Shown here: positions 1 to 64,000 of the stretch, piece by piece
Position numbering within the stretch: position 1 is the stretch's first letter
How the letters are laid out: the number at the start of each line of letters is the position of its first letter
From: Planktosalinus lacus
GTDB lineage: Bacteria > Bacteroidota > Bacteroidia > Flavobacteriales > Flavobacteriaceae
Reading direction: 5' to 3'
Length of the DNA: 64,000 nucleotides
Assembly: GCF_014640155.1 (NCBI RefSeq)
Contig: NZ_BMGK01000003.1
Location: forward strand, 62,001 to 126,000
The notes under the pieces: generated by a model
Database searches by the model: none
Seen by the model: the letters and a program-made list of their open reading frames with translations, nothing else
What the model was told of the DNA's origin: nothing
Program-made: the position numbers and the translations under genes

Positions 1-2
1 CC

Positions 3-1091
3 GAGCGTTTAATTGAAAAGTTCAGGGCAAAAGCTTCAAAAGCTTCTATGGCGCAATCACTCATAAAAAAATTAGACAAGGTTGATCGCATTGAGGTGGA
101 TGAAGACGATAATGCAGTGATGAATGTGCGTTTTCCCATTTCGCTACAACCCGGAAAAGTGGTTATCGAAGCTCAAAATGTATCCAAAAATTACGGAAAA
201 AATCACGTACTTGAAGGTGTAAACCTCACAATAGAGCGGGGTTTAAAGACGGCTTTTGTGGGGCAAAACGGTCAGGGAAAATCAACTTTGGCAAAAATAA
301 TTGTTGGTGAAATCCCACATGATGGAACGGTGAAACTGGGTCATAATGTGCAAATAGGATATTTTGCACAAAATCAGGCTGATTATCTCGATGGAAACTT
401 GACCGTACTTGACACAATGATCAACGCAGCCAATGAATCTAACAGAAGTAAAGTAAGAGATATTTTAGGTTCGTTTCTATTCAGGGGTGAAGAAGTTGAA
501 AAGTTTGTAAGAGTTCTCTCAGGAGGGGAACGCAACCGGCTTGCATTGGCAAAATTACTCTTACAACCATTAAATGTGTTGGTGATGGACGAACCTACAA
601 ACCACCTGGACATAAAGTCAAAAAATGTACTGAAAGAATCCCTGAAAAGTTTTGAAGGGACACTTATTCTGGTTTCGCATGACCGTGATTTTTTACAAGG
701 TCTTTGTGATAAAGTTTACGAGTTTAAAGACAAAAAAATAAAAGAATATCTCGGCGATATCGATTTTTATCTCGAACAACGAAAAATAACATCTATGCGG
801 GAAGCAGAATTGGCTACCATAGAAAAAAAATCGCCTAAAGACTCTTCAAATAAGCAAGACTACCGTGATCAAAAGAAAGAGAAGTCTTTAAAAAACAAAT
901 TGAGCAATCTGGAGTCTAATATTCAAAAACTAGAAACAGAAATCAAAAAAATGGATGTTGATCTGGCTTCAGATTATGAAAAACATGCTTCAAATCCCCA
1001 ATTTTTCAGCACGTATGAAAAAATGAAAGCCGATTTGGAACGCAAAATGAATGAGTGGGAAACTGTTCAGGAATCACTAGAAAACATATAA
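3..1091 (+). CDS. ABC-F family ATP-binding protein, C-terminal part (5' end outside window)
   Basis: This is the second half of a duplicated-ATPase ABC-F protein, a soluble family that acts on ribosomes (translation factor or antibiotic protection). The frame is open from base 3, upstream of the first ATG at 48, and the residues before that ATG look like the ABC-F linker, so the gene is cut by the window edge rather than starting at 48. The visible ABC domain has Walker A GQNGQGKST, signature LSGGERNRLALAK, and Walker B plus the family motif LVMDEPTNHLD. A charged C-terminal coiled coil (about the last 90 codons) follows, as in Uup/YdiF-like members. No transmembrane segment is seen, as expected for ABC-F. 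The exact subfamily cannot be set without the first half. Confidence 0.93.
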   Translation, partial: ERLIEKFRAKASKASMAQSLIKKLDKVDRIEVDEDDNAVMNVRFPISLQPGKVVIEAQNVSKNYGKNHVLEGVNLTIERGLKTAFVGQNGQGKSTLAKIIVGEIPHDGTVKLGHNVQIGYFAQNQADYLDGNLTVLDTMINAANESNRSKVRDILGSFLFRGEEVEKFVRVLSGGERNRLALAKLLLQPLNVLVMDEPTNHLDIKSKNVLKESLKSFEGTLILVSHDRDFLQGLCDKVYEFKDKKIKEYLGDIDFYLEQRKITSMREAELATIEKKSPKDSSNKQDYRDQKKEKSLKNKLSNLESNIQKLETEIKKMDVDLASDYEKHASNPQFFSTYEKMKADLERKMNEWETVQESLENI

Positions 1092-1183
1092 CAGTCCATT
1101 CTTTTTTAAGATTTTATTAACCTTCTTTGCCGTTTCAATAGAATAGATTTGTATCCTACATATAACCTTTAGCTTTTAAATTG

Positions 1184-2311
1184 ATGCGAAGAATTATCCT
1201 GATTGTACTGGGAGTGCTCATTTTACTTGTGGCCTTCTTCTGGGCACGAAGTATTGCCGATGTCGAAAAAAAGGTTGAAGAAGCCCCGGAAAAAATTTTA
1301 AAAACAGTTTTTGTCGACACGGTTACCAACAAAAATATTCCTATCATAGTACCGGCAACCGGTACTTTAATGGCCAAAGAAAGGCTGGCAATTTTTGCTG
1401 AAGTAGAAGGGCTTTTTTTGAAAAGTGCCCATGATTTTAAACCCGGTCAACAGTACAATAGAGGCGAACTATTACTCCAAATCAATTCTTCAGAATTTGA
1501 GGCCTCTGTGCAATCAGCAAGAAGCAACCTTTATAATTTGATTACTGCTATGATGCCCGATTTGAGATTGGATTATCCTGATTCTTTTCAAAAATGGCAG
1601 GAGTACCTCAGTGATTTTGACATTAGAAAAACAACACCTGCATTGCCTGAAGCTAGTTCAGAACAAGAAAAATATTTTATTACCGGAAGAAATATCACAA
1701 CAACTTATTTTGATATAAAAAATAGAGAAGAACGCTTGGGTAAGTTTAATATCAGGGCTCCATTTACCGGTATTTTAACTGAAGCTTTGGTTACAAAAGG
1801 GAGTTTAATCAGACCGGGACAAAAATTAGGAGAATTTATCAACCCTGAAATTTTTGAAATGGAAGTTTCTGTACCTAAAAACTTTGTTGATTTTCTTGAG
1901 ACCGGAAAAACTGTTAAACTATCCACTATAGATAAAACAAAAGAATTTCAAGGTACCATTAGCCGCATTAATGCCCGAATAGATCAAAATACCCAAACTG
2001 TAAATGTATTTGTAACCGTAAAAGGGGAAAACCTAAGGGAAGGTATGTTTCTAGAAGCACAACTCGATGCCCGTGAAGAAAGCAATGCTTATTCAATTGC
2101 CCGTAAGCTCATCGTTAACGAGTCACAAATCTATATTGTGAAAGACGATAAAATCCAACTTTTGGATGTAGAGCTAGTTTATTCAACAGATAGAGAAGTT
2201 GTTGTAAAAGGCATTCCTGATAACACGATAATTTTACGTGAAGTTTTACCCGGTGCTTTTGAAGGTCAACCTGTTAAAATCAATGATCCAAACAGCGAGA
2301 TCACAAATTAA
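1184..2311 (+). CDS. RND efflux periplasmic adaptor subunit (HlyD/MFP family)
   Basis: Membrane-fusion protein that links an inner-membrane RND pump to a TolC-like channel. Residues 1-20 (MRRIILIVLGVLILLVAFFW) form an N-terminal membrane anchor. A barrel-sandwich (lipoyl-like) domain split by a short helical hairpin follows, and then beta-barrel segments typical of MexA/AcrA relatives. The frame also opens with a TTG at 1181, but the adjacent ATG at 1184 is the better start. The pump gene starts 11 bases after the stop and the channel gene overlaps the pump, so the three are one operon. The substrate is unknown. No regulator is visible next to the operon. Confidence 0.92.
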   Translation: MRRIILIVLGVLILLVAFFWARSIADVEKKVEEAPEKILKTVFVDTVTNKNIPIIVPATGTLMAKERLAIFAEVEGLFLKSAHDFKPGQQYNRGELLLQINSSEFEASVQSARSNLYNLITAMMPDLRLDYPDSFQKWQEYLSDFDIRKTTPALPEASSEQEKYFITGRNITTTYFDIKNREERLGKFNIRAPFTGILTEALVTKGSLIRPGQKLGEFINPEIFEMEVSVPKNFVDFLETGKTVKLSTIDKTKEFQGTISRINARIDQNTQTVNVFVTVKGENLREGMFLEAQLDAREESNAYSIARKLIVNESQIYIVKDDKIQLLDVELVYSTDREVVVKGIPDNTIILREVLPGAFEGQPVKINDPNSEITN

Positions 2312-2322
2312 ATAAAGCGGCA

Positions 2323-5300
2323 ATGCGAAAGGTAATTGAATATTTTATTAAATACAGTGTTGCGGTAAACGTTGTTATTTTTGCATTTATCATCTTCGGT
2401 ATTTTTGGGGTTAGCAGTTTAAAATCTTCTTTTTTTCCTCTGGTTGATTCAGAAATTATCAACATCAATATCACCTATCCGGCAGCCTCTCCACAAGAAA
2501 TTGAGGAGGGCATCATCATAAAAATTGAAGACAACTTAAAAGGTCTGGAAGGAATTGAGCGGGTAACCTCAACGGCTCGTGAAAGTGGTGGTTCCATAAC
2601 GATCGAAACTGCCCGGGGTGAAAACATTGACGTCATTCTTGCAGAAGTAAAAAATGCCGTTGACAGGGTTCCCTCTTTTCCGGCCGATATGGAGCCACTG
2701 GTCGTCTCAAAGCAAATTCCGGTGAGGGAAACGATAAGTTTTGCCGTGAGCGGTACGAACATTCCCCTGGCAACGCTCAAACAAATAGCAAGAAGCATTG
2801 AAAATGATTTACGGGTCATTCCCGGAATCTCACAAATTGAAATTACGGGATATCCCGCAGAGGAAATCGAAATATCGGTGAGAGAAAATGACTTGTTAGC
2901 TTACAACCTTACTTTTCAGGAAGTGGCTCAGGCAGTGAGAGGGGCAAATATTTTTACAACCGGTGGGACCATTAAAACAGATGTGGAAGATTATCTCATC
3001 AGAGCCAACAACAGAGGTTATTTTGCAGACGAATTAGACAACATTGTAGTGCGGTCTGATGCTTCAGGAACTATAATCAGGTTAAAAGATGTGGCTTCTG
3101 TTAGAGATCGGTTCTCAGAAACCCCCAATGCTACTTTTTTTAATGGAAACCTTTCTGTAAATATCACCATAAGCAACACAAACGATGAAGATTTAATATC
3201 AACAGCAGCCAATGTAAATCAATACATTGAAGAATTTAACCAAAAGAATAACAACATCAGGCTTGATGTGGTAAATGATTCTTCAATTTCATTAAACCAG
3301 CGAACACAAATTTTGGTTGAAAACGGTGCTATGGGAATCCTGTTAGTGCTGTTCTTTCTTTCGTTTTTCCTAAACACCAGAGTAGCATTTTGGGTAGCTT
3401 TTGGTTTGCCCATCGCTTTTATGGGAATGTTTATGCTAGCACCCTTTTTTGGTGTAACCATCAATATTCTTTCTCTCTTTGGAATGATTATCGTCATCGG
3501 AATTCTAGTGGATGACGGGATTGTCATTTCTGAAAATATTTATCAGCATTATGAAAAAGGAAAAGGTCCCGTAAGGGCGGCCATTGATGGCACCCTCGAG
3601 GTAATGCCTCCCATTTTGTCTGCCATCATCACGACTGTTTTGGCCTTTTTAACTTTTCAATTTTTAGACAGTCGCATCGGGAAATTTTATGCAGAGGTTT
3701 CTGTGGTAGTGATTTTGACTTTGATCATCTCCCTGGTGGAAGCTTTTATTATATTGCCTGCTCACATTGCCCATTCTAAAGCTTTGGTGAGAAAAACAGG
3801 GCAAGCAGAATCTCAAAGTACTCTGGATAAATTTTTTGGCAAACTTAGAATCCTCAATAAACTGGGGGATCAAAGCATGCGTTTTTTAAGGGATAAATTT
3901 TATAGCCCTGTGCTAGCTTTTATTTTAAAGAACAACTTTTTATCACTGGCTGTGATTGTTGCTGTTTTAATGCTTACAGTTGCTTCGATTATGGGCGGAA
4001 TCATTAAGGTAACAATTTTTCCAAGTATTGCCAGCGATCGTGTATCTGTTAATTTATTGTTGAGTGAAGGAGTTAACCCGGCGACGACAGATTCAATCAT
4101 ATCCTATGTAGAAGCCAAAGCCTGGGAAGTCAATGAAGAATTTACTAAAAAACAAACAGGGAATTTACAAGTGATTCAAAACATCATAAAACGGGTAGGC
4201 CCCGGAAATAACAAAGCGTCTTTAGACATTAATTTATTACCGGGAGAAAACCGTGATTTTTCATCACCTGAAATTACCACAGCAATTCGTGATGCAGTGG
4301 GGCCGGTATATGGAGTGGAACAACTTACTTTTGGTTCAGGAGGTAGTTTTGGAGGGTCGCCTGTTTCAGTAGCATTTTTAGGTAACAATACAGAACAACT
4401 CAAAGCTGCGAAAGAGGAATTGAAAGCACATTTTCTAAATGATTCACGTTTAAAAGATGTAACAGATACTGACCCACAGGGAATTAAAGAAATAAGAGTG
4501 GTATTGAATCAAAGTGCTTATGCACTTGGTCTAACGCTTAATGATGTAATGCAGCAAATAAGGGCCGGGTTTTTTGGTGCCCAAGCACAGCGCTTTCAAA
4601 GAGGACAAGATGAAATAAGGGTCTGGGTGCGCTATGACCGTGAAGGCAGATCTTCAATCAATGATTTGAATGCTATGCGAATTGTTACACCCACAGGCGA
4701 TCGGGTGCCATTTGGCGAAATTGCAACATATACCATTGAACGTGGCGATGAATCCATTAGACATCTTGACGGAAAACGTGAAATTCAGGTTAATGCCGAC
4801 CTTGAAAACCCCAACGACAGTGCCACCGAAATTTTATTTGAAATTCAGCAAGGCATCATTCCAGAAATTCTATCAAAATACAGCACCGTTTCTGTTTCTT
4901 ATGAAGGACAAAACAGAGAAGCTCAAAAACTATCTAATTCAGCATCATCCATTATTCCCATTATATTATTTTTAATTTATGCTACCATTGCGTTTACCTT
5001 TAGAAGTTACAGTCAGCCATTGTTGTTGCTTTTGTTGATTCCTTTTAGTGTGATTGGTGTAGCTTGGGGTCATTGGATTCACGGGTTCCCTGTGAATATG
5101 TTGAGTGCTATGGGAATCATAGCGTTGATAGGAATTATGGTCAATGACGGCTTGGTTTTAATTACCAAATTCAATTCATTTCTCAAGGAAGGGCTGGATT
5201 TTGACAAAGCACTCTATGAAGCAGGTAGAGCACGTTTTAGAGCGATCTTTTTAACCTCTTTAACTACCATTGCAGGATTGGCTCCTTTACTGATGGAAAA

Positions 5301-5520
5301 GAGCAGACAAGCCCAGTTTTTAAAACCAATGGCTATCTCTATTGCTTACGGAATTGGAATTGCAACTGTTTTGACTTTGTTTTTACTACCTTTATTTTTA
5401 ACCATTAATAACAAAATCAAGACCGGAACCTTCTGGTTGGCAACCGGAAAAAAAGTCAATAAAGAAGATGTTGAACGTGCGATTAAAGAAAAACGACTTG
5501 ATGAGAAGTATGACGATTAA
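2323..5520 (+). CDS. RND efflux pump, AcrB/CusA-type inner-membrane permease
   Basis: At 1065 residues this is the normal size for an HAE/AcrB-type proton-driven exporter. The N-terminal membrane helix (residues about 10-30) is followed by a large periplasmic porter domain. A block of helices around residues 335-480 contains GILVDDGIVISENI, a transmembrane-4-like segment with the paired acidic residues used in proton relay. The pattern repeats in the second half, where GIMVNDGLVLITKF shows only one Asp. It lies between adaptor and channel genes, so it exports across both membranes. Its specificity (drug, metal or lipid-like) cannot be read from sequence alone. Confidence 0.95.
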   Translation: MRKVIEYFIKYSVAVNVVIFAFIIFGIFGVSSLKSSFFPLVDSEIININITYPAASPQEIEEGIIIKIEDNLKGLEGIERVTSTARESGGSITIETARGENIDVILAEVKNAVDRVPSFPADMEPLVVSKQIPVRETISFAVSGTNIPLATLKQIARSIENDLRVIPGISQIEITGYPAEEIEISVRENDLLAYNLTFQEVAQAVRGANIFTTGGTIKTDVEDYLIRANNRGYFADELDNIVVRSDASGTIIRLKDVASVRDRFSETPNATFFNGNLSVNITISNTNDEDLISTAANVNQYIEEFNQKNNNIRLDVVNDSSISLNQRTQILVENGAMGILLVLFFLSFFLNTRVAFWVAFGLPIAFMGMFMLAPFFGVTINILSLFGMIIVIGILVDDGIVISENIYQHYEKGKGPVRAAIDGTLEVMPPILSAIITTVLAFLTFQFLDSRIGKFYAEVSVVVILTLIISLVEAFIILPAHIAHSKALVRKTGQAESQSTLDKFFGKLRILNKLGDQSMRFLRDKFYSPVLAFILKNNFLSLAVIVAVLMLTVASIMGGIIKVTIFPSIASDRVSVNLLLSEGVNPATTDSIISYVEAKAWEVNEEFTKKQTGNLQVIQNIIKRVGPGNNKASLDINLLPGENRDFSSPEITTAIRDAVGPVYGVEQLTFGSGGSFGGSPVSVAFLGNNTEQLKAAKEELKAHFLNDSRLKDVTDTDPQGIKEIRVVLNQSAYALGLTLNDVMQQIRAGFFGAQAQRFQRGQDEIRVWVRYDREGRSSINDLNAMRIVTPTGDRVPFGEIATYTIERGDESIRHLDGKREIQVNADLENPNDSATEILFEIQQGIIPEILSKYSTVSVSYEGQNREAQKLSNSASSIIPIILFLIYATIAFTFRSYSQPLLLLLLIPFSVIGVAWGHWIHGFPVNMLSAMGIIALIGIMVNDGLVLITKFNSFLKEGLDFDKALYEAGRARFRAIFLTSLTTIAGLAPLLMEKSRQAQFLKPMAISIAYGIGIATVLTLFLLPLFLTINNKIKTGTFWLATGKKVNKEDVERAIKEKRLDEKYDD

Positions 5521-6826
5521 ATATGTTTTTTTTGGACTGTTGGTTTGTATAAGCTTTCAAATGAAAGCACAGGAATTGTTAACAAAACAGGAAGCAATTC
5601 AATTAACACTTGCAAATAATTTTGGTATTCAGGTGGCTAAAAATGAAGTTTTGGTTGCCAAAAACAACGCTCAGATTTTGAACTCAGGGTATTTGCCATC
5701 ACTTACCGGAATTGCCGGCGCTCAATATTCAATTGAAGACCAGGAAGCGGCCTTTCAGGATGGAACAAGCAGTGAAGTGATGGGTGCAGAAACAGATCGC
5801 TACAATGCCTCTATTAATTTAGACGTAACTTTATTTGATGGTTTAGGAAGGCACTACAACTATAAAAGCCTGAAGGAACAATATAATTTAAGCGCACTCG
5901 AAGCAAGAGAAAGTATTGAAGTAACCCTATTGCAATTGTTTTCAGTTTATTTTGAAGTAGCCCGCCTCACTGAAAATTTAAGTGTACTGGAAGAAACTCT
6001 TGAAAACACTAAGGAACGACTAATAAGAGCTGAGTATCAGTTTGAATATGGTCAAAACACACAATTGGAAGTGCTCAATGCAAAAGTTGATATCACTACA
6101 GATAGTGTCAATGTGATGAACGCAAATCAAGCATTAATAAATGCCAAGCGCGATTTGAATGTGGTTTTAAACAGAGATATGGAGCAGCAATTTCAAATTG
6201 ACACACTCATTCAATTTATTAGTCCGCTTGAAATCGAAAATCACATCAATCAAGCATCCCAAAGCAATGTGACACTGCTACAGGCAGAGCAAAATGTTTT
6301 GATAAGTGATTATGCCCGAAAAGCGAGTAAATCTGTGTTTTTGCCATCGTTGGGATTATCAGGTTCTTATGGCTGGAATGAAGGAAATTTTCCCACAACC
6401 AATTTTTTAGCTTCCAATACCTCAACCGGCTTTAGTGCCGGACTAAACCTCACTTGGAGTTTCTTTGATGGCGGAAGTGGAATTGTCAATACTAAAAACA
6501 CTAAGATTCAACTTGAAAACAGACAACTTATCAAAGAACAGTTGCAAGTTGAAGTCTACAGAAACATTGCCAATGCAAAAGGCAATTATGAAAACAGGAA
6601 AAAAATATATGAGTTGCAGCAGCAAAATGTAGCGACTGCAAGCAGTAACTTTGAACGCTCAAACGAGCGATATAAACTGGGTCAGATCTCTTCGTTGGAA
6701 CTGCGTCAGGCGCAGATTAATTTAATCAATGCCCAAACAAATAAAAACCTGGCAAAATATGAAGCCAAATTGGCCGAATTGGAATTGCTGCAACTCACAG
6801 GGAAACTACTTGATGTAGCTTTTTAA
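5501..6826 (+). CDS. TolC-family outer-membrane efflux channel
   Basis: Outer-membrane factor of the tripartite pump. A signal peptide (MRSMTIKYVFFGLLVCISFQMKA) precedes two OEP repeats of long helices and strands. The first runs at roughly residues 25-230. The second runs from about 240 to the end and includes LTWSFFDGGSG and the LGQISSLELRQAQ helix typical of TolC relatives. I chose the ATG at 5501. An upstream in-frame ATG at 5468 would add residues that do not look like a signal peptide, and ATG 5510 is a second candidate. The start lies inside the pump gene, so translation is probably coupled. Confidence 0.93.
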   Translation: MRSMTIKYVFFGLLVCISFQMKAQELLTKQEAIQLTLANNFGIQVAKNEVLVAKNNAQILNSGYLPSLTGIAGAQYSIEDQEAAFQDGTSSEVMGAETDRYNASINLDVTLFDGLGRHYNYKSLKEQYNLSALEARESIEVTLLQLFSVYFEVARLTENLSVLEETLENTKERLIRAEYQFEYGQNTQLEVLNAKVDITTDSVNVMNANQALINAKRDLNVVLNRDMEQQFQIDTLIQFISPLEIENHINQASQSNVTLLQAEQNVLISDYARKASKSVFLPSLGLSGSYGWNEGNFPTTNFLASNTSTGFSAGLNLTWSFFDGGSGIVNTKNTKIQLENRQLIKEQLQVEVYRNIANAKGNYENRKKIYELQQQNVATASSNFERSNERYKLGQISSLELRQAQINLINAQTNKNLAKYEAKLAELELLQLTGKLLDVAF

Positions 6827-6828
6827 TT

Positions 6829-7011
6829 ATGTATGAACACTTTTTTCAATGCCCTTATTGCTGGGAGGAAATTTCCATGTTGCTAGATCCATCGGTGAGC
6901 AAGCAGGTGTATGTTGAAGATTGTGAGGTGTGTTGCAATCCTATTCAACTAACTGTTGTTTTTAGTAATAAAGAATTGGTTCAATTTGAAGCAACCGGTA
7001 TCGAGCAATAA
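6829..7011 (+). CDS. CPXCG motif-containing cysteine-rich small protein
   Basis: A 60-residue protein beginning MYEHFFQCPYCWEEI, with a second pair CEVCCNPI. The two CxxC pairs form a predicted zinc ribbon, as in the CPXCG family (Cys_rich_CPXG). Its start is two bases after the channel gene's stop, so it is transcribed with the efflux operon. No biochemical role is established for the family. The length and the position of the cysteines match it well. Confidence 0.88.
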   Translation: MYEHFFQCPYCWEEISMLLDPSVSKQVYVEDCEVCCNPIQLTVVFSNKELVQFEATGIEQ

Positions 7012-7014
7012 TAC

Positions 7015-9081
7015 TTAAATAGAAACCATAACGTCTTTCAAGCCTTCCTGGATATTGATCCATAAATAGTTGAAAAATGACTTGTCTTTGTTTCTTTCAG
7101 CTGTGGCATTTCCTTCTTTAAAATTAGCTCCTTTTGAGTCTGAATTTTTTTTCACAAAAATATTGGCAACAGCAGACAATAACCAACTTCGCTTATTTTC
7201 TTTATTCAGTATTTCCACTTTAAAGTTGTCATAACTAATGCGTAAATCAACACTGGAAGTATCATTGTCTCCATGAATATTAAAATAGGTTTTTTTAACC
7301 TTCCCTTCAAGTTCTACATTCAGGCTTGCTTTTGTAAATGAGTTCATCTTTGTGGCATTCAAAGCATCGAGCTCCCCTTGAATCTGAAACGTGTCTTTCA
7401 GGTCATTTACATCAAAGCTCCAGTCAATTTTGAGCGGACTCTCATCCATAAAGGTGGAGTTTATATGGATGGTTGTTTTCTTTTCGCCCTGAGCATAAGT
7501 GTTGCTGACATTACCAATTGAAGCATTCAAATTTGAAAAATTGATTGTCCCTGCAGATTGTTTGATATTTACCTTTTCTTCATAAGTGATTGACCCATTG
7601 TTGATGTGTAAAGAATCTAAAGTTAACTGAAAAGGAATGTTTCGAATCGATTTGCTGTACAGAGGTTTGATACTGGTATCATCAGTAACTAGCTTGTCTC
7701 TGTAAATCTTTAAAACAGGATTTTCTATAATTAAATTATTGCCGGAAACCTGAAAGGTGCTGTCGCTAACTTTAAACTGTAAACCCTGTAAGGTTACCAA
7801 AGGCATTTCAGCATCCATATGGTCACGTTCCTTGTCAAGTACTTTTGAAAGTTCCCTTTTGGAATATTTCGTTTTAATGGCTAAATCTTCAATTTGAAGC
7901 TCCTGATTGGATAAGTAAATTGTGGTGAGTGAAAGTAAGTCATAATCATTCAATTGATATTGTATCGATTTGCTATCAAACTCCACATCTGAAAATTGAC
8001 AAGGAATCATGTGTTGTAAGGTAGCGGTATTTACCAATACTTCTTTGAGTGTAATATTAAAATCTTCTACCTGCAAAAATGAGCTCTCATCAGGGTTTAG
8101 TAGAGTAGTTTCTGCATCATTTATGGAAATGGACGCTATGGAGAAGGGAAGCGGCATCTCCGTTTTTTTATTGTTTTCTTTTTGCGTACTTTCAATATTT
8201 TCCGGTTCCTTTTTAATACCTTCTTGAATCCATACAGAAGGGTTTTTAATCTCTAAATCTTCACCAAAAAGCATAAATGTACTGTCAATCACCTTAAAGT
8301 GAAGATCGCTTAGGGTTAGTGATGGAATTTTTATGTCTTTGCGTCCAATCTCACTTGCGGGTTCCAGGTTAGGTTTTAGGCTGTCACTTTTGGTTTGAAT
8401 GGCAAAATCCTTGATTTTAAGATGTTGATCAACGATGGTGAATTCTTTTAAAGAAAGGGTTTCATTTTCATTCAACTCATAAAAAAAATCTTTGGTATCG
8501 ACTTCCATTTCTGAAAAATGAAAAGGGATTTTTTCTTGTAGGGTAGTGTTGTTTACTTTAACATCTGTGATTGAAAAATTAAGGCTGTCCAGTTGCAAAG
8601 CATTACTTTCATCGGCATTCTTCATCAAGAAAGAGGCGTTTTCCAAAGTAAACTTTTCGGTGCTTATGTTTTCTTCAAAGTCCTTTTGTTGTTTTTTGCG
8701 GTCGTCAGTCTTTGTACTATCCCTGTATGTCTTCACATACAGGTCATAAAGTGTAATGGAGTTAAAGTCAATCTTACCTGAGAAAAGGTACGTCCAGTAA
8801 CTAAGACCTTCAAAGGATGCTTTTGAAAGGCTAAGCTGAGCATCTTTAAATTCAGCAATAGTGTCTGTTACTGAAATTTGGAGGTTTTCAATGGTTGCAG
8901 AGCCACTAAATGAACTTACAGAAATCTCATATTCGTTGAGTTGAAAACCATCAGGAACTTCCTGAACGATGGTTTTTTTAATTTTGCTTTCAATAATGGG
9001 ATTTGCCACAAATGATGCAATCACAAACAGAATCAAGAATCCTGTTATGCTTCCAAGAATTATGCGTGTTCTTTTACTCAT
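7015..9081 (-). CDS. AsmA-like envelope protein with internal duplication
   Basis: A 688-residue protein with one N-terminal membrane helix (residues about 8-27, IILGSITGFLILFVIASFVA). The rest is a long beta-rich periplasmic region, the layout of AsmA/TamB-like proteins that act in lipid transport or outer-membrane biogenesis. Two stretches of about 150-200 residues are clear repeats of each other. Each has a 'LQ.dsfNitl.evlvNtaTLQ..iP..FSe.e.D' block followed by 'l.Fkv.DSTF...g..L.I.NP'. The C-terminal part (FKVEILNKENKRSWLLSAVANIFVKKN) resembles the usual end of these proteins in Flavobacteriia. It is convergent with the efflux operon, with only 3 bases between. The precise function is unknown. 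Confidence 0.7.
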   Translation of the reverse strand: MSKRTRIILGSITGFLILFVIASFVANPIIESKIKKTIVQEVPDGFQLNEYEISVSSFSGSATIENLQISVTDTIAEFKDAQLSLSKASFEGLSYWTYLFSGKIDFNSITLYDLYVKTYRDSTKTDDRKKQQKDFEENISTEKFTLENASFLMKNADESNALQLDSLNFSITDVKVNNTTLQEKIPFHFSEMEVDTKDFFYELNENETLSLKEFTIVDQHLKIKDFAIQTKSDSLKPNLEPASEIGRKDIKIPSLTLSDLHFKVIDSTFMLFGEDLEIKNPSVWIQEGIKKEPENIESTQKENNKKTEMPLPFSIASISINDAETTLLNPDESSFLQVEDFNITLKEVLVNTATLQHMIPCQFSDVEFDSKSIQYQLNDYDLLSLTTIYLSNQELQIEDLAIKTKYSKRELSKVLDKERDHMDAEMPLVTLQGLQFKVSDSTFQVSGNNLIIENPVLKIYRDKLVTDDTSIKPLYSKSIRNIPFQLTLDSLHINNGSITYEEKVNIKQSAGTINFSNLNASIGNVSNTYAQGEKKTTIHINSTFMDESPLKIDWSFDVNDLKDTFQIQGELDALNATKMNSFTKASLNVELEGKVKKTYFNIHGDNDTSSVDLRISYDNFKVEILNKENKRSWLLSAVANIFVKKNSDSKGANFKEGNATAERNKDKSFFNYLWINIQEGLKDVMVSI

Positions 9082-9338
9082 CTACTAAAGATACCTAAAA
9101 AAACAGCATCTGCTAAATATTAACATTTACTTATAATTATAATAAAAATATAATCAGTTATGATTGTGAAATGTGTAAAAGAGCTATCCTCATTTTATGT
9201 TTTTTAAACTTGCTTGAAAGTTTCCATGCGCTAATGCTTGTAGTAGTTTACAAATGTTTTACAGAAATAAAAAAAGGTAGTTATGTCTTACTGTAATTGC
9301 CTGATTTAAACGCAAAAAGCACTGAAAATCAGTGCTTT
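9082..9338. other. Intergenic chromosome left of the integrated element
   Basis: No gene is seen. The only clear structure is the hairpin at 9316-9340 just before the attachment site. On the minus strand this would have been the terminator downstream of the initiator tRNA before the element inserted. Confidence 0.5.
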
Positions 9339-9340
9339 TG
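9316..9340 (-). terminator. Hairpin, likely the displaced original terminator of tRNA-fMet
   Basis: Perfect 11-bp stem AAAAGCACTGA / TCAGTGCTTTT with a 3-base loop, followed by a T-run on the minus strand. It now abuts the attL repeat and is about 13.6 kb from the tRNA. Before integration it would have lain directly 3' of the tRNA gene. Confidence 0.6.
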
Positions 9341-9362
9341 CTTTGTAGCGGGAACAGGACTG
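9339..9362. repeat. attL, partial duplicate of the tRNA-fMet 3' end
   Basis: Matches 22953-22976 at 23 of 24 positions. It contains the tRNA 3' acceptor strand and part of the T arm, but the sequence after GGACT diverges at once. This is the expected left junction when an element recombines into the 3' end of a minus-strand tRNA gene. Confidence 0.88.
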
Positions 9363-9496
9363 ACACCCCATTAAATGTTATTTTTTTTGCCCCCTTGTAA
9401 TCATTGATAAAACGGCTGTAACTTACTGTATATAAATAAAATAAAGTTTAAAGACACTCTAACTTGAATTAACCTGAATTAAGAAAAGTTAATCAT

Positions 9497-9518
9497 TTTA
9501 GGGGATTATTAGGGGATT
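9497..9518. repeat. Left copy of an exact 22-bp end repeat, putative integrase arm site
   Basis: Contains TTAGGGGATTATTAGGGG, itself a doubled ATTAGGGG-like unit. The same 22 bases occur at 22881-22902 in the same orientation near the other end. The position just upstream of the integrase gene suggests an arm-type binding site or an integrase promoter operator. Confidence 0.6.
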
Positions 9519-9548
9519 ATATCTACATTTGACTTTTATTAATATGCA

Positions 9549-10844
9549 ATGAAAGTCAACTTCATCCTAAAAGGAAAAAATAACCCCACAAATATTGTTT
9601 GTCGGTTTAAGCCTTCTCAAAGTTTTGATTTCATGTGCGCAACTGGCATTTGGATAAAACGGACTGATTGGAGCCAAGCAAAACAATCTGTTAAGCCAAA
9701 GGCCAATTCAACTAATAAAGATCTTATCAACGCTAAGTTAAGATTATTGGAAACCACTATTGCTGATAAATGGCTAAATGATAATCTCAAAAATGTTCAA
9801 ATTTCAAAAGATTGGCTCAGAAACATTGTTGGCTCAAACCTCGGAACCGCTAACGTAAAAGACAAAAGAAAAATCTTTTTTTCAGATTGGGTGGAGAGTT
9901 ATGTTGATGACACAGAAACCCACATTTATAAGGGGAAATCATTATCTGATAGAACGGTGCAAAAGCACAAAACAACACTGGCAAAGCTTCACGCATTTGA
10001 AAATTATTCCAAGACAAAATACAGATTTGAAAATATTGACTTAAAATTTTATAGAGCTTTTTTAGAGTATTGTAGAAGTGAAGAAAAACTGTTGAATAAT
10101 ACTATCGGCAAGTATATTGCCGATATTAAAAAATGGTGTAAACTAATAGACTTAGAAGGATTACCTATCAACCAACAGTATAAACATTCAGAGTTTATGA
10201 CTGTCTCCAACAAAACCAAAGACACCTATCTATCTGAGGAAGAAATTAACAAGGTGTTCAACCATGACTTTTCAAAATCAACACGGTTAGATAACGCCCG
10301 GGACTTGTTTATTATAGGGTTGAGAACCGGATTGCGTATATCTGACTTTTTAAGACTGAAACAGATCAACCTTAAAGACGGATATATTGAAATTGAAACA
10401 ATGAAAACCGGAGAACCTGTTGTGATTCCCTTACACCACCAAATAAAAAGTATTTTAGAAAAAAGGGGTGGCCAACTTCCTTATTCAATTTCAGATCAAA
10501 AATTCAATTTGTATGTAAAAGAAGTGTGCGAGACTGCCGGGATAAATGAATTGATTGAAGGTTCTAAAAAAGTCAAATTAGAAGAGGAAGGAAAAACTAA
10601 AGTAAGATATCGAAAAGTTATAGGCAATTATCCCAAACACGACCTTATATCTTCACACACTTGTAGAAGATCCTTTGCTTCAAATTTATATGGAAAACTT
10701 CCTAATATGGTAATAATGGCCATAACCTCTCATAAAACAGAAAGTCAGTTTTTAAAGTATATCAAAATAACGAATACGGAACATGCAGAAACCCTGAAAA
10801 AGCATTGGGCAAATGAACAAGAAAAACAGCACATCAATGAATGA
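9549..10844 (+). CDS. Site-specific tyrosine recombinase (integrase)
   Basis: A 431-residue integrase of the type common on Bacteroidota elements. An N-terminal arm-binding-like region (about 1-100) and a SAM-like core-binding domain (about 110-215) precede the catalytic domain. The catalytic residues are visible: Arg in LRTGLRISDFLRL, the HxxR box as SHTCRRSFASN, the later His in ITSHKTESQ, and the nucleophile Tyr in FLKYIK. It starts 187 bases inside attL and reads into the element. It should cut and rejoin at the tRNA-fMet 3' end. The next ORF overlaps its 3' end. Confidence 0.95.
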   Translation: MKVNFILKGKNNPTNIVCRFKPSQSFDFMCATGIWIKRTDWSQAKQSVKPKANSTNKDLINAKLRLLETTIADKWLNDNLKNVQISKDWLRNIVGSNLGTANVKDKRKIFFSDWVESYVDDTETHIYKGKSLSDRTVQKHKTTLAKLHAFENYSKTKYRFENIDLKFYRAFLEYCRSEEKLLNNTIGKYIADIKKWCKLIDLEGLPINQQYKHSEFMTVSNKTKDTYLSEEEINKVFNHDFSKSTRLDNARDLFIIGLRTGLRISDFLRLKQINLKDGYIEIETMKTGEPVVIPLHHQIKSILEKRGGQLPYSISDQKFNLYVKEVCETAGINELIEGSKKVKLEEEGKTKVRYRKVIGNYPKHDLISSHTCRRSFASNLYGKLPNMVIMAITSHKTESQFLKYIKITNTEHAETLKKHWANEQEKQHINE

Positions 10845-11853
10845 TAACAATAAATTTGAATTGATATTACAAGGATTTGAAAACCTTCATTTAAATGACG
10901 AATTAATTTCTTTTTTATTAGAAAAGAATATTTACCGTATAGATCCAAATGTAATAGCATTTGAAATTTTGGACAAAAACAGAGAAATTACATTTAATGT
11001 CTCCTTTCCTTATAATGAAAAGTATTATAGAATTAATGATGATGTATTAGATGAAATATATATCTTTTTATTGGATAAAATAAAAACTCATCCTTTGTAT
11101 AATATGGCTGAAATTGAATATGAGCTTTCAATATGTTTAACCAGAAAACAAAAACTAAAGTTATTAAAAAAAAAATATTCAGAAACGACAAAAGAACTGA
11201 CAGAATCACCATATTCGATGTTATACTTTGGAAAAAAATACAGTTATTACAATAATTGGAAGGAATTTATACTAAGCCATATTAATCAGTGTCATATTAT
11301 TTATTATTTGAAATATGATTTTATGATCGAATGGAGAGATAGAGAAACCTTAGAAGAGTTCAAAATCCATAAAGATATTGACTTTGAAAAAAATATTTTT
11401 GAGTTTTGGTGCAGGTGTTACGAACTATCATTCATTAAAGATTTTATTGAAAAGAGGATTTTTGAATTAGAAGGATCACAAAACATTGAAAATATTAAAC
11501 AAAAAAATATATTGATAAATACCAATGAAACAAAATTGTCGGGGCATATTAAGAAAATTCAGCCGATATTCAAAAATGACAGTGAATTGCTTTTTAAATT
11601 TATAGTAAAGAATTATGAAGGGAAATTAGACAGAGCCTTTTTTAGTCTATTATATTCCTATTTCAATGATGAGCTTAAAAGTTTACACACAGGTGGTAAA
11701 GATAGCAAAGAGTATAGGGATTATATATTGTTAAATCCAGAGTATAAAATTGAAAGCTTTTCAAAAGTGATTCCATATCCAGACTATAGTCCTACAAAAG
11801 AGAGAATGCAAGAAACATTCAAAAAACTAACAGAAAAGTTTTATTCAGAATAA
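10813..11853 (+). CDS. Hypothetical protein overlapping the integrase 3' end
   Basis: A 346-residue protein that I do not recognise. It is hydrophilic and rich in Lys, Glu, Ile and Tyr, with no signal peptide or membrane helix. The start at 10813 overlaps the integrase by 32 bases. An ATG at 10837 would reduce the overlap to 8 bases and is equally plausible. The composition is visibly more A+T rich than the chromosomal genes. The overlap suggests co-transcription and perhaps translational coupling with the integrase. Confidence 0.7.
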   Translation: MNKKNSTSMNDNNKFELILQGFENLHLNDELISFLLEKNIYRIDPNVIAFEILDKNREITFNVSFPYNEKYYRINDDVLDEIYIFLLDKIKTHPLYNMAEIEYELSICLTRKQKLKLLKKKYSETTKELTESPYSMLYFGKKYSYYNNWKEFILSHINQCHIIYYLKYDFMIEWRDRETLEEFKIHKDIDFEKNIFEFWCRCYELSFIKDFIEKRIFELEGSQNIENIKQKNILINTNETKLSGHIKKIQPIFKNDSELLFKFIVKNYEGKLDRAFFSLLYSYFNDELKSLHTGGKDSKEYRDYILLNPEYKIESFSKVIPYPDYSPTKERMQETFKKLTEKFYSE

Positions 11854-11856
11854 AAT

Positions 11857-11890
11857 TTGAATAAAATATGATTAATATTGAATAAAATAT
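11857..11890. repeat. Two 13-bp direct repeats spaced 21 bp upstream of the HTH gene
   Basis: TTGAATAAAATAT occurs at 11857-11869 and 11878-11890, exactly 21 bp apart (two helical turns). A third partial copy, GAATAAAAT, is at 11848. The repeats are 50-80 bases upstream of the HTH gene start, a plausible operator for that protein or for the element's regulator. Confidence 0.45.
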
Positions 11891-11939
11891 AAGTTTTTTT
11901 CTCACATAGATTTGTCCTTGTAACTTTAAAAACAAGGCA

Positions 11940-12254
11940 ATGACTAAACAAATTCTACAAATTGAAAACACCTCAGTAGAGGATCTAAGATCCGAAATTC
12001 TCTCAAGTGTAAATGAAGCTCTGAAAAATTATTCTACTCAATTTCAGAGTAACAAAAACAACGATACTTTATTAACCAGACAAGAAACCGCTGATATGCT
12101 TTCAGTGAGTTTGGTGACCCTTTGGAAGTGGACTAAAGATGATATTATTGCGGCATATCGCATTGGTAATAGAGTTAGGTATAAAAAAGGAGAAGTTATA
12201 GAGGCAATGCAAAAAATGAATTGTTTTGGAGAAGAAGATTTTTCAACCTCTTGA
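11940..12254 (+). CDS. Helix-turn-helix protein, excisionase/MerR-like (HTH_17)
   Basis: A 104-residue protein. A short N-terminal helix precedes the DNA-binding domain LLTRQETADMLSVSLVTLWKW..., which ends in a wing with RIGNRVRYKKGEVIEAM, the usual pattern of excisionase-family HTH_17 proteins. In Bacteroidota elements such proteins lie between the integrase and a RepA-like ATPase, as here. They are thought to act as excisionase or as a control protein for the replication genes. Direct repeats 50-80 bases upstream are candidate binding sites. Confidence 0.85.
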   Translation: MTKQILQIENTSVEDLRSEILSSVNEALKNYSTQFQSNKNNDTLLTRQETADMLSVSLVTLWKWTKDDIIAAYRIGNRVRYKKGEVIEAMQKMNCFGEEDFSTS

Positions 12255-12301
12255 TCATGGTAAACAACAATCTATTTAATTTAAAGAGAGTTTTTAAAAG
12301 C

Positions 12302-12307
12302 AAGGAG
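12302..12307 (+). promoter_or_regulatory. Strong Shine-Dalgarno site before the RepA-like gene
   Basis: AGGAGG lies 7 bases before the ATG at 12315, a perfect anti-SD match. Most genes in this window lack such a site, so it stands out and helps fix this start. Confidence 0.6.
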
Positions 12308-12314
12308 GTTAAAA

Positions 12315-13385
12315 ATGGATAATATATTAAACATATCAAAGATAGAACTACCTGGGAAAATTGAGTTTAACCCGAATGATATTTCAAAACTATTAATAGA
12401 TCCAAATGAAACTATTCCTCCTCCTCCAGTAGCTTGGTGTCAAATGATTGATGGAAATGAGATTATTATGGGAACACTTGGAAACTTTTCTGTTCTCATT
12501 GGTAAAGCAAAAAGCAAAAAGTCCTTTTTAACTGGTCTGATAACATCATTTATACTTAAACCAAATGATAGTTTTTTCGGCAAATTACAATCAGAAAACA
12601 ACCGAATACTCTACTTTGATACAGAACAAGGCCGGTACCATTGTCAAAAATCACTAAAAATGATTTATGAGCTCTGTAATAAAAATGACTTACCAATAGA
12701 AATGTACTTTTTACGGTCGAAAAATCCTGAAGACAGAAGACGTATAATTAATCACCTAATTAAAACAAAAGAAAGGATAGGTTTTGTAATTATTGATGGC
12801 ATTCGTGATTTAGTAAAATCTATAAATGATGAAGGCGAGGCTATGGATTTATCAACAGACCTACTCCGTTGGACAGAAGAAAAAAATATTCATATTTTGA
12901 CTGTAATACATCAAAATAAAGGGAACGATCACGCAAGAGGACATTTAGGTTCAGAGTTAATAAATAAAGCTGAAACAGTTTTAAGTGTTGAAAAATGCAA
13001 AGATAATGATAACATCAGCATTGTTAAACCTGAATTATGTAGAAATAAAGAGCCTCAACCTTTTGCATTTGAAATAATTAATGGCCTCCCAGTGTTGGTA
13101 GATGATTTTGAAATTCAAGCCTCGACCCGAAAACAAAGCATTGAAATTGAAAAAATTGATCAATTCAAACTGTATCAGATGTTGACAGAAGTGTTTTCAA
13201 AGCATGAAGAATATTCCTATCAAGATTTGAAAGATATTATCAAAGAAACATTTTTCAATAATTTTTCAAAAAAGCTACCCGAACACAAATGCCGGGAAAT
13301 GATAAATGAATTTAAAAATAACGGTTGGGTTATTCAAGAAGCCGACAGAAAACCATATAAGATTGGAAAATATAATGACGTGTAG
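12315..13385 (+). CDS. RepA-like AAA ATPase (AAA_25)
   Basis: A 356-residue RecA-fold ATPase related to hexameric RepA helicases of plasmids and elements. The Walker A is the variant LIGKAKSKKSFL, in which Lys replaces the usual Gly before the Lys-Ser pair. A Walker B-like segment is IGFVIIDGIRDL, and a sensor-like segment is ILTVIHQNKG followed by RGHLGSE. The C-terminal part (about 275-356) has winged-helix-like features. It probably acts in element replication or primosome loading. No primase gene is beside it. It is followed by a block of TGACAC repeats that could be its origin. Confidence 0.82.
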   Translation: MDNILNISKIELPGKIEFNPNDISKLLIDPNETIPPPPVAWCQMIDGNEIIMGTLGNFSVLIGKAKSKKSFLTGLITSFILKPNDSFFGKLQSENNRILYFDTEQGRYHCQKSLKMIYELCNKNDLPIEMYFLRSKNPEDRRRIINHLIKTKERIGFVIIDGIRDLVKSINDEGEAMDLSTDLLRWTEEKNIHILTVIHQNKGNDHARGHLGSELINKAETVLSVEKCKDNDNISIVKPELCRNKEPQPFAFEIINGLPVLVDDFEIQASTRKQSIEIEKIDQFKLYQMLTEVFSKHEEYSYQDLKDIIKETFFNNFSKKLPEHKCREMINEFKNNGWVIQEADRKPYKIGKYNDV

Positions 13386-13471
13386 TGTCAGTGCATATTA
13401 TATATGCACTTGACACTTGACACTTATATCTTGAATATCGTGTCAATTACACGTGTCAAAAATTATGACAC
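13385..13471. repeat. Cluster of GTGTCA/TGACAC repeats with a palindrome, putative origin iterons or operator
   Basis: Six copies of GTGTCA or its complement occur in under 90 bases: 13385, 13411, 13418, 13440, 13453 and 13466. The last three are exactly 13 bp apart. A palindromic segment, GTGCATAT-TAT-ATATGCAC, fills the gap between the first two, and ACACGTGT is at 13449. The block lies directly after the RepA-like gene, the usual place for iterons. Confidence 0.55.
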
Positions 13472-13481
13472 ATTTAAACAA

Positions 13482-13988
13482 ATGACAATGAATACTATAA
13501 AACAAGCTTTAGAAAGAATCAAATGGAGATTTGAAAACGGAAAATTTATACCTAATGATAACGATTGCAACGCACTGAATTTTATAGTGGATTGGATAAA
13601 CAATGAAAAAAAACAGATAGTTAAAGATAATGTTCTATTGACCAAGTGTTATGTTCTCTTACTTGAACACGAAACAATAAAATTTCAGGAGGTTAACTTT
13701 GCAAGTAAGCAATTAAATAAAAAACTACATAAGGTTGATCTTGAACAAATATTTGAGGAGTTTAGGGACTACTTAAACCTTTTAGAATATCAAACTTTTT
13801 TAAAAAAACATGGCTTAAAAATCAATCATCCGGCTGAAATGACAGATGAGGAAAGATTAATTGAAAAAAATATTTTAAAGGAGCACCAAGCTGAATTTAT
13901 GCGTGCAACAGTAACAGGAAAATGGACAACTGAACAGATAAAATTAGCTATAATAAATCAACTAACAGAGCTTATAAAACTAAAATAA
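13482..13988 (+). CDS. Hypothetical protein
   Basis: About 169 residues from the ATG at 13482 (MTMNTIKQALERIKWRFENG). The frame is open further upstream to an ATG at 13404, but that stretch is the repeat cluster and codes for unconvincing residues, so the later start is preferred; ATG 13488 is also possible. The protein is helical, charged and soluble, with no recognised domain. It is probably in one unit with the RepA-like gene and the next small gene, whose start is 14 bases after this stop. Confidence 0.6.
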   Translation: MTMNTIKQALERIKWRFENGKFIPNDNDCNALNFIVDWINNEKKQIVKDNVLLTKCYVLLLEHETIKFQEVNFASKQLNKKLHKVDLEQIFEEFRDYLNLLEYQTFLKKHGLKINHPAEMTDEERLIEKNILKEHQAEFMRATVTGKWTTEQIKLAIINQLTELIKLK

Positions 13989-14002
13989 TAAACTATATAA
14001 AA

Positions 14003-14239
14003 ATGGAAAAAATAGTCAACACTTTAGAGCAACCCCAAAAGAAATCCTATGAACTATTGGAATCTTTATTTTTTGAAAATCGTGGGAACGAGCAACATCT
14101 TGAAAACCTACACGAAATTTTTATGTGTTTTGTAAGAGCTGATGATGATCACCGGCCAGATCGAGATTCAATTATTTCAACTTACGAATCATTAAGAGAT
14201 TTGCTTATTGAGAGTAATAAGCTTTTTAGTCTTGAATAA
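14003..14239 (+). CDS. Small acidic hypothetical protein
   Basis: A 78-residue protein (MEKIVNTLEQPQKKSYELL...), acidic and helical, with no recognised domain. It follows the previous gene by 14 bases in the same direction and ends just before the first GCAACG-rich block. It may be an accessory of the element's replication module, but only position supports that. Confidence 0.55.
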   Translation: MEKIVNTLEQPQKKSYELLESLFFENRGNEQHLENLHEIFMCFVRADDDHRPDRDSIISTYESLRDLLIESNKLFSLE

Positions 14240-14274
14240 TGGGCGTTTTTTTGTTCCAGTAACCTAAACACAAT

Positions 14275-14428
14275 CGCAACTTAATAGTACAACACCCCCC
14301 GCAACGTCCTTAAAACATCAACGTTGCCATTAAATCTCTTAAATTTTTATACAATTGAATATCAGATACTTAAAAAAAGTAATTAGTTGTATAACTACGC
14401 AACGCGCCGCAACGTATAAAGACGTTGC
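14275..14428. repeat. GCAACG-rich structured non-coding block, left of the SRAP gene
   Basis: Contains CGCAAC (14275), CGCAACGT (14300), GGCAACGTTG as its complement (14319-14328), CGCAACGCGCCGCAACGT (14398-14415) and ACGTTGC (14422-14428). In the middle is an inverted pair TTATACAA / TTGTATAA (14347 and 14387) with ATATCAG. A similar block with the same parts lies on the other side of the SRAP gene. The role is unknown; an origin or transfer site, or a binding site for an element protein, is possible. Confidence 0.55.
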
Positions 14429-14502
14429 CCAATGAAACAAGTTTCGACAAATAAAAAAATACTATCTCAATTTCTTATATTTGGTTTTCAGAATTTTGAA
14501 AA

Positions 14503-15240
14503 ATGTGTTACGACATTTCACTAACCAAATCAAAAAAATCCATTGAGAACTTTTATAAAGCTCACGACCTCCAGTTTAATCCGCCATTGGTTTATGAATC
14601 ATATTTTCATCAAAGAGGCTTTTGGCACCAAAACATTTATATAATTCCACAACAGCAACCTGAAGAAATTGTTCCCGCAACTTGGGGTCTCATTCCTCCG
14701 CAGATGTATGAGTTCATAGATGATTACCAAAAAAGAAACCACAACTTGAATGCCAGATCTGAAAGTTTATGGAAAGTATCTGAATGGGTTCAGTGTATGC
14801 CTAAAAACCGTTGTTTGATTATTGCAGATGGTTTTTTTGAGCCACACCACCGGGGAGAAGAAATTGTTCCTTATTATTGTTACATCCCGGACAAAGACAG
14901 CGAGGATAACAGAAAAATATTTGTTTTTGCTGGTATATATACTGAAATACCTTCAGATGCTTATACAGCATCCATTATCACAGTTCCGGCAAACTCATTG
15001 TTTGAAAAAGTACACAACAGCGCCAATAGAATGCCTTTGGTATTAGATGAAGAATTTCACCAGGAATGGCTAAGATTTGACACTACAAAAGAAAAACTAA
15101 AAGAATTGATGAAATTCGGATTCACAAAAGACGAGTTTCAGGTACACAGTGTAAATAAAAACCTCTATAAAAATAAAAATCCTAACAATCCGGAAACTAT
15201 TAAGTATGTAGAATACCCATCTTTGTTTGATGATTTTTGA
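14503..15240 (+). CDS. SOS response-associated peptidase (SRAP; HMCES/YedK-like)
   Basis: A 245-residue SRAP protein. The catalytic Cys is residue 2 (MCYDIS), exposed after Met removal. It forms a thiazolidine crosslink with abasic sites in single-stranded DNA. The conserved NARSE motif (NLNARSESLWK), the Glu-bearing ADGFFEP motif and the late NRMPLVL motif are all present. The family shields abasic sites during replication, and mobile elements often carry a copy. Here it sits alone between two GCAACG-rich blocks and just before the restriction-methylase gene. Confidence 0.93.
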   Translation: MCYDISLTKSKKSIENFYKAHDLQFNPPLVYESYFHQRGFWHQNIYIIPQQQPEEIVPATWGLIPPQMYEFIDDYQKRNHNLNARSESLWKVSEWVQCMPKNRCLIIADGFFEPHHRGEEIVPYYCYIPDKDSEDNRKIFVFAGIYTEIPSDAYTASIITVPANSLFEKVHNSANRMPLVLDEEFHQEWLRFDTTKEKLKELMKFGFTKDEFQVHSVNKNLYKNKNPNNPETIKYVEYPSLFDDF

Positions 15241-15250
15241 AGTTTAAATA

Positions 15251-15410
15251 CCAACGTCCAAGACAACGACCCAAAACGTATTACGCAACATTTCACGCAA
15301 CGTGCCTACGTTGCAGCGTTGTTGCAAATGTTCTATATTTTAGTAAACGACACGATATCAGTAATTTATACAATTAACTTGTCTCCAGCAAGGACGCAAC
15401 AGGCCGCAAC
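15251..15410. repeat. GCAACG-rich structured non-coding block, right of the SRAP gene
   Basis: The 310 bases between the SRAP gene and the restriction-methylase gene hold no ORF of note. They contain ACGCAACA (15283), CACGCAACGTG (15294-15304), ACGTTGC (15308-15314), GCGTTGTTGCAA, ATATCAG with TTATACAATT (15366-15375), and CGCAACAGGCCGCAAC (15395-15410). The last parallels CGCAACGCGCCGCAAC of the left block. The two blocks therefore look like diverged copies. Confidence 0.55.
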
Positions 15411-15551
15411 CCCAAATTGGAATTATTCTATTATTTTTCATTTTTAAAGTGAAAAAACTTTTCATTTTATTTATTAAAAACTTTCCGTTACTTTGTAAGA
15501 GCCGCTTTTATCTATCCCCTAATTTGATTACAACTAACCAATCAACCCGGC

Positions 15552-18500
15552 ATGACCATAGAACAATATCTGGCAACGATCAACCAACGCTATAAACAAG
15601 GCAACGCAACCGAACATACTTTTAGAGGTGATCTTCAACAACTCCTGGAAACTTTGGTGCCGGAAATAAGAGCAACCAACGAACCCAAACGCCAAGCCTG
15701 CGGGGCACCTGACTATATTTTGTCTCGCAACGGCATTGACGTTGGGTATATCGAAGCAAAAGACATTGGTGATAAAGACCTGGAGGGAAAAAAGAGAACT
15801 GGGAACAAAGAACAATTTGATAGATACAAAGCTTCATTGCCAAATCTTGTTTTTACTGATTATATCGAATTTCATTTTTATCATTATCAGGATTTTGTTT
15901 GTAAAATTTCAATCGCAGAAATACAAAACAACACCCTTGTTCCATTGCCTGAAAACTTCAAAAGATTTGAAAATTTAATTAAGGATTTTTGTGTTCATAT
16001 AGGACTGACAATTAAAAGTCCCAAAAAACTGGCTGAAATGATGGCCGGAAAAGCCCGTTTACTGGCTGATGTTTTAAAAAATGCCCTGGAGAGTGATGAA
16101 GAGACACAAGCCAACACGACTCTAAAAGAACAAATGAATGCTTTTAAGGAAATATTGATACATGATATAACTCCCAAAGCTTTTGCCGATGTTTACGCAC
16201 AAACCATTGCCTATGGAATGTTTGCGGCCAGGTTGCACGACCCAACGATGAGCAACTTCTCCAGACAGGAGGCCGCAGAACTCATTCCAAAATCAAATCC
16301 CTTTTTACGAAAGTTGTTTGGTTACATTGCCGGCCCCGATATTGACGATCGTATAAAATGGATTGTAGAAAGCCTTTCCGAAGTGTTTTTGGCTTGTGAT
16401 GTGAGCCAACTTTTAAGAAATTACGGGAAATCCACCAAAATGGAAGACCCAATCATTCATTTTTACGAAACGTTTCTAAGTGAATATGACCCCAAGTTGC
16501 GCAAATCCCGGGGCGTTTGGTACACCCCGCAACCCGTTGTTGATTTTATTGTAAGAGCCGTTGATGATATATTAAAAACAGAATTTGACCTACCTGCCGG
16601 ACTGGCCGATACCTCAAAAACTACTATTAAGCTAAATTCACAGGTGCCTGACAAACGATCACCCTCAGGTTATAAAATGTATGACCAAGAAGTGCATAAA
16701 GTACAAATACTTGACCCCGCAACGGGAACGGGAACCTTTTTGGCCGAAACTGTAAAGCACATTTATAAACGCTTTGAAGGGCAACAAGGCATTTGGAGTA
16801 ATTATGTAGAGCAACATCTTATACCTCGTTTGAATGGTTTTGAGTTGCTAATGGCCTCATATGCCATGGCGCATTTAAAACTGGATTTATTGTTGACTGA
16901 AACCGGGTTTAAACCCACAACCAATCAAAGGCTAAGAGTTTTTTTAACAAACAGCCTGGAAGAAAGCCACCCCGACACCGGAACTCTGTTTTCAAACTGG
17001 TTAAGCACCGAAGCCAACGAAGCCAATCATATTAAACGTGATACCCCGGTGATGTGTGTGATTGGGAATCCCCCTTATAGTGGAGAAAGTGCAAATAAAG
17101 GTGACTGGATTATGAGTTTGATGGAAGATTACAAAAAAGAACCAGGCGGAAAGGAAAAACTCAAAGAACAAACCTCAAAATGGATAAATGATGATTACGT
17201 CAAGTTCTTACGTTATGGACAGCATTTCATAGAAAAAAATGGAAGTGGCGTTTTGGCTTTTATCAACCCGCATGGGTTTTTGGATAACCCTACTTTTAGA
17301 GGAATGCGATGGCACTTGCTTAAAACCTATGATAAAATATATACTTTAGATTTACATGGTAATAGCAAGAAGAAAGAAACTTGTCCAGATGGCTCTCCTG
17401 ACATCAATGTATTTGATATTATGCAAGGTGTGGCAATCACAATTTTTGTTAAAACAGGGAAGAAAAAGCTTAATGAACTTGGAGAAGTATATCATTATGA
17501 TTTATTCGGCAAGCGAGAATTTAAATATGAATTTCTAAACAATAATAATTTGTCTTCAATCGGTTTTAAAATAATAGAGAAAAAAGAACCGATGTTTTAC
17601 ATGGTACAAAGGGATTTAGATAAAGAAGAAGATTATTTGAAAGGTTTCTCTTTAAATGATTTGTTTATAGTTAATGGAAATGGAATTACAACTGCACACG
17701 ATACTTTTGTAATAAAAGACTCCAAAAAGGAACTTTTACAATGGTTTAATGATTTTAAAAACTCTGAGAGAAATGAGGACTTACTACACAATAAATTTCA
17801 AGTAAAAAAGAAAAAAGGCTGGAATATTCTTGAGGGTTACGATAACATCAAAAATGTAGAGGACTTAAATATATATGCCAAAAAATTAAGTTATAGACCG
17901 TTTGACGATAAATATATTTTTTATGAAGATAAATTAGTTTGGAGAACTGTTAAGAAGGTAATGAGTAATTATAATGGCAATAATTTTGGTTTATTGTGTC
18001 CAAAAGCTTTTAAAGACGCTTCTTTTTCGCATATTTTTATAACAGACAAAATTTCAGAAGCGATTTTTTTATCTTCACAAACGGGTTCTAATGCAATGAA
18101 TTTACCATTGTATATTTACCACGAAAATAAAAAACAGCAATCCATTGAAACTTATCCAAAGAGAACCCCAAACCTAAACCCGGAAATTCTCACACAAATT
18201 GAAGAAAAATTAGGGTTGGAGTTTGTTCCTGAAAGAGAAAACCGTGAAAGTACTTTTGCTCCCATTGAAATTTTAGATTATATCTATGCGGTTTTACACT
18301 CCTCTGAATACCGGGAAAAATACAAGGAGTTTTTGAAAATTGACTTCCCAAGAGTTCCCTATCCAACTGACCCGGTTGCGTTTTGGCATCTGGTTGCGTT
18401 GGGTGGCCAACTTAGGCAAATACATTTACTGGAAAGCCCGGTTGTAGAGCAATGCATCACAACTTACCCGGAAACAGGAGATAACATCATCACCCGGAAA

Positions 18501-18770
18501 CAAACTAAAAACAGCCCTGGTTATGAACCGTATGACAACGACACCGCAACGGGACGTGTTTGGATCAACGATACGCAATATTTTGACAACGTGCCCCACG
18601 TTGCGTGGGAATTTTACATTGGAGGCTACCAACCCGCCCAAAAATGGCTTAAAGACCGGGTTGGCCGTGAATTAAACTTTGATGATATTTTACACTATCA
18701 AAAAATTATTGTTGCGCTTTCGGAGACGGAGCGGTTGATGGGGGAGGTTGATGGGGTTTGGCAGGAGTAA
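15552..18770 (+). CDS. Single-chain restriction-modification enzyme (type IIG/ISP-like N6-adenine methylase with nuclease domain)
   Basis: A 1072-residue enzyme that would cut and methylate DNA from one chain. The N-terminal nuclease has a PD-(D/E)xK signature (Asp54, then Glu68-x-Lys70 in YIEAK). A helical connector leads to the methylase domain. SAM motif I is LDPATGTGTF near residue 388, and the N6-adenine catalytic motif IV is NPPY near residue 506. The C-terminal third (about 640-1072) is the likely target-recognition region, ending in the VWINDTQYF/VWEFYIGGYQPAQKWL pattern of type ISP-annotated proteins. There are no helicase motifs, unlike full type ISP enzymes. No separate methylase or specificity gene is nearby. 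Confidence 0.9.
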   Translation: MTIEQYLATINQRYKQGNATEHTFRGDLQQLLETLVPEIRATNEPKRQACGAPDYILSRNGIDVGYIEAKDIGDKDLEGKKRTGNKEQFDRYKASLPNLVFTDYIEFHFYHYQDFVCKISIAEIQNNTLVPLPENFKRFENLIKDFCVHIGLTIKSPKKLAEMMAGKARLLADVLKNALESDEETQANTTLKEQMNAFKEILIHDITPKAFADVYAQTIAYGMFAARLHDPTMSNFSRQEAAELIPKSNPFLRKLFGYIAGPDIDDRIKWIVESLSEVFLACDVSQLLRNYGKSTKMEDPIIHFYETFLSEYDPKLRKSRGVWYTPQPVVDFIVRAVDDILKTEFDLPAGLADTSKTTIKLNSQVPDKRSPSGYKMYDQEVHKVQILDPATGTGTFLAETVKHIYKRFEGQQGIWSNYVEQHLIPRLNGFELLMASYAMAHLKLDLLLTETGFKPTTNQRLRVFLTNSLEESHPDTGTLFSNWLSTEANEANHIKRDTPVMCVIGNPPYSGESANKGDWIMSLMEDYKKEPGGKEKLKEQTSKWINDDYVKFLRYGQHFIEKNGSGVLAFINPHGFLDNPTFRGMRWHLLKTYDKIYTLDLHGNSKKKETCPDGSPDINVFDIMQGVAITIFVKTGKKKLNELGEVYHYDLFGKREFKYEFLNNNNLSSIGFKIIEKKEPMFYMVQRDLDKEEDYLKGFSLNDLFIVNGNGITTAHDTFVIKDSKKELLQWFNDFKNSERNEDLLHNKFQVKKKKGWNILEGYDNIKNVEDLNIYAKKLSYRPFDDKYIFYEDKLVWRTVKKVMSNYNGNNFGLLCPKAFKDASFSHIFITDKISEAIFLSSQTGSNAMNLPLYIYHENKKQQSIETYPKRTPNLNPEILTQIEEKLGLEFVPERENRESTFAPIEILDYIYAVLHSSEYREKYKEFLKIDFPRVPYPTDPVAFWHLVALGGQLRQIHLLESPVVEQCITTYPETGDNIITRKQTKNSPGYEPYDNDTATGRVWINDTQYFDNVPHVAWEFYIGGYQPAQKWLKDRVGRELNFDDILHYQKIIVALSETERLMGEVDGVWQE

Positions 18771-18804
18771 TTATTGAAAGTTAATTTGAATGAATTTATA
18801 ATAT

Positions 18805-19308
18805 ATGAAAAAATCTTTAAAGAAAGAAAACTACCTTGAGAGAAATGATATTGCGAAAATAATATCCAATTGGAACAAAGTCCAAGGACTTTATAGCCGA
18901 AAAGAATGGTCTTCAGTAATAATTCGAGCAGCAACCGCTGTTGAATTATCTGCAAATTTTGTGATAAGAAAGGAATTAGAAGGAGAAAGGAATTTAGATT
19001 CAGATTTTGTTAATCATTTATTACGTTGGGCAAATGGGATTCAAGGTAAATTTGACAAGCTTTTACTGCCAATATTTAAAGGAACAGACTATTATAATGA
19101 ATTAAAAAAACTACTTAAGCAAGTACAAGATATAAATAAAGAAAGAAATTCAGTTGTTCATAATGGACAGTTTAAAAGAAAAAGTACGGCGGACAAAATT
19201 GTTTTAGAAAGTGAAATAATAATCAACACTTTAGTTAGCAGGTATGAAGATTATTTTGATTTATCAGAAATTTATGGAAAAGAGAGCTTAAAAGATTCAA
19301 AAAAATAA
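18805..19308 (+). CDS. HEPN-like protein, putative ribonuclease
   Basis: A 167-residue, mostly helical protein. The HEPN nuclease signature Rx4H is present as RNSVVH (Arg114, His119) in the helix KERNSVVHNGQF, matching the R-polar-x3-H pattern of HEPN RNases. HEPN proteins are common as toxins and abortive-infection effectors. No membrane segment is seen. It starts 34 bases after the restriction-methylase stop, so it is probably in the same transcript. No partner nucleotidyltransferase (MNT) gene is next to it. Family assignment rests on the motif and predicted helicity, not on a database match. Confidence 0.6.
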   Translation: MKKSLKKENYLERNDIAKIISNWNKVQGLYSRKEWSSVIIRAATAVELSANFVIRKELEGERNLDSDFVNHLLRWANGIQGKFDKLLLPIFKGTDYYNELKKLLKQVQDINKERNSVVHNGQFKRKSTADKIVLESEIIINTLVSRYEDYFDLSEIYGKESLKDSKK

Positions 19309-19423
19309 AATTAATATTGTGGTTAATCTTACTGATAAGGACAAGAATAGCAAAAATGAATAACTAAAAAATACGCGACCCAGAGTTTATATAATAAACT
19401 AAACATATATAAATAAAAATAGT

Positions 19424-20104
19424 ATGAGCGAATTAATTGGAAAAGGTTCTAAAGAAAGATGGTACCCTATTCCTATACATAAAATAAAGAATCATTTATC
19501 AAAATATTGTTTTGATCACACCATTAATTCTGACTCAAAATACATCATAGCAAACATTAGTTATAACATTCAATATATTGAATATTTAAGAAAAACTTTA
19601 AATGAACTAAATCTTTCAGAAGTATTGTTAATTCAGACAATAAAAAGCTTTATAATCATTAGCACGTCAATAATAGAAGCTATTTTTTACATAATATGTT
19701 GCAAAGAGAATTTAAGAAAAAAAATAGTTTGGAATGAAATTAAGACAGTAGGAAAATCTGAGTTTTTCCTTGAAGGTAATTCTCTTAAAAGCGAAACTAA
19801 AATCTATAAGAAAAATACAGTAACTGAATTTGAATCAATGACTTTTGATCAAATGATAAAGAAAATCGAGAGAAAAAAAGTGTTAAATCAAGAAAATCAA
19901 TTTTTTAAAGATTTAAATCATTTAAGAAAATTAAGAAATAAGATTCATCTTCAAGAATCCAAAACAATAGAAAAAACAGATTATAATTCATTTTGGAGAC
20001 CTGAATACACCTTGTCAAAAAAGAATTTGCGACTATTATTACTTGATGAAATTTTTAAAACAGATAAAAGCAGCATTGAATTATTTAAGTTTTTAAAGAA
20101 TTAA
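19424..20104 (+). CDS. HEPN-like hypothetical protein
   Basis: A 226-residue protein with a hydrophobic helix around residues 67-93 (LLIQTIKSFIIISTSIIEAIFYIICC). A late helix HLRKLRNKIHLQE has the candidate HEPN residues Arg168/Arg171 and His175 (Rx6H from Arg168). 'LRKLRNKIHL' helices of this kind are frequent in HEPN-fold families that bind or cut RNA. The gene is clearly A+T rich and follows the previous gene in the same direction after 115 bases. Function is not established. The HEPN call is weaker here than for its neighbours. Confidence 0.5.
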   Translation: MSELIGKGSKERWYPIPIHKIKNHLSKYCFDHTINSDSKYIIANISYNIQYIEYLRKTLNELNLSEVLLIQTIKSFIIISTSIIEAIFYIICCKENLRKKIVWNEIKTVGKSEFFLEGNSLKSETKIYKKNTVTEFESMTFDQMIKKIERKKVLNQENQFFKDLNHLRKLRNKIHLQESKTIEKTDYNSFWRPEYTLSKKNLRLLLLDEIFKTDKSSIELFKFLKN

Positions 20105-20202
20105 GTGTGTATCATTAAATCTTATTTCCTCATGTACATTGGTATTTCAACATTAAAAAATCATTATTTAGCATTCGGAAACTTTATGGTTTATGGTGGA
20201 GT

Positions 20203-20688
20203 TTGATAATTTTGGGATTAATTAATATTATTTTTATGATTGAGTTTTTATATGACATGACTTATGAAGAGCACTTGTTTACATTGTATACAGCATTTGT
20301 AAGTCTTTTAGTTCATATAGTTTTCAAATTTTTTATTAAGCTAAAATTAAATAAAATACTCAATCTAATTTTAAAAAATTTATTTTTATCCTTAACAATT
20401 GTATTAGTATTATTTGTTATTATCAATTACAAAGGGGAAATTAATCTAATCATTGTAAGTCTCTTGGCTGTAATAATTGTAATGTTATTTGGCTTATTTA
20501 TTTTAAAATATATTCTAAAAATGAGAAAGCAAATACATAAAGAACAATTCGAAATTTTAAAAATTGCATTAGACAGTGATAAAGAAATTTTAGAGAAATT
20601 ATTTGATAAAGATGTTGGAGCTTTGAATATGTTGCTTGATAAAATTAAGAATGAGAATAAACCTATGAATGGGGAAAAAGAATCTTAA
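20203..20688 (+). CDS. Hypothetical membrane protein
   Basis: About 161 residues with four hydrophobic stretches (near residues 1-15, 28-46, 50-72 and 78-102) and a charged C-terminal tail, so probably a small integral membrane protein. The only start in frame is a TTG at 20203. The frame is open about 84 bases further upstream without a canonical start and reads like protein (PHVHWYFNIKKSLF). An ATG at 20132 in another frame runs to a stop at 20206. Either a non-standard start or a frameshift is possible. It lies 33 bases before the next HEPN-like gene and may work with it. Confidence 0.55.
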   Translation: MIILGLINIIFMIEFLYDMTYEEHLFTLYTAFVSLLVHIVFKFFIKLKLNKILNLILKNLFLSLTIVLVLFVIINYKGEINLIIVSLLAVIIVMLFGLFILKYILKMRKQIHKEQFEILKIALDSDKEILEKLFDKDVGALNMLLDKIKNENKPMNGEKES

Positions 20689-20721
20689 AGCAAATGTAAT
20701 TTTTTAAAATATCCCTTCTGA

Positions 20722-21546
20722 ATGAAAAACGATAGAAATTTTAATCTTGATCAAATTTTATCAAATTTAAGAGATTCAATTGATGAGTTCCAACCTAAAT
20801 TAAAATTTCCTGATGAACTTAAATCATCAATTGAACGACTCGTTAAAAGTTTAAAAGTCTTTGAAGAAAACAAAATAGAAATCAACATTGACTATGATGC
20901 ATTTAAGGCTATTGGTGAAAGGCTCAATGAATATACACAAAACGTTTCTGTTCATACATTGCTGGTTTCAAGACACGGATGGTTTATAGATTTAATAGCT
21001 CCAATAGATATGCCGGCAAATGCCTATACTTTGTTTAAGTCAGGAAATATAAAGGCAGGAGACAAGGTAATTGGAGATTATTATCATGAATATATTGATG
21101 ATGTATTTGATACACTTAAAAAAAGACATAAACGAAGAAAATTTATCCTTGAAGATATTTTGAATGGATATAAAGAAAAGAATTACCGGATGATCATACC
21201 TTGTATTTTTACCCAAATAGATGGGATAAGTAATGACTTTACTAAAAAAGCTTTTTTTACAAAAAAAGAAAAAAAATACAATCATTTACCTGAATTTTCA
21301 GCATTAATTAAAGCAGAAACTGAAGGCTTTTTAGATTATTACATTTCACCACTTCAAAACCAAACTCCAATAATGGTAAATGAAAAATATTTAGGCGGTT
21401 TCCCTTGTAAATTTAATAGACATCAAATTATACACGGTTCTTCAGTTAGTTATGGAAACAAAACAAATAGCTTAAAGGCAATTTCTTTTTTAAAGTATTT
21501 ATCTGACATTCTAACAAGCTTAAAAACAAAAGGAAAAATAGCTTGA
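20722..21546 (+). CDS. HEPN-like protein with NRHxxxHG motif
   Basis: A 274-residue, mostly helical protein. The C-terminal part has FNRHQIIHG, an Rx4H motif (Arg233, His238) as in HEPN nucleases, followed by the helix KAISFLKYLSDILTSL. The N-terminal half has no recognised domain; it contains VSRHGWFI and a basic segment KKRHKRRKF. The gene pairs with the membrane-protein gene 33 bases upstream. Its last 25 codons are repeated, diverged, at 22803-22880 beyond the abi gene, so a second copy once existed here. A role in phage defence is inferred from the motif and neighbours only. Confidence 0.6.
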   Translation: MKNDRNFNLDQILSNLRDSIDEFQPKLKFPDELKSSIERLVKSLKVFEENKIEINIDYDAFKAIGERLNEYTQNVSVHTLLVSRHGWFIDLIAPIDMPANAYTLFKSGNIKAGDKVIGDYYHEYIDDVFDTLKKRHKRRKFILEDILNGYKEKNYRMIIPCIFTQIDGISNDFTKKAFFTKKEKKYNHLPEFSALIKAETEGFLDYYISPLQNQTPIMVNEKYLGGFPCKFNRHQIIHGSSVSYGNKTNSLKAISFLKYLSDILTSLKTKGKIA

Positions 21547-21555
21547 TTTAGGAAA

Positions 21556-21621
21556 TATGAAAATATAGTACATTATCAAAAAGTAATTGTTGCTCAAACT
21601 GAAACGGAGCCGTTGATGGTT
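21556..21621 (+). pseudogene. Remnant of a second restriction-methylase 3' end
   Basis: Translates as YENIVHYQKVIVAQTETEP..., matching the end of the intact enzyme (FDDILHYQKIIVALSETER at about 18676-18735) with several substitutions. It starts ten bases after the HEPN-like gene stop and has no upstream body. It is a scrap left by recombination or gene replacement. Confidence 0.75.
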
Positions 21622-21623
21622 TT

Positions 21624-22526
21624 TTACGCCCACAATAATTGATTTCTCCAATTTTCAGAAAATCCCATTTCAGCTAACCTATCTGGATTATTATTAAATA
21701 GGCTAACAAGACTTTCTTTTGTGGTGTGACCTGGAGAAACTTTGTTTAATATGTATATGATGCAAGACAAAGAATAATAAACAGACATATCATTATTTGG
21801 TATTAAAATAAAATTACTATTTGGCTTAGATAATTGCTTTGGAGGTATATGAATATTTCTGTTCCATAATCTACTATGATGGGCGCAAATATTTCTTACC
21901 ACATTAAATGAGTTCATCCAACTTTTTAAAAAATTTTCATTAGGAAGATCAAATTCGATTGCAAGTCTTTTTTTACAATCTAAATCATTTTTCAAGTTGC
22001 CATAAATTTTAGACAAAGTTCCAAGCGACAATATTTCAAAAGTTTTATAACAAGGCGGTCTATCTTGGGAGCCATAATTTTCAAAATGAGTTTCAATAAA
22101 TACTTCTTTTGATCTATTAAGCTCTTTATCAATATCTTTTATTGACTCTTCGAAAAAATCCATATTAAAAAATAGATTTTTGTTCTCATACCACCACCAA
22201 TTATTATTTTCAATTGAAATATAATATATCATTTTAGTTCTTAATGCAACTTCAATTCTTTCAATGGCATCAAAAATTAAGAGTCTCAATTTTCTATCAA
22301 ATGTATATAGGGATACAACTGTTTCAAATGTTGTTCCTTTTTTAAAAAGATGCTTTTTTTTATCTGCTTGTAGTTCCCACCAAAAACCCTGTAATCTAAA
22401 ATAGCTTATATTTTTTAAATATTGTTTAGCTAAATTATCATCTTCAATAACTAAACCTCTTTGCTTTAGTTGCTTGATTTGATTATCAATAGTCAGAATA
22501 TTTTTTGGATAGTCTTCTTTGCTCAA
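21624..22526 (-). CDS. Abi family protein (Abi_2; AbiD/AbiF-like)
   Basis: Abortive-infection family protein of about 300 residues. The Abi_2 domain begins at LTIDNQIKQLKQRGLVI and contains YFRLQGFWW, FDRKLRLLIFDAIERIEVALRT and the HEPN-type box VVRNICAHHSRLWNR (Rx4H). The frame is open to a TTG at 22643, but those first 39 codons include an atypical G+C-rich stretch. The conserved domain starts just after a TTG at 22526, so this start is preferred; no ATG is available. It runs against all other cargo genes and lies between two gene remnants. The family is known to abort phage infection. Confidence 0.88.
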   Translation of the reverse strand: MSKEDYPKNILTIDNQIKQLKQRGLVIEDDNLAKQYLKNISYFRLQGFWWELQADKKKHLFKKGTTFETVVSLYTFDRKLRLLIFDAIERIEVALRTKMIYYISIENNNWWWYENKNLFFNMDFFEESIKDIDKELNRSKEVFIETHFENYGSQDRPPCYKTFEILSLGTLSKIYGNLKNDLDCKKRLAIEFDLPNENFLKSWMNSFNVVRNICAHHSRLWNRNIHIPPKQLSKPNSNFILIPNNDMSVYYSLSCIIYILNKVSPGHTTKESLVSLFNNNPDRLAEMGFSENWRNQLLWA

Positions 22527-22537
22527 AATTAAAAAAA

Positions 22538-22590
22538 AAGACCCGCCTGGGTGCGCTGATCGAGGGAAGCGTGGCGAGTTCGATTGGAAC
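22538..22590. other. G+C-rich patch upstream of the abi gene
   Basis: About 50 bases of clearly higher G+C than their surroundings. Read on the plus strand they give the short open stretch RLGALIEGSVASSIGTKII before a stop, which may be the tail of a lost gene. I cannot identify the source. Confidence 0.3.
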
Positions 22591-22802
22591 AAAGATAATA
22601 TAAGATATCTGTTTAGAAGTGTAGTTGATGTTGTTTTCGACAAAATACATTATATATTAACATATTCTTGTGAAAATGTTAAAAAATACTCTCACTCTTT
22701 AATAATAAGCTTTTCAATTCTTCTATTGTATATTTAATAAACTCTTTTAGGTCTTGTTATCTGTAAAAAAAAAACAATCTTGGTGAGCGTAAGAAAAAAT
22801 AT

Positions 22803-22880
22803 TTCTTGGAGACAATTTCATTCTTAAAGCATCTATCAGACATATTAACAAGCCTAAAAATAAAAGGAAAATTCACTTAA
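22803..22880 (+). pseudogene. Remnant of a second copy of the NRHxxxHG HEPN-like gene, 3' end
   Basis: Reads ETISFLKHLSDILTSLKIKG before a TAA, against KAISFLKYLSDILTSLKTKG at the end of the intact gene. There is no start and no body. With the restriction-methylase scrap at 21556 it brackets the abi gene. Confidence 0.78.
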
Positions 22881-22902
22881 TTTAGGGGATTATTAGGGGA
22901 TT
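22881..22902. repeat. Right copy of the exact 22-bp end repeat, putative integrase arm site
   Basis: Identical to 9497-9518, in the same orientation. It lies 50 bases inside attR, while the left copy lies 134 bases inside attL. This asymmetric pairing is typical of arm-type integrase sites. Confidence 0.6.
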
Positions 22903-22912
22903 TAAGGTATAA

Positions 22913-22935
22913 AAAAAGAGCTAAATAGCTTTTTA
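22913..22935 (-). terminator. Element-borne terminator downstream of tRNA-fMet
   Basis: Stem AGCTA / TAGCT with two-base loop, extended by a G-U pair and A-T pairs, followed on the minus strand by a T7 run. It lies 26 bases 3' of the tRNA end, inside the element. It apparently replaces the original terminator at 9316-9340. Confidence 0.55.
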
Positions 22936-22960
22936 TCAACCATTTAGCCCTATTGCTTAG

Positions 22961-23033
<73 letters not shown>

Positions 23034-23064
23034 ATATATATTTTCAATACTTTATTACTTTTCA

Positions 23065-23129
23065 ACTCGAACCTGTGTCCGCCTTTGGCGGATATGAGCC
23101 CGACGAGCTACCTACTGCTCTTTCCCGCG
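23065..23129 (-). pseudogene. Degenerate initiator tRNA copy
   Basis: The 5' half (acceptor 5' strand, D arm, anticodon loop with CAT) and part of the T arm match the intact tRNA 31 bases away. The 3' acceptor strand is missing. The 3' side of the anticodon stem and the variable region are replaced by the palindrome TCCGCC-TTT-GGCGGA (23078-23092). It cannot fold as a tRNA. Confidence 0.8.
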
Positions 23130-23249
23130 ATATGGATTTAAAAGAAAAAATGTTTTTTTAATGTCAACCATACATTGACCATCTTTCCTTTTGGATTGCA
23201 AATATACAACAGATTTCTATTTCTGCAATACGAATGAATAAAACTTTCT

Positions 23250-24917
23250 TTAAAACAATCCCGTAATAGTTCCATTATCATCAATATCAATAGTTTCAGA
23301 AGCCGGATGTGCAGGCAATCCGGGCATGCGCATCATATCACCTGTAATAGGCACCAAAAACCCGGCACCTGCTGCTATTTCAATTTCCCTGACAGTGATT
23401 GTAAAGCCCGATGGTCGTCCAATCAACGCCGGATTGTCTGAAAGTGATTTCTGAGTTTTTGCTATACACACAGGAAGTTGATTGAGTCCCAGATTGGCAA
23501 TTTTCTTTAAATCAAGCTTTGCTCTTGAAGCATATTCAACTTTGGCTGCACCATAAATTTTGGTTGCAATGGTTTCAATTTTTGACTGTACATCAGATTC
23601 CCAATCGTAAAGAGGGGTGAAGTTTGATTTGTTTTCTTCAACAGCGGCAACAACTTCATTTGCTAAATCGATGGCGCCTTTTCCGCCTTCAGCCCAAACT
23701 TCAGCAAGTGCCACACGAACACCTTTTGATTTTGCAAACGCTTTGATGACTTCAATTTCTTCATCACTGTCTGTGATAAACTTGTTGATGGCGATTACCG
23801 GAGTTAATTGGAACTGAAGAATGTTTTCAAGATGTTTTTCTAGGTTGGGCAATCCTTTTTTAAGAGCTTCAGTATGGGGTGTTTTTAAATCATCTAAAGG
23901 AGCGCCACCGTGATATTTTAAGGCTCTGATGGTAGCTGTGAGTACGACCACTTTGGGTTTCAAATCGGCACTTTGACACTTGATGTCCAAAAACTTTTCT
24001 GCACCAAGATCTGCACCAAAACCGGCTTCGGTAACAGTATAGTCAGACAAACTCATACCCATTTTTGTTGCTATCACGGTGTTTGTTCCCTGTGCAATAT
24101 TGGCAAAAGGACCTCCGTGAATAATCGCCGGATTACCTTCAAGAGTTTGAACAAGGTTAGGTTTTATAGCGTCTTTTAGCAAAACTGCCATGGCGCCTTC
24201 AGCTTTCAGGTCGCGGGCAAAGATGGGTTTTTTATCAAACGTATAACCTATAAAAATATTACCCAGTCTTTTTTTCAAATCGGTCAAATTGTTTGAAAGA
24301 CAGAGAATGGCCATAATTTCTGAAGCAGCTGTTATATCAAAACCCGATTCGCGTGGAACTCCTGAACCTGTGCCTCCCAGACCAATAACTATTTTTCTCA
24401 ACGAACGGTCATTGACATCCATCACGCGTTTCCAGGCAACTGTGCGGGAATCAATTCCCAATGAGTTTGTTTTGCTTTGAATGTTGTTGTCAATCAAAGC
24501 AGAAAGTAAATTGTGTGCTTTTTCAATGGCTGAAAAATCACCCGTAAAATGCAGGTTGATGTCTTCCATAGGGATCACCTGTGCATAGCCGCCACCAGTC
24601 GCACCGCCTTTAATTCCAAAAACAGGTCCTAAAGAGGGTTCTCTTAAAACAACAGTGGTTTTTTTGCCAATTTGATTAAGACCTTCAGAAAGCCCGATTG
24701 AAATGGTGGTTTTTCCTTCTCCTGCGGGAGTAGGAGATATTGCTGAAACTAAAATCAGATGGCTTCTTTCAGCTTTTGATTTGTCTATTAGTGAAAGTGG
24801 AAGTTTTGCTTTATGCTTTCCGTACAGTTCTAACGCATCAGGGTTGATGCCTAGTTTTTTTGCAACGTCTGCGATATGAATCGGAGTGGCCTTTTTGGCG
24901 ATGTCTAAATCGGTCAT
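23250..24917 (-). CDS. fhs: Formate--tetrahydrofolate ligase
   Basis: A 555-residue enzyme that makes 10-formyl-THF from formate, THF and ATP, feeding one-carbon units to purine and initiator Met-tRNA formylation. The ATP-binding loop TPAGEGKTT is near residue 62, followed by FGIKGGATGGGYAQVIP and the later GGAPLDDL and RMPGLPAHPAS segments typical of the family. Full length and uninterrupted. It stands alone, with no other folate gene adjacent in the window. Confidence 0.97.
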   Translation of the reverse strand: MTDLDIAKKATPIHIADVAKKLGINPDALELYGKHKAKLPLSLIDKSKAERSHLILVSAISPTPAGEGKTTISIGLSEGLNQIGKKTTVVLREPSLGPVFGIKGGATGGGYAQVIPMEDINLHFTGDFSAIEKAHNLLSALIDNNIQSKTNSLGIDSRTVAWKRVMDVNDRSLRKIVIGLGGTGSGVPRESGFDITAASEIMAILCLSNNLTDLKKRLGNIFIGYTFDKKPIFARDLKAEGAMAVLLKDAIKPNLVQTLEGNPAIIHGGPFANIAQGTNTVIATKMGMSLSDYTVTEAGFGADLGAEKFLDIKCQSADLKPKVVVLTATIRALKYHGGAPLDDLKTPHTEALKKGLPNLEKHLENILQFQLTPVIAINKFITDSDEEIEVIKAFAKSKGVRVALAEVWAEGGKGAIDLANEVVAAVEENKSNFTPLYDWESDVQSKIETIATKIYGAAKVEYASRAKLDLKKIANLGLNQLPVCIAKTQKSLSDNPALIGRPSGFTITVREIEIAAGAGFLVPITGDMMRMPGLPAHPASETIDIDDNGTITGLF

Positions 24918-25095
24918 AGAAAGTATATTCTGGTTAATATTCTCAAAAATAGGGATTTTATAACATTTATTGAATGATAAATATCAATGAACGAATAATT
25001 AGTCAAATAGTTTACTCCGGTTAGTGAAAATTCCAACTTGCCAGATAAAGCTATATTTTTAACGCTACTTTTTTAAAAATTACTTGTTTAGGATT

Positions 25096-25103
25096 TACCT
25101 TTG
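25096..25103 (+). promoter_or_regulatory. Putative -7 box for the YkvA-like gene
   Basis: TACCTTTG matches the Bacteroidota -7 consensus TAnnTTTG, 37 bases before the ATG at 25140. No clear -33 TTTG is seen at ideal spacing. Confidence 0.45.
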
Positions 25104-25139
25104 TTTACAATCTAATCTATTTTAATTCAATAATACTTT

Positions 25140-25553
25140 ATGGCACTATTCAATAACAAAAAGGCTAAATCTGAGCTGGAAAAGCGCCAAAAACGTTTTT
25201 CCAAAAAAGACCTCTTGAGCCTGGTTTCCAAGGAAAAAACCCTGAAAGAAAAATTCACAAGACAAGAGCGGCTCAAAATGCATTTCAGTGATTTTATGGT
25301 GTTATTTGCAATGCTTCGGGATTATGCTACCCGTAAATACACTAAAGTGCCCTGGTTTATCATTTCCTCCATTGGAGCAGCTTTACTTTATGTAATTTCG
25401 CCTTTAGACCTCATACCTGATTTTATTCCCTTTGTCGGTTATTTGGACGATGCGACCGTGCTGGCATTTTGTTTAAAACTGGTTTATAAAGACATTGTTC
25501 TTTATAAAACCTGGAAAGAGGAAACACATCCTAAAACAGCTTCAACATCTTAA
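25140..25553 (+). CDS. YkvA family protein (DUF1232)
   Basis: A 137-residue protein. A basic helical N-terminus (about 1-60) leads to the DUF1232 core with hydrophobic segments around residues 75-125: IISSIGAALLYVISPLDLIPDFIPFVGYLDDATVLAFCL. The 'SPlDLIPDfiPfvGylDD' motif is diagnostic. It is probably membrane-associated. The biochemical role of the family is unknown. It appears to be its own transcription unit. Confidence 0.9.
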   Translation: MALFNNKKAKSELEKRQKRFSKKDLLSLVSKEKTLKEKFTRQERLKMHFSDFMVLFAMLRDYATRKYTKVPWFIISSIGAALLYVISPLDLIPDFIPFVGYLDDATVLAFCLKLVYKDIVLYKTWKEETHPKTASTS

Positions 25554-25649
25554 TCCTTAACTTTTTTTAGGACAATTTTATAAGGACTTTATTACAGTTT
25601 ATCTCTCTTTCACAGTATATTATTGCTTTAACAATCAAAACTTAAGACT

Positions 25650-26258
25650 ATGAAAGATGTAAAACTTGCTATTATTTATTACAGTTCAACCGGAACCAAT
25701 TACAAACTTGCCCAAACTGCCGAAAAAGCAGCCAAAGAAACCGGTGCAACAGTAAAACTTCTGCGGGTAGCCGAAACCGCGCCTCAGGAAGCCATCACTC
25801 AAAATGAAAAATGGGAAAAGCATCACAATGCAACAAAAGATGCACCCACCGTTTCGCTCGATGATCTGGAATGGGCAGACGCCATTATTTTCAGCGTACC
25901 CACACGTTATGGTAATATGCCCTCACAGTTGGGGAGCTTTATCGATACCACCGGCGGTTTGTGGGCCAACGGCAAACTGGCCAACAAAGTAGTAAGCGCT
26001 ATGACCAGTGCCGCAAACCCTCACGGCGGACAAGAAACCACGTTGCTTTCCATTTACAAAACCATGTGTCACTGGGGAGCAATTGTTGCTGCACCGGGCT
26101 ATACTGATAAAATACAGTTTGAAGCTGCAGGAAACCCATATGGAGTGAGTGTTTCTGATGGGCCTGAAAATGTTACAGAGATCATTCAAAAAGCAGTAGC
26201 ACATCAGACAAAACGCACTCTTAAGATTGCCTCTTCAGTAAAAAAAGGCTTACAATAA
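25650..26258 (+). CDS. wrbA: NAD(P)H:quinone oxidoreductase, WrbA family
   Basis: A 202-residue flavodoxin-fold protein. The FMN phosphate loop is YYSSTGTNYKLA near residue 10. The second flavin contact, PTRYGNMPSQLGSFID, and the HGGQETTLLSIY segment are WrbA-specific. It catalyses two-electron quinone reduction, a role in oxidative stress defence. No partner gene is evident; a small lipoprotein gene follows 35 bases later. Confidence 0.92.
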   Translation: MKDVKLAIIYYSSTGTNYKLAQTAEKAAKETGATVKLLRVAETAPQEAITQNEKWEKHHNATKDAPTVSLDDLEWADAIIFSVPTRYGNMPSQLGSFIDTTGGLWANGKLANKVVSAMTSAANPHGGQETTLLSIYKTMCHWGAIVAAPGYTDKIQFEAAGNPYGVSVSDGPENVTEIIQKAVAHQTKRTLKIASSVKKGLQ

Positions 26259-26293
26259 ACTAGAGTTGAAGCATCAACAAGAAGAAAAATATC

Positions 26294-26722
26294 ATGAAAA
26301 ATTATTTCTATTTACTTTTTGCACTACTAATGATGAGCTGTAGCTCAGATGATGATACTGCTCAAAATCAATTCCAGAACATTGAAACCGATTTACAAGA
26401 AGGTTCCTGGGAAATTAGCACCTATACCAATGCCGGTGAAAATGAAACCTTCGTGTTTGAAAGCTATGTCTTTGATTTTATTGACGGCACTGTCATTGCC
26501 AGCACTGATCTTTTTTCAGCCACGGGAAGCTGGGACTATTTGGGCTCTGATGAAAATGGATCTACTGAAATATTTCAGATAAACTTTACTGGAAGTAATC
26601 CTGAAGAACCATTCGACCGCCTGACTGAAAACTGGGAAATCGTTGCTGCATCATCGATATCCATTCAGTTGGTGTATGAAACAGTTGATGTAAACAAATC
26701 CCTTACGTTTACAAAAATGTAA
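26294..26722 (+). CDS. Small lipoprotein, unknown function
   Basis: A 142-residue protein with a lipoprotein signal peptide and lipobox (FALLMMSC, Cys17) followed by SSDDD, the acidic +2 region common to exported flavobacterial lipoproteins. The mature part is beta-rich, with Trp in a GSWEISTY segment like lipocalin-type flavobacterial proteins. No domain can be named with confidence. It follows wrbA closely and may be co-transcribed. Confidence 0.7.
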   Translation: MKNYFYLLFALLMMSCSSDDDTAQNQFQNIETDLQEGSWEISTYTNAGENETFVFESYVFDFIDGTVIASTDLFSATGSWDYLGSDENGSTEIFQINFTGSNPEEPFDRLTENWEIVAASSISIQLVYETVDVNKSLTFTKM

Positions 26723-26882
26723 ATGAAACATCAAGCCCAGACCGTTTTTTTTTTGTATAATTCTAGTAATTGTCGGAATGGGTTTTTTAATAGAACATTT
26801 ACACTTTATAACACGGCCTTAACTAAGTTAGGTAGCTTTAAGGTATACATTTACAGAGCCTAACAATAAAAACATGGGGATT

Positions 26883-27431
26883 ATGAAAAAGACAAAATTG
26901 ATTTTAGTAACAATGCTATTTATGAGCATGATTGTTTTTGCACAAAAGAGTGATAAAGACAAGGAAATAATCAGCGATGCTGAAACAGTAAAAGTGGAAT
27001 TCATCGCCTTGGACAGAGGTCTTGAAAGCCAGTTTGACAATGCAACTGCATATGTAATCTTCCCAAATGTAGGGAAAGGAGCTGTAGTTGTAGGAGCCGC
27101 TTCCGGTCACGGAGCAGTATACAAAAACGGTAAACTGGTAGGTATGGCCAGTATGAAGCAGCTTGATGTAGGTGCCCAGATAGGTGGTAAAGCATACAGT
27201 GAGGTGATTTTTTTCAACAGTGAAGAAGCTTTTAAGAAGCTTAAAAATAATGAACTGGAGTTAACCTCACAGGTAGCTGCCATTGCAGTTGAAGAAGGAA
27301 CATCAATGAATACAAAATTTACTGACGGATTGGCTGTATTTGTGAAACCCAAAGCTGGTTTAATGGCCGAAGTTTCCGTGGGTGGCCAAAAGTTTGAATT
27401 CCGTCCATTAGATAGGTATAAAAATAAATAA
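26883..27431 (+). CDS. Lipid-binding SYLF domain protein (YSC84-like)
   Basis: About 182 residues. The signal peptide MKKTKLILVTMLFMSMIVFA is followed by a SYLF/YSC84 domain: AYVIFPNVGKGAVVVGAASGHGAVYKNGKLVGMASM, later AGLMAEVSVGGQKFEF. SYLF domains bind phospholipids, and in bacteria they are exported. An upstream ATG at 26874 would add three residues before the signal peptide; 26883 is preferred. A strong terminator follows. Confidence 0.9.
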   Translation: MKKTKLILVTMLFMSMIVFAQKSDKDKEIISDAETVKVEFIALDRGLESQFDNATAYVIFPNVGKGAVVVGAASGHGAVYKNGKLVGMASMKQLDVGAQIGGKAYSEVIFFNSEEAFKKLKNNELELTSQVAAIAVEEGTSMNTKFTDGLAVFVKPKAGLMAEVSVGGQKFEFRPLDRYKNK

Positions 27432-27456
27432 TCTATAAGTCTGGATTATTTAATTG

Positions 27457-27513
27457 AAAACACCGCTATTAATTCAATCAAAAGATTGGAGAAATAGCGG
27501 TGTTTTTTTTTTT
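27457..27513. terminator. Bidirectional terminator between the SYLF and DEAD-box genes
   Basis: 14-bp perfect stem AAAACACCGCTATT / AATAGCGGTGTTTT (27457-27470 with 27493-27506), followed by a T-run on the plus strand. It sits between two convergent genes. Confidence 0.85.
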
Positions 27514-27527
27514 AGCAAATTGGTTTT

Positions 27528-28748
27528 TTACCTTCTTCTTGAACTGTTGCGTTGTCCGGATCCTCTTGAGGAACGTTGCTGACGCTGTGGGGTTTTTTCC
27601 ACGTGGTGGTTGACCAAAGGAAAATTGTCATTCTCCAATACAGGAATAGGTTTTCCAATCAGTTTTTGAATATCTTTTAAATAGGCTTTCTCCTCAGCAT
27701 CACAGAAAGCGATAGCAATCCCATCAGCACCGGCCCTTCCGGTTCTCCCGATGCGATGAACATAAGACTCAGCAATGTTGGGCAATTCATAGTTGATTAC
27801 GTGTGTCAGGTCATCGATATCGATTCCCCTTGCGGCAATATCAGTTGCAACAAGCACCCGTGTTTCTTTTGATTTGAAACTGCTCAGCGCACGTTGGCGG
27901 GCGTTCTGTGATTTGTTACCGTGAATGGCCTGTGATTTAATACCGGCTTTTACAAGGTCTTTTACCACTTTATCGGCACCGTGTTTAGTGCGTGTAAAGA
28001 CCAGTGCCCTGTCAATATTTTTATCTGAAAGCACTTCTTTTAAGAGATGCTTTTTGTTTTCTTTATCCACAAAATACACCGCCTGATTGATGGTGTTTGC
28101 AGTGCTGGAAACCGGTGTTACTTCCACTTTGGAAGGATTGACCAATATGGTATTTGCGAGTTTTACTATGGGGTCGGGCATGGTAGCTGAAAAGAATAAG
28201 GATTGCCTTTTCTGGGGAATCTTGGCGATTATTTTCTTAACATCGTTTAAGAAACCCATATCGAGCATACGGTCGGCTTCGTCCAACACGAAAAACTGCA
28301 GTTGGTTGAGATGTACAAATTTCTGACTGATTAAATCCAGCAAACGACCCGGTGTGGCAATTAAAACATCAATGCCCAATCGTAATGATTTCACCTGACT
28401 GTTTTGACTCACACCGCCAAAAATCACTTCATATTTTAGATTGGTGTTGGCACCATAGTTTTCAAAACTTTCGGCAATTTGTATGGCGAGTTCTCGTGTG
28501 GGGGTTAAGATCAAACTTCTGATGGGACGCTTTCCGTTATGATGTGTACGGTCCTGACTCATCAGTTGAATGATGGGAATGGCAAAGGCGGCGGTTTTTC
28601 CGGTTCCGGTTTGGGCGCAACCCAAAACATCTTTTCCTTCAAGTGCGAGTGGGATGGTTTGTGCTTGTATGGGTGTGGGGGTTGTGTATCCTTCCGTTTT
28701 TAAAGCCTCAAGGATAGGGGCTATCAAATTTAAATTTTCAAATGTCAT
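27528..28748 (-). CDS. rhlE: DEAD-box RNA helicase, RhlE-like
   Basis: A 406-residue helicase. Q motif TPTPIQAQTIP, motif I AQTGTGKT, Ib TPGR, motif II DEAD in VLDEADRML, motif III SAT, motif V ARGIDID and motif VI HRIGRTGRAG are all present. It ends in a short basic, Arg/Ser/Gln-rich tail that probably binds RNA, as in RhlE/CsdA-type proteins. Roles in the family are ribosome assembly and RNA decay at low temperature. The 5' untranslated region holds a small inverted repeat. Confidence 0.93.
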   Translation of the reverse strand: MTFENLNLIAPILEALKTEGYTTPTPIQAQTIPLALEGKDVLGCAQTGTGKTAAFAIPIIQLMSQDRTHHNGKRPIRSLILTPTRELAIQIAESFENYGANTNLKYEVIFGGVSQNSQVKSLRLGIDVLIATPGRLLDLISQKFVHLNQLQFFVLDEADRMLDMGFLNDVKKIIAKIPQKRQSLFFSATMPDPIVKLANTILVNPSKVEVTPVSSTANTINQAVYFVDKENKKHLLKEVLSDKNIDRALVFTRTKHGADKVVKDLVKAGIKSQAIHGNKSQNARQRALSSFKSKETRVLVATDIAARGIDIDDLTHVINYELPNIAESYVHRIGRTGRAGADGIAIAFCDAEEKAYLKDIQKLIGKPIPVLENDNFPLVNHHVEKTPQRQQRSSRGSGQRNSSRRR

Positions 28749-29049
28749 TTTAATATAGTTTAAGACCGAATAAATTGTAAAAGGTTCACTGTCTCGGTCT
28801 TTGAGACAGGAATTCTTTTTTGTACTGCTTAAACTTTAAATGTAATTTGGAGGGTTATTTCCGAAACTTAGGAAAGAAAAAGAGTAGTGATATTTATTTT
28901 CGATTTTTTATATCGCTAATATCAGCGGCAAAGCTAAGCTATTTTTAGGAATACTCAGAATATTTTATTGATTTTTTAAAACCTGATGGTTTGAAATCAA
29001 AAGAATTGGATGAAAAATTTGCCGTACTTTTGCAGTTCAAATTCTTGCT
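28749..29049. other. Divergent intergenic region between the DEAD-box gene and era
   Basis: A gene-free stretch of about 300 bases. It holds an inverted repeat CTGTCTC-N7-GAGACAG (28789-28809), about 40 bases upstream of the helicase start, which could form a leader hairpin. The era promoter box lies near 29025. Nothing else stands out. Confidence 0.4.
29025..29032 (+). promoter_or_regulatory. Putative -7 box for era
   Basis: TACTTTTG fits TAnnTTTG, 18 bases before the era ATG at 29050. A weak TTG is found about 17 bases upstream of it. Confidence 0.5.
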
Positions 29050-29934
29050 ATGCAAAAACACAAAGCCGGTTTCGTTAACATTATAGGCAACCCCAATGTG
29101 GGAAAATCCACCTTGATGAATGCCTTTGTGGGTGAAAAACTGTCCATCATCACCAGCAAGGCACAAACGACAAGGCATCGTATTCTTGGCATCGTGAATG
29201 GCGATGATTTTCAGATGATTCTAAGCGACACTCCCGGAATTATCAAACCAGCTTATCAGCTGCAGGAATCGATGATGGGGTTTGTGAAATCTGCCTTTGA
29301 AGATGCAGATGTACTGATTTATATGGTGGAAATCGGCGAAAAGGAACTAAAAGATGAAGCTTTTTTTAATAAGATTGTCCATTCAAAAATTCCCGTTTTG
29401 TTGTTGATCAATAAAATTGACAAATCCAATCAGGAGCAACTGGAAGAGCAGGTGCAGCTCTGGGCCCAAAAAGTGCCCAATGCTGAAATATTTGCCATTT
29501 CGGCTCTGGAAGGTTTTCAGGTAAAGGAAGTGTTTGATAAAATAATTGAACTTTTACCTGAATCACCCCCTTTTTATCCCAAAGACCAGCTTACCGATAA
29601 ACCCGAACGCTTTTTTGTAAATGAAACCATCAGGGAAAAAATACTAATGCACTACAAAAAGGAAATTCCTTACAGTGTTGAGGTGGATACTGAAGAGTTT
29701 TTTGAAGAAGAAAACATCATCAGAATGCGGGCAGTCATTATGGTTGAACGTGACACCCAAAAAGGAATCATCATTGGTCACAAAGGCGAAGCTTTGAAAC
29801 GTGTGGGCGTTGAATCAAGAAAAGACCTGGAGAAATTCTTCGGTAAACAGGTGCATCTGGAACTGTATGTAAAAGTTAATAAAAACTGGCGTAGTGATGC
29901 AAGACAGTTGAGGAGGTTTGGATACGATTCTTAG
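29050..29934 (+). CDS. era: GTPase Era
   Basis: A 294-residue GTPase for 30S subunit (16S rRNA 3' end) maturation. G1 GNPNVGKST, G3 DTPG, G4 NKID and G5-like SAL are in the N-terminal domain. The C-terminal KH domain includes GIIIGHKGEALKRVGVESRKDLEKFFG. The length matches the family. der is two genes away, an arrangement often seen in Bacteroidota. Confidence 0.97.
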   Translation: MQKHKAGFVNIIGNPNVGKSTLMNAFVGEKLSIITSKAQTTRHRILGIVNGDDFQMILSDTPGIIKPAYQLQESMMGFVKSAFEDADVLIYMVEIGEKELKDEAFFNKIVHSKIPVLLLINKIDKSNQEQLEEQVQLWAQKVPNAEIFAISALEGFQVKEVFDKIIELLPESPPFYPKDQLTDKPERFFVNETIREKILMHYKKEIPYSVEVDTEEFFEEENIIRMRAVIMVERDTQKGIIIGHKGEALKRVGVESRKDLEKFFGKQVHLELYVKVNKNWRSDARQLRRFGYDS

Positions 29935-30111
29935 TAAATAGAGGTTATTGAGCAGAGCTTGTCTGCCGAAGCTAGGGTGAGTGTTTGAAAGCACCAAAAC
30001 CCAAGCGCTAAATTACACAAGTTAACAAATTTTCTTTGTGAATCTTTGGGACTTGATGCTTGAATTTTTGGAATTTTTCCCATTCAACCAATATGCCAAA
30101 TCCAACTCCTC

Positions 30112-30606
30112 TCATTTCAATAACTCTTCCATCACTTTCTCAAGCTCATAGGCTTGAGGCATTCCTTTTTTTCGGTTGCTTCTCGCTATAAAATAAAGAC
30201 TGAACCAGGCAATAACCATCAATAACATAATGAGTATATGAATTCCATAGGGCTGTCTCAATGACCAGTTGGAATAAGAAAATACGCCAAAAATGATGAA
30301 GATTCCTGCTACCACAAAATGTAAAAACATAAACAAGGTCCATAGTGCAGGTTCAGGTCCAAACAACCCTTTTACTTTGGTAGTTCCATCTTCAAGAGGT
30401 TCAAATTCTATATGAAGATGAGGGGAGTAATACTTTTTATTTTCTGACCCAATCGAAATCCATAAATGCTCATCAAGTTGTTTTAAGACAAAATGAGGGT
30501 TTAGCTTTTCGCTTAACGAAATAACCCGCTTCGTGATTGCTTCCATTGATTTATGTGTTATGCGTTCAAAACGCGGCCTGAGTTGAATTTGATTTTCGAT
30601 TTCCAT
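30112..30606 (-). CDS. Hypothetical membrane protein
   Basis: A 164-residue protein. The soluble N-terminal half (about 1-75) contains a beta-rich segment HLHIEFEPLEDGTTKVKGLFGP. Two membrane helices follow, at about residues 82-105 (TLFMFLHFVVAGIFIIFGVF) and 115-138 (IHILIMLLMVIAWFSLYFIA), and then a short basic tail. No domain was recognised. It lies between era and der on the opposite strand. Confidence 0.7.
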   Translation of the reverse strand: MEIENQIQLRPRFERITHKSMEAITKRVISLSEKLNPHFVLKQLDEHLWISIGSENKKYYSPHLHIEFEPLEDGTTKVKGLFGPEPALWTLFMFLHFVVAGIFIIFGVFSYSNWSLRQPYGIHILIMLLMVIAWFSLYFIARSNRKKGMPQAYELEKVMEELLK

Positions 30607-30666
30607 AACACTTTATATAGAAGCGCCTAAAATAGCAACTTGATGTAAAACTAACAACAAAACACG

Positions 30667-30674
30667 TACCTTTG
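30667..30674 (+). promoter_or_regulatory. Putative -7 box for der
   Basis: TACCTTTG matches TAnnTTTG, 19 bases before the der ATG. A TTG at 30640 is slightly further upstream than ideal. Confidence 0.5.
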
Positions 30675-30693
30675 CAAAAAATTAAATTCAAGG

Positions 30694-31998
30694 ATGTCTG
30701 CAATTGTAGCCGTGGTCGGAAGACCCAATGTTGGTAAATCAACTTTTTTTAACAGAATGATCAAGCGTCGTGAAGCGATTGTTGATGCTGTGAGTGGAGT
30801 GACCCGTGACAGAAATTACGGAAAAAGTGACTGGAACGGCAAAGAGTTTTCTCTCATTGATACCGGTGGTTATGTAAAAGGCAGTGAAGATGTATTTGAA
30901 GCTGAAATTGACAAACAGGTGGAGCTTGCCATTGATGAAGCAGATGCCATTATTTTTATGGTGGATGTTGAGGCCGGTGTGACAGGAATGGATGAAGTTG
31001 TCGCCAAACTTTTACACCGCACCAGTAAGCCGGTATTTCTTGCCGTCAATAAAGTGGATAATGCAAAAAGAGCCGGTGATGCTGCTGAATTTTATTCCTT
31101 AGGGTTTGAAAAGATTTATACTATTGCAAGCATCAACGGAAGCGGAACCGGAGAACTTTTAGATGATTTGGTTGAGACCTTACCTGAAAAAGAACTAAAA
31201 GAGGAAGACGAGCTTCCACGTTTCGCTATTGTGGGTAGACCCAATGCCGGAAAATCATCTTTCATCAATGCTTTGATAGGTGAAGAACGATATATTGTTA
31301 CCGATGTGGCAGGAACAACAAGAGATGCAATTGATACCAAGTACAACAGGTTTGGTTTTGAATTTAACCTGGTCGATACCGCCGGAATCAGAAGAAAATC
31401 AAAAGTAAAAGAAGATCTGGAGTTTTATTCAGTGATGCGCAGTGTTCGTGCTTTGGAACATTGTGACGTAGCCGTGTTAGTAATTGATGCAACAAGAGGT
31501 TTTGAAGGACAAGATCAAAATATATTTTGGTTGGCCCAACGTAACAATAAAGGAATTGTCATATTGGTCAATAAATGGGACCTTGTAGAAAAAGATACCC
31601 ATACCACCAAAACCTTTGAAAAAATGATCAGGGAGCGTTGTGAACCTTTTACAGACGTGCCCATTGTTTTTATTTCTGCACTAACTAAGCAACGCATTTT
31701 TAAAGCAATTGAAACTGCAGTTGAGGTGTATGAAAACAGAAGCAGACGCATTCCCACGAGTAAATTTAATGATGTCATGCTCGAAATCATTAATCACACT
31801 CCACCACCGGCTTATAAAGGGAAGTATGTGAAAATAAAATACTGCACACAGCTACCCACTCCACATCCAACATTTGCTTTTTTCTGTAATTTACCTCAAT
31901 ACATTAAAGATCCATACAAGCGATTTATAGAAAACAAATTGAGAGATAAATTTGATTTTCATGGGGTACCTATTACTATTTATTTTAGAAAAAAATAA
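30694..31998 (+). CDS. der: GTPase Der (EngA)
   Basis: A 434-residue tandem GTPase required for 50S ribosome assembly. The first G domain has [13 protein letters not shown] and NKVD. The second has [13 protein letters not shown] and NKWD. The C-terminal KH-like domain ends in [12 protein letters not shown], the usual Der ending. Full length. It is followed by a convergent gene 31 bases away. Confidence 0.97.
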
Positions 31999-32029
31999 TC
32001 ATTTTAACCCTGAATCTTTTTTATAATGA

Positions 32030-33184
32030 TTAGTTGCTATCATTTATAAATTCAAGCTCACTACCTTCAATTTCCTTTTGTTGGTTGCCACCGAACTTAT
32101 ATGCAACACTAAAGTTAATTAGATAGTCTGCAAAAGCGGCATCACCTATTCTGAATTCTCCGGTTTGCTGTGTAATGAGTTTATCTGCATAACTTTGGAT
32201 TCTATTTCTATAAATAGCTATTGGAACTGTTAAGTTAAAAATGAAATTGTTTTTAGCGAAATTTAATCCGGGTTCTAAAGAAACTGCATACCCGGGTCTG
32301 CGATAACCTTCACTTCCACCAATAAGGTCACTGGATGGAACTCCTTCCAGCCTACCTCCAAAGTAAATACCCAAACCTTTTAAATTTGATATATATGTAA
32401 CTCCTAAAAGAGCAGCAAATTGATCGGGACTTGAAAATTCAGAATTACCATTCCTGGTTAAAACACCATTGGTTTCTGTGACATTTAGCATATAGTATAG
32501 AAAAGTGCTCATCACAAAGTGATCACTAACAAAATGATTTCCTTGAAAGTCAACTGTGATTCCAAACCCTCCATCACCGGGTTGAATTGATTGATCAACA
32601 ACAGCTTCTCGGGTTTCATCTCTGTCTGGTCCTTGGTTGTAAAAAGTATCGGTATAATCATGTTTTCCGGTAGGTAACTTGAAGCCTAGGCCTACGGCGT
32701 AGTTGTAAGAATGGTTTTCAATGGGATCAAAAAGCCAGTAACCGGCGCCAACACGAATGTCTGCAAGTCCATAAGCAGTTGTGTAATGCCTTTCTCCAAG
32801 TCCGTTTGGAGGATTTCCGCCGTGTTCATACATTGATGAACGGTCAAAATGAACAAAAGGAAGAGTTGCAGTAGCATACAGTCGATTGGTGATACCATAA
32901 GTAACATTAAAATCTAAAAGATTTGAATAGTTAATTACCTCGGTACCTTGCTCCACGCGATGGGGTTCTTCATGGTCACCTCTAAAGTGTCTGAAAGACT
33001 TAAAATGTCTGTAATTGATTCCGGCTAAAACTTCTCCTTTACTTAAGTTAAAAACATTTCCGAAACCAGTGCTGCAACTGGAACCTCCACGAATGGCAAC
33101 ACAGCCTTGCGCTAATATTTCTGTAGAGAAACAGAAAATCAAGCCAAGGGTCAATAGGCTTACTTTAAAATAGTTAAAATACAT
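32030..33184 (-). CDS. Outer-membrane beta-barrel protein (transporter-like), exported
   Basis: A 384-residue protein. A signal peptide (about residues 1-25, ending ILAQ) precedes a mature chain of alternating amphipathic strands with aromatic girdles, such as YGITNRLYATATLPFVH, GYWLFDP and LINFSVAYKF. It has two cysteines near the N-terminus (QGCVAIRGGSSCSTGF). It resembles the Phenol_MetA_deg/transporter family of outer-membrane barrels. The substrate is unknown. It is monocistronic. Confidence 0.68.
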   Translation of the reverse strand: MYFNYFKVSLLTLGLIFCFSTEILAQGCVAIRGGSSCSTGFGNVFNLSKGEVLAGINYRHFKSFRHFRGDHEEPHRVEQGTEVINYSNLLDFNVTYGITNRLYATATLPFVHFDRSSMYEHGGNPPNGLGERHYTTAYGLADIRVGAGYWLFDPIENHSYNYAVGLGFKLPTGKHDYTDTFYNQGPDRDETREAVVDQSIQPGDGGFGITVDFQGNHFVSDHFVMSTFLYYMLNVTETNGVLTRNGNSEFSSPDQFAALLGVTYISNLKGLGIYFGGRLEGVPSSDLIGGSEGYRRPGYAVSLEPGLNFAKNNFIFNLTVPIAIYRNRIQSYADKLITQQTGEFRIGDAAFADYLINFSVAYKFGGNQQKEIEGSELEFINDSN

Positions 33185-33492
33185 ATAAATTGGTTTGGTT
33201 GGTTTTCAAATGTAGTAATATTTAGAAAATAAATTAATATGTCTAAATAAATTATCAAAAAGAATAGTATATATCTACATATAAGGTCTTTCTGTTGATG
33301 AATATTAAAATAAGAATCAAGCAATATGCTTCACTTTTTTTTAGGAATATGTTGGTAAAGTATCATTGGTTAAGTCATTTGTGTACTACGTAATTACACG
33401 TATTTTTCAATTGAAATGTATTTCTATCGATAAATTAAACTATTTTTAAAGTTTGATTTAAAAAATTGATATTGGTTAATTGCATACAATTT
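33185..33492. other. Divergent intergenic region
   Basis: About 310 A+T-rich bases between two outer-membrane protein genes. I see no RNA gene, repeat or confident promoter motif in it. Confidence 0.4.
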
Positions 33493-36276
33493 ATGAGAAT
33501 AGGTTTTTTTTTATTGTTTTTACTACTCACAGCTACTGTACAATCACAAATAAAACCCTTTGAAATTACCGGACAAATAGTGGCCAGCGACACCGGCGAG
33601 CCATTGGAATCTGCTACGGTCTACCTTGAGAGGGAAAGAGACAGCACTTTAAATACCTACACCATTTCTGACAAAAACGGAAATTTTGAACTTTTCGGGA
33701 AAACATATGAAGAAAAACTGAGTTTGTTTGTTTCTTATGTAGGCTATGCGCCTCACAAACAAATTGTTGCTATTAATGCAGAGAAAATAGAGCTCGATGA
33801 GCCCATTGCATTGCTATTGGACTCAAATGCGCTGGATGAAATTGTCATACGCTCTGTAGCTCCCATCACCATTAAAAAAGATACTTTAGAATTTAATGCC
33901 GCTTCTTTTAAAACAAGGGCTGGTGCAACCGTTGAAGATTTATTGAAAGAACTGCCCGGCGTTGAGGTCGATCTTGAAGGGAATATCACTGTAAATGGAA
34001 AACCTGTCAATAAGCTTTTAGTCAACGGAAAACCCTTTTTTGGTGATGACCCTACCATCGCTACCCGCAATCTCACCAAAGAAATGATTGAAAAAGTGCA
34101 GGTCATGGATACCAAAACCGACGCAGAAGCCTTTACAGATGAAGAAGGAGACCAGGAAAATAAAACGGTTAACCTAACCATCAGTGAGGAGAAAAACAAA
34201 GGCACTTTTGGCCGTTTATCAGCCGGGGGTGGCACAGATGAGCGTTTTGAATATGCAGGAATCGTAAACCGGTTTGACGGTGACAGGCGACTCAGTGTCC
34301 TTGGCGGCGGAAACAATACAAATTCGCCGGGATTTAGTTTTGGGGAAATACAGAAAATGTTTGGCGGGGGAAGTATGGTAATGATGAACTCTTCAGGCGG
34401 CTTTCAAATAGACGATAAGGCTTTTGGTTTTGGCAAAGGAATTGTTAACTCCAGAAGTGCTGGTGCAAGCTTTGCTGATGCCTATGGGGAAAAAATGGAT
34501 CTCTCGGCAGATTATTTTTATTCCGGGGCAAATTCAATGGATGATGAGACAATAGAAAGGGAAAATATATTTCCTGACACGCGTTTCTTTACAAATTCAA
34601 CCGCATCCACAAGGCAGAATAATGATTTGCACAGTTCCAATATGAAGTTTGATGTAAAAATAGATTCAACTTTTTTAATCAATATAAAACCTTCTATAAG
34701 TTACGGAACCACTGAAAGTATCCATATGCGGGATGAAGTGACCCTTACTGAAAACGGAGAAACCACCAACCAAAGCACACTGGATAACAGGACCAATTCA
34801 ACTTCCAAAGTTTTCAAAAACGCGCTGGATATTACAAAACGTTTTGGGGACAGAGGCGCTTCTTTGGCTGTCAATATAAATAATGAATGGAATGATCTGG
34901 AGGGGAGCGATTTGCTTAATTCGGAAACAATTTTTACGGGAGATCCTTTAAATGACGAAATCAGAAATCAGTTAACAGACAGGAACCAGACTTTTAACAG
35001 CTTTTTTGGCTCAGTAAGATACAATATTCCAATAGTGGCAAAAGAAGTCTTTATTGATTTAAGGTACAGCTATCGTGCTGACACTCGAAAAAGTTTGCGC
35101 AGCACCTTTGATTTCAATGAAAACACACAGGAGTATGATGACTTTAATTCTTTATTAAGTACAGATTTTATTTTTAAGAACAACCGTAGTACCCCTGCCA
35201 TTGGTCTTACGATAAGAAAAGAAGATTACACGTTTAGTGTGAGCGGCTCCTATATGAATAGGGTTCTTGAAACCACCGATAAACTACGACCCGGGCTGAG
35301 TGCCAAACAAGAGTTTGAAGCGCTGGAATACAACACTTTTTTCAACTACAGGTTTTCACCTCAAAAGTCGGTTTATTTTAATTATAGCCTCAATAATTCA
35401 CCCCCAACTTTAGAACAGCTTCAGCCTTTTGAAGATGTTTCTGACCCGCTCAATACAATCATAGGAAACCCAGATTTGGAACCAATCAATACCCACAGGG
35501 CTTATGTAAGCTACAACAACTATGATTTCCAAAAGGGGACAGGAGTGAATTTTTATTCCAATTTTTCTATCGTAAACAATCAGGTAACACCCATCATATT
35601 TTTTGATGAAAACTTAAAAAGAACCACAACCTATACCAATGTTAATGGGAATTATAACGGGTATTTAGGAGGTAACTACAGCAAATCAATTAAGCTCGAT
35701 ACAATCCATACGCTAAAGGTCAATGCGGGTATATGGGGCAATTTAACAAAAGCAATAAACTTTAACAATGATGAAAAGTTTGCCTCCAAGTTTATTAGTT
35801 TAACACCCAATGTAGGATTTACCTATAACTGGAAGGACGTTTTGGAAATAAAACCGAGTTACAGACTTAGTTTTAACAAAAATGAATATGATATTGATAT
35901 TTTTGAGGAAGAAGAATTCATAAGCCATAATCTAAGATTCCAAACAGCTACCTTTTTACCCAAAAACTTGGAGTGGCGCAATGATATAAATTATAATTAC
36001 AATCCAAATGTTGCAGCCGGATTCCAAAGAAGTTCGTGGTTCTGGAACAGCACGCTCGCATATACTATATTAAATGACCGGGGCATCATTACAGTGAAAG
36101 CCTATGATTTGTTAAACCAAAATACAAATGCCAGGCGTTCTGTTAGCCAAAATTATATACAAGATGTCCAAAGCACCGTGCTTCAACAGTATTTTATGGT
36201 GAGCTTCAGCTGGAAATTTAACACATTGGGAAAGAAAGGCGAAACCCAAACGGGTAGCCCTTTCTTCTTTTTCTAG
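33493..36276 (+). CDS. Outer-membrane beta-barrel protein with carboxypeptidase-like and plug domains (TonB-receptor-like, OMP_b-brl_3)
   Basis: About 927 residues. The signal peptide MRIGFFLLFLLLTATVQSQ is followed by a CarboxypepD_reg-like domain (ITGQIVASDTGEPLESATVYL) and a plug-like domain (VEDLLKELPGVEVDLEGNITVNGKPV, then NGKPFFGDDP). A C-terminal barrel of the OMP_b-brl_3 type follows. It ends in an aromatic residue (SPFFFF), as outer-membrane barrels do. The frame also has a TTG at 33466; the ATG at 33493 begins the signal peptide. No SusD-like partner is adjacent, so the substrate is unclear. Confidence 0.9.
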   Translation: MRIGFFLLFLLLTATVQSQIKPFEITGQIVASDTGEPLESATVYLERERDSTLNTYTISDKNGNFELFGKTYEEKLSLFVSYVGYAPHKQIVAINAEKIELDEPIALLLDSNALDEIVIRSVAPITIKKDTLEFNAASFKTRAGATVEDLLKELPGVEVDLEGNITVNGKPVNKLLVNGKPFFGDDPTIATRNLTKEMIEKVQVMDTKTDAEAFTDEEGDQENKTVNLTISEEKNKGTFGRLSAGGGTDERFEYAGIVNRFDGDRRLSVLGGGNNTNSPGFSFGEIQKMFGGGSMVMMNSSGGFQIDDKAFGFGKGIVNSRSAGASFADAYGEKMDLSADYFYSGANSMDDETIERENIFPDTRFFTNSTASTRQNNDLHSSNMKFDVKIDSTFLINIKPSISYGTTESIHMRDEVTLTENGETTNQSTLDNRTNSTSKVFKNALDITKRFGDRGASLAVNINNEWNDLEGSDLLNSETIFTGDPLNDEIRNQLTDRNQTFNSFFGSVRYNIPIVAKEVFIDLRYSYRADTRKSLRSTFDFNENTQEYDDFNSLLSTDFIFKNNRSTPAIGLTIRKEDYTFSVSGSYMNRVLETTDKLRPGLSAKQEFEALEYNTFFNYRFSPQKSVYFNYSLNNSPPTLEQLQPFEDVSDPLNTIIGNPDLEPINTHRAYVSYNNYDFQKGTGVNFYSNFSIVNNQVTPIIFFDENLKRTTTYTNVNGNYNGYLGGNYSKSIKLDTIHTLKVNAGIWGNLTKAINFNNDEKFASKFISLTPNVGFTYNWKDVLEIKPSYRLSFNKNEYDIDIFEEEEFISHNLRFQTATFLPKNLEWRNDINYNYNPNVAAGFQRSSWFWNSTLAYTILNDRGIITVKAYDLLNQNTNARRSVSQNYIQDVQSTVLQQYFMVSFSWKFNTLGKKGETQTGSPFFFF

Positions 36277-36331
36277 AGTAATACCATTTTAAAAATAACT
36301 TTAGGAATATAAAAGTTGTTCTGTACCAAAT

Positions 36332-38374
36332 TTATTGATGCTTGTCAAACCATCCCACGATATAGCCCACCTGCCTGATAATATTTGAGGGTCTGGCCGT
36401 AATGCCATGACTTGCCTCAGGGATGCGCACTAACATGGCTTCTTTGCCTTGTATCTTCAACGCATTGTAATATTGTTCAGATTCGCTCATGGGGGTTCTG
36501 TAATCATTTTCCCCGCAAATAATCATCGCCGGGGTATTTACGTTTCCAACCAGTGAAATGGGTGAATGATCCAAATACTGATCGGGGTCTTCCCAGGGTT
36601 TTTTGTTGAACCAGTATTGATAATATATCGACCCGCCGTCTGAGGTCAAAGCAAAACTATACCAGTTGATCACAGGTTTGCTAACCACGGCTGCAGCAAA
36701 ACGGTCTGTTTTTCCTATGCTCCAGCTGGAAAGTACACCGCCGCCACTTCCACCTGTGATGTATAGCCTGTCTGTGTTGATAAACCCTTTTGCAATCACA
36801 GCATCAATACCACTCATCAAATCGTCATAATCTTCACTGGGGTAATTGTTGTTGATATAAGCGGCAAATTCTTCTCCATAACTGGTACTCCCACGCGGAT
36901 TGGTGTATAAAACTACATAGCCCTGCGTGGCCATTAGCTGAAGTTCAGGAGTGAAATGCGGGCCATAGCTAAGGTATGGGCCACCGTGGATTTCAAGGAT
37001 TAAAGGATACTTTTTGGAAGCATCAAAATCGGGTGGATAGATAATCCAACCCTGTACTTCTTTGTTGTCATAAGAGGATTTAAACCAGATTTCTTCAACG
37101 TCACCAATTGTTTTGTTTATAAGAAAATTGTCATTTAATGAAGTGATTCTTTTCGCTTCTGTTTTGGAAGGATATTTTCCCACGGCAAGCTCTGCAGGAC
37201 GTGAGGTGCTTGCTTGTGTAAATACATAATTCCCATTTTTGGCTATTGAAAAAGAACCAGAGCTGTATGGTCTTCCATAGCTTTCACTCCCAATTTTTGA
37301 TGTTATGTTTGTTGTATTTCCATTGAGGTCCATAGACGCCAAAACCCCTTCACCGTGTTTGGTATATTTTATAAAAAGACTCTTACTATTCCGATCCCAC
37401 TCATAATCATCAATATCCAATCCCAGGTTATGTTTGATTTCTGTAACTTGAGACCCGTCAGGATTCATATGGAATATTTTTGATAATTGATAGCCCACAA
37501 ACTTATCCTCATAGTGTGAGAAAAGAACCTTCTTGCCGTCTGGTGAAACTTTGGGGCTTTGATAGGGCCCTTTGCCTGTCGTTATTTTAGCAATACTGTT
37601 TGAAAGCGTATTGACTTTATAAAGGTGTGAATTGTTAGGGTTGAGCTCAGCATTTTCTTCGCGGTTGGCCGAAACGATGATTGTTTTCCCATCAGGCATC
37701 CAGCTGAAAGTGGAATGGTTGAAGTCTCCAAAGGTAATTTGTCTGGCAGCCCCTCCATTGGCACTTACGACAAAAAGATGCCTAAAACCTGATTCAACAA
37801 AACCAAAATTCCCGTCAGACCTGTAGTTTACCTTGTCAATAATTTTTGCCGGTTTTGCCCATTCAGCACCTTCAGGTGGACCTGGAAATTTGCCTATTTT
37901 GGCTTCCTCCGAGGGTACAAACATGGTGAAAGCAATCCACTTTCCATCGGGTGACCAGCTGAGGTTTCCCGGTGATTTTGTTAAGTTGGTTATGGAAGCC
38001 GTTTGTCCGGTTTTCATCCATCGCACAAAAATTTGTGAGCTTCCTTCTTCAGCACTCACATAGGCTATTTTTTCGCCATCGGGAGACCATTTTGCATTGC
38101 TGTAATTTTGTTTTCCGGAGGTGAGCGGTACTTCTGATGTTCCGTCATAATCAATCAGCCACAGGTTAGTGAATTTTTTGTCGGTTTTGATATCAAACTG
38201 GTTTCTAAGATATACAATTTGGCTTCCGTCAGGTGAAATTTCCGGTTGGGCGGCATATTGCATTTCAAAAACGTCTAAATAATCAAAAGGTGTTTTGTTT
38301 TGGGAAGAGAGGGTTAGACTGCTTAAAAAGAGAATGCACATCAATCCCATGCATTTTGTAAAAAGTGCTTTCAT
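36332..38374 (-). CDS. S9 family peptidase (prolyl oligopeptidase/acylaminoacyl-peptidase type), exported
   Basis: A 680-residue serine peptidase. A signal peptide (about 1-24) is followed by a WD40-like/TolB-type beta-propeller with repeated 'SPDGkkI' blades (SPDGSQIVYL, SPDGEKIAYV, SPDGKWIAFT, SPDGKKVLFS). The alpha/beta-hydrolase domain shows the nucleophile in TGGSGGG, the Asp in CGENDYRTP and the His in EASHGI. It probably trims peptides in the periplasm for protein utilisation. It is monocistronic. Confidence 0.94.
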   Translation of the reverse strand: MKALFTKCMGLMCILFLSSLTLSSQNKTPFDYLDVFEMQYAAQPEISPDGSQIVYLRNQFDIKTDKKFTNLWLIDYDGTSEVPLTSGKQNYSNAKWSPDGEKIAYVSAEEGSSQIFVRWMKTGQTASITNLTKSPGNLSWSPDGKWIAFTMFVPSEEAKIGKFPGPPEGAEWAKPAKIIDKVNYRSDGNFGFVESGFRHLFVVSANGGAARQITFGDFNHSTFSWMPDGKTIIVSANREENAELNPNNSHLYKVNTLSNSIAKITTGKGPYQSPKVSPDGKKVLFSHYEDKFVGYQLSKIFHMNPDGSQVTEIKHNLGLDIDDYEWDRNSKSLFIKYTKHGEGVLASMDLNGNTTNITSKIGSESYGRPYSSGSFSIAKNGNYVFTQASTSRPAELAVGKYPSKTEAKRITSLNDNFLINKTIGDVEEIWFKSSYDNKEVQGWIIYPPDFDASKKYPLILEIHGGPYLSYGPHFTPELQLMATQGYVVLYTNPRGSTSYGEEFAAYINNNYPSEDYDDLMSGIDAVIAKGFINTDRLYITGGSGGGVLSSWSIGKTDRFAAAVVSKPVINWYSFALTSDGGSIYYQYWFNKKPWEDPDQYLDHSPISLVGNVNTPAMIICGENDYRTPMSESEQYYNALKIQGKEAMLVRIPEASHGITARPSNIIRQVGYIVGWFDKHQ

Positions 38375-38452
38375 AATTTAAAATGATTGGTTTAATCGCT
38401 AACAAGGTACTAAAAAAAGGAATGTAAAGAGTAACAGCCTCTTGTGGATTAT

Positions 38453-38782
38453 TTATAGACCCTCTTTCAATTTGTGAAGTTCAGCTTTGACGTGTTCGAG
38501 CTTTTGAATGATTTCAAACGAATCCATGGTTTTTTTTCTGTTTTCCTTTAAATGTGTTTTTGCTCCTTCTAAAGTAAAACCGCGTTCTTTGACAAGGTAA
38601 AAAATGAGCTCCAGATTTTTGATATCATCAGGGGTGAATTTTCGATTACCTTTGGCGTTTTTTTTTGGTTTCACTTCGGCAAACTCCTTTTCCCAAAAAC
38701 GAATCAATGAAGGGTTAACATCAAAAGCCTTGGCCACTTCACCAATGTTATAGTATCTTTTTTCGGGAAGGTTTGCTTTCAT
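38453..38782 (-). CDS. MerR family transcriptional regulator
   Basis: A 109-residue protein with a MerR-type winged helix: YYNIGEVAKAFDVNPSLIRFWEKEF, then RKFTPDDIKNLELI and a helix ending in a coiled coil. It lacks an effector domain, as is usual for the short Bacteroidota MerR proteins found beside M23 peptidase and alaS genes. The target is unknown. The M23 gene ends 98 bases from it, upstream on the same strand. Confidence 0.9.
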   Translation of the reverse strand: MKANLPEKRYYNIGEVAKAFDVNPSLIRFWEKEFAEVKPKKNAKGNRKFTPDDIKNLELIFYLVKERGFTLEGAKTHLKENRKKTMDSFEIIQKLEHVKAELHKLKEGL

Positions 38783-38881
38783 CTTTATTTTTTAACCCAA
38801 AGGGTGTGTAAATGTAGGCTTCAGTTTTGGTTTACAAGGAAAGTATAAAGCTAAAATAAAAATATGATAATTCACAGGCTT

Positions 38882-39859
38882 TTAATCCAGCGATTGATTT
38901 TCTTGTTGTGATTTTCTTAAAAGAATTTCAAACTCTTCTGCAGTTAAGTTTCCGTAATAGAAATTTATAGGGTTAATTTGTTGACCATCTTTACTCACTT
39001 CATAATGTAAGTGAGGGGCTTGCGACCTTCCTGTACTTCCAATAAAACCTATAATATCACCGCGTTCCACAAGTTGCCCAACTCTAACATTGTATTTGTG
39101 TAAATGAGCATAAAGCGTTTCATATCCAAACCCATGGTCAATGACAATATGGTTTCCATAACCGGTGGCTCGGTTGTCTGCTCGCATTACACGTCCGTTT
39201 CCTGTAGCATAAATAGGAGTTCCTCGTGGTGCTGTAAAATCCATCCCGTAGTGAAATTTTCTCACTTTAGTGAAGGGGTCATTCCGCCAACCATAACCGG
39301 ATGCCATACGTGATAAATCCTCATTAGCTACAGGTTGTATAGCTGGAATAGCGGCTAATAAGTTTTCTTTTTCTTCTGCCAAAACAGTAATTTCATCAAG
39401 TGATTTTGATTGTACAACCAACTGTTTGGTTAAAATGTCCATTCTTCTATGGGTTGACATAATCAACCTGGAATTGTCAAAACCTTCAAGATCACGATAC
39501 CTGTTAACACCACCAAATCCGGCTTTGCGTTGCTCTTTGGGAATGGGTTCTGCCTCGAAATAAAGCCTGTAGATGTTATCGTCTCGTTCAGCAACTTCTG
39601 CTAGAACATCTTCAATATCGGTCATTTTTCGGTTTAACAACTCATATTGAAGCTCCATGTTTGCAAGCTCTCGGCTTAATAATTTTTCTCGGGGTGTTTC
39701 AAGAGAAGGAATGCTTAAATAAACCAAAAGTAAAATAAAACCACTCAGAACCATACCAAGGATATAGATTAAAATCAATCCAAAGCGCCGGCCTTTTTTT
39801 CTCTCTATTTTTCGGTAGGATAGGGTATCGCTGTCGTAATAATATTTAACCTTTGACAT
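38882..39859 (-). CDS. M23 family metallopeptidase (LytM domain), membrane-anchored
   Basis: A 325-residue cell-wall endopeptidase. It has a short cytoplasmic N-terminus, one membrane helix (about residues 27-50, LILIYILGMVLSGFILLLVYL) and a coiled-coil region (about 55-175). The LytM domain has the zinc ligands in HYGMDF and HLHYE, with the catalytic HLH in LYAHLHKY. All active-site residues are present, so it should be an active murein hydrolase rather than an EnvC/NlpD-like activator. It is divergent from alaS. Confidence 0.94.
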   Translation of the reverse strand: MSKVKYYYDSDTLSYRKIERKKGRRFGLILIYILGMVLSGFILLLVYLSIPSLETPREKLLSRELANMELQYELLNRKMTDIEDVLAEVAERDDNIYRLYFEAEPIPKEQRKAGFGGVNRYRDLEGFDNSRLIMSTHRRMDILTKQLVVQSKSLDEITVLAEEKENLLAAIPAIQPVANEDLSRMASGYGWRNDPFTKVRKFHYGMDFTAPRGTPIYATGNGRVMRADNRATGYGNHIVIDHGFGYETLYAHLHKYNVRVGQLVERGDIIGFIGSTGRSQAPHLHYEVSKDGQQINPINFYYGNLTAEEFEILLRKSQQENQSLD

Positions 39860-39881
39860 AAGTTAAAATGTGCTATTTTTG
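39852..39881 (+). promoter_or_regulatory. Bacteroidota-type promoter upstream of alaS
   Basis: TTTG (39852-39855), 18-bp spacer, TATTTTTG (39874-39881), an excellent fit to TTTG/TAnnTTTG. It lies about 90 bases upstream of the alaS ATG and overlaps the start of the divergent M23 gene. Confidence 0.65.
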
Positions 39882-39973
39882 CATCGTGGGTTAAAAGTAA
39901 CAATTACTTTTTAACTTGCAAAAATATAAAATAGTATAAGACCTGCTCTTAAATTAATATTCCTTTAGCTTTT

Positions 39974-42583
39974 ATGAAGTCACAAGACGTTCGCAAACAA
40001 TTTTTAGAATTTTTCAAATCCAAACAACATACCATTGTTTCGTCTGCACCCATGGTGATAAAAGATGACCCTACATTGATGTTTACCAATGCGGGTATGA
40101 ATCAATTTAAAGAATATTTTTTGGGTAATTCAGTGCCCAAAAGTAGCCGCGTTGTAGACACCCAAAAATGCTTAAGAGTTTCCGGAAAACACAACGACCT
40201 GGAAGAAGTGGGTAAAGATACTTACCATCATACCATGTTTGAAATGCTCGGTAACTGGAGTTTTGGTGATTATTTTAAAAAAGAAGCCATCGATTGGGCG
40301 TGGGAATTACTTACCGAAGTCTATAAAATTGACAAAAGTATCCTGTACGTTACCATATTTGAAGGCGATGAAAAAGAAGGATTAGAAAAAGATACAGAAG
40401 CATACAATTACTGGAAACAATTTGTGCCCGAAAACCGCATCCTAAACGGAAATAAAAAAGACAACTTCTGGGAAATGGGCGACCAGGGACCCTGCGGGCC
40501 TTGTTCTGAAATCCACGTTGATATCCGTTCTGAAGAGGAAAAAGCCAAAGTGCCCGGGAAGAATTTGGTCAATCAAGACCATCCGCAAGTAGTTGAAATC
40601 TGGAACTTAGTTTTTATGCAATTCAACCGCAAAGCTAATGGTACGCTGGAAAAACTTCCTGCACAACATGTCGATACCGGAATGGGTTTTGAACGCCTTT
40701 GTATGGTATTACAAAATAAGCAAAGCAACTATGATACCGATGTGTTTACACCACTTATTAAAAAAATAGAAACAGTTACTGGGTCAACATATGGCAAAAA
40801 AGAAGAAACCAACATAGCCATTCGGGTGATTGCCGACCACGTTCGTGCGGTATCCTTCTCCATTTCTGATAGCCAGCTGCCAAGCAATAATGGTGCGGGC
40901 TATGTGATTCGAAGAATCCTGCGACGCGCTATTCGTTATGGATTTACATTTTTAAACACCAAAGAGCCGTTTATTTATCAACTTGTCGATACTTTAAGTG
41001 ATCAAATGGGAGTTGCTTTTCCTGAACTCAAATCACAAAAAAAACTCATTTCTCAAGTCATTCAGGAAGAAGAAATTTCTTTTTTACGCACCCTTGATCA
41101 AGGTTTACAATTGTTGGATACTGTAATTGCTAACGCGAAAAACAAAACAGTTTCCGGAAAAAAAGCATTTGAATTGTATGATACTTTTGGCTTCCCCATT
41201 GATCTTACGGCATTAATTCTTAGTGAAAGAGGCTATACATTAAACGAAAAGGAGTTCAATGAAGAACTGCAAAAGCAAAAAGACCGCTCACGTGCCGCCT
41301 CTGAAGTAGCCAAAGACGATTGGACGGTTTTAAACAATTCAAACAAAGAACCCTTTATTGGTTATGACCATACTGAAACCGAAGTAAAAATCACCCGCTA
41401 CCGAAAAGTGAATTCCAAAAAAGACGGCGAGTTGTATCAAATTGTATTGGATAGCACTCCGTTTTATCCTGAAGGTGGTGGACAGGTTGGAGATAAAGGA
41501 TTTCTTGAATCAAAAGATGAAAAAGTAAAAATCCTGGACACCAAAAAAGAAAATAATTTGATTTTGCACTTCACCGAAAAACTTCCGGCAAATGTCAAGG
41601 ATACGTTTTTAGCAAAGGTGGATACCAAATTACGAAACAAAACATCTAAAAACCATACAGCGACACATTTGCTTCACCAAGCATTACGAGATATCTTAGG
41701 AACACATGTGGAACAAAAAGGATCGCTTGTGAGTCCGGATTACCTGCGATTTGACTTTTCACACTTTTCAAAACTTACAACCGAAGAATTGCAAAAAATA
41801 GAATATTTTGTAAATACACGCATTGAAGAACAATTGCCATTAGAAGAAAAGCGCAACATTACATACAATCAAGCCATAGATGAAGGGGCTATTGCATTGT
41901 TTGGTGAAAAATATGGTGATAGTGTTCGTGCTATTAAATTTGGTGATAGTATGGAATTGTGTGGAGGCATTCACGTTAAGAACACAGCCAATATTTGGCA
42001 TTTTAAAATAACCGGTGAAGGTGCCGTTGCATCTGGAATACGCCGTATTGAGGCCATCACCGGAGATGCTGTAAAGCACTATTTTAAAGAACAGGAAACT
42101 AAACTGGAAACGATAAACCAATTCTTTAAAAACCCGCAGGATACTGTAAAGGCTGTGAAAAACCTTCAGGAAGAAAACAACGAATTAAAGAAACAAATTG
42201 AACAGTTGTTGAAAGACAAGGCCAAAGGACTGAAAATTGAGTTACAGACTGAGCTTCAGGAAATCAATGGTGTACAGTTTTTAGCCAAACAAGTGGATTT
42301 GGAAGCCAATGCCTTGAAAGATTTAGCCTATGAATTGGGTGCGAATTCAAAAAACCTGTTCTTATTCCTGGCCACGGTTCAAAATGACAAACCGATGTTG
42401 ACGTGTTATATTTCAAAAGAATTGGTTGCAGAGAAAGGACTCAATGCCGGGCAAATTGTTCGTGAATTAGGAAAATATATCCAAGGCGGTGGCGGCGGAC
42501 AACCGTTTTTTGCCACAGCAGGCGGTAAAGATCCAGAAGGAATATCTAAAGCATTGAATCAAGCAATAGAATATATAAGATAA
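39974..42583 (+). CDS. alaS: Alanine--tRNA ligase
   Basis: An 869-residue class II synthetase. The catalytic domain starts [13 protein letters not shown] and includes the motif 2 region around [18 protein letters not shown]. The editing domain has the zinc-site [11 protein letters not shown] and CGGIHVKN motifs, and a C-Ala (DHHA1-type) domain ends with [14 protein letters not shown]. Full length and intact. Its stop is followed by a C/G-rich palindromic repeat and then the GSCFA gene. Confidence 0.97.
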
Positions 42584-42590
42584 CCTCACT

Positions 42591-42621
42591 CTTTCCCCTT
42601 TGGGGAGAGGTCTGGGGAAAG
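42591..42621. repeat. C/G-rich palindromic intergenic repeat
   Basis: CTTTCCCC (42591-42598) pairs with GGGGAAAG (42614-42621). A smaller CCCC-TTT-GGGG is nested inside. It fills the 44-base spacer between alaS and the GSCFA gene and looks like a dispersed REP-like repeat of flavobacterial genomes. Confidence 0.6.
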
Positions 42622-42627
42622 GGGACT

Positions 42628-43608
42628 ATGGAACTGTCAACAAACATACCCATTCCAAAAAGTAATTCTCCGGTGGATTACCATTCGAAGATAGTTTCTT
42701 TTGGTTCCTGCTTTGCAGATGAGGTGGGTAAAAAGTTTGATTATTACAAGTTTCGGCAGTTTACCAATCCGTTTGGGGTACTTTTCCATCCTTTGGCAAT
42801 TGAGAAAGTCATAAATTTCGCTTTAAGCGAAAAGCAGTTTAAATCAAAAGATCTATTTTATCACAACGAACGTTGGCATTGTTTTGATGTACATTCTAAT
42901 TTGAGTCATCCCGATAAAGAAGTGATGCTTACCAATCTGAATGCAACCTTAAAGGCTACTCGTCATAACATTTTAGAATCTTCACATTTTATATTAACCC
43001 TGGGAACCGCGTGGGTGTATCATTATTTAGAATCAAATGAGACTGTAGCTAATTGCCATAAAATACCCCAAAAATCATTTGAAAAAAGGCTACTCTCGAT
43101 AGAGGAAATAACTACGAGTTTAGAAAATATAGTCACGAAAGTAAAAGGGGTTAACTCAAATATCTGTTTCATTTACACCATCTCTCCCGTTCGTCATCTA
43201 AAAGACGGATTTACCGAAAACCAGGTCAGCAAATCCCATTTGATTGCGGCTATGCATCAATTTTTAAAACAAAAAAGCGCTCCTCTCAACTCTGGATTGG
43301 CAGAGGGTTTGAATTACTTTCCTTCTTATGAAATCATGATGGATGAGTTGCGCGATTACCGGTTTTATACAGCAGATATGGTACACCCCAATTCGCTGGC
43401 TGTAAATTATATTTGGGAGCGATTTGGTGAAACCTATTTTACCATTCAAGTTAAAAAAACAATGACTGAAGTGGAGAACATTCAAAAAGGGCTGGCTCAT
43501 AAACCGTTTAACCCTCAAAGTGATTCTCATCAAAAGTTTTTAAAAAATATTCAGCAGAAAATCAATTTACTTCAACAAGAATTTCCTCATATCCTTTTTA
43601 ATAAATAG
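42628..43608 (+). CDS. GSCFA domain-containing protein
   Basis: A 326-residue protein with the diagnostic IVSFGSCFADEVGKKF motif near residue 27 and a second block FYTADMVHPNSLAVNYIWERF. GSCFA proteins are SGNH-hydrolase-like (Ser in GSC, Asp/His in DMVHPN) and are common in Bacteroidota. The substrate is unknown; esterase activity on cell-surface glycans is a guess. It is probably co-transcribed with alaS. Confidence 0.92.
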   Translation: MELSTNIPIPKSNSPVDYHSKIVSFGSCFADEVGKKFDYYKFRQFTNPFGVLFHPLAIEKVINFALSEKQFKSKDLFYHNERWHCFDVHSNLSHPDKEVMLTNLNATLKATRHNILESSHFILTLGTAWVYHYLESNETVANCHKIPQKSFEKRLLSIEEITTSLENIVTKVKGVNSNICFIYTISPVRHLKDGFTENQVSKSHLIAAMHQFLKQKSAPLNSGLAEGLNYFPSYEIMMDELRDYRFYTADMVHPNSLAVNYIWERFGETYFTIQVKKTMTEVENIQKGLAHKPFNPQSDSHQKFLKNIQQKINLLQQEFPHILFNK

Positions 43609-43771
43609 GGCATCTGCCTTATTGAATTACAAATCTCCATATTACATCTTTGTGTTAAGAAAAATTTAAAGTAAAAATTGTTTGAGTTTTTACCTTTTTA
43701 AAATTTTTAGGTTTTGATAGCAATTTTTTAATTAAGAGAAACAATCAACTATAAACTAAAACCAAATTATT

Positions 43772-44296
43772 ATGAAAAAAATGAAAAACACAATGTATAC
43801 ACTGCTAATCGCAATTGCAGTTATTTTTACAGCAACATCTTGTAGTAAAGATGATGATGGCGGTAGTGGTGGAAATGCAGCAGCAGGGACCATTAAAGCA
43901 AAAGTGGCAGGGTCAAACTTCAGTTCAAACCCTCAGTTAAGTGCAGCCACGCAAATAAATGCCGGTGGCTCAACCACAATTACTGTTCAGGGCAATGACA
44001 ACTCAGGCAAAGGAATCGTTCTTGTTATGAACGGGGTTGATGGTACGGGAAGTTACAATATTGGTGGCGGTGCAAATATATCAATAAGCGCCAGCTACAT
44101 TGAAGTTGATGCATCAAACCCCACAGCTGCTCAAACCTGGCAGGCACCTTTCGATTCATCAGTTGCAGGTGAAATAAACATATCTGAATTTACAGCATCT
44201 AAAGTAGTGGGAACGTTTGAATTCACAGGTAAAAATGTAAATGGTGATAATTCTACAAAAGAAATTACAGAAGGCTCATTTAATATGGATTTTTAG
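43772..44296 (+). CDS. Lipoprotein of the DUF6252-like type
   Basis: A 174-residue protein. The lipoprotein signal peptide ends in ATSC (lipobox) followed by SKDDDGG, the surface-export-like acidic stretch. The mature chain is beta-rich and opens with TIKAKVAGSNFSS. It later has GTFEFTGKN and ends ITEGSFNMDF, a pattern I associate with DUF6252 lipoproteins. Function unknown. It is followed by a clear terminator. Confidence 0.75.
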   Translation: MKKMKNTMYTLLIAIAVIFTATSCSKDDDGGSGGNAAAGTIKAKVAGSNFSSNPQLSAATQINAGGSTTITVQGNDNSGKGIVLVMNGVDGTGSYNIGGGANISISASYIEVDASNPTAAQTWQAPFDSSVAGEINISEFTASKVVGTFEFTGKNVNGDNSTKEITEGSFNMDF

Positions 44297-44317
44297 AAAT
44301 TTATAGGCTTATATAAG

Positions 44318-44346
44318 AAACCGAAAACAAATATTGTTTTCGGTTT
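44318..44346 (+). terminator. Rho-independent terminator
   Basis: 13-bp stem AAACCGAAAACAA / TTGTTTTCGGTTT with a three-base loop, then a T-rich run. It ends the small lipoprotein gene. Confidence 0.82.
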
Positions 44347-44427
44347 TTTGTTTTAAAATAGGTCAATTGCCTTATTGTAATCAACTGATATTTAGGCCAA
44401 ATTTGAATAAACTAAAAACCAAGTTCT

Positions 44428-46290
44428 ATGAAGTCATTTTACTCATTTTCAGTAACAGTTGTGTTGCTTTCAATTATTTTAAATGTTGCACAACTAACGG
44501 CCCAAAAGGCAGAACAACCCGATTTTACTTATGACTTAGGTGGAAAAATCAATGAAACAACCTTGACACAAGGTGGAACCCTTGTGATTGCTACTAACGA
44601 CGGCCTTGCCGGAATTAAACCCGGAGTCACTAATCCTATTTTTAATTTTACAGATTACGGCAGAGTGAAACCCGAAGAACTGTTTTTTGTTCCAAATGCA
44701 CCTTATGTGATGGTAGACCAAAGCGGTTTTGGCGGAATATCTTCCAAAAAAGCTGTTATCGATTATATGTCAGGAAAAGTGCTTTTTAGTACTGAAAGCA
44801 ATGGGTGGAAAACAGTCAATTCTTGCGATGTGATAATGCCTGAAAACAAACTTGTGGTGAGCGGGCAGCGAAGATCAAAGGAACAATTTGCCAATGCAGT
44901 TGCTGTATATGATTTAAATACCGGAAACCAGGAAAGTTTTTTTATTTTAAAAGGTAATAGGATTGTAAGTGGCAGGCCTTTGTTGTTAAAAAACAACATC
45001 CTGCTTCCCACAACAAAGGAAATTATCAACATTGATATGAATTCAGGCAACATTTCCTGGGAAGCAAAGGTTGGAGGCGTAAAATGGATGCAGGAAGATG
45101 ATGCTGGCAAGGAAGTTTACACATTTGAAGGCACTAATAACGGTGATACCAAAATTTCCAAAATAAGCACCACCGGCAGTATTCTTTGGCCCAAAGAACA
45201 ACGGGTTAAAGGGGGCGTTAGTCATTTTGAAATACTGCCACAGGGCCTTGCCGTGGTAAGTGATGTTGACAACAGCGGTAAAAGTGGAATCGCTAAACTT
45301 GCCGCCTCACGATCAGAGTCAAAAATAGCTTTTTTAAGCGCTGCAAACGGTGAGGATCTTTGGGATAAAGCACCAAAAACCAAAGGCTACGTGCAACATT
45401 TTTACATTATGGATGACGGTATCCTTTTCGGAATTTATGAAGGAGGGATTAATAAAATATCATTTGACGGCAATACCCTTTTTAAGAAGCCTTTAAAAAC
45501 CGGCGAAAACATCCAGGTAATGGCTGAAACTCCACAGGGATTGATTTATATTACAGACAGTGATGCTAACATAGTAAACCTTCAAAGCGGTGACCAGGTA
45601 TGGGAAAAACCATTAAAATACAAGCGTGCAGATGCTGTGAGCTCAGGTTTTGATACCAAAAACAATCGTTATTTGATAAGCGCAGACGGAGAGTTACACG
45701 CTATTGATGCTAAAACAGGTGAGTCAAGTGTGCTGGCAAATTCTAAGTTTGATGGAAAAGAAGCTCCTACAGGGGTTGAAGTGAGGGGTCAGGGAATATT
45801 GCTTACTTCAGATCAAAACATAATGATGCTTGATTGGGATGGCAAACAGATTTTTCACAATTATTATCGTGCTCCCGGTAAAAGTGCTTTTGGGGCCATA
45901 CTTGCGGGCGTTACAGCTGTGGCAACAGCAGCAACAGCAATGGCCGCATATAATGCAGCAAATCAAAACAGAAACAAATTAGGACAATATACAGACCGTG
46001 GGGAAAATTATGCAGATTTAGGTAGTGGAATGGCCATGGCTTCTGGGGCTTCGGTTGCAGAAATGCTAAAGCGGTTTAAGGCTACTTCGGCTACAAAAAA
46101 TGACAGGTTTATACTTGCTAAACTTGACGATGGTGTGGGTCTTGTAAAAGTGAATAAGGACTCAGGCCTTGTTACAAAAGAAATTGTACTGAAAGATAAA
46201 AAACCGGAATATATAGTGGATGAAATAGGCGGGGTTTTGTATTATCAGGCAAGCAATAGTATTATTTATGTTTATGATTTGAAAAAATAA
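44428..46290 (+). CDS. Exported PQQ-like beta-propeller protein, unknown function
   Basis: A 620-residue protein. The signal peptide (about 1-26, ending LTAQ) is followed by repeated blades with 'vvnlqsGd.vWekplk'-type cores (VYDLNTGNQES, NIDMNSGNISWEAKV, SAANGEDLWDK, NLQSGDQVWEKPL, AIDAKTGESSV), as in PQQ_2/outer-membrane-assembly-like propellers. Late in the chain is a small Ala-rich hydrophobic segment (GAILAGVTAVATAATAMAAY). No catalytic residues were recognised. It is flanked by terminators on both sides, so it is monocistronic. Confidence 0.78.
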   Translation: MKSFYSFSVTVVLLSIILNVAQLTAQKAEQPDFTYDLGGKINETTLTQGGTLVIATNDGLAGIKPGVTNPIFNFTDYGRVKPEELFFVPNAPYVMVDQSGFGGISSKKAVIDYMSGKVLFSTESNGWKTVNSCDVIMPENKLVVSGQRRSKEQFANAVAVYDLNTGNQESFFILKGNRIVSGRPLLLKNNILLPTTKEIINIDMNSGNISWEAKVGGVKWMQEDDAGKEVYTFEGTNNGDTKISKISTTGSILWPKEQRVKGGVSHFEILPQGLAVVSDVDNSGKSGIAKLAASRSESKIAFLSAANGEDLWDKAPKTKGYVQHFYIMDDGILFGIYEGGINKISFDGNTLFKKPLKTGENIQVMAETPQGLIYITDSDANIVNLQSGDQVWEKPLKYKRADAVSSGFDTKNNRYLISADGELHAIDAKTGESSVLANSKFDGKEAPTGVEVRGQGILLTSDQNIMMLDWDGKQIFHNYYRAPGKSAFGAILAGVTAVATAATAMAAYNAANQNRNKLGQYTDRGENYADLGSGMAMASGASVAEMLKRFKATSATKNDRFILAKLDDGVGLVKVNKDSGLVTKEIVLKDKKPEYIVDEIGGVLYYQASNSIIYVYDLKK

Positions 46291-46340
46291 GCTGTTTAAT
46301 TGTAAGTACCTGAAATTATGGGGATGATTTTAGGGAAAGA

Positions 46341-46369
46341 AAAACCCCGATATTAATTCTCGGGGTTTT
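46341..46369 (+). terminator. Rho-independent terminator
   Basis: 10-bp stem AAAACCCCGA / TCGGGGTTTT with a 9-base loop. It follows the propeller-protein gene by about 50 bases. Confidence 0.8.
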
Positions 46370-46391
46370 CATTTAATGTAAAGTTTGACTC

Positions 46392-46724
46392 ATGATTATT
46401 TTATCTAAACAAATATTTCTAGTATATATTTTAAGTGAAATTTCAATTGAAATTGTCATTATGGGAATAGTTGTGTTTTTGTGCATAACAATTTTATTCA
46501 TAAATTTTTTAATGCAAAAGCAAATAAGATTTGAAAAACAACTGCATAAAAGCAGAATACAGAAATTACTCTTTCAAATTCTTGCAGAGCAGAATTCATT
46601 TAAAGATATTAAAGTTACTGAGAATGAGTTCATAAAAAGGGAAAAAGTACTCTTTTATAAAATTGATGTTATAAAAGTGAAATGCCACCATTTATATCAA
46701 TTATCCAAGCACTCCATTATTTGA
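46392..46724 (+). CDS. Small hypothetical membrane protein
   Basis: A 110-residue protein with a long hydrophobic N-terminal region (about 5-50, one or two helices: IFLVYILSEISIEIVIMGIVVFLCITILFI) and a basic C-terminal half. There is no recognised domain. It lies between a terminator and the histidine-kinase gene, reads the same way and is very A+T rich. I am not sure it is translated. Confidence 0.4.
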   Translation: MIILSKQIFLVYILSEISIEIVIMGIVVFLCITILFINFLMQKQIRFEKQLHKSRIQKLLFQILAEQNSFKDIKVTENEFIKREKVLFYKIDVIKVKCHHLYQLSKHSII

Positions 46725-46802
46725 TTATTTTTTTTATCCTGTAAATCAATCACTTTTTTTACTAAATTTATATCAAACTAACTCACCTCTAAGACTTTAT
46801 TG

Positions 46803-48794
46803 ATGATGAAAAAACTACATTATACTTTTATCATTATATTATTTTTCGTTGCCGGAAATGCACAACAGCCTAAAGTTATAGATAGCCTCATTCAGGTAAT
46901 TAAAAACACATCAAGCGATTCAATCAAATTACGACTCACAAACCAAGTTTCTTTTTATTTTATTTTTAATGATATTGAACACGCAGCAACACTTTTGAAT
47001 GATGGCATTGAGGAATCCCAAAAAATAAATTTCAACTTTGGATACACTGAGTTGACAAACACTAAAGGAATTTATTTTGATGTACTTGGAATTAAAGACT
47101 CTGCAAAGTTTTATTTTGGGAAAGGACTCAGACTAAGCCAAAAATATGGCTATAAAAACATAGAGCAAATGTCATTGAACAACTTAGGAATGTTCAATTG
47201 GAATAATGGAAACTTTCAGGAAGCCTTAGATTACTTTTTTCAGGCACTCGAAATGAACCGAATCAATACCCCTAATAATATTCAGGGAGAATCGGTTTAT
47301 TTAAACAATATAGGACTCATTTATCAGGAGCTTAAGCAATATGACAAAGCCCTAGAGTATCATTACAGAGCCCTTAAAATAAGGGAAGATATTAGGCTGG
47401 AATCAGAACAAGCTATTTCGCTGTCAAATATTGGTGTATGTTATGATAACCTTTCTAAATATGAAGAAGCTGTTCAATCATATGAAAAAGCGATAGCACT
47501 TGCAAAAAGTGCAAATAGTATGAGAAACTACTATTCTTTTCATAACAATTTGGCTAATGTATATCAAGAAATGGGAGATTATGAATCAGCAATTAATAAC
47601 TATAAAAAAGCACTGGATAGACCTGCTTCACTGGGAGAAAACCCAAAATCAGATTTAAGCACATACAGCAATTTAACAGCTGCATACGCTTTATTAAACC
47701 AGCCAAAACTTGCACTAACTTTTGCAGAAAAAGGACTTGAAATAATTGATGATGATCCCCTTCTTAAAAATTTTGCAGGCACTCTTTATAAACATGCTGC
47801 TGAAAGCAATTACTTGCTTGGCTACACCAAAAAAGGAAGTGAATATTTATCAACATATATTGCTATCAATGATAGTGTTTTTTCTAAAAACAATGCAGAT
47901 GCCATCGCAGGATTGGAAGTTAAATTCAAAACTCAGGAAAAAGAAATCCAACTAGCTGAAACACGTGCAGCGCTTGCTGAAAATGAACTGAAGTTGGGAA
48001 GAAAAAACCTACTTATTTATGGCACTTCAACACTTGCAATCTTGCTGGCCATTTTGGGTTATTTATTGTATAACCAACAAAAACTAAAAAACAGGCAATT
48101 ACAAAAAGAGAACGAGTTAAAAGAAGCTCTTAATCAAATTGCAACACAAAACAAATTGCAGGAACAACGTTTACGGATTTCCCGTGATCTCCACGATAAT
48201 ATCGGTTCACAGCTCACTTTCATCATTTCGGCACTGGACAACATCAAGTATGGATTCAAATTGCAAAATGATAAACTAGGTGATAAAATTAAAAACATAA
48301 GTGACTTCACATCAAACACAATTTTTGAGCTTAGGGATACTATTTGGGCAATGAACAGGCCCGAAATTTCACTTGAAGACTTGAAAGTGCGTATCACAAA
48401 TTTTATGGACAAAGCAAGGGAGAGTTTAGAAAATATCAACTTTGATTTTACAATAAAGAACATTTCGGATGATATTTCATTCTCTTCAGTGGAAGGTATG
48501 AATCTTTATCGCATTATTCAGGAAGCGGTGCACAATGCTTTGAAGTATGCTAATGCAAGAAACATTACAGTTGAAATAAACCAAGCGCAAACCAATCTTG
48601 AAATTATAATCAGGGATGATGGTATTGGGTATGATCAGGAATCAGTTGAAATGGGTAATGGTATCAGTAATATGAGAAAAAGGGCTAAAGAAATTAAGGC
48701 CAGTATTTCCATGGAAAGCCTTTTGGACAAAGGCACTAAAATTCATCTCACACTCAAAAAAGTAATTCCTGCCAGACTTAAAAGAGCCTCTTAA
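46803..48794 (+). CDS. TPR-containing sensor histidine kinase (HisKA_3)
   Basis: About 663 residues. A signal peptide (MMKKLHYTFIIILFFVAGNA) leads into seven or so TPR units in the periplasm (for example NNIGLIYQELKQYDKALEY). A coiled coil and one membrane helix follow (about 400-420, LLIYGTSTLAILLAILGYLLY). The kinase has a HisKA_3 dimerisation helix with the phospho-acceptor His in ISRDLHDNIGSQL, and a HATPase domain (NALKYA, DDGIGYD, GNGISNMRKRA). The frame also offers a TTG at 46800. The response-regulator gene follows 69 bases later, so the two form a NarL-type two-component system. Confidence 0.92.
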   Translation: MMKKLHYTFIIILFFVAGNAQQPKVIDSLIQVIKNTSSDSIKLRLTNQVSFYFIFNDIEHAATLLNDGIEESQKINFNFGYTELTNTKGIYFDVLGIKDSAKFYFGKGLRLSQKYGYKNIEQMSLNNLGMFNWNNGNFQEALDYFFQALEMNRINTPNNIQGESVYLNNIGLIYQELKQYDKALEYHYRALKIREDIRLESEQAISLSNIGVCYDNLSKYEEAVQSYEKAIALAKSANSMRNYYSFHNNLANVYQEMGDYESAINNYKKALDRPASLGENPKSDLSTYSNLTAAYALLNQPKLALTFAEKGLEIIDDDPLLKNFAGTLYKHAAESNYLLGYTKKGSEYLSTYIAINDSVFSKNNADAIAGLEVKFKTQEKEIQLAETRAALAENELKLGRKNLLIYGTSTLAILLAILGYLLYNQQKLKNRQLQKENELKEALNQIATQNKLQEQRLRISRDLHDNIGSQLTFIISALDNIKYGFKLQNDKLGDKIKNISDFTSNTIFELRDTIWAMNRPEISLEDLKVRITNFMDKARESLENINFDFTIKNISDDISFSSVEGMNLYRIIQEAVHNALKYANARNITVEINQAQTNLEIIIRDDGIGYDQESVEMGNGISNMRKRAKEIKASISMESLLDKGTKIHLTLKKVIPARLKRAS

Positions 48795-48863
48795 ATAAGG
48801 CAATTGCCCTATGTAAATAAAAGTAATAAATTGTAAATTTAGAATTCTAAAACCTTCTAGTCC

Positions 48864-49514
48864 ATGTCATTAAAAGTCGCCATTGTTGATGATAACACTT
48901 TTTTGATACACAGCATTAAAGAAAAACTGTCATTTTTTGATGATATAACAATAAAACACAGCTCTCTGAATGGCTCTGAACTACTTACCAAACTAGAAGA
49001 CAACCACAATATCGATGTGATTTTGATGGATATAGAAATGCCTGTACTCAATGGTATTGAAACGACCCAAATTGTCAAACAAAAATATCCCCAGATCAAA
49101 ATCATCATGCTCACGGTTTTTGATAACGATGAAAATATTTTTAATGCTATAAAAGCGGGTGCGGACGGTTACCTTCTCAAAGAAGTAAATCCGGAACAAT
49201 TGCACAAAGGGATCGAGGAAACCTTAAACGGCGGTGCTGCAATGAACCCTTCCATCGCATTGAAAACACTCAAATTGCTTAGAAACCCTATTGATATTGA
49301 CAACCCAAGGGACAAGGAGGACATTTCGCTCACCACACGAGAAGTGGAAGTTTTGGAGCAACTCAGCAAGGGGCTCAGTTATACCGTTATCGCAGACAAT
49401 CTCTTTCTTTCACCCAGTACTGTTCGCAAGCACATCGAAAACATCTATAAAAAACTTCAGGTTCACAGCAAAATGGAAGCCGTTCAAAAAGCTAAACGGC
49501 ATAATATTATCTAA
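48864..49514 (+). CDS. Response regulator, NarL/LuxR family
   Basis: A 216-residue protein. The receiver domain has the acidic pair in AIVDDN, the phospho-acceptor Asp in VILMDIEMPVLNG, the Thr in MLTVFD and the Lys in YLLKE. The C-terminal LuxR-type HTH is LTTREVEVLEQLSKGLSYTVIADNLFLSPSTVRKHIENIYKKL. Its partner is the TPR histidine kinase directly upstream. The regulon is unknown. Confidence 0.95.
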   Translation: MSLKVAIVDDNTFLIHSIKEKLSFFDDITIKHSSLNGSELLTKLEDNHNIDVILMDIEMPVLNGIETTQIVKQKYPQIKIIMLTVFDNDENIFNAIKAGADGYLLKEVNPEQLHKGIEETLNGGAAMNPSIALKTLKLLRNPIDIDNPRDKEDISLTTREVEVLEQLSKGLSYTVIADNLFLSPSTVRKHIENIYKKLQVHSKMEAVQKAKRHNII

Positions 49515-49585
49515 AACCTTTCCCAATTACTTTCAATTTTAAGAATCAGGGTACATATTTTGATTATTTTTACAAAAACTGTTTT

Positions 49586-50206
49586 ATGAGAAAAATAATC
49601 GTTGGTGTGATACTTACCCTCATTTTTGTTTTTGCTTTTCGCTATTGCGAAAACAAAAGAGAGAATAGGGAACAGCTTACAGAGAATTCTGCGCTCATCC
49701 AGCTTCAGATTCAAAATGTAGGTAAGCTGATTGTGACAGAAGGTCATTTTTCTCAGGTTTTTACATATGAAGATTCAAAAAAATACTTCTTTGATGCGGT
49801 TTCAGCAAGAAAAAAAGCCATTGTTATTGTCAATGCAAATGTAACAGTAGCCTATGACCTAAGTCAAATAGAAACTGCTATTGATGAGGAAAATAAAACC
49901 GTCAGTATTATATATATTCCCGAAAAAGAAATCACCATTCATCCCACCATTGAATATTATGATGTTACTCAGGATTATCTCAATCAATTTGAAGCCAGGG
50001 ATTTTAATATCGTTAAAAGTAAAGTAGATCAACTCATCAAAGAAAAAATTGAAAATTCAAGCTTAAAATCAAATGCACAAAACAGACTCATTTCCGAACT
50101 TCAAAAAGTGTATGTTTTGACAAATACAATGGGATGGACATTGCGATATAACAGTGAAGAAGTCCGCTCACCGGAAGTATTTACAGAAATGAATTTATCC
50201 AATTAA
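49586..50206 (+). CDS. DUF4230 domain-containing protein, membrane-anchored
   Basis: A 206-residue protein with one N-terminal membrane helix (about 3-20, KIIVGVILTLIFVFAFRY) and a DUF4230 domain: LIVTEGHFSQVFTY, KAIVIVNANVTVAYDLSQIE and the late LRYNSEEV. The function of the family is unknown. It sits between the two-component system and the paa regulator, with no clear link to either. Confidence 0.88.
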   Translation: MRKIIVGVILTLIFVFAFRYCENKRENREQLTENSALIQLQIQNVGKLIVTEGHFSQVFTYEDSKKYFFDAVSARKKAIVIVNANVTVAYDLSQIETAIDEENKTVSIIYIPEKEITIHPTIEYYDVTQDYLNQFEARDFNIVKSKVDQLIKEKIENSSLKSNAQNRLISELQKVYVLTNTMGWTLRYNSEEVRSPEVFTEMNLSN

Positions 50207-50228
50207 TGATAGTAACACCACGTTAGGA

Positions 50229-50798
50229 ATGAATAACAACCCCAGAAAAAAAGAAATTATTTCCAAAGCAGCAAGGCTTTTTAAAAAACGCGGTTATAGT
50301 GCAGTCACTATGCGCGACATTGCTGACTCCCTTAATATAAAAGCAGCCAGTTTGTACAACCATATCAATTCAAAACAGGAAATACTGGCGACAATTATTA
50401 TTGAAATTGCTGAAGCATTTACAAGTGGAATGGTGGAAGTTCAAACACCACAGCTCACCACTCAGGAAAAACTTCAAAAGATTATTGAATTACATATCGA
50501 TTTAACAGTAAAAAACCCTGAAGCCATGGCCTGCCTTAACAACGACTGGATGCATTTGGAAGAAAAATTACCTTATTTTGTTAAAATGCGGGAAGATTAT
50601 GAAGAAAATTTCCGTGCTATTTTAAAGAAAGGAATCGCTCAGGGCGAAATTGGTTCCCGTGATATTGAAATTATGCTTTTTTCCATGCTTTCCACATTGA
50701 GAACACTTTATATTTGGTATACAAAAAAAGACGGAGTAAGCGCAGTAAGTTTAAAAAACGATTTGCCTGTCACACTCCTTAAAGGAATCATAAAGTAA
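50229..50798 (+). CDS. TetR family regulator, probable PaaR-like repressor of the paa operon
   Basis: A 189-residue protein. The N-terminal HTH is ISKAARLFKKRGYSAVTMRDIADSLNIKAASLYNHINSKQEIL, a standard TetR_N domain. The helical ligand-binding domain follows. It lies directly upstream of paaE in the same direction. The paaE promoter contains a perfect AACTAAC-N4-GTTAGTT palindrome, a probable binding site. By analogy with PaaR of other bacteria the inducer would be phenylacetyl-CoA; this is inferred, not seen. The gene is likely the repressor of the whole locus. Confidence 0.88.
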   Translation: MNNNPRKKEIISKAARLFKKRGYSAVTMRDIADSLNIKAASLYNHINSKQEILATIIIEIAEAFTSGMVEVQTPQLTTQEKLQKIIELHIDLTVKNPEAMACLNNDWMHLEEKLPYFVKMREDYEENFRAILKKGIAQGEIGSRDIEIMLFSMLSTLRTLYIWYTKKDGVSAVSLKNDLPVTLLKGIIK

Positions 50799-50818
50799 TA
50801 TATTTGAATAAACAATCA

Positions 50819-50850
50819 TTTGCAAAAACAACTAACAATCGTTAGTTTTG
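50819..50850 (+). promoter_or_regulatory. paa operon promoter with overlapping palindromic operator
   Basis: TTTG (50819-50822), 20-bp spacer, then TAGTTTTG (50843-50850), matching the Bacteroidota promoter. The inverted repeat AACTAAC-AATC-GTTAGTT (50830-50847) lies in the spacer and covers the first bases of the -7 box. A bound TetR dimer would block the polymerase. The paaE ATG is 33 bases downstream. Confidence 0.75.
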
Positions 50851-50883
50851 TAACGATCCAACAAATAGTTGGTTATAATACCT

Positions 50884-51957
50884 ATGGCAACATTTCACAA
50901 CATACGTGTAAAAGACATTTATAAAGAAACCAAAGACTGCTCGGTCATCACTTTTGATGTGCCTCAGGAATTGCATCAGGAATTTCAATTTCGGCAAGGA
51001 CAGCACCTCACATTGCGCAAAATGATTGGCGGCGAAGACGTGCGCCGCACCTATTCGCTATGTTCCAACCCATCAGAAAATGAATGGAAAGTAGCTGTAA
51101 AACAAATATTTGAAGGCAAGTTTTCCACCTTTGTGAATCACGAGCTCAAAGCCGGTGATGAACTGGAAGTGATGGCACCCAGTGGGGAGTTTGGTGTAGC
51201 TTGTGACCCCTCAACGCCAAAAAATTACATCGCCTTTGCAGCCGGAAGTGGAATCACGCCCGTGCTTTCGATGATCAAAGCACACTTAAGCCAGGAGCCG
51301 GAAAGCACCTTTAAGCTCTTTTATTTGAATCGTAATTCAAAATCCATTATCTTTAAAGAGGAAATCGAACAGCTTAAAAATAAATATTTTGACCGTTTTC
51401 ATATATTCTATTTCCTGACCAAAGAAAAGCGTGATATCGAGTTTTTAAACGGTCGTTTTGACAAGCAAAAAATGGACGTGCTCACCAAAACGTTCATCGA
51501 CATACAAGACACGGCACATTGTTTTATCTGTGGGCCCGAAGATATGATTTTCCTTATCCGCGATGAATTACAAAATGCCGGATTAGATAAGAACAAAATC
51601 CATTATGAACTCTTTGTTACCGGACTTACAGAAGCCGATAAAGAGCGCGCCCAAAAGGCAATGGAAAGCCGGGTGCAGGGAACAGAAGTCACCATAATAG
51701 ACGGTGGAAAAGAATTCCACTTTGTGATGAGTGATGAATATGACAATCTTCTGGACGGAGCCCTCGCTGCCGGAGCTGATTTACCCTTCGCCTGCAAAGG
51801 CGGAGTATGCAGCACCTGCAAATGCGAAATCAAAGACGGCACAGTAGCAATGAAAGTCAACTATGCATTGGATGAAAAAGAAGTCGCCCAAAACTTAATA
51901 TTAAGCTGTCAGGCAGTGCCAACATCCGATAAAATTGTATTAGACTTTGACGTCTAA
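50884..51957 (+). CDS. paaE: 1,2-phenylacetyl-CoA epoxidase, reductase subunit PaaE
   Basis: About 357 residues. It passes electrons from NADPH through FAD and a 2Fe-2S centre to PaaA. The FAD-binding RRTYSLCSNP, the nucleotide-binding GSGITPVLSMI, and a C-terminal plant-type ferredoxin domain with CKGGVCSTCKC and a last Cys in LSCQAVP are visible. The frame opens with TTG 50869, but the ATG at 50884 (MATFHNIRV) matches the family. It is the first gene of the operon here, before paaA, unlike E. coli, where paaE follows paaABCD. Confidence 0.95.
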   Translation: MATFHNIRVKDIYKETKDCSVITFDVPQELHQEFQFRQGQHLTLRKMIGGEDVRRTYSLCSNPSENEWKVAVKQIFEGKFSTFVNHELKAGDELEVMAPSGEFGVACDPSTPKNYIAFAAGSGITPVLSMIKAHLSQEPESTFKLFYLNRNSKSIIFKEEIEQLKNKYFDRFHIFYFLTKEKRDIEFLNGRFDKQKMDVLTKTFIDIQDTAHCFICGPEDMIFLIRDELQNAGLDKNKIHYELFVTGLTEADKERAQKAMESRVQGTEVTIIDGGKEFHFVMSDEYDNLLDGALAAGADLPFACKGGVCSTCKCEIKDGTVAMKVNYALDEKEVAQNLILSCQAVPTSDKIVLDFDV

Positions 51958-51961
51958 CCCA

Positions 51962-52031
51962 ACACGCGCGACTTTGTGCTACGAAGCTTTTGCGAAGTAG
52001 TAATGCGGGTGTCTCGTCAACAAAAAGACGA
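51962..52031. repeat. paa spacer stem-loop element 1 (before paaA)
   Basis: An outer stem ACACGCGC / GCGGGTGT (one mismatch) is followed by TCGTC-N8-GACGA. A loose hairpin CTACGAAGC.../GCGAAGTAG lies inside. The same layout recurs before paaD and in part before paaC and paaG. Confidence 0.55.
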
Positions 52032-52085
52032 AATTTTAATTCTTAAAGCGAGTACTTAATACTCACTACTTAATACCAAAAAGCT

Positions 52086-53042
52086 ATGAGCGAAAAAGAA
52101 ATAAAAAACCTGGAACAAATTTTCGAAGCCAAAATAGTACGCGACGAAAAAATCGAACCCAAAGACTGGATGCCTGAGAAGTATCGTCAAACGCACATTA
52201 GGCAAATTTCGCAGCACGCCCATTCTGAAATTGTAGGCATGCTGCCTGAGGGCAACTGGATTACCCGTGCGCCTTCTTTACGCAGAAAAGTAGCATTGCT
52301 AGCCAAAGTGCAAGATGAAGCCGGCCACGGACTCTATCTATATAGTGCCTGTGAGACATTAGGCATTTCCAGAGACGAACTCTATGAGCAACTTCACAGC
52401 GGAAAAGCCAAATACTCCAGTATTTTTAATTATCCCACATTAACCTGGGCAGATATGGGAGCAATTGGCTGGTTGGTTGACGGTGCCGCCATTATCAATC
52501 AGGTGCCGCTGTGTAATACTTCATTTGGGCCGTATGCCCGTGCGATGGTGCGTGTGTGTAAGGAAGAAAGTTTCCATCAACGTCAGGGTTACGAAATTAT
52601 GCTCACCCTTTGCAACGGCACACCCGAGCAAAAGGAAATGGCACAAGATGCTTTGAACCGCTGGTGGTGGCCGTCATTGATGATGCTGGGACCCACAGAT
52701 GATGAATCGGTACACACCGCGCAATCCATGAAATGGAAGCTAAAGCGAAAAACCAACGACGAACTCCGTCAGCAGTTTATTGACCAAACGGTCCCGCAAG
52801 CCGATATTCTGGGAATCACCATCCCGGATCCGGATTTAAAATGGGACGAAGAAACCGGACATTACGATTTTGGACCAATCGATTGGGATGAATTCTGGCA
52901 AGTGGTAAAAGGTCATGGCCCCTGCAACAAAGAGCGTATTTCAGCAAGAGTCAATGCCTGGAACAATGGAGAATGGGTGCGCGATGCTGCAATGGCTTAC
53001 GCCGAAAAGCAGCAAGCTAAGAAAGTTGAAAAAGCAAGTTAA
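52086..53042 (+). CDS. paaA: 1,2-phenylacetyl-CoA epoxidase, catalytic subunit PaaA
   Basis: A 318-residue diiron monooxygenase subunit that makes the ring-1,2-epoxide of phenylacetyl-CoA. The diiron ligands are visible as ExxH motifs: DEAGHG (Glu-Ala-Gly-His) and [22 protein letters not shown] and the [19 protein letters not shown] segment are diagnostic. The length is typical. It works in a complex with PaaB and PaaC, with electrons from PaaE. Confidence 0.96.
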
Positions 53043-53076
53043 TTATTTAAAATAAAAGAACTCAAAACATATAATT

Positions 53077-53367
53077 ATGAGTGAAAAGAAAAACTGGCCC
53101 CTCTGGGAAATCTTCGTAAGAAGCAAAAACGGATTGGAGCATCGTCACTTTGGTAGCCTGCACGCCGCCGATGCCGATATGGCTATGGAAAACGCTCGGG
53201 ATGTCTATACACGCCGTAATGAAGGCGTAAGCATTTGGGTTGTGGAATCTAAACACATCACAGCCTCCAACCCCGAAGAAAATGGCGAATTCTTTGAGCC
53301 CGCCGCAGACAAGGTGTATCGTCATCCCACTTTTTATGAGTTGCCTGATGAGTTAAAGCACATGTAG
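53077..53367 (+). CDS. paaB: 1,2-phenylacetyl-CoA epoxidase subunit PaaB
   Basis: A 96-residue small subunit. The diagnostic start WPLWEIFVRSKNGLEHRHFGSLHA and the DVYTRRNEGVSIWVV segment are both present. It bridges PaaAC heterodimers in the epoxidase complex. It starts 34 bases after paaA. Confidence 0.95.
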   Translation: MSEKKNWPLWEIFVRSKNGLEHRHFGSLHAADADMAMENARDVYTRRNEGVSIWVVESKHITASNPEENGEFFEPAADKVYRHPTFYELPDELKHM

Positions 53368-53468
53368 TCCCCAATTCCCGCGAAGGTTGGAAATTGAAGA
53401 TTCAGCGTAGCTAATCTCGTCAATAAATCGACGAAATATTTAAATTGAAAATCTGATAACTTTTAATC
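53368..53468. repeat. paa spacer element 2 (before paaC)
   Basis: The spacer has a CCCGCG segment near its start and TCGTC-N8-GACGA at 53417-53434, the same small hairpin as in the paaE-paaA spacer, with the same loop length. The large outer stem is not conserved here. Confidence 0.45.
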
Positions 53469-53501
53469 ATGAACTTTACGCATTTGCGCGAAAAAAATAA
53501 A

Positions 53502-54257
53502 ATGAATACAGAAACTCTTAAGGATTATATACTAGAAATCGCAGACAACTCCCTCATCCTCGGCCAACGCTTCGGTGAACTCTGCGGTCACGGACCCAGT
53601 CTGGAAACCGACATTGCTCTCACCAATATGTCGCTCGATCTTTTTGGTCAGGTGCGAAGTTATTACCAATACATCGCCCAACTTTCCGAAGAAGAAAAAA
53701 CCGAAGATGACATCGCTTTTTTACGTTTAGAACGTGATTACAAAAACGTGCTGCTGGTAGAACAACCCAATACCGACTTTGGTTATGTAATCACCCGTCA
53801 GTATTTCTTTGATGTATTTCACTTGATGCTGATGCAACAATTGCAATATAGTAAAGACGAAACCCTTTCGGCCATAGCCAAAAAAGGAATCAAAGAAGTG
53901 AGCTACCACAAACGCTTTTCAGGCGACTGGTTAAAACGCCTTGGTGACGGTACTAAAGAAAGTCACGAACGTGTTCAAAAAGCCGTAAACGATTTGTGGC
54001 CTTACACCAATGAACTCTTTGAAATGACCGAAGCCGCAACAGCCGCAACAGAAGCAGGAGTAGGTGTAGATGCAGGTCAGTTAAAAGAACCATATTACAA
54101 AGAAGTTAGCGAACTCTTAAAAGAAGCCACGCTGGAAGTCCCCGAAAGCAAGTATTTTCACAAAGGAGGGAAACAAGGAGTTCACACCGAGCATATGGGC
54201 TACATCCTTTCCGATATGCAATTTATGCAACGCACCTATCCCGGAATGAAATGGTAA
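53502..54257 (+). CDS. paaC: 1,2-phenylacetyl-CoA epoxidase subunit PaaC
   Basis: About 251 residues. It is the structural partner of PaaA, with a ferritin-like fold but no complete diiron site. Family motifs are LGQRFGELCGHGPSLETDIALTN and YHKRFSGDWLKRLGDGTKESHER. The frame begins at an ATG at 53469, but the family start is MNTETLKDYILEIADN, at 53502. All subunits of the epoxidase are present in order E-A-B-C-D. Confidence 0.95.
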   Translation: MNTETLKDYILEIADNSLILGQRFGELCGHGPSLETDIALTNMSLDLFGQVRSYYQYIAQLSEEEKTEDDIAFLRLERDYKNVLLVEQPNTDFGYVITRQYFFDVFHLMLMQQLQYSKDETLSAIAKKGIKEVSYHKRFSGDWLKRLGDGTKESHERVQKAVNDLWPYTNELFEMTEAATAATEAGVGVDAGQLKEPYYKEVSELLKEATLEVPESKYFHKGGKQGVHTEHMGYILSDMQFMQRTYPGMKW

Positions 54258-54262
54258 CCAAC

Positions 54263-54306
54263 ACACCCGCGCGGTCACTGAGCGAAGTCGAAGTGAAGGC
54301 GGGTGT
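54263..54306. repeat. paa spacer stem-loop element 3 (before paaD), flavobacterial-type palindrome
   Basis: A perfect outer stem ACACCCGC (54263-54270) / GCGGGTGT (54299-54306) encloses TCACTGAGCGAAGTCGAAGTGA, where TCACT pairs with AGTGA. TCGT-N7-ACGA follows. The GTG frame start of paaD (54303) lies inside the outer stem. Confidence 0.65.
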
Positions 54307-54338
54307 CTCGTAATTCAAACGACAAATACTTAAAAACC

Positions 54339-54842
54339 TTGACAGAAACCCAAACACATATCAACCCAAAACTCCTCGACATCCTAAAGTCAGTACCCGA
54401 TCCGGAAATTCCAGTCTTGACGATAGTCGATTTGGGTGTGGTGCGTGAAGCTGCCATTTTGGAAGACGGAACGGTAGAAGTGAAAATCACGCCCACATAC
54501 AGCGGTTGCCCGGCAATGGATGTAATTGGGGATGATATAGTAACTGCTTTCGCGAAAGCGGGAATGAAGGCCAAAGTAAAACTAGTCCTTTCCCCGGCCT
54601 GGAGCACAGATATGATTTCGGAAGAAGGCAGAGCAGCATTAGAAAAATATGGAATTGCCGCTCCTCTTGATGCTACTGCAGACAAAGAAGTCCTTTTGGG
54701 AAATAAAAAACTAGTAAAATGCCCGCAATGCTGTTCAAAAAACACCGAATTAGTCAGCCAGTTTGGCTCCACCGCTTGCAAAGCGCAGTTTAAATGCAAT
54801 GATTGTTTAGAGCCTTTTGACTATTTTAAATGTTTAACATAA
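54339..54842 (+). CDS. paaD: PaaD-like protein (1,2-phenylacetyl-CoA epoxidase maturation, MIP18 family)
   Basis: About 167 residues. The MIP18/DUF59 domain is LLDILKSVPDPEIPVLTIVDLGVVREA, with TPTYSGCPAMDVI. The C-terminal tail has paired cysteines (CPQCCSKN and CNDC), probably a zinc site. It is thought to assemble iron centres of the epoxidase. No ATG is available. The frame extends to a GTG at 54303, but that lies in the spacer palindrome, so the TTG at 54339 is proposed; the start remains uncertain. Confidence 0.9.
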   Translation: MTETQTHINPKLLDILKSVPDPEIPVLTIVDLGVVREAAILEDGTVEVKITPTYSGCPAMDVIGDDIVTAFAKAGMKAKVKLVLSPAWSTDMISEEGRAALEKYGIAAPLDATADKEVLLGNKKLVKCPQCCSKNTELVSQFGSTACKAQFKCNDCLEPFDYFKCLT

Positions 54843-54886
54843 TCCCCGCGTGGTCACTGAGCGGCGTCGAAGTGAAGGCAGGGGAT
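54842..54886. repeat. paa spacer stem-loop element 4 (before paaG)
   Basis: Outer stem ATCCCC (54842-54847) / GGGGAT (54881-54886), with the same inner TCACTGAGCG...GTCGAAGTGA as element 3. The following TCTCGTCAA is kept, but the GACGA partner is lost. Confidence 0.6.
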
Positions 54887-54910
54887 CTCGTCAATTAAAT
54901 AACACAATTT

Positions 54911-55690
54911 ATGACATCAATAACCACACAAATAAAAAACAACCTCGCCATCATCACCCTTAACCGTCCGGAAGTGTTTAACAGCTTCAACCGTGAGATG
55001 GCACTGGCATTACAAAAAGCACTGGATGATTGTGCTTCAAATCAAGAAGTTCGTGCAATCCTCCTCACCGGAAGCGGCAAAGCCTTTTGCGCTGGACAAG
55101 ATTTAAAAGAAGTCACCAGCCCGGAGTTAAACCCCGGATTTAAAGCCATATTGGAAGAACACTACAATCCCATTATTTCCCGTATCAGAAATATAGAAAA
55201 GCCTGTTGTAGCTGCCGTAAACGGTGTCGCCGCAGGTGCCGGCGCCAATATAGCACTTGCTTGTGATGTGGTAGTGGCATCAGGACAAGCTAGTTTTATT
55301 CAAGCATTCAGTAAAATAGGTTTGATCCCTGATAGTGCGGGAACATTCTTTTTACCGCGGCTGATTGGTCTCCAAAAAGCTTCGGCTTTGATGATGCTTG
55401 GCGATAAAGTTTCGGCTGAAGAAGCAGAAAAATTGGGTATGATCTATAAAGTATTTTCAGCAGAAACCTTTATGGATGAAGCTGAGAAAATAGCGTTTAC
55501 GCTTTCCCAAATGCCGACACGTGGACTCGCATTGACCAAGAAAGCATTAAACGCATCGATACAAAATAATCTGGAAGAGCAGCTTACATTAGAGTCAAAA
55601 TATCAGATAGAAGCTGCCCAAACCGAAGATTACAGCGAAGGAGTCAATGCGTTTATAGAAAAAAGAAAACCTAACTTTATAGGCAAATAA
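54911..55690 (+). CDS. paaG: 2-(1,2-epoxy-1,2-dihydrophenyl)acetyl-CoA isomerase PaaG
   Basis: A 259-residue crotonase-fold enzyme that converts the ring epoxide to the oxepin-CoA. The oxyanion-hole segments are AFCAGQDLKEV and NGVAAGAGANIALACD. The catalytic Asp is in GLIPDSAGTF, as in PaaG. A hydratase role (PaaF) is less likely because the usual Glu pair is not evident. It follows the epoxidase genes directly. Confidence 0.9.
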   Translation: MTSITTQIKNNLAIITLNRPEVFNSFNREMALALQKALDDCASNQEVRAILLTGSGKAFCAGQDLKEVTSPELNPGFKAILEEHYNPIISRIRNIEKPVVAAVNGVAAGAGANIALACDVVVASGQASFIQAFSKIGLIPDSAGTFFLPRLIGLQKASALMMLGDKVSAEEAEKLGMIYKVFSAETFMDEAEKIAFTLSQMPTRGLALTKKALNASIQNNLEEQLTLESKYQIEAAQTEDYSEGVNAFIEKRKPNFIGK

Positions 55691-55705
55691 ATATACAGAT
55701 GTAAA

Positions 55706-55758
55706 GGCGTAATATATTGCGCCTCAACCAAAAAGTAACGGCGTAAGATTTTACGCCG
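55706..55758. repeat. Two GGCGTAA palindromes between paaG and paaH
   Basis: GGCGTAATATATTGCGCC (55706-55723, palindromic but for one G-U pair) is followed 15 bases later by the perfect hairpin CGGCGTAA-GATT-TTACGCCG (55739-55758). Together they fill most of the 90-base spacer. Confidence 0.6.
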
Positions 55759-55780
55759 ATACAAATCAAAAAAAGAAAAA

Positions 55781-56932
55781 ATGAACATAGCAATAATTGG
55801 ATCCGGAACCATGGGAAGTGGCATCGCACAAGTAGCTGCCACCGCAGAATGTTCTGTGAAAGTATATGACACCAATGAAAAAGCGTTAAATAAAAGCAAA
55901 GCTGCTTTGGAAAAAGTGCTCAGCCGGCTGGTGGAAAAAGGAAGAATCGATGAAAAGGAAAAATCCCGAATCCAAAACAGCATTTCGTATGTAGGCAATT
56001 TAAAAGACCTTTCAGATGCCGATTTAACAATCGAGGCCATCATCGAGAATGCCGAAATCAAACAAAAAGTCTTTGCCGAACTGGAAAGTTACCAATCAGA
56101 AGATGCCATCATCGCTTCAAACACATCGTCACTTTCCATCGCGTCACTAGCTGCATCACTCAAAAAACCGGAGCGTTTTATCGGCATTCATTTTTTTAAT
56201 CCCGCGCCTTTAATGCCTTTGGTTGAGATCATTCCGGCGATTCAAACTTCCGAAGAGGTGAAAAATAAAGTGGTTCAAATCATTGCAGATTGGAAAAAAA
56301 TTGGTGTGCTCGCCAAAGACACTCCCGGCTTTATCGTTAACCGCGTGGCACGACCGTTTTATGGAGAGGCATTGCGCATTTACGAAGAAGGAATTGCTGA
56401 TTTTGCGACTATTGACTGGGCAATGAAAGAGATCGGTGGTTTCAGGATGGGTCCGTTTGAGCTGATGGATTTTATTGGTAACGACGTCAATTACACTGTG
56501 ACAGAAACTGTTTTTACCGCCTTCTATTTTGACCCAAGATACAAACCGGCATTTACCCAAAAACGTTTTTCGGAAGCCGGATATTTGGGAAGAAAATCGG
56601 GAAGAGGGTATTACAATTACGCTGAAAACGCCACCAATCCAGAACCCAATAGAGACCAAAAATTAGGAGAAGAAATATTTGAACGTATTCTGGTTATGCT
56701 CATCAATGAAGCCGCCGATGCTTTGTTTTTAAAAATCGCTTCTGCAAAGGATATTGATTTGGCCATGACCAAAGGAGTCAACTATCCTCAAGGTCTACTT
56801 GCTTGGGCCAATGAAAAAGGCATCGATTGGTGTGTAGAAAAAATGGACGTGCTTTATGATGAATACCGAGAAGATAGATATCGATGCAGTCCGTTGCTGC
56901 GGAAAATGAGAAGGGAAAGTAAAATATTTTAG
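55781..56932 (+). CDS. paaH: 3-hydroxyacyl-CoA dehydrogenase (PaaH-like)
   Basis: A 383-residue NAD-dependent dehydrogenase, expected to oxidise 3-hydroxyadipyl-CoA in this pathway. The Rossmann motif is IIGSGTMGSGIAQVAA; the catalytic region is GIHFFNPAPLMPLVEII with FIVNRVARPFY. The C-terminal 3HCDH domain follows and appears doubled in part. E. coli PaaH is about 475 residues, so this form is shorter. The paaI gene starts one base after its stop. Confidence 0.92.
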   Translation: MNIAIIGSGTMGSGIAQVAATAECSVKVYDTNEKALNKSKAALEKVLSRLVEKGRIDEKEKSRIQNSISYVGNLKDLSDADLTIEAIIENAEIKQKVFAELESYQSEDAIIASNTSSLSIASLAASLKKPERFIGIHFFNPAPLMPLVEIIPAIQTSEEVKNKVVQIIADWKKIGVLAKDTPGFIVNRVARPFYGEALRIYEEGIADFATIDWAMKEIGGFRMGPFELMDFIGNDVNYTVTETVFTAFYFDPRYKPAFTQKRFSEAGYLGRKSGRGYYNYAENATNPEPNRDQKLGEEIFERILVMLINEAADALFLKIASAKDIDLAMTKGVNYPQGLLAWANEKGIDWCVEKMDVLYDEYREDRYRCSPLLRKMRRESKIF

Positions 56933-56933
56933 A

Positions 56934-57341
56934 ATGATAGAAGGAAACAAAATACCCAAAAAAATGCTTTCCCTCGACGCTTTCAGTCAATGGCTGGGTA
57001 TTGAAATTTTGGAATGCGAAGTAGGGTGTTGTAAAGTGGGTATGACTGTGCGCAAAGAAATGCTGAATTCCATGAACAAAGCTCACGGTGGTATTACCTA
57101 CTCGCTGGCTGACACCGCTTTTGGGTTTTCGGCCAATACTTATGGAAAATTTGCCGTTTCGATAGAAACTTCCATCAACCATATCGAGGCACTTGAAGAG
57201 GGTGATTACATCACTGCCGAATCTATCATTGACGAAACCCGAAACAAACTTGGTTTTCATGTCATTGAAGTAAAAAAAGGTGAAAAAATGGTAGCTTTGT
57301 TTAAAGGGGTTGTATACCGCACGTCGAAGGAGTGGCAATAA
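56934..57341 (+). CDS. paaI: Hotdog-fold thioesterase PaaI
   Basis: A 135-residue acyl-CoA thioesterase. The signature AHGGITYSLADTAFGFSANTYG is present. It is thought to free CoA from dead-end phenylacetyl-CoA derivatives. It is almost fused to paaH (one base between), so translation is probably coupled. Confidence 0.93.
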   Translation: MIEGNKIPKKMLSLDAFSQWLGIEILECEVGCCKVGMTVRKEMLNSMNKAHGGITYSLADTAFGFSANTYGKFAVSIETSINHIEALEEGDYITAESIIDETRNKLGFHVIEVKKGEKMVALFKGVVYRTSKEWQ

Positions 57342-57527
57342 ACTCCCGCATACCTACCTTCCACAGGGAGTAACGGAAACCTTATCAATATAAGACTAGA
57401 TATCATAACTTTCCAATTTTTAAATAACCGCGACATAATTTTTAATTTCTGCAGATTACTTTAATTTTTAATTCTTATGGATTGATTAAAGTGATACCTT
57501 TAGGATGTAAAATCAATACATCACTCT

Positions 57528-58388
57528 ATGAAATGGAAAGGCAGAAAACAAAGCGGTAATCTGGAAGATCGCCGTGGAATGAGCTCCGGTGGAAAAATAG
57601 CGGCGGGTGGTGGAGCTATTGCAGTTATTGTAATTTTACTTCAACTTTTTGGAGGAGAAACCGGACAAACGATTGCGCCTATACTTGAACAATTCAATCA
57701 AGGACAACCTACAGAACAGGTTGAACAAAGAGAACTAACTGCTGAAGAAAAAGAAATGGGTGAGTTTATGGCAACAGTATTGGCAGATACAGAAAATGTC
57801 TGGCATCAAATTTTTCGTGAAAACAATATAGGGACCTACAAAGAACCTACAATGGTTTTGTTTACAGATGCCGTGCAAACCGCTTGTGGAGGAGCAAGCT
57901 CTGCTTTAGGGCCTTTTTATTGTCCTGCAGATCAAAAAATCTATATGGACTTGACTTTCTTTAAAGAACTAAAAACACGTTTTGGCGCACAAGGTGGGGA
58001 TTTTGCCATCGCTTATGTGACTGCACATGAAATAGGACATCATGTTCAAACTCTTATTGGAACATCCCAAAAGGTAAGACAATTGCAACTAAATACCTCT
58101 GAAAAAGAAGCCAATCAACTTTCTGTAGCGCTGGAATTACAAGCAGATTTTTATGCCGGACTTTTTGCACATTACAATAAAAAATACCTGGAAGAGGGCG
58201 ATATTGATGAAGCAATGAGTGCTGCAAATGCTGTGGGCGATGATGCTATTCAAAAAAGGACACAAGGGCATATAGTGCCGGATTCATTTACTCACGGTAC
58301 TTCCCAACAACGGAAGAAATGGTTCATGAAAGGATTCACTTCCGGAAATATGAGTATTCACGATACTTTCTCTGAAATTGTGGATTAA
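57528..58388 (+). CDS. Neutral zinc metallopeptidase (YpfJ family)
   Basis: A 286-residue membrane-anchored metallopeptidase. The N-terminus MKWKGRKQSGNLEDRRG leads to a membrane helix (about 27-45). The zinc motif HEIGHHVQTLIG has both His residues, with the third ligand in ELQADFYAGLFA. The sequence ends FTHGTSQQRKKWFMKGF, as in the family. The substrate is unknown. It lies between paaI and paaJ, with 186 bases of spacer upstream and 113 downstream, so it may be an insertion with its own promoter rather than a pathway enzyme. Confidence 0.93.
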   Translation: MKWKGRKQSGNLEDRRGMSSGGKIAAGGGAIAVIVILLQLFGGETGQTIAPILEQFNQGQPTEQVEQRELTAEEKEMGEFMATVLADTENVWHQIFRENNIGTYKEPTMVLFTDAVQTACGGASSALGPFYCPADQKIYMDLTFFKELKTRFGAQGGDFAIAYVTAHEIGHHVQTLIGTSQKVRQLQLNTSEKEANQLSVALELQADFYAGLFAHYNKKYLEEGDIDEAMSAANAVGDDAIQKRTQGHIVPDSFTHGTSQQRKKWFMKGFTSGNMSIHDTFSEIVD

Positions 58389-58501
58389 TACTCTTTAGAA
58401 GTTACCTTTTCTTCGGAATAAAATCCTAGGTTTATTAATTCGGGATTAGTATGCATTCCCTTTTATTTTCTTTATTTTTATAGCTTTAAAAACAGAAAGA
58501 A

Positions 58502-59704
58502 ATGAATGCATATATCATAGACGGAATCAGAACACCTATAGGCAGTTATCAAGGCACTCTTTCACCGGTAAGAACCGATGATTTGGCAGCTCTTGTCATT
58601 GCCGAAATCGTAAAACGAAATCCCAACATCCCAAAAGATGCTTATGATGATGTCATCCTAGGCTGTGCCAATCAGGCGGGGGAAGATAACCGAAACGTTG
58701 CCCGTATGGCTTCGTTGCTGGCAGGATTGCCTTATTCAGTTCCCGGGGAAACGGTAAACCGTCTTTGCAGCAGCGGACTTTCAGCCATGATTCATGCAAA
58801 CCGTGCAATCAAAGCCGGAGACGGCGATGTGTTTATCGCGGGTGGAGTAGAACATATGACCCGTGGGCCTTATGTAATTGCAAAGCCTTCCACTGCATTC
58901 GGAACAGATGCCAAAATGTATGATTCCAGTTTTGGATGGCGTTTTGTCAATCCCAAAATGCACGAAATGTACGGTACAGACGGCATGGGTATCACCGCTG
59001 AAAATCTGGTGGATAAATACAACATCTCGCGTGAAGACCAGGATGCCTTCGCTTACAATTCACAGATGAGAGCCACGAAAGCTCAAGAAAGCGGAAGGCT
59101 GGCCAAAGAAATCGTGACTGTGGAAATTCCACAAAGAAAAAAAGAACCGATACAATTTTCAGAAGATGAGTTTATTAAACCAACTACTTCAAAAGAAGTA
59201 CTTGCAAAACTTCGTGCTGCTTTCAGAAGGGAAGGAACGGTAACCGCCGGAAACGCCTCAGGTTTAAACGACGGCGCAGCAGCAACGATTATCGCTTCTG
59301 AAGCTGCAGTAAAAAAATACAACTTAAAACCTTTGGCAAGAATTGTAAGTTCAGCAGTAGTGGGCGTAGAACCAAGAATTATGGGAATAGGCCCGGTGGA
59401 AGCATCAAATAAAGCCCTCCAAAAAGCAGGCTTAAAAATGGACGATATGGACGTCATCGAGTTAAATGAAGCCTTTGCTGCACAATCTTTAGCGTGCATC
59501 CGGGAATGGGGTTTAGCTGATGAAGACCCAAGAATCAACCCTAACGGTGGCGCCATTGCCATAGGCCATCCACTGGGAGTAACCGGCGCCCGCATTTGCT
59601 ACTCCGCCGCATTAGAGTTATCTTTGACAGGAAAGAAATATGCTTTGGTGACTATGTGTATTGGAGTTGGACAAGGTTATGCTGCAGTGATTGAGAGAGC
59701 CTAA
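58502..59704 (+). CDS. paaJ: Thiolase PaaJ (3-oxoadipyl-CoA/acetyl-CoA acyltransferase)
   Basis: A 400-residue thiolase. The nucleophile Cys is in NRLCSSGLSAM. The late catalytic motifs are GGAIAIGHPLG (His) and TMCIGVGQG (second Cys). The N-terminus IIDGIRTPIGSYQGTLS is family-typical. Here it should cleave 3-oxoadipyl-CoA to succinyl-CoA and acetyl-CoA. Position in the paa locus supports PaaJ over a general thiolase. Confidence 0.93.
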   Translation: MNAYIIDGIRTPIGSYQGTLSPVRTDDLAALVIAEIVKRNPNIPKDAYDDVILGCANQAGEDNRNVARMASLLAGLPYSVPGETVNRLCSSGLSAMIHANRAIKAGDGDVFIAGGVEHMTRGPYVIAKPSTAFGTDAKMYDSSFGWRFVNPKMHEMYGTDGMGITAENLVDKYNISREDQDAFAYNSQMRATKAQESGRLAKEIVTVEIPQRKKEPIQFSEDEFIKPTTSKEVLAKLRAAFRREGTVTAGNASGLNDGAAATIIASEAAVKKYNLKPLARIVSSAVVGVEPRIMGIGPVEASNKALQKAGLKMDDMDVIELNEAFAAQSLACIREWGLADEDPRINPNGGAIAIGHPLGVTGARICYSAALELSLTGKKYALVTMCIGVGQGYAAVIERA

Positions 59705-59777
59705 AATTTACGTAAAGGTGGAAATCTTGTGGGGTTTAATTTTCTTATCATTTAGCATTTAAATTTCATAAATATTA

Positions 59778-59804
59778 TTTATATTTACAAAAAATAAATA
59801 TAAA
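59778..59804. promoter_or_regulatory. Palindromic operator of the toxin-antitoxin pair
   Basis: Perfect inverted repeat TTTATATTTA-N7-TAAATATAAA (59778-59787 and 59795-59804), ending at the base before the antitoxin ATG. Ribbon-helix-helix antitoxins usually bind such sites to repress their own operon. Confidence 0.6.
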
Positions 59805-60050
59805 ATGGCAACATTTACATCGTCACTTCCCGATAAATTATTGAATGACTTAGCTCAAGCTGCGTCTGATCTTAAATTGCCCAAAAACAAAATAATAGAA
59901 AGGGCTTTAGAACTTTACTTGGAACAATTAGATCGCGCTGCTTACTTAAAATCTTATAAAAAAATGGCAGAAGATACAGACATGCTTCTTTTAGCTGAAG
60001 AAGGAATGACTGATTATTTACAATCAATTCGCGAGTTTGAAGATCAATGA
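59805..60050 (+). CDS. Ribbon-helix-helix antitoxin (CopG-like)
   Basis: An 81-residue protein. The N-terminal RHH domain is MATFTSSLPDKLLNDLAQAASDLKLPKNKIIERALELYLEQ, followed by an acidic tail that would bind the toxin. The stop overlaps the toxin start by ATGA (60047-60050), so the two are translationally coupled. It lies between paaJ and paaZ. Confidence 0.9.
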   Translation: MATFTSSLPDKLLNDLAQAASDLKLPKNKIIERALELYLEQLDRAAYLKSYKKMAEDTDMLLLAEEGMTDYLQSIREFEDQ

Positions 60051-60379
60051 AGCATGGAGATATATATGAAGTTTACTTAGATCCGGTAATGGGGAGTGAA
60101 CAAGGAGGAAGAAGGCCGGCGGTAATACTTTCGGGTAACTTAGCAAATGCTAATTTAAAAACGGTTATTATTTGCCCTTTGACCTCTAAGGTAAAAAATT
60201 ACTATGGTAATTTAATTTTAGAGCCTAACAAGATAAATGGCTTAGCAAAAAAATCTGAGGTCATGACAATTCACACTCGATCAATATCAAAAGAACGTTT
60301 AAAAGCAAAATTAGGCAACCTCAATAATGCTGAAATGTCTGTCATAATTCAAAGTTTAGAAAAAATTATTAAATACTAA
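60047..60379 (+). CDS. MazF/PemK-type toxin (endoribonuclease)
   Basis: A 110-residue toxin of the MazF/PemK/CcdB fold. Motifs are GDIYEVYLDPVMGSEQGGRRPAVILSG, TVIICPLTSK and KKSEVMTIHTRSISKERL. MazF enzymes cut mRNA at short motifs. It is paired with the overlapping RHH antitoxin. The paaZ GTG start is 7 bases after its stop, so transcripts of toxin and paaZ are probably joined. Confidence 0.92.
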   Translation: MKHGDIYEVYLDPVMGSEQGGRRPAVILSGNLANANLKTVIICPLTSKVKNYYGNLILEPNKINGLAKKSEVMTIHTRSISKERLKAKLGNLNNAEMSVIIQSLEKIIKY

Positions 60380-60385
60380 AAAAAA

Positions 60386-62881
60386 GTGCACAAAACACAA
60401 CACTACATACTAGGCAACTGGTCAGAAGGCCAAGGCGAAGGAACACCTATTCAGGACTCCGTTACAGGGGATGTTTTTACCAGCGTCACCACAGAAGGAC
60501 TTGATGTTCCTTCCATTCTTCAATACGGCCGCGAAAAAGGGGATACACTTCGTAAAATGACCTTTCAGGAGCGTGGAAATATGATTAAAAGTCTTGCGCT
60601 CTATCTTACGAAAAAGAAAAAGCAATTCTACGAAATCAGTTACCGCACCGGAGCTACAAAAATCGATAGTTGGATTGATATTGAAGGCGGATTTGGAAAC
60701 TTGTTTGCCAATGCCTCTTTGCGTAAACTATTCCCAAATCAGTCCTATCACGTAGAAGGCGAACCCATAGACCTTTCCCGTGGCGGGCGCTTTATGGCAC
60801 ACCACATTATGGTACCAAAAGAAGGGGTGGCAGTACACATCAACGCTTTTAATTTCCCGGTTTGGGGAATGCTGGAAAAATGTGCCGTCAACTGGATGGC
60901 CGGAATGCCAGCAGTAGTCCTTCCTGCACCACAATCAGCTTATCTTACGGAAGCTGTTGTGAAAGAAATCATCGCTTCAGGAATTTTACCCGAAGGCAGT
61001 TTACAACTCATTTCCGGAACAGCAAAAAATATACTGGATACCGTCCAATCACAGGATGTCGTGACTTTTACCGGTTCGGCCAAAGTAGGCAGAATGTTGA
61101 AAGCACACCCGCAACTTATTGAAGAATCAGTACCCTTTACAATGGAAGCTGATTCGCTGAATGCAGCTGTTCTTGGTAAAGACGCCGCTCCTGGCACCCC
61201 GGAATTTGATTTATTTATCAAGGAAGTGCGCAATGAAATGACCGTGAAATGCGGACAAAAATGTACCGCCATCCGTCGGATTCTTGTTCCTGAAAAGTAT
61301 ATGGAAGACGTTCAAATCGCCCTTGGTAAAGCACTCGATAAAGTCACTGTTGGCGATCCGCGTTTAAAAGAAGTGCGCATGGGTGCTCTGGTAAGTCACG
61401 CTCAGCGCGAATCTGTAAAAAGTCAGGTGCAAAGAATCGCTGAAACTGCTCAAATTGTCTATGGCAACTTTGACGATTTTGAAGCCGTTGGTGCCGATTC
61501 AAAAAAAGGATCTTTCCTTCGTCCAATCTTATTACGCGAAGACAACCCAATGAAAAACGAAGCTGCACATGTGACCGAAGCTTTTGGTCCTGTGAGTACG
61601 CTGATGCCTTATAATAATATTGAAGAAGCAATCAAAATATCAAAACTTGGTAAAGGCTCTCTCGTGAGTTCCATTTTTACCAATGATAATTCTATTGCAA
61701 AAGAATTTACCATTGGCGCGGCTTCCCATCATGGGCGCATCTTAACCATCAACCGCGAAAGTGCCAAGCAAAGCACCGGTCACGGTTCGCCATTGCCATT
61801 GCTGGTTCATGGTGGCCCTGGTCGTGCAGGAGGCGGCGAAGAAATGGGAGGAATGCGTGGCATCAAACATTATATGCAACGCACCGCCATTCAAGGTTCA
61901 CCAACAACCTTAACAGAGATCACCGGAATTTACCAACCCAAATCCGATTACAAAGAAGCTGAAAAGCATCCGTTTACCTATCACTGGGAAGACATCCAAC
62001 CCGGAATGTCACTCAAAACACACAAACGCACATTAACCGATGGCGATATCGTCAATTTTGCCAATCTGACCTGGGATCATTTTTATGCCCACACAGATAT
62101 CACTTCGCTCGACGGAAGTATCTTTGAACAACGCACCGCCCACGGTTATTTTATCATTTCCGCAGCTGCGGGCTTGTTTGTCTATCCCAACAAAGGTCCG
62201 GTAGCGGCTAATTATGGATTGGAAGACATTCGTTTTCTACGGCCTCTGTATCACAATGACACCATATATGTGCGGTTGACGTGCAAACAAAAGGTAGATC
62301 GCGACCAGAAAGGAAAAGAGCATCCTTCAGGAATTGTAAAGTGGTATGTCGAGGTATTTGACACCGAAGACGAAATGGCAGCCTTTGCGACTATATTGAC
62401 AATGGTTCAGAAAAAGCAGACGACTTTCGTCGAAATGACTTCAGAAAGCATACCGTTTTACCTAAGCAAACTTTCAGAAAATACCAAGCCAAACTGGGGA
62501 ATGATGACGCCACAACATATGGTGGAACATTTGGAATTCACTTATCGTATTGCCTCCGGCGAAATGCAAAATTTTGATATCGCAACACCCGAAGAATATC
62601 TGGAAAAAACCCAGGAAACCCTTTGGAACTATAAACCGATGCCAAAGGATTTTCAAATGCCCTTGATGCAAAAAGGCAAATTGGAACCGCTGGAGCACCC
62701 TGATTTGGATACCGCAAAACAGAAAATGCTGGAAGCCCGTGAGGAGTATATCGAGTTTTTTAAAGAAAACCCCGATACGCTCAACAAAAATGCCGTGTTT
62801 GGATATTTAAATCGTTATGAATGGTATTTGTTGGAAAGGAAACACCTTAACCACCACTTCAATCAATTTGGTTTAATTTAA
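60386..62881 (+). CDS. paaZ: Bifunctional PaaZ (oxepin-CoA hydrolase / 3-oxo-5,6-dehydrosuberyl-CoA semialdehyde dehydrogenase) with C-terminal DinB-like domain
   Basis: 831 residues. An aldehyde dehydrogenase domain (about 1-515; Cys in VKCGQKCTAIRR) is followed by a MaoC-type hydratase domain (about 525-685; FANLTWDHFYAHTD). Together they open the oxepin ring and oxidise the aldehyde. PaaZ is normally about 680 residues. The extra C-terminal 145 residues have MTPQHMVEHLEFTYRI and end HLNHHFNQFGLI, the pattern of a DinB/DUF1569-like helical bundle. The start is a GTG 7 bases after the toxin stop. Ring opening is completed by this protein. Confidence 0.92.
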   Translation: MHKTQHYILGNWSEGQGEGTPIQDSVTGDVFTSVTTEGLDVPSILQYGREKGDTLRKMTFQERGNMIKSLALYLTKKKKQFYEISYRTGATKIDSWIDIEGGFGNLFANASLRKLFPNQSYHVEGEPIDLSRGGRFMAHHIMVPKEGVAVHINAFNFPVWGMLEKCAVNWMAGMPAVVLPAPQSAYLTEAVVKEIIASGILPEGSLQLISGTAKNILDTVQSQDVVTFTGSAKVGRMLKAHPQLIEESVPFTMEADSLNAAVLGKDAAPGTPEFDLFIKEVRNEMTVKCGQKCTAIRRILVPEKYMEDVQIALGKALDKVTVGDPRLKEVRMGALVSHAQRESVKSQVQRIAETAQIVYGNFDDFEAVGADSKKGSFLRPILLREDNPMKNEAAHVTEAFGPVSTLMPYNNIEEAIKISKLGKGSLVSSIFTNDNSIAKEFTIGAASHHGRILTINRESAKQSTGHGSPLPLLVHGGPGRAGGGEEMGGMRGIKHYMQRTAIQGSPTTLTEITGIYQPKSDYKEAEKHPFTYHWEDIQPGMSLKTHKRTLTDGDIVNFANLTWDHFYAHTDITSLDGSIFEQRTAHGYFIISAAAGLFVYPNKGPVAANYGLEDIRFLRPLYHNDTIYVRLTCKQKVDRDQKGKEHPSGIVKWYVEVFDTEDEMAAFATILTMVQKKQTTFVEMTSESIPFYLSKLSENTKPNWGMMTPQHMVEHLEFTYRIASGEMQNFDIATPEEYLEKTQETLWNYKPMPKDFQMPLMQKGKLEPLEHPDLDTAKQKMLEAREEYIEFFKENPDTLNKNAVFGYLNRYEWYLLERKHLNHHFNQFGLI

Positions 62882-62894
62882 ATTTAATTACAGA

Positions 62895-63650
62895 ATGTCT
62901 GAACAACCTTACGTAAAACAACAAATCAACAACCATATCGCCACGATAGAATTTTTCCATCCGGCGCATAACAGCTTGCCGGGTGATTTGCTGGCTCAAC
63001 TGGCCGAAACAATTACCAAGGCCGGTCAAAACGATGAAGTGAAAGTCATCATAATGCAAAGCGGTGGTGACCGCACTTTTTGTGCAGGTGCCAGCTTTAC
63101 AGAACTCATTTCCATCAATGATGATAAAACCGGTGAAATCTTTTTCAGTGGCTTTGCCAATGTGATTAATGCGATGCGCAAGTGTCCTAAATTTATTATC
63201 GGCCGCATTCAAGGTAAAACTGTTGGTGGAGGTGTTGGCCTAGCTTCGGCAGTAGATTATTGTATGGCTACTAAATATGCTTCCATCAAGCTCAGCGAAC
63301 TTAATATAGGTATTGGGCCGTTTGTTGTAGGTCCTGCGGTGGAGCGCAAACTCGACCTCAGCGGATTTTCACAAATCGCCATTGATGCCAATTCTTTTTA
63401 CGATGCTGAATGGGCACGAAATAAAGGGCTTTATATGAAGGTATTTGAAGATGTGGAAAGTCTGGATGAAGCTGTTCAGGCTTTCGCCGAAAACCTTTGC
63501 ACTTACAACCCAGAAGCCATGACAGAAATGAAAAAAGTCTTCTGGGCCGGTACTGAAAACTGGGATGAATTACTGAAAGAACGGGCGAAGATTAGTGGGA
63601 GATTGGTCTTGAGTGCGTTTACTAAGAAGAAGTTGGAGAGTTATAAGTAG
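62895..63650 (+). CDS. Enoyl-CoA hydratase/isomerase family protein, probable PaaF-like
   Basis: A 251-residue crotonase-fold protein. The oxyanion segments are TFCAGASFTELISI and GRIQGKTVGGGVGLASAVDY; the Glu in LSELNIGIGPFVVGP fits a hydratase. In this pathway a 2,3-dehydroadipyl-CoA hydratase (PaaF) is required and is the most economical role. It starts 14 bases after paaZ. Certain assignment between PaaF and a second isomerase is not possible from sequence alone. Confidence 0.82.
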   Translation: MSEQPYVKQQINNHIATIEFFHPAHNSLPGDLLAQLAETITKAGQNDEVKVIIMQSGGDRTFCAGASFTELISINDDKTGEIFFSGFANVINAMRKCPKFIIGRIQGKTVGGGVGLASAVDYCMATKYASIKLSELNIGIGPFVVGPAVERKLDLSGFSQIAIDANSFYDAEWARNKGLYMKVFEDVESLDEAVQAFAENLCTYNPEAMTEMKKVFWAGTENWDELLKERAKISGRLVLSAFTKKKLESYK

Positions 63651-63674
63651 ATTTAATCAAATTTAATACAGAGC

Positions 63675-63692
63675 TTCCCGCCTTTGCGGGAA
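63675..63692. repeat. Small palindrome in the spacer before paaY
   Basis: TTCCCGC-CTTT-GCGGGAA, a perfect 7-bp stem. It could be a short attenuator or another dispersed palindrome. Confidence 0.5.
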
Positions 63693-63700
63693 TTGGGCTT

Positions 63701-64000
63701 ATGATTTATAGTTTCAAAGGACATATTCCCGTAATTCACGAAAGCAGCTTCGTGCATCCATTAGCAGCTGTCACCGGCAATGTGATTATTGGTGAAAACT
63801 GCTATATCGGACCGGGGGCTGCCATTCGCGGTGACTGGGGCGAGATAGTTCTGGAAGATGGCGTCAATGTTCAGGAAAACTGTACGGTGCATATGTTTCC
63901 GGGAAAATCGATTGTGTTGAGGGAAAGTGCACACATTGGTCACGGAGCAATCATCCATGGCGCCAACATTGGCCGAAATGTTTTGGTGGGAATGAACACC
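63701..64000 (+). CDS. paaY: PaaY-like hexapeptide-repeat protein (gamma-carbonic anhydrase fold), 3' end outside window
   Basis: 100 codons to the window edge, in frame throughout. The start MIYSFKGHIPVIHESSFVHP and repeated hexapeptides (NVIIGEN, YIGPGAAIRGDWG, HIGHGAIIHGANIG) give a left-handed beta-helix. His residues of the metal site are in HMF and HIGHG. PaaY-type proteins act as thioesterases or accessory proteins in this pathway. It continues the paa operon. Confidence 0.88.
   Translation, partial: MIYSFKGHIPVIHESSFVHPLAAVTGNVIIGENCYIGPGAAIRGDWGEIVLEDGVNVQENCTVHMFPGKSIVLRESAHIGHGAIIHGANIGRNVLVGMNT

Follow-up and report, generated by a model that had tools for sequence, protein, structure and literature searches.

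A probable mosaic join around an AbiF cassette at the right end of a tRNA-Met integrative element in Planktosalinus lacus

The described systems closest to the locus analyzed here are integrative elements that accrete in tandem at tRNA genes, hotspots of phages, satellites and chromosomes in which variable defence genes lie between conserved anchors near an attachment site, and AbiF RNA-toxin systems. With regard to the last of these, PMC12373285 reports that the RNA of the C. difficile AbiF system neutralises the toxin by binding, and that PbAbiF (PDB 8vz6), from Prevotellaceae, forms a homodimer to which two copies of the RNA are bound.

The window, i.e., the whole 64,000-nucleotide stretch of P. 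lacus DNA that was analyzed, resembles tandem arrays in having attachment cores at a tRNA 3´ end, an integrase at the left end and terminal repeats, and in that a congener carries a second element stacked at this tRNA; it differs from them in that no more than a piece of the second element's end would be left, with its integrase end gone. As in defence hotspots, variable defence genes would lie between conserved anchors near an attachment site, but in relatives of the element no pair of conserved anchors was shown to enclose different cargo. The combination of an Abi_2 protein carrying an R-x4-H motif with a small structured RNA that lies directly upstream and has a U-run at its end is shared with AbiFCd-RCd22 and PbAbiF. 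The window RNA has the two-helix layout of Rfam RF03085, whereas RCd22 contains two RNA motifs and the window a single one, which scores below the Rfam cutoff. The relevant features, in window positions, are the following:

9345–9361, no strand assigned: left attachment core GTAGCGGGAACAGGACT, a copy of the tRNA-Met 3´ end (direct repeat D16)
9495–9518, plus strand: left copy of the terminal repeat, TTTTAGGGGATTATTAGGGGATT, resembling an integrase arm site (putative role; repeat D6)
9549–10844, plus strand: tyrosine recombinase (integrase), 431 aa (Pfam Phage_integrase, 4.2e-11; Phage_int_SAM_5, 1.7e-8)
15552–18770, plus strand: Type IIG / Type ISP restriction-methylase of 1072 aa, related to scrap 1 but intact (Pfam Type_ISP_C, 6.1e-79; PADLOC REase_MTase_IIG PDLC03610, 1202.7 bits)
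18805–19308, plus strand: 167-aa protein with a weak likeness to the HEPN portion of Csm6 (PADLOC Csm6, 2.2e-5)
20203–20688, plus strand: 161-aa protein, membrane-like by eye, with a relative in the congener G397 (tblastn match in L117, 44%, 4.4e-20)
20722–21546, plus strand: intact HEPN-motif gene HEPN_A, 274 aa (motif N-R-H-x3-H-G)
21547–21552, plus strand: TTTAGG stub directly 3´ of the HEPN_A stop, identical to the bases with which the right terminal repeat opens (end of repeat D1)
21553–21619, plus strand: scrap 1, what is left of a second Type ISP C-terminus (repeat D2)
21624–22526, minus strand: AbiF (Abi_2) toxin gene, intact (Pfam Abi_2, 1.1e-54; PADLOC AbiD, 4.6e-73; PDB 8vz6, 2.7e-50 over residues 5–298 of 299)
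22535–22587, minus strand: abiF-like non-coding RNA with a U-run, upstream of abiF (model R1; Rfam RF03085 below cutoff)
22780–22880, plus strand: scrap 2, the final ~28 codons and the stop of another HEPN gene, HEPN_B (repeat D1)
22881–22902, plus strand: right copy of the terminal repeat, TTTAGGGGATTATTAGGGGATT (repeat D6; exact core copies in G263 and G398)
22960–23033, minus strand: tRNA-Met (ARAGORN; Rfam tRNA, 67.3 bits; D16)

To judge from these features, both scraps lie at the right end of an integrative element of ~13.6 kb in tRNA-Met. A tyrosine recombinase gene adjoins an attachment core duplicating the 3´ end of the tRNA, which is the arrangement by which tRNA-targeted integrative elements are recognized; the right core (22960–22976) is the 3´ end of tRNA-Met itself, with the attachment site ~75 bases beyond scrap 2. 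The direct repeat that includes the cores (9335–9361 vs. 22950–22976) is 93% identical and that of the terminal repeats (9483–9518 vs. 22867–22902) 86%. The terminal repeat was present in exact form in three of the five genomes of the genus and, in the sample of 397 family genomes, had no genuine match beyond the genus. Two-mismatch matches in G204 and G283 were dropped because they were at the level of a backward-pattern control, which also matches the true sites since the repeat read backwards overlaps itself. In the viral contigs, searches for the terminal repeat, the integrase and the restriction gene each gave no match. Integrases 30–33% identical to that of the window were seen near Type ISP restriction genes in Formosa (L039, 8486–9730) and Alistipes (L056, 14270–15514). 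A second, broken tRNA-Met copy, containing the hairpin TCCGCCTTTGGCGGA, is located at 23090–23139 of the window, and broken copies likewise flank the tRNA in congeners.

The sequence-only reading had taken the flanks of the abi gene for diverged copies of the restriction-methylase and HEPN gene ends. This held when local alignment scores were compared with those of 100 first-order Markov randomisations of the query: scrap 1 (21553–21619) matched 18675–18741 of the restriction gene with 76% identity over 67 nt (score 54, randomised maximum 35), and scrap 2 (22780–22886) matched the HEPN_A 3´ end (21446–21552) with 76% over 107 nt (87, randomised maximum 40). Scrap 2 was thereby confirmed as the diverged tail of a second HEPN gene, and it was recovered independently by an HEPN protein search of the family genomes (28 residues, 68%, E 9.4e-4). 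Scrap 1 also proved to be a second restriction tail, but it does not strictly comprise the last codons of the gene, as it corresponds to residues 1042–1063 of the 1072 in the restriction protein and ends nine codons before the gene end.

The two scraps have diverged in different ways. In scrap 2, the same residue as in HEPN_A was found at 18 of 25 codons, while 13.6 would be expected under random placement of its 17 changes (P 0.005); over the 28-codon stretch this silent bias was weaker (P 0.02). Since scrap 2 differs from HEPN_A mostly silently, HEPN_B would have diverged largely as a working gene. Such a bias was absent from scrap 1 (P 0.19), whose translation, KYENIVHYQKVIVAQTETEPLM, kept 13 of 22 residues of the resident gene (NFDDILHYQKIIVALSETERLM); among the 57 restriction tails compared, that of L040 was more similar (15/22). 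Three of the nine replacements in scrap 1 are common in these tails (Y in 15, E in 26 and T in 16), four are rare (1–2 of 57) and two (N and P) occur in none of them, which points to some decay. Given the silent bias of scrap 2, and the family residues of scrap 1 together with its likeness to L040, the scraps appear to be partly decayed descendants of separate, once-working genes. As they stand, the two scraps are dead, without present function. Apart from the terminal repeat itself and one chance-like match (L003), which sits within an unrelated ORF, the genome of the window contained no second copy of 21547–22950. An open 25-codon tail on the minus strand upstream of the AbiF RNA (22683–22760, QDLKEFIKYTIEELKSLLLKSESIF) is a possible third scrap; it had no relatives among the loci of abi relatives compared.

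Restriction 3´ ends without the remainder of the gene also occur elsewhere in the family. Of 18 family genomes with a match to this end, seven contained it only in a short ORF (84–287 aa) and 11 in an ORF of at least 1061 aa. Among 60 restriction loci from the genome contigs, three showed 3´-end remnants and one an N-terminal remnant, a count biased toward 3´ ends because the C-terminal search pattern favours them. Since short stand-alone 3´-end ORFs exist in the family, the 22 residues of scrap 1 are too few to distinguish a complete restriction gene from a Type_ISP_C gene that is short and stands alone, and cannot demonstrate an origin in the former. Stand-alone ORFs of 239–272 aa in which the Type ISP specificity domain is represented by its C-terminal half alone (Pfam Type_ISP_C) were observed in L165 (1489–2307), L166 (1489–2208), L167 (973–1719), L168 (919–1719) and L087 (9920–10657), and by eye they begin with a short start resembling that of the restriction gene. 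Those of L087 and L167 are 59% identical and, by eye, have flanking genes in common, and may therefore represent a kept gene rather than debris. In L095 (Flavobacteriaceae), the restriction 3´ end is duplicated around a Fic gene (224–321 and 1533–1630; 98 nt, 91%, 1309 apart), the second copy being joined to a truncated AlbA-like ORF (25.2 bits, just below the Pfam cutoff).

HEPN ribonucleases are marked by an R-x4-6-H motif. In HEPN_A, N-R-H-x3-H-G is invariant across the four proteins aligned, i.e., HEPN_A itself and three distant plasmid proteins. Neither Pfam nor NCBIfam gave a match to HEPN_A, and single-sequence structure prediction yielded a useless model (mean pLDDT 32.5). Relatives were absent from the genome contigs, viral contigs and phages; seven plasmid records contained them (24–27%), and a four-row profile detected one relative in 388 family genomes, in G110. 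Besides scrap 2, the only match of the HEPN protein search of 397 family genomes, in G230 (32% over 78 residues, 210-aa ORF), was set aside as chance-like. Two small proteins encoded within 18805–20104 gave weak matches to CARF-HEPN or Csm6 HEPN models (2.2e-5 and 0.0024).

It had further been proposed that the restriction and HEPN genes travel together. None of the 60 restriction loci, of which 45 span the whole gene and 32 include at least 5 kb downstream, contained relatives of the 167-, 226-, 161- or 274-aa proteins, as determined by tblastn and by profile and phmmer searches of ORFs of at least 80 aa. Nor was a restriction-gene match detected at E 0.05 near the HEPN relatives in G110 and four plasmid stretches, and different genes lie downstream of the restriction gene in G263. 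No HEPN gene follows the G397 relative of the 161-aa gene, and a contig end hides the preceding DNA. A linked restriction–HEPN module is not supported by these sequence comparisons, and the claim of joint travel was not upheld.

The gene between the scraps is, as had been read, an Abi_2 gene on the minus strand. Its start is likely the TTG at 22526, which gives 300 aa, equal to the 8vz6 chain length, rather than position 22643: an ORF read from the latter begins upstream of the non-coding RNA and runs through it, and its first ~40 codons align with stops in other abi relatives and are therefore conserved DNA, not coding. Relatives of the protein were found in 39 of 397 family genomes and in none of the viral contigs, and in 29 abi loci with ~1.5 kb flanks no restriction tail was detected beside abi at E 1e-3.

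The RNA upstream of abiF was identified with a model, R1, built without the window, which found 22535–22587 on the minus strand (43.6 bits, E 1.2e-10). This was the sole match in the window up to E 10 and the sole one in the genome at E 0.001. R1 matched 21 of the 29 abi loci (12 of them used to build it) and none of the 60 restriction loci at E 0.01, with one at 0.35. The motif, picked by hand-chosen anchors, was located in 26 of the 29 abi relatives and in the window, and left no trace in L034–L036, the most distant ones. In an alignment of 21 distinct rows (A1, omitting L014, with its long loop, as well as L009 and L020–L023, identical to L010), 83.9% of cells pair in a two-helix structure vs. 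a shuffled mean of 68.3, with 0 of 500 shuffles as high, and double changes occur at eight of nine pairs; in 12 rows without the window (A4, 12 of the 26 loci), all cells pair and double changes occur at four of 11 pairs. The Rfam abiF model RF03085 scored 23.5 bits at 22541–22578 (minus strand), below its cutoff of 37, and gave no match either in 17 abi loci or, with E values as high as 1 admitted, in a 14.3-kb scan of the whole element. A literature search for the abiF RNA motif in Bacteroid- hosts retrieved no paper. A complete AbiF RNA-toxin cassette apparently lies between the scraps and, by analogy with the studied AbiF systems, may be an RNA-held HEPN ribonuclease, which the RNA would keep silent until infection.

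Congeners show what else has inserted at this tRNA-Met, which is located between an AsmA-like gene and fhs. The left flank in G263 runs into a restriction gene 71% identical to that of the window, followed by a 213-aa gene, minus-strand ORFs, the exact terminal repeat and a tRNA-Met-like remnant; beyond this come a serine-recombinase element with HsdM, HsdS and HsdR, the intact tRNA-Met and, two genes further on, fhs. This layout, which is spread over two contigs (a TolC-side and an fhs-side flank) with 18 common terminal bases, shows that two elements stack at this tRNA. The cargo before the exact repeat in G263 differs from that of the window, and the scraps are not common anchors there; the two proteins tested from the G263 stretch between the restriction gene and the repeat (L137, 10736–11784; L120, 14654–15319) had no confident family match. 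In G398, the terminal repeat also lies beside tRNA-Met and the contig begins exactly at TTTAGG, while in G042 and G397 tRNA-Met adjoins the left-flank gene in the other orientation, and a clean empty site did not emerge from these sequences.

The sequence around the scraps bears on how the join arose. The stop codon of scrap 2 directly abuts the terminal repeat (TTTAGGGGATTATTAGGGG; also given as TTTAGGGG), and its match to HEPN_A extends six bases, TTTAGG, beyond both stop codons. The homologies of the HEPN_A tail and of scrap 1 abut exactly at 21552/21553. Since TTTAGG comes straight after the HEPN_A stop and gives way abruptly to scrap 1, we read HEPN_A as having stood at a former right end of the element, and the simplest reading of this sequence would be that the join was formed inside the terminal repeat. 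By composition, the chance of a given 6-mer at one place is ~3e-4, a figure to be read in the light of the post hoc noticing of the match, and six shared bases after a stop are by themselves slender evidence.

Taken together, we consider a composite right end, formed by stacking of a related element at tRNA-Met and a deletion, with the AbiF cassette between the tails, to have a probability of roughly 0.5. The resident element would formerly have ended after HEPN_A, at a terminal repeat starting with TTTAGG. The right end of a second, related element, with its restriction tail and an HEPN_B tail flush with the same repeat, would have been stacked beyond it, and a deletion starting within the old terminal repeat and reaching into the second restriction gene would then have taken out the former end along with the bulk of the second element, so that TTTAGG came to adjoin the final codons of that restriction gene. 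The AbiF cassette may have been placed between the two tails before or after this deletion. The abutting homologies at 21552/21553, the occurrence of TTTAGG behind each of the HEPN stops and of the repeat close to either end of the element, the attachment cores with tRNA-Met, the stacking in G263, the mostly silent changes in scrap 2 and the family residues in scrap 1 argue for this account. Counting against it, the elements stacked in G263 are not the same pair, neither an intact second element nor an intermediate turned up, the silent bias is weaker over 28 codons and absent from scrap 1, two replacements in scrap 1 are unique to it among the tails compared, and the Rfam abiF model stays below its cutoff.

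The proposal that a paralogous restriction–HEPN block had its middle replaced by abi fares less well. A tandem block of this kind beside the resident one, with both 3´ ends left behind, would account for the order and strand of the scraps, which copy those of the resident genes, as well as for their similar divergence (76%), and the restriction 3´ end repeated around Fic in L095 offers a parallel. Against it, the block occurred in none of the 60 restriction loci, the TTTAGG stub between HEPN_A and scrap 1 is left unexplained, and equal divergence over 67 and 107 nt is a weak sign of common origin. We regard replacement of the middle by abi as unlikely. As for a single paralogous block, the right end of a related element would indeed carry both tails, while an intact block was not found. 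It is similarly doubtful that the scraps never belonged to one block, scrap 1 having come with the AbiF cassette from another defence island and having been brought by illegitimate joining next to scrap 2, which would be the former end of an HEPN gene of this element family. Short restriction 3´-end ORFs are common enough in the family (7/18 genomes), their remnants outnumber N-terminal ones, and 22 residues would fit a stand-alone Type_ISP_C gene equally well; but the 3-to-1 remnant count carries the search bias described above, and none of the 29 abi loci showed a restriction tail in its ~1.5-kb flanks at E 1e-3.

An origin of the scraps in a local duplication of the ends of the resident genes, whose copies then decayed neutrally where they lay, is economical, as one lineage suffices and the scraps match the resident genes. 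It is nevertheless quite improbable, given that the changes in scrap 2 are mostly silent and that scrap 1 is equally or more like other restriction genes than the resident one. Chance similarity can be given next to no credence, short as the stretches are, with scores far outside the randomised range, translations in frame and scrap 2 recovered by the protein search. The composite end left by stacking and deletion is hence our preferred account, and the locus is most likely a mosaic join from stacked elements rather than proof of a device for exchanging defence genes.

The broader suggestion that the element serves as an exchange site for defence cassettes is unproven. In one version, the terminal repeat would be a working joint at which the last-gene defence cargo is swapped, with blocks ending flush with TTTAGG and leftover 3´ ends marking the swaps. 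We hold this to be improbable; if true, it would explain the repeated 3´ ends around Fic in L095 and the start of the G398 contig at TTTAGG. If, instead, stacking and deletion built this end, the scraps would be a dated record of how the cargo end of one element was rebuilt, and a caution against taking two adjacent gene ends for a functional module. The AbiF cassette is a more useful result than the scraps: its form of RNA is common upstream of abi genes in the family and beyond the reach of the present abiF model of Rfam, and RNA-toxin pairs in these bacteria are therefore easily overlooked.
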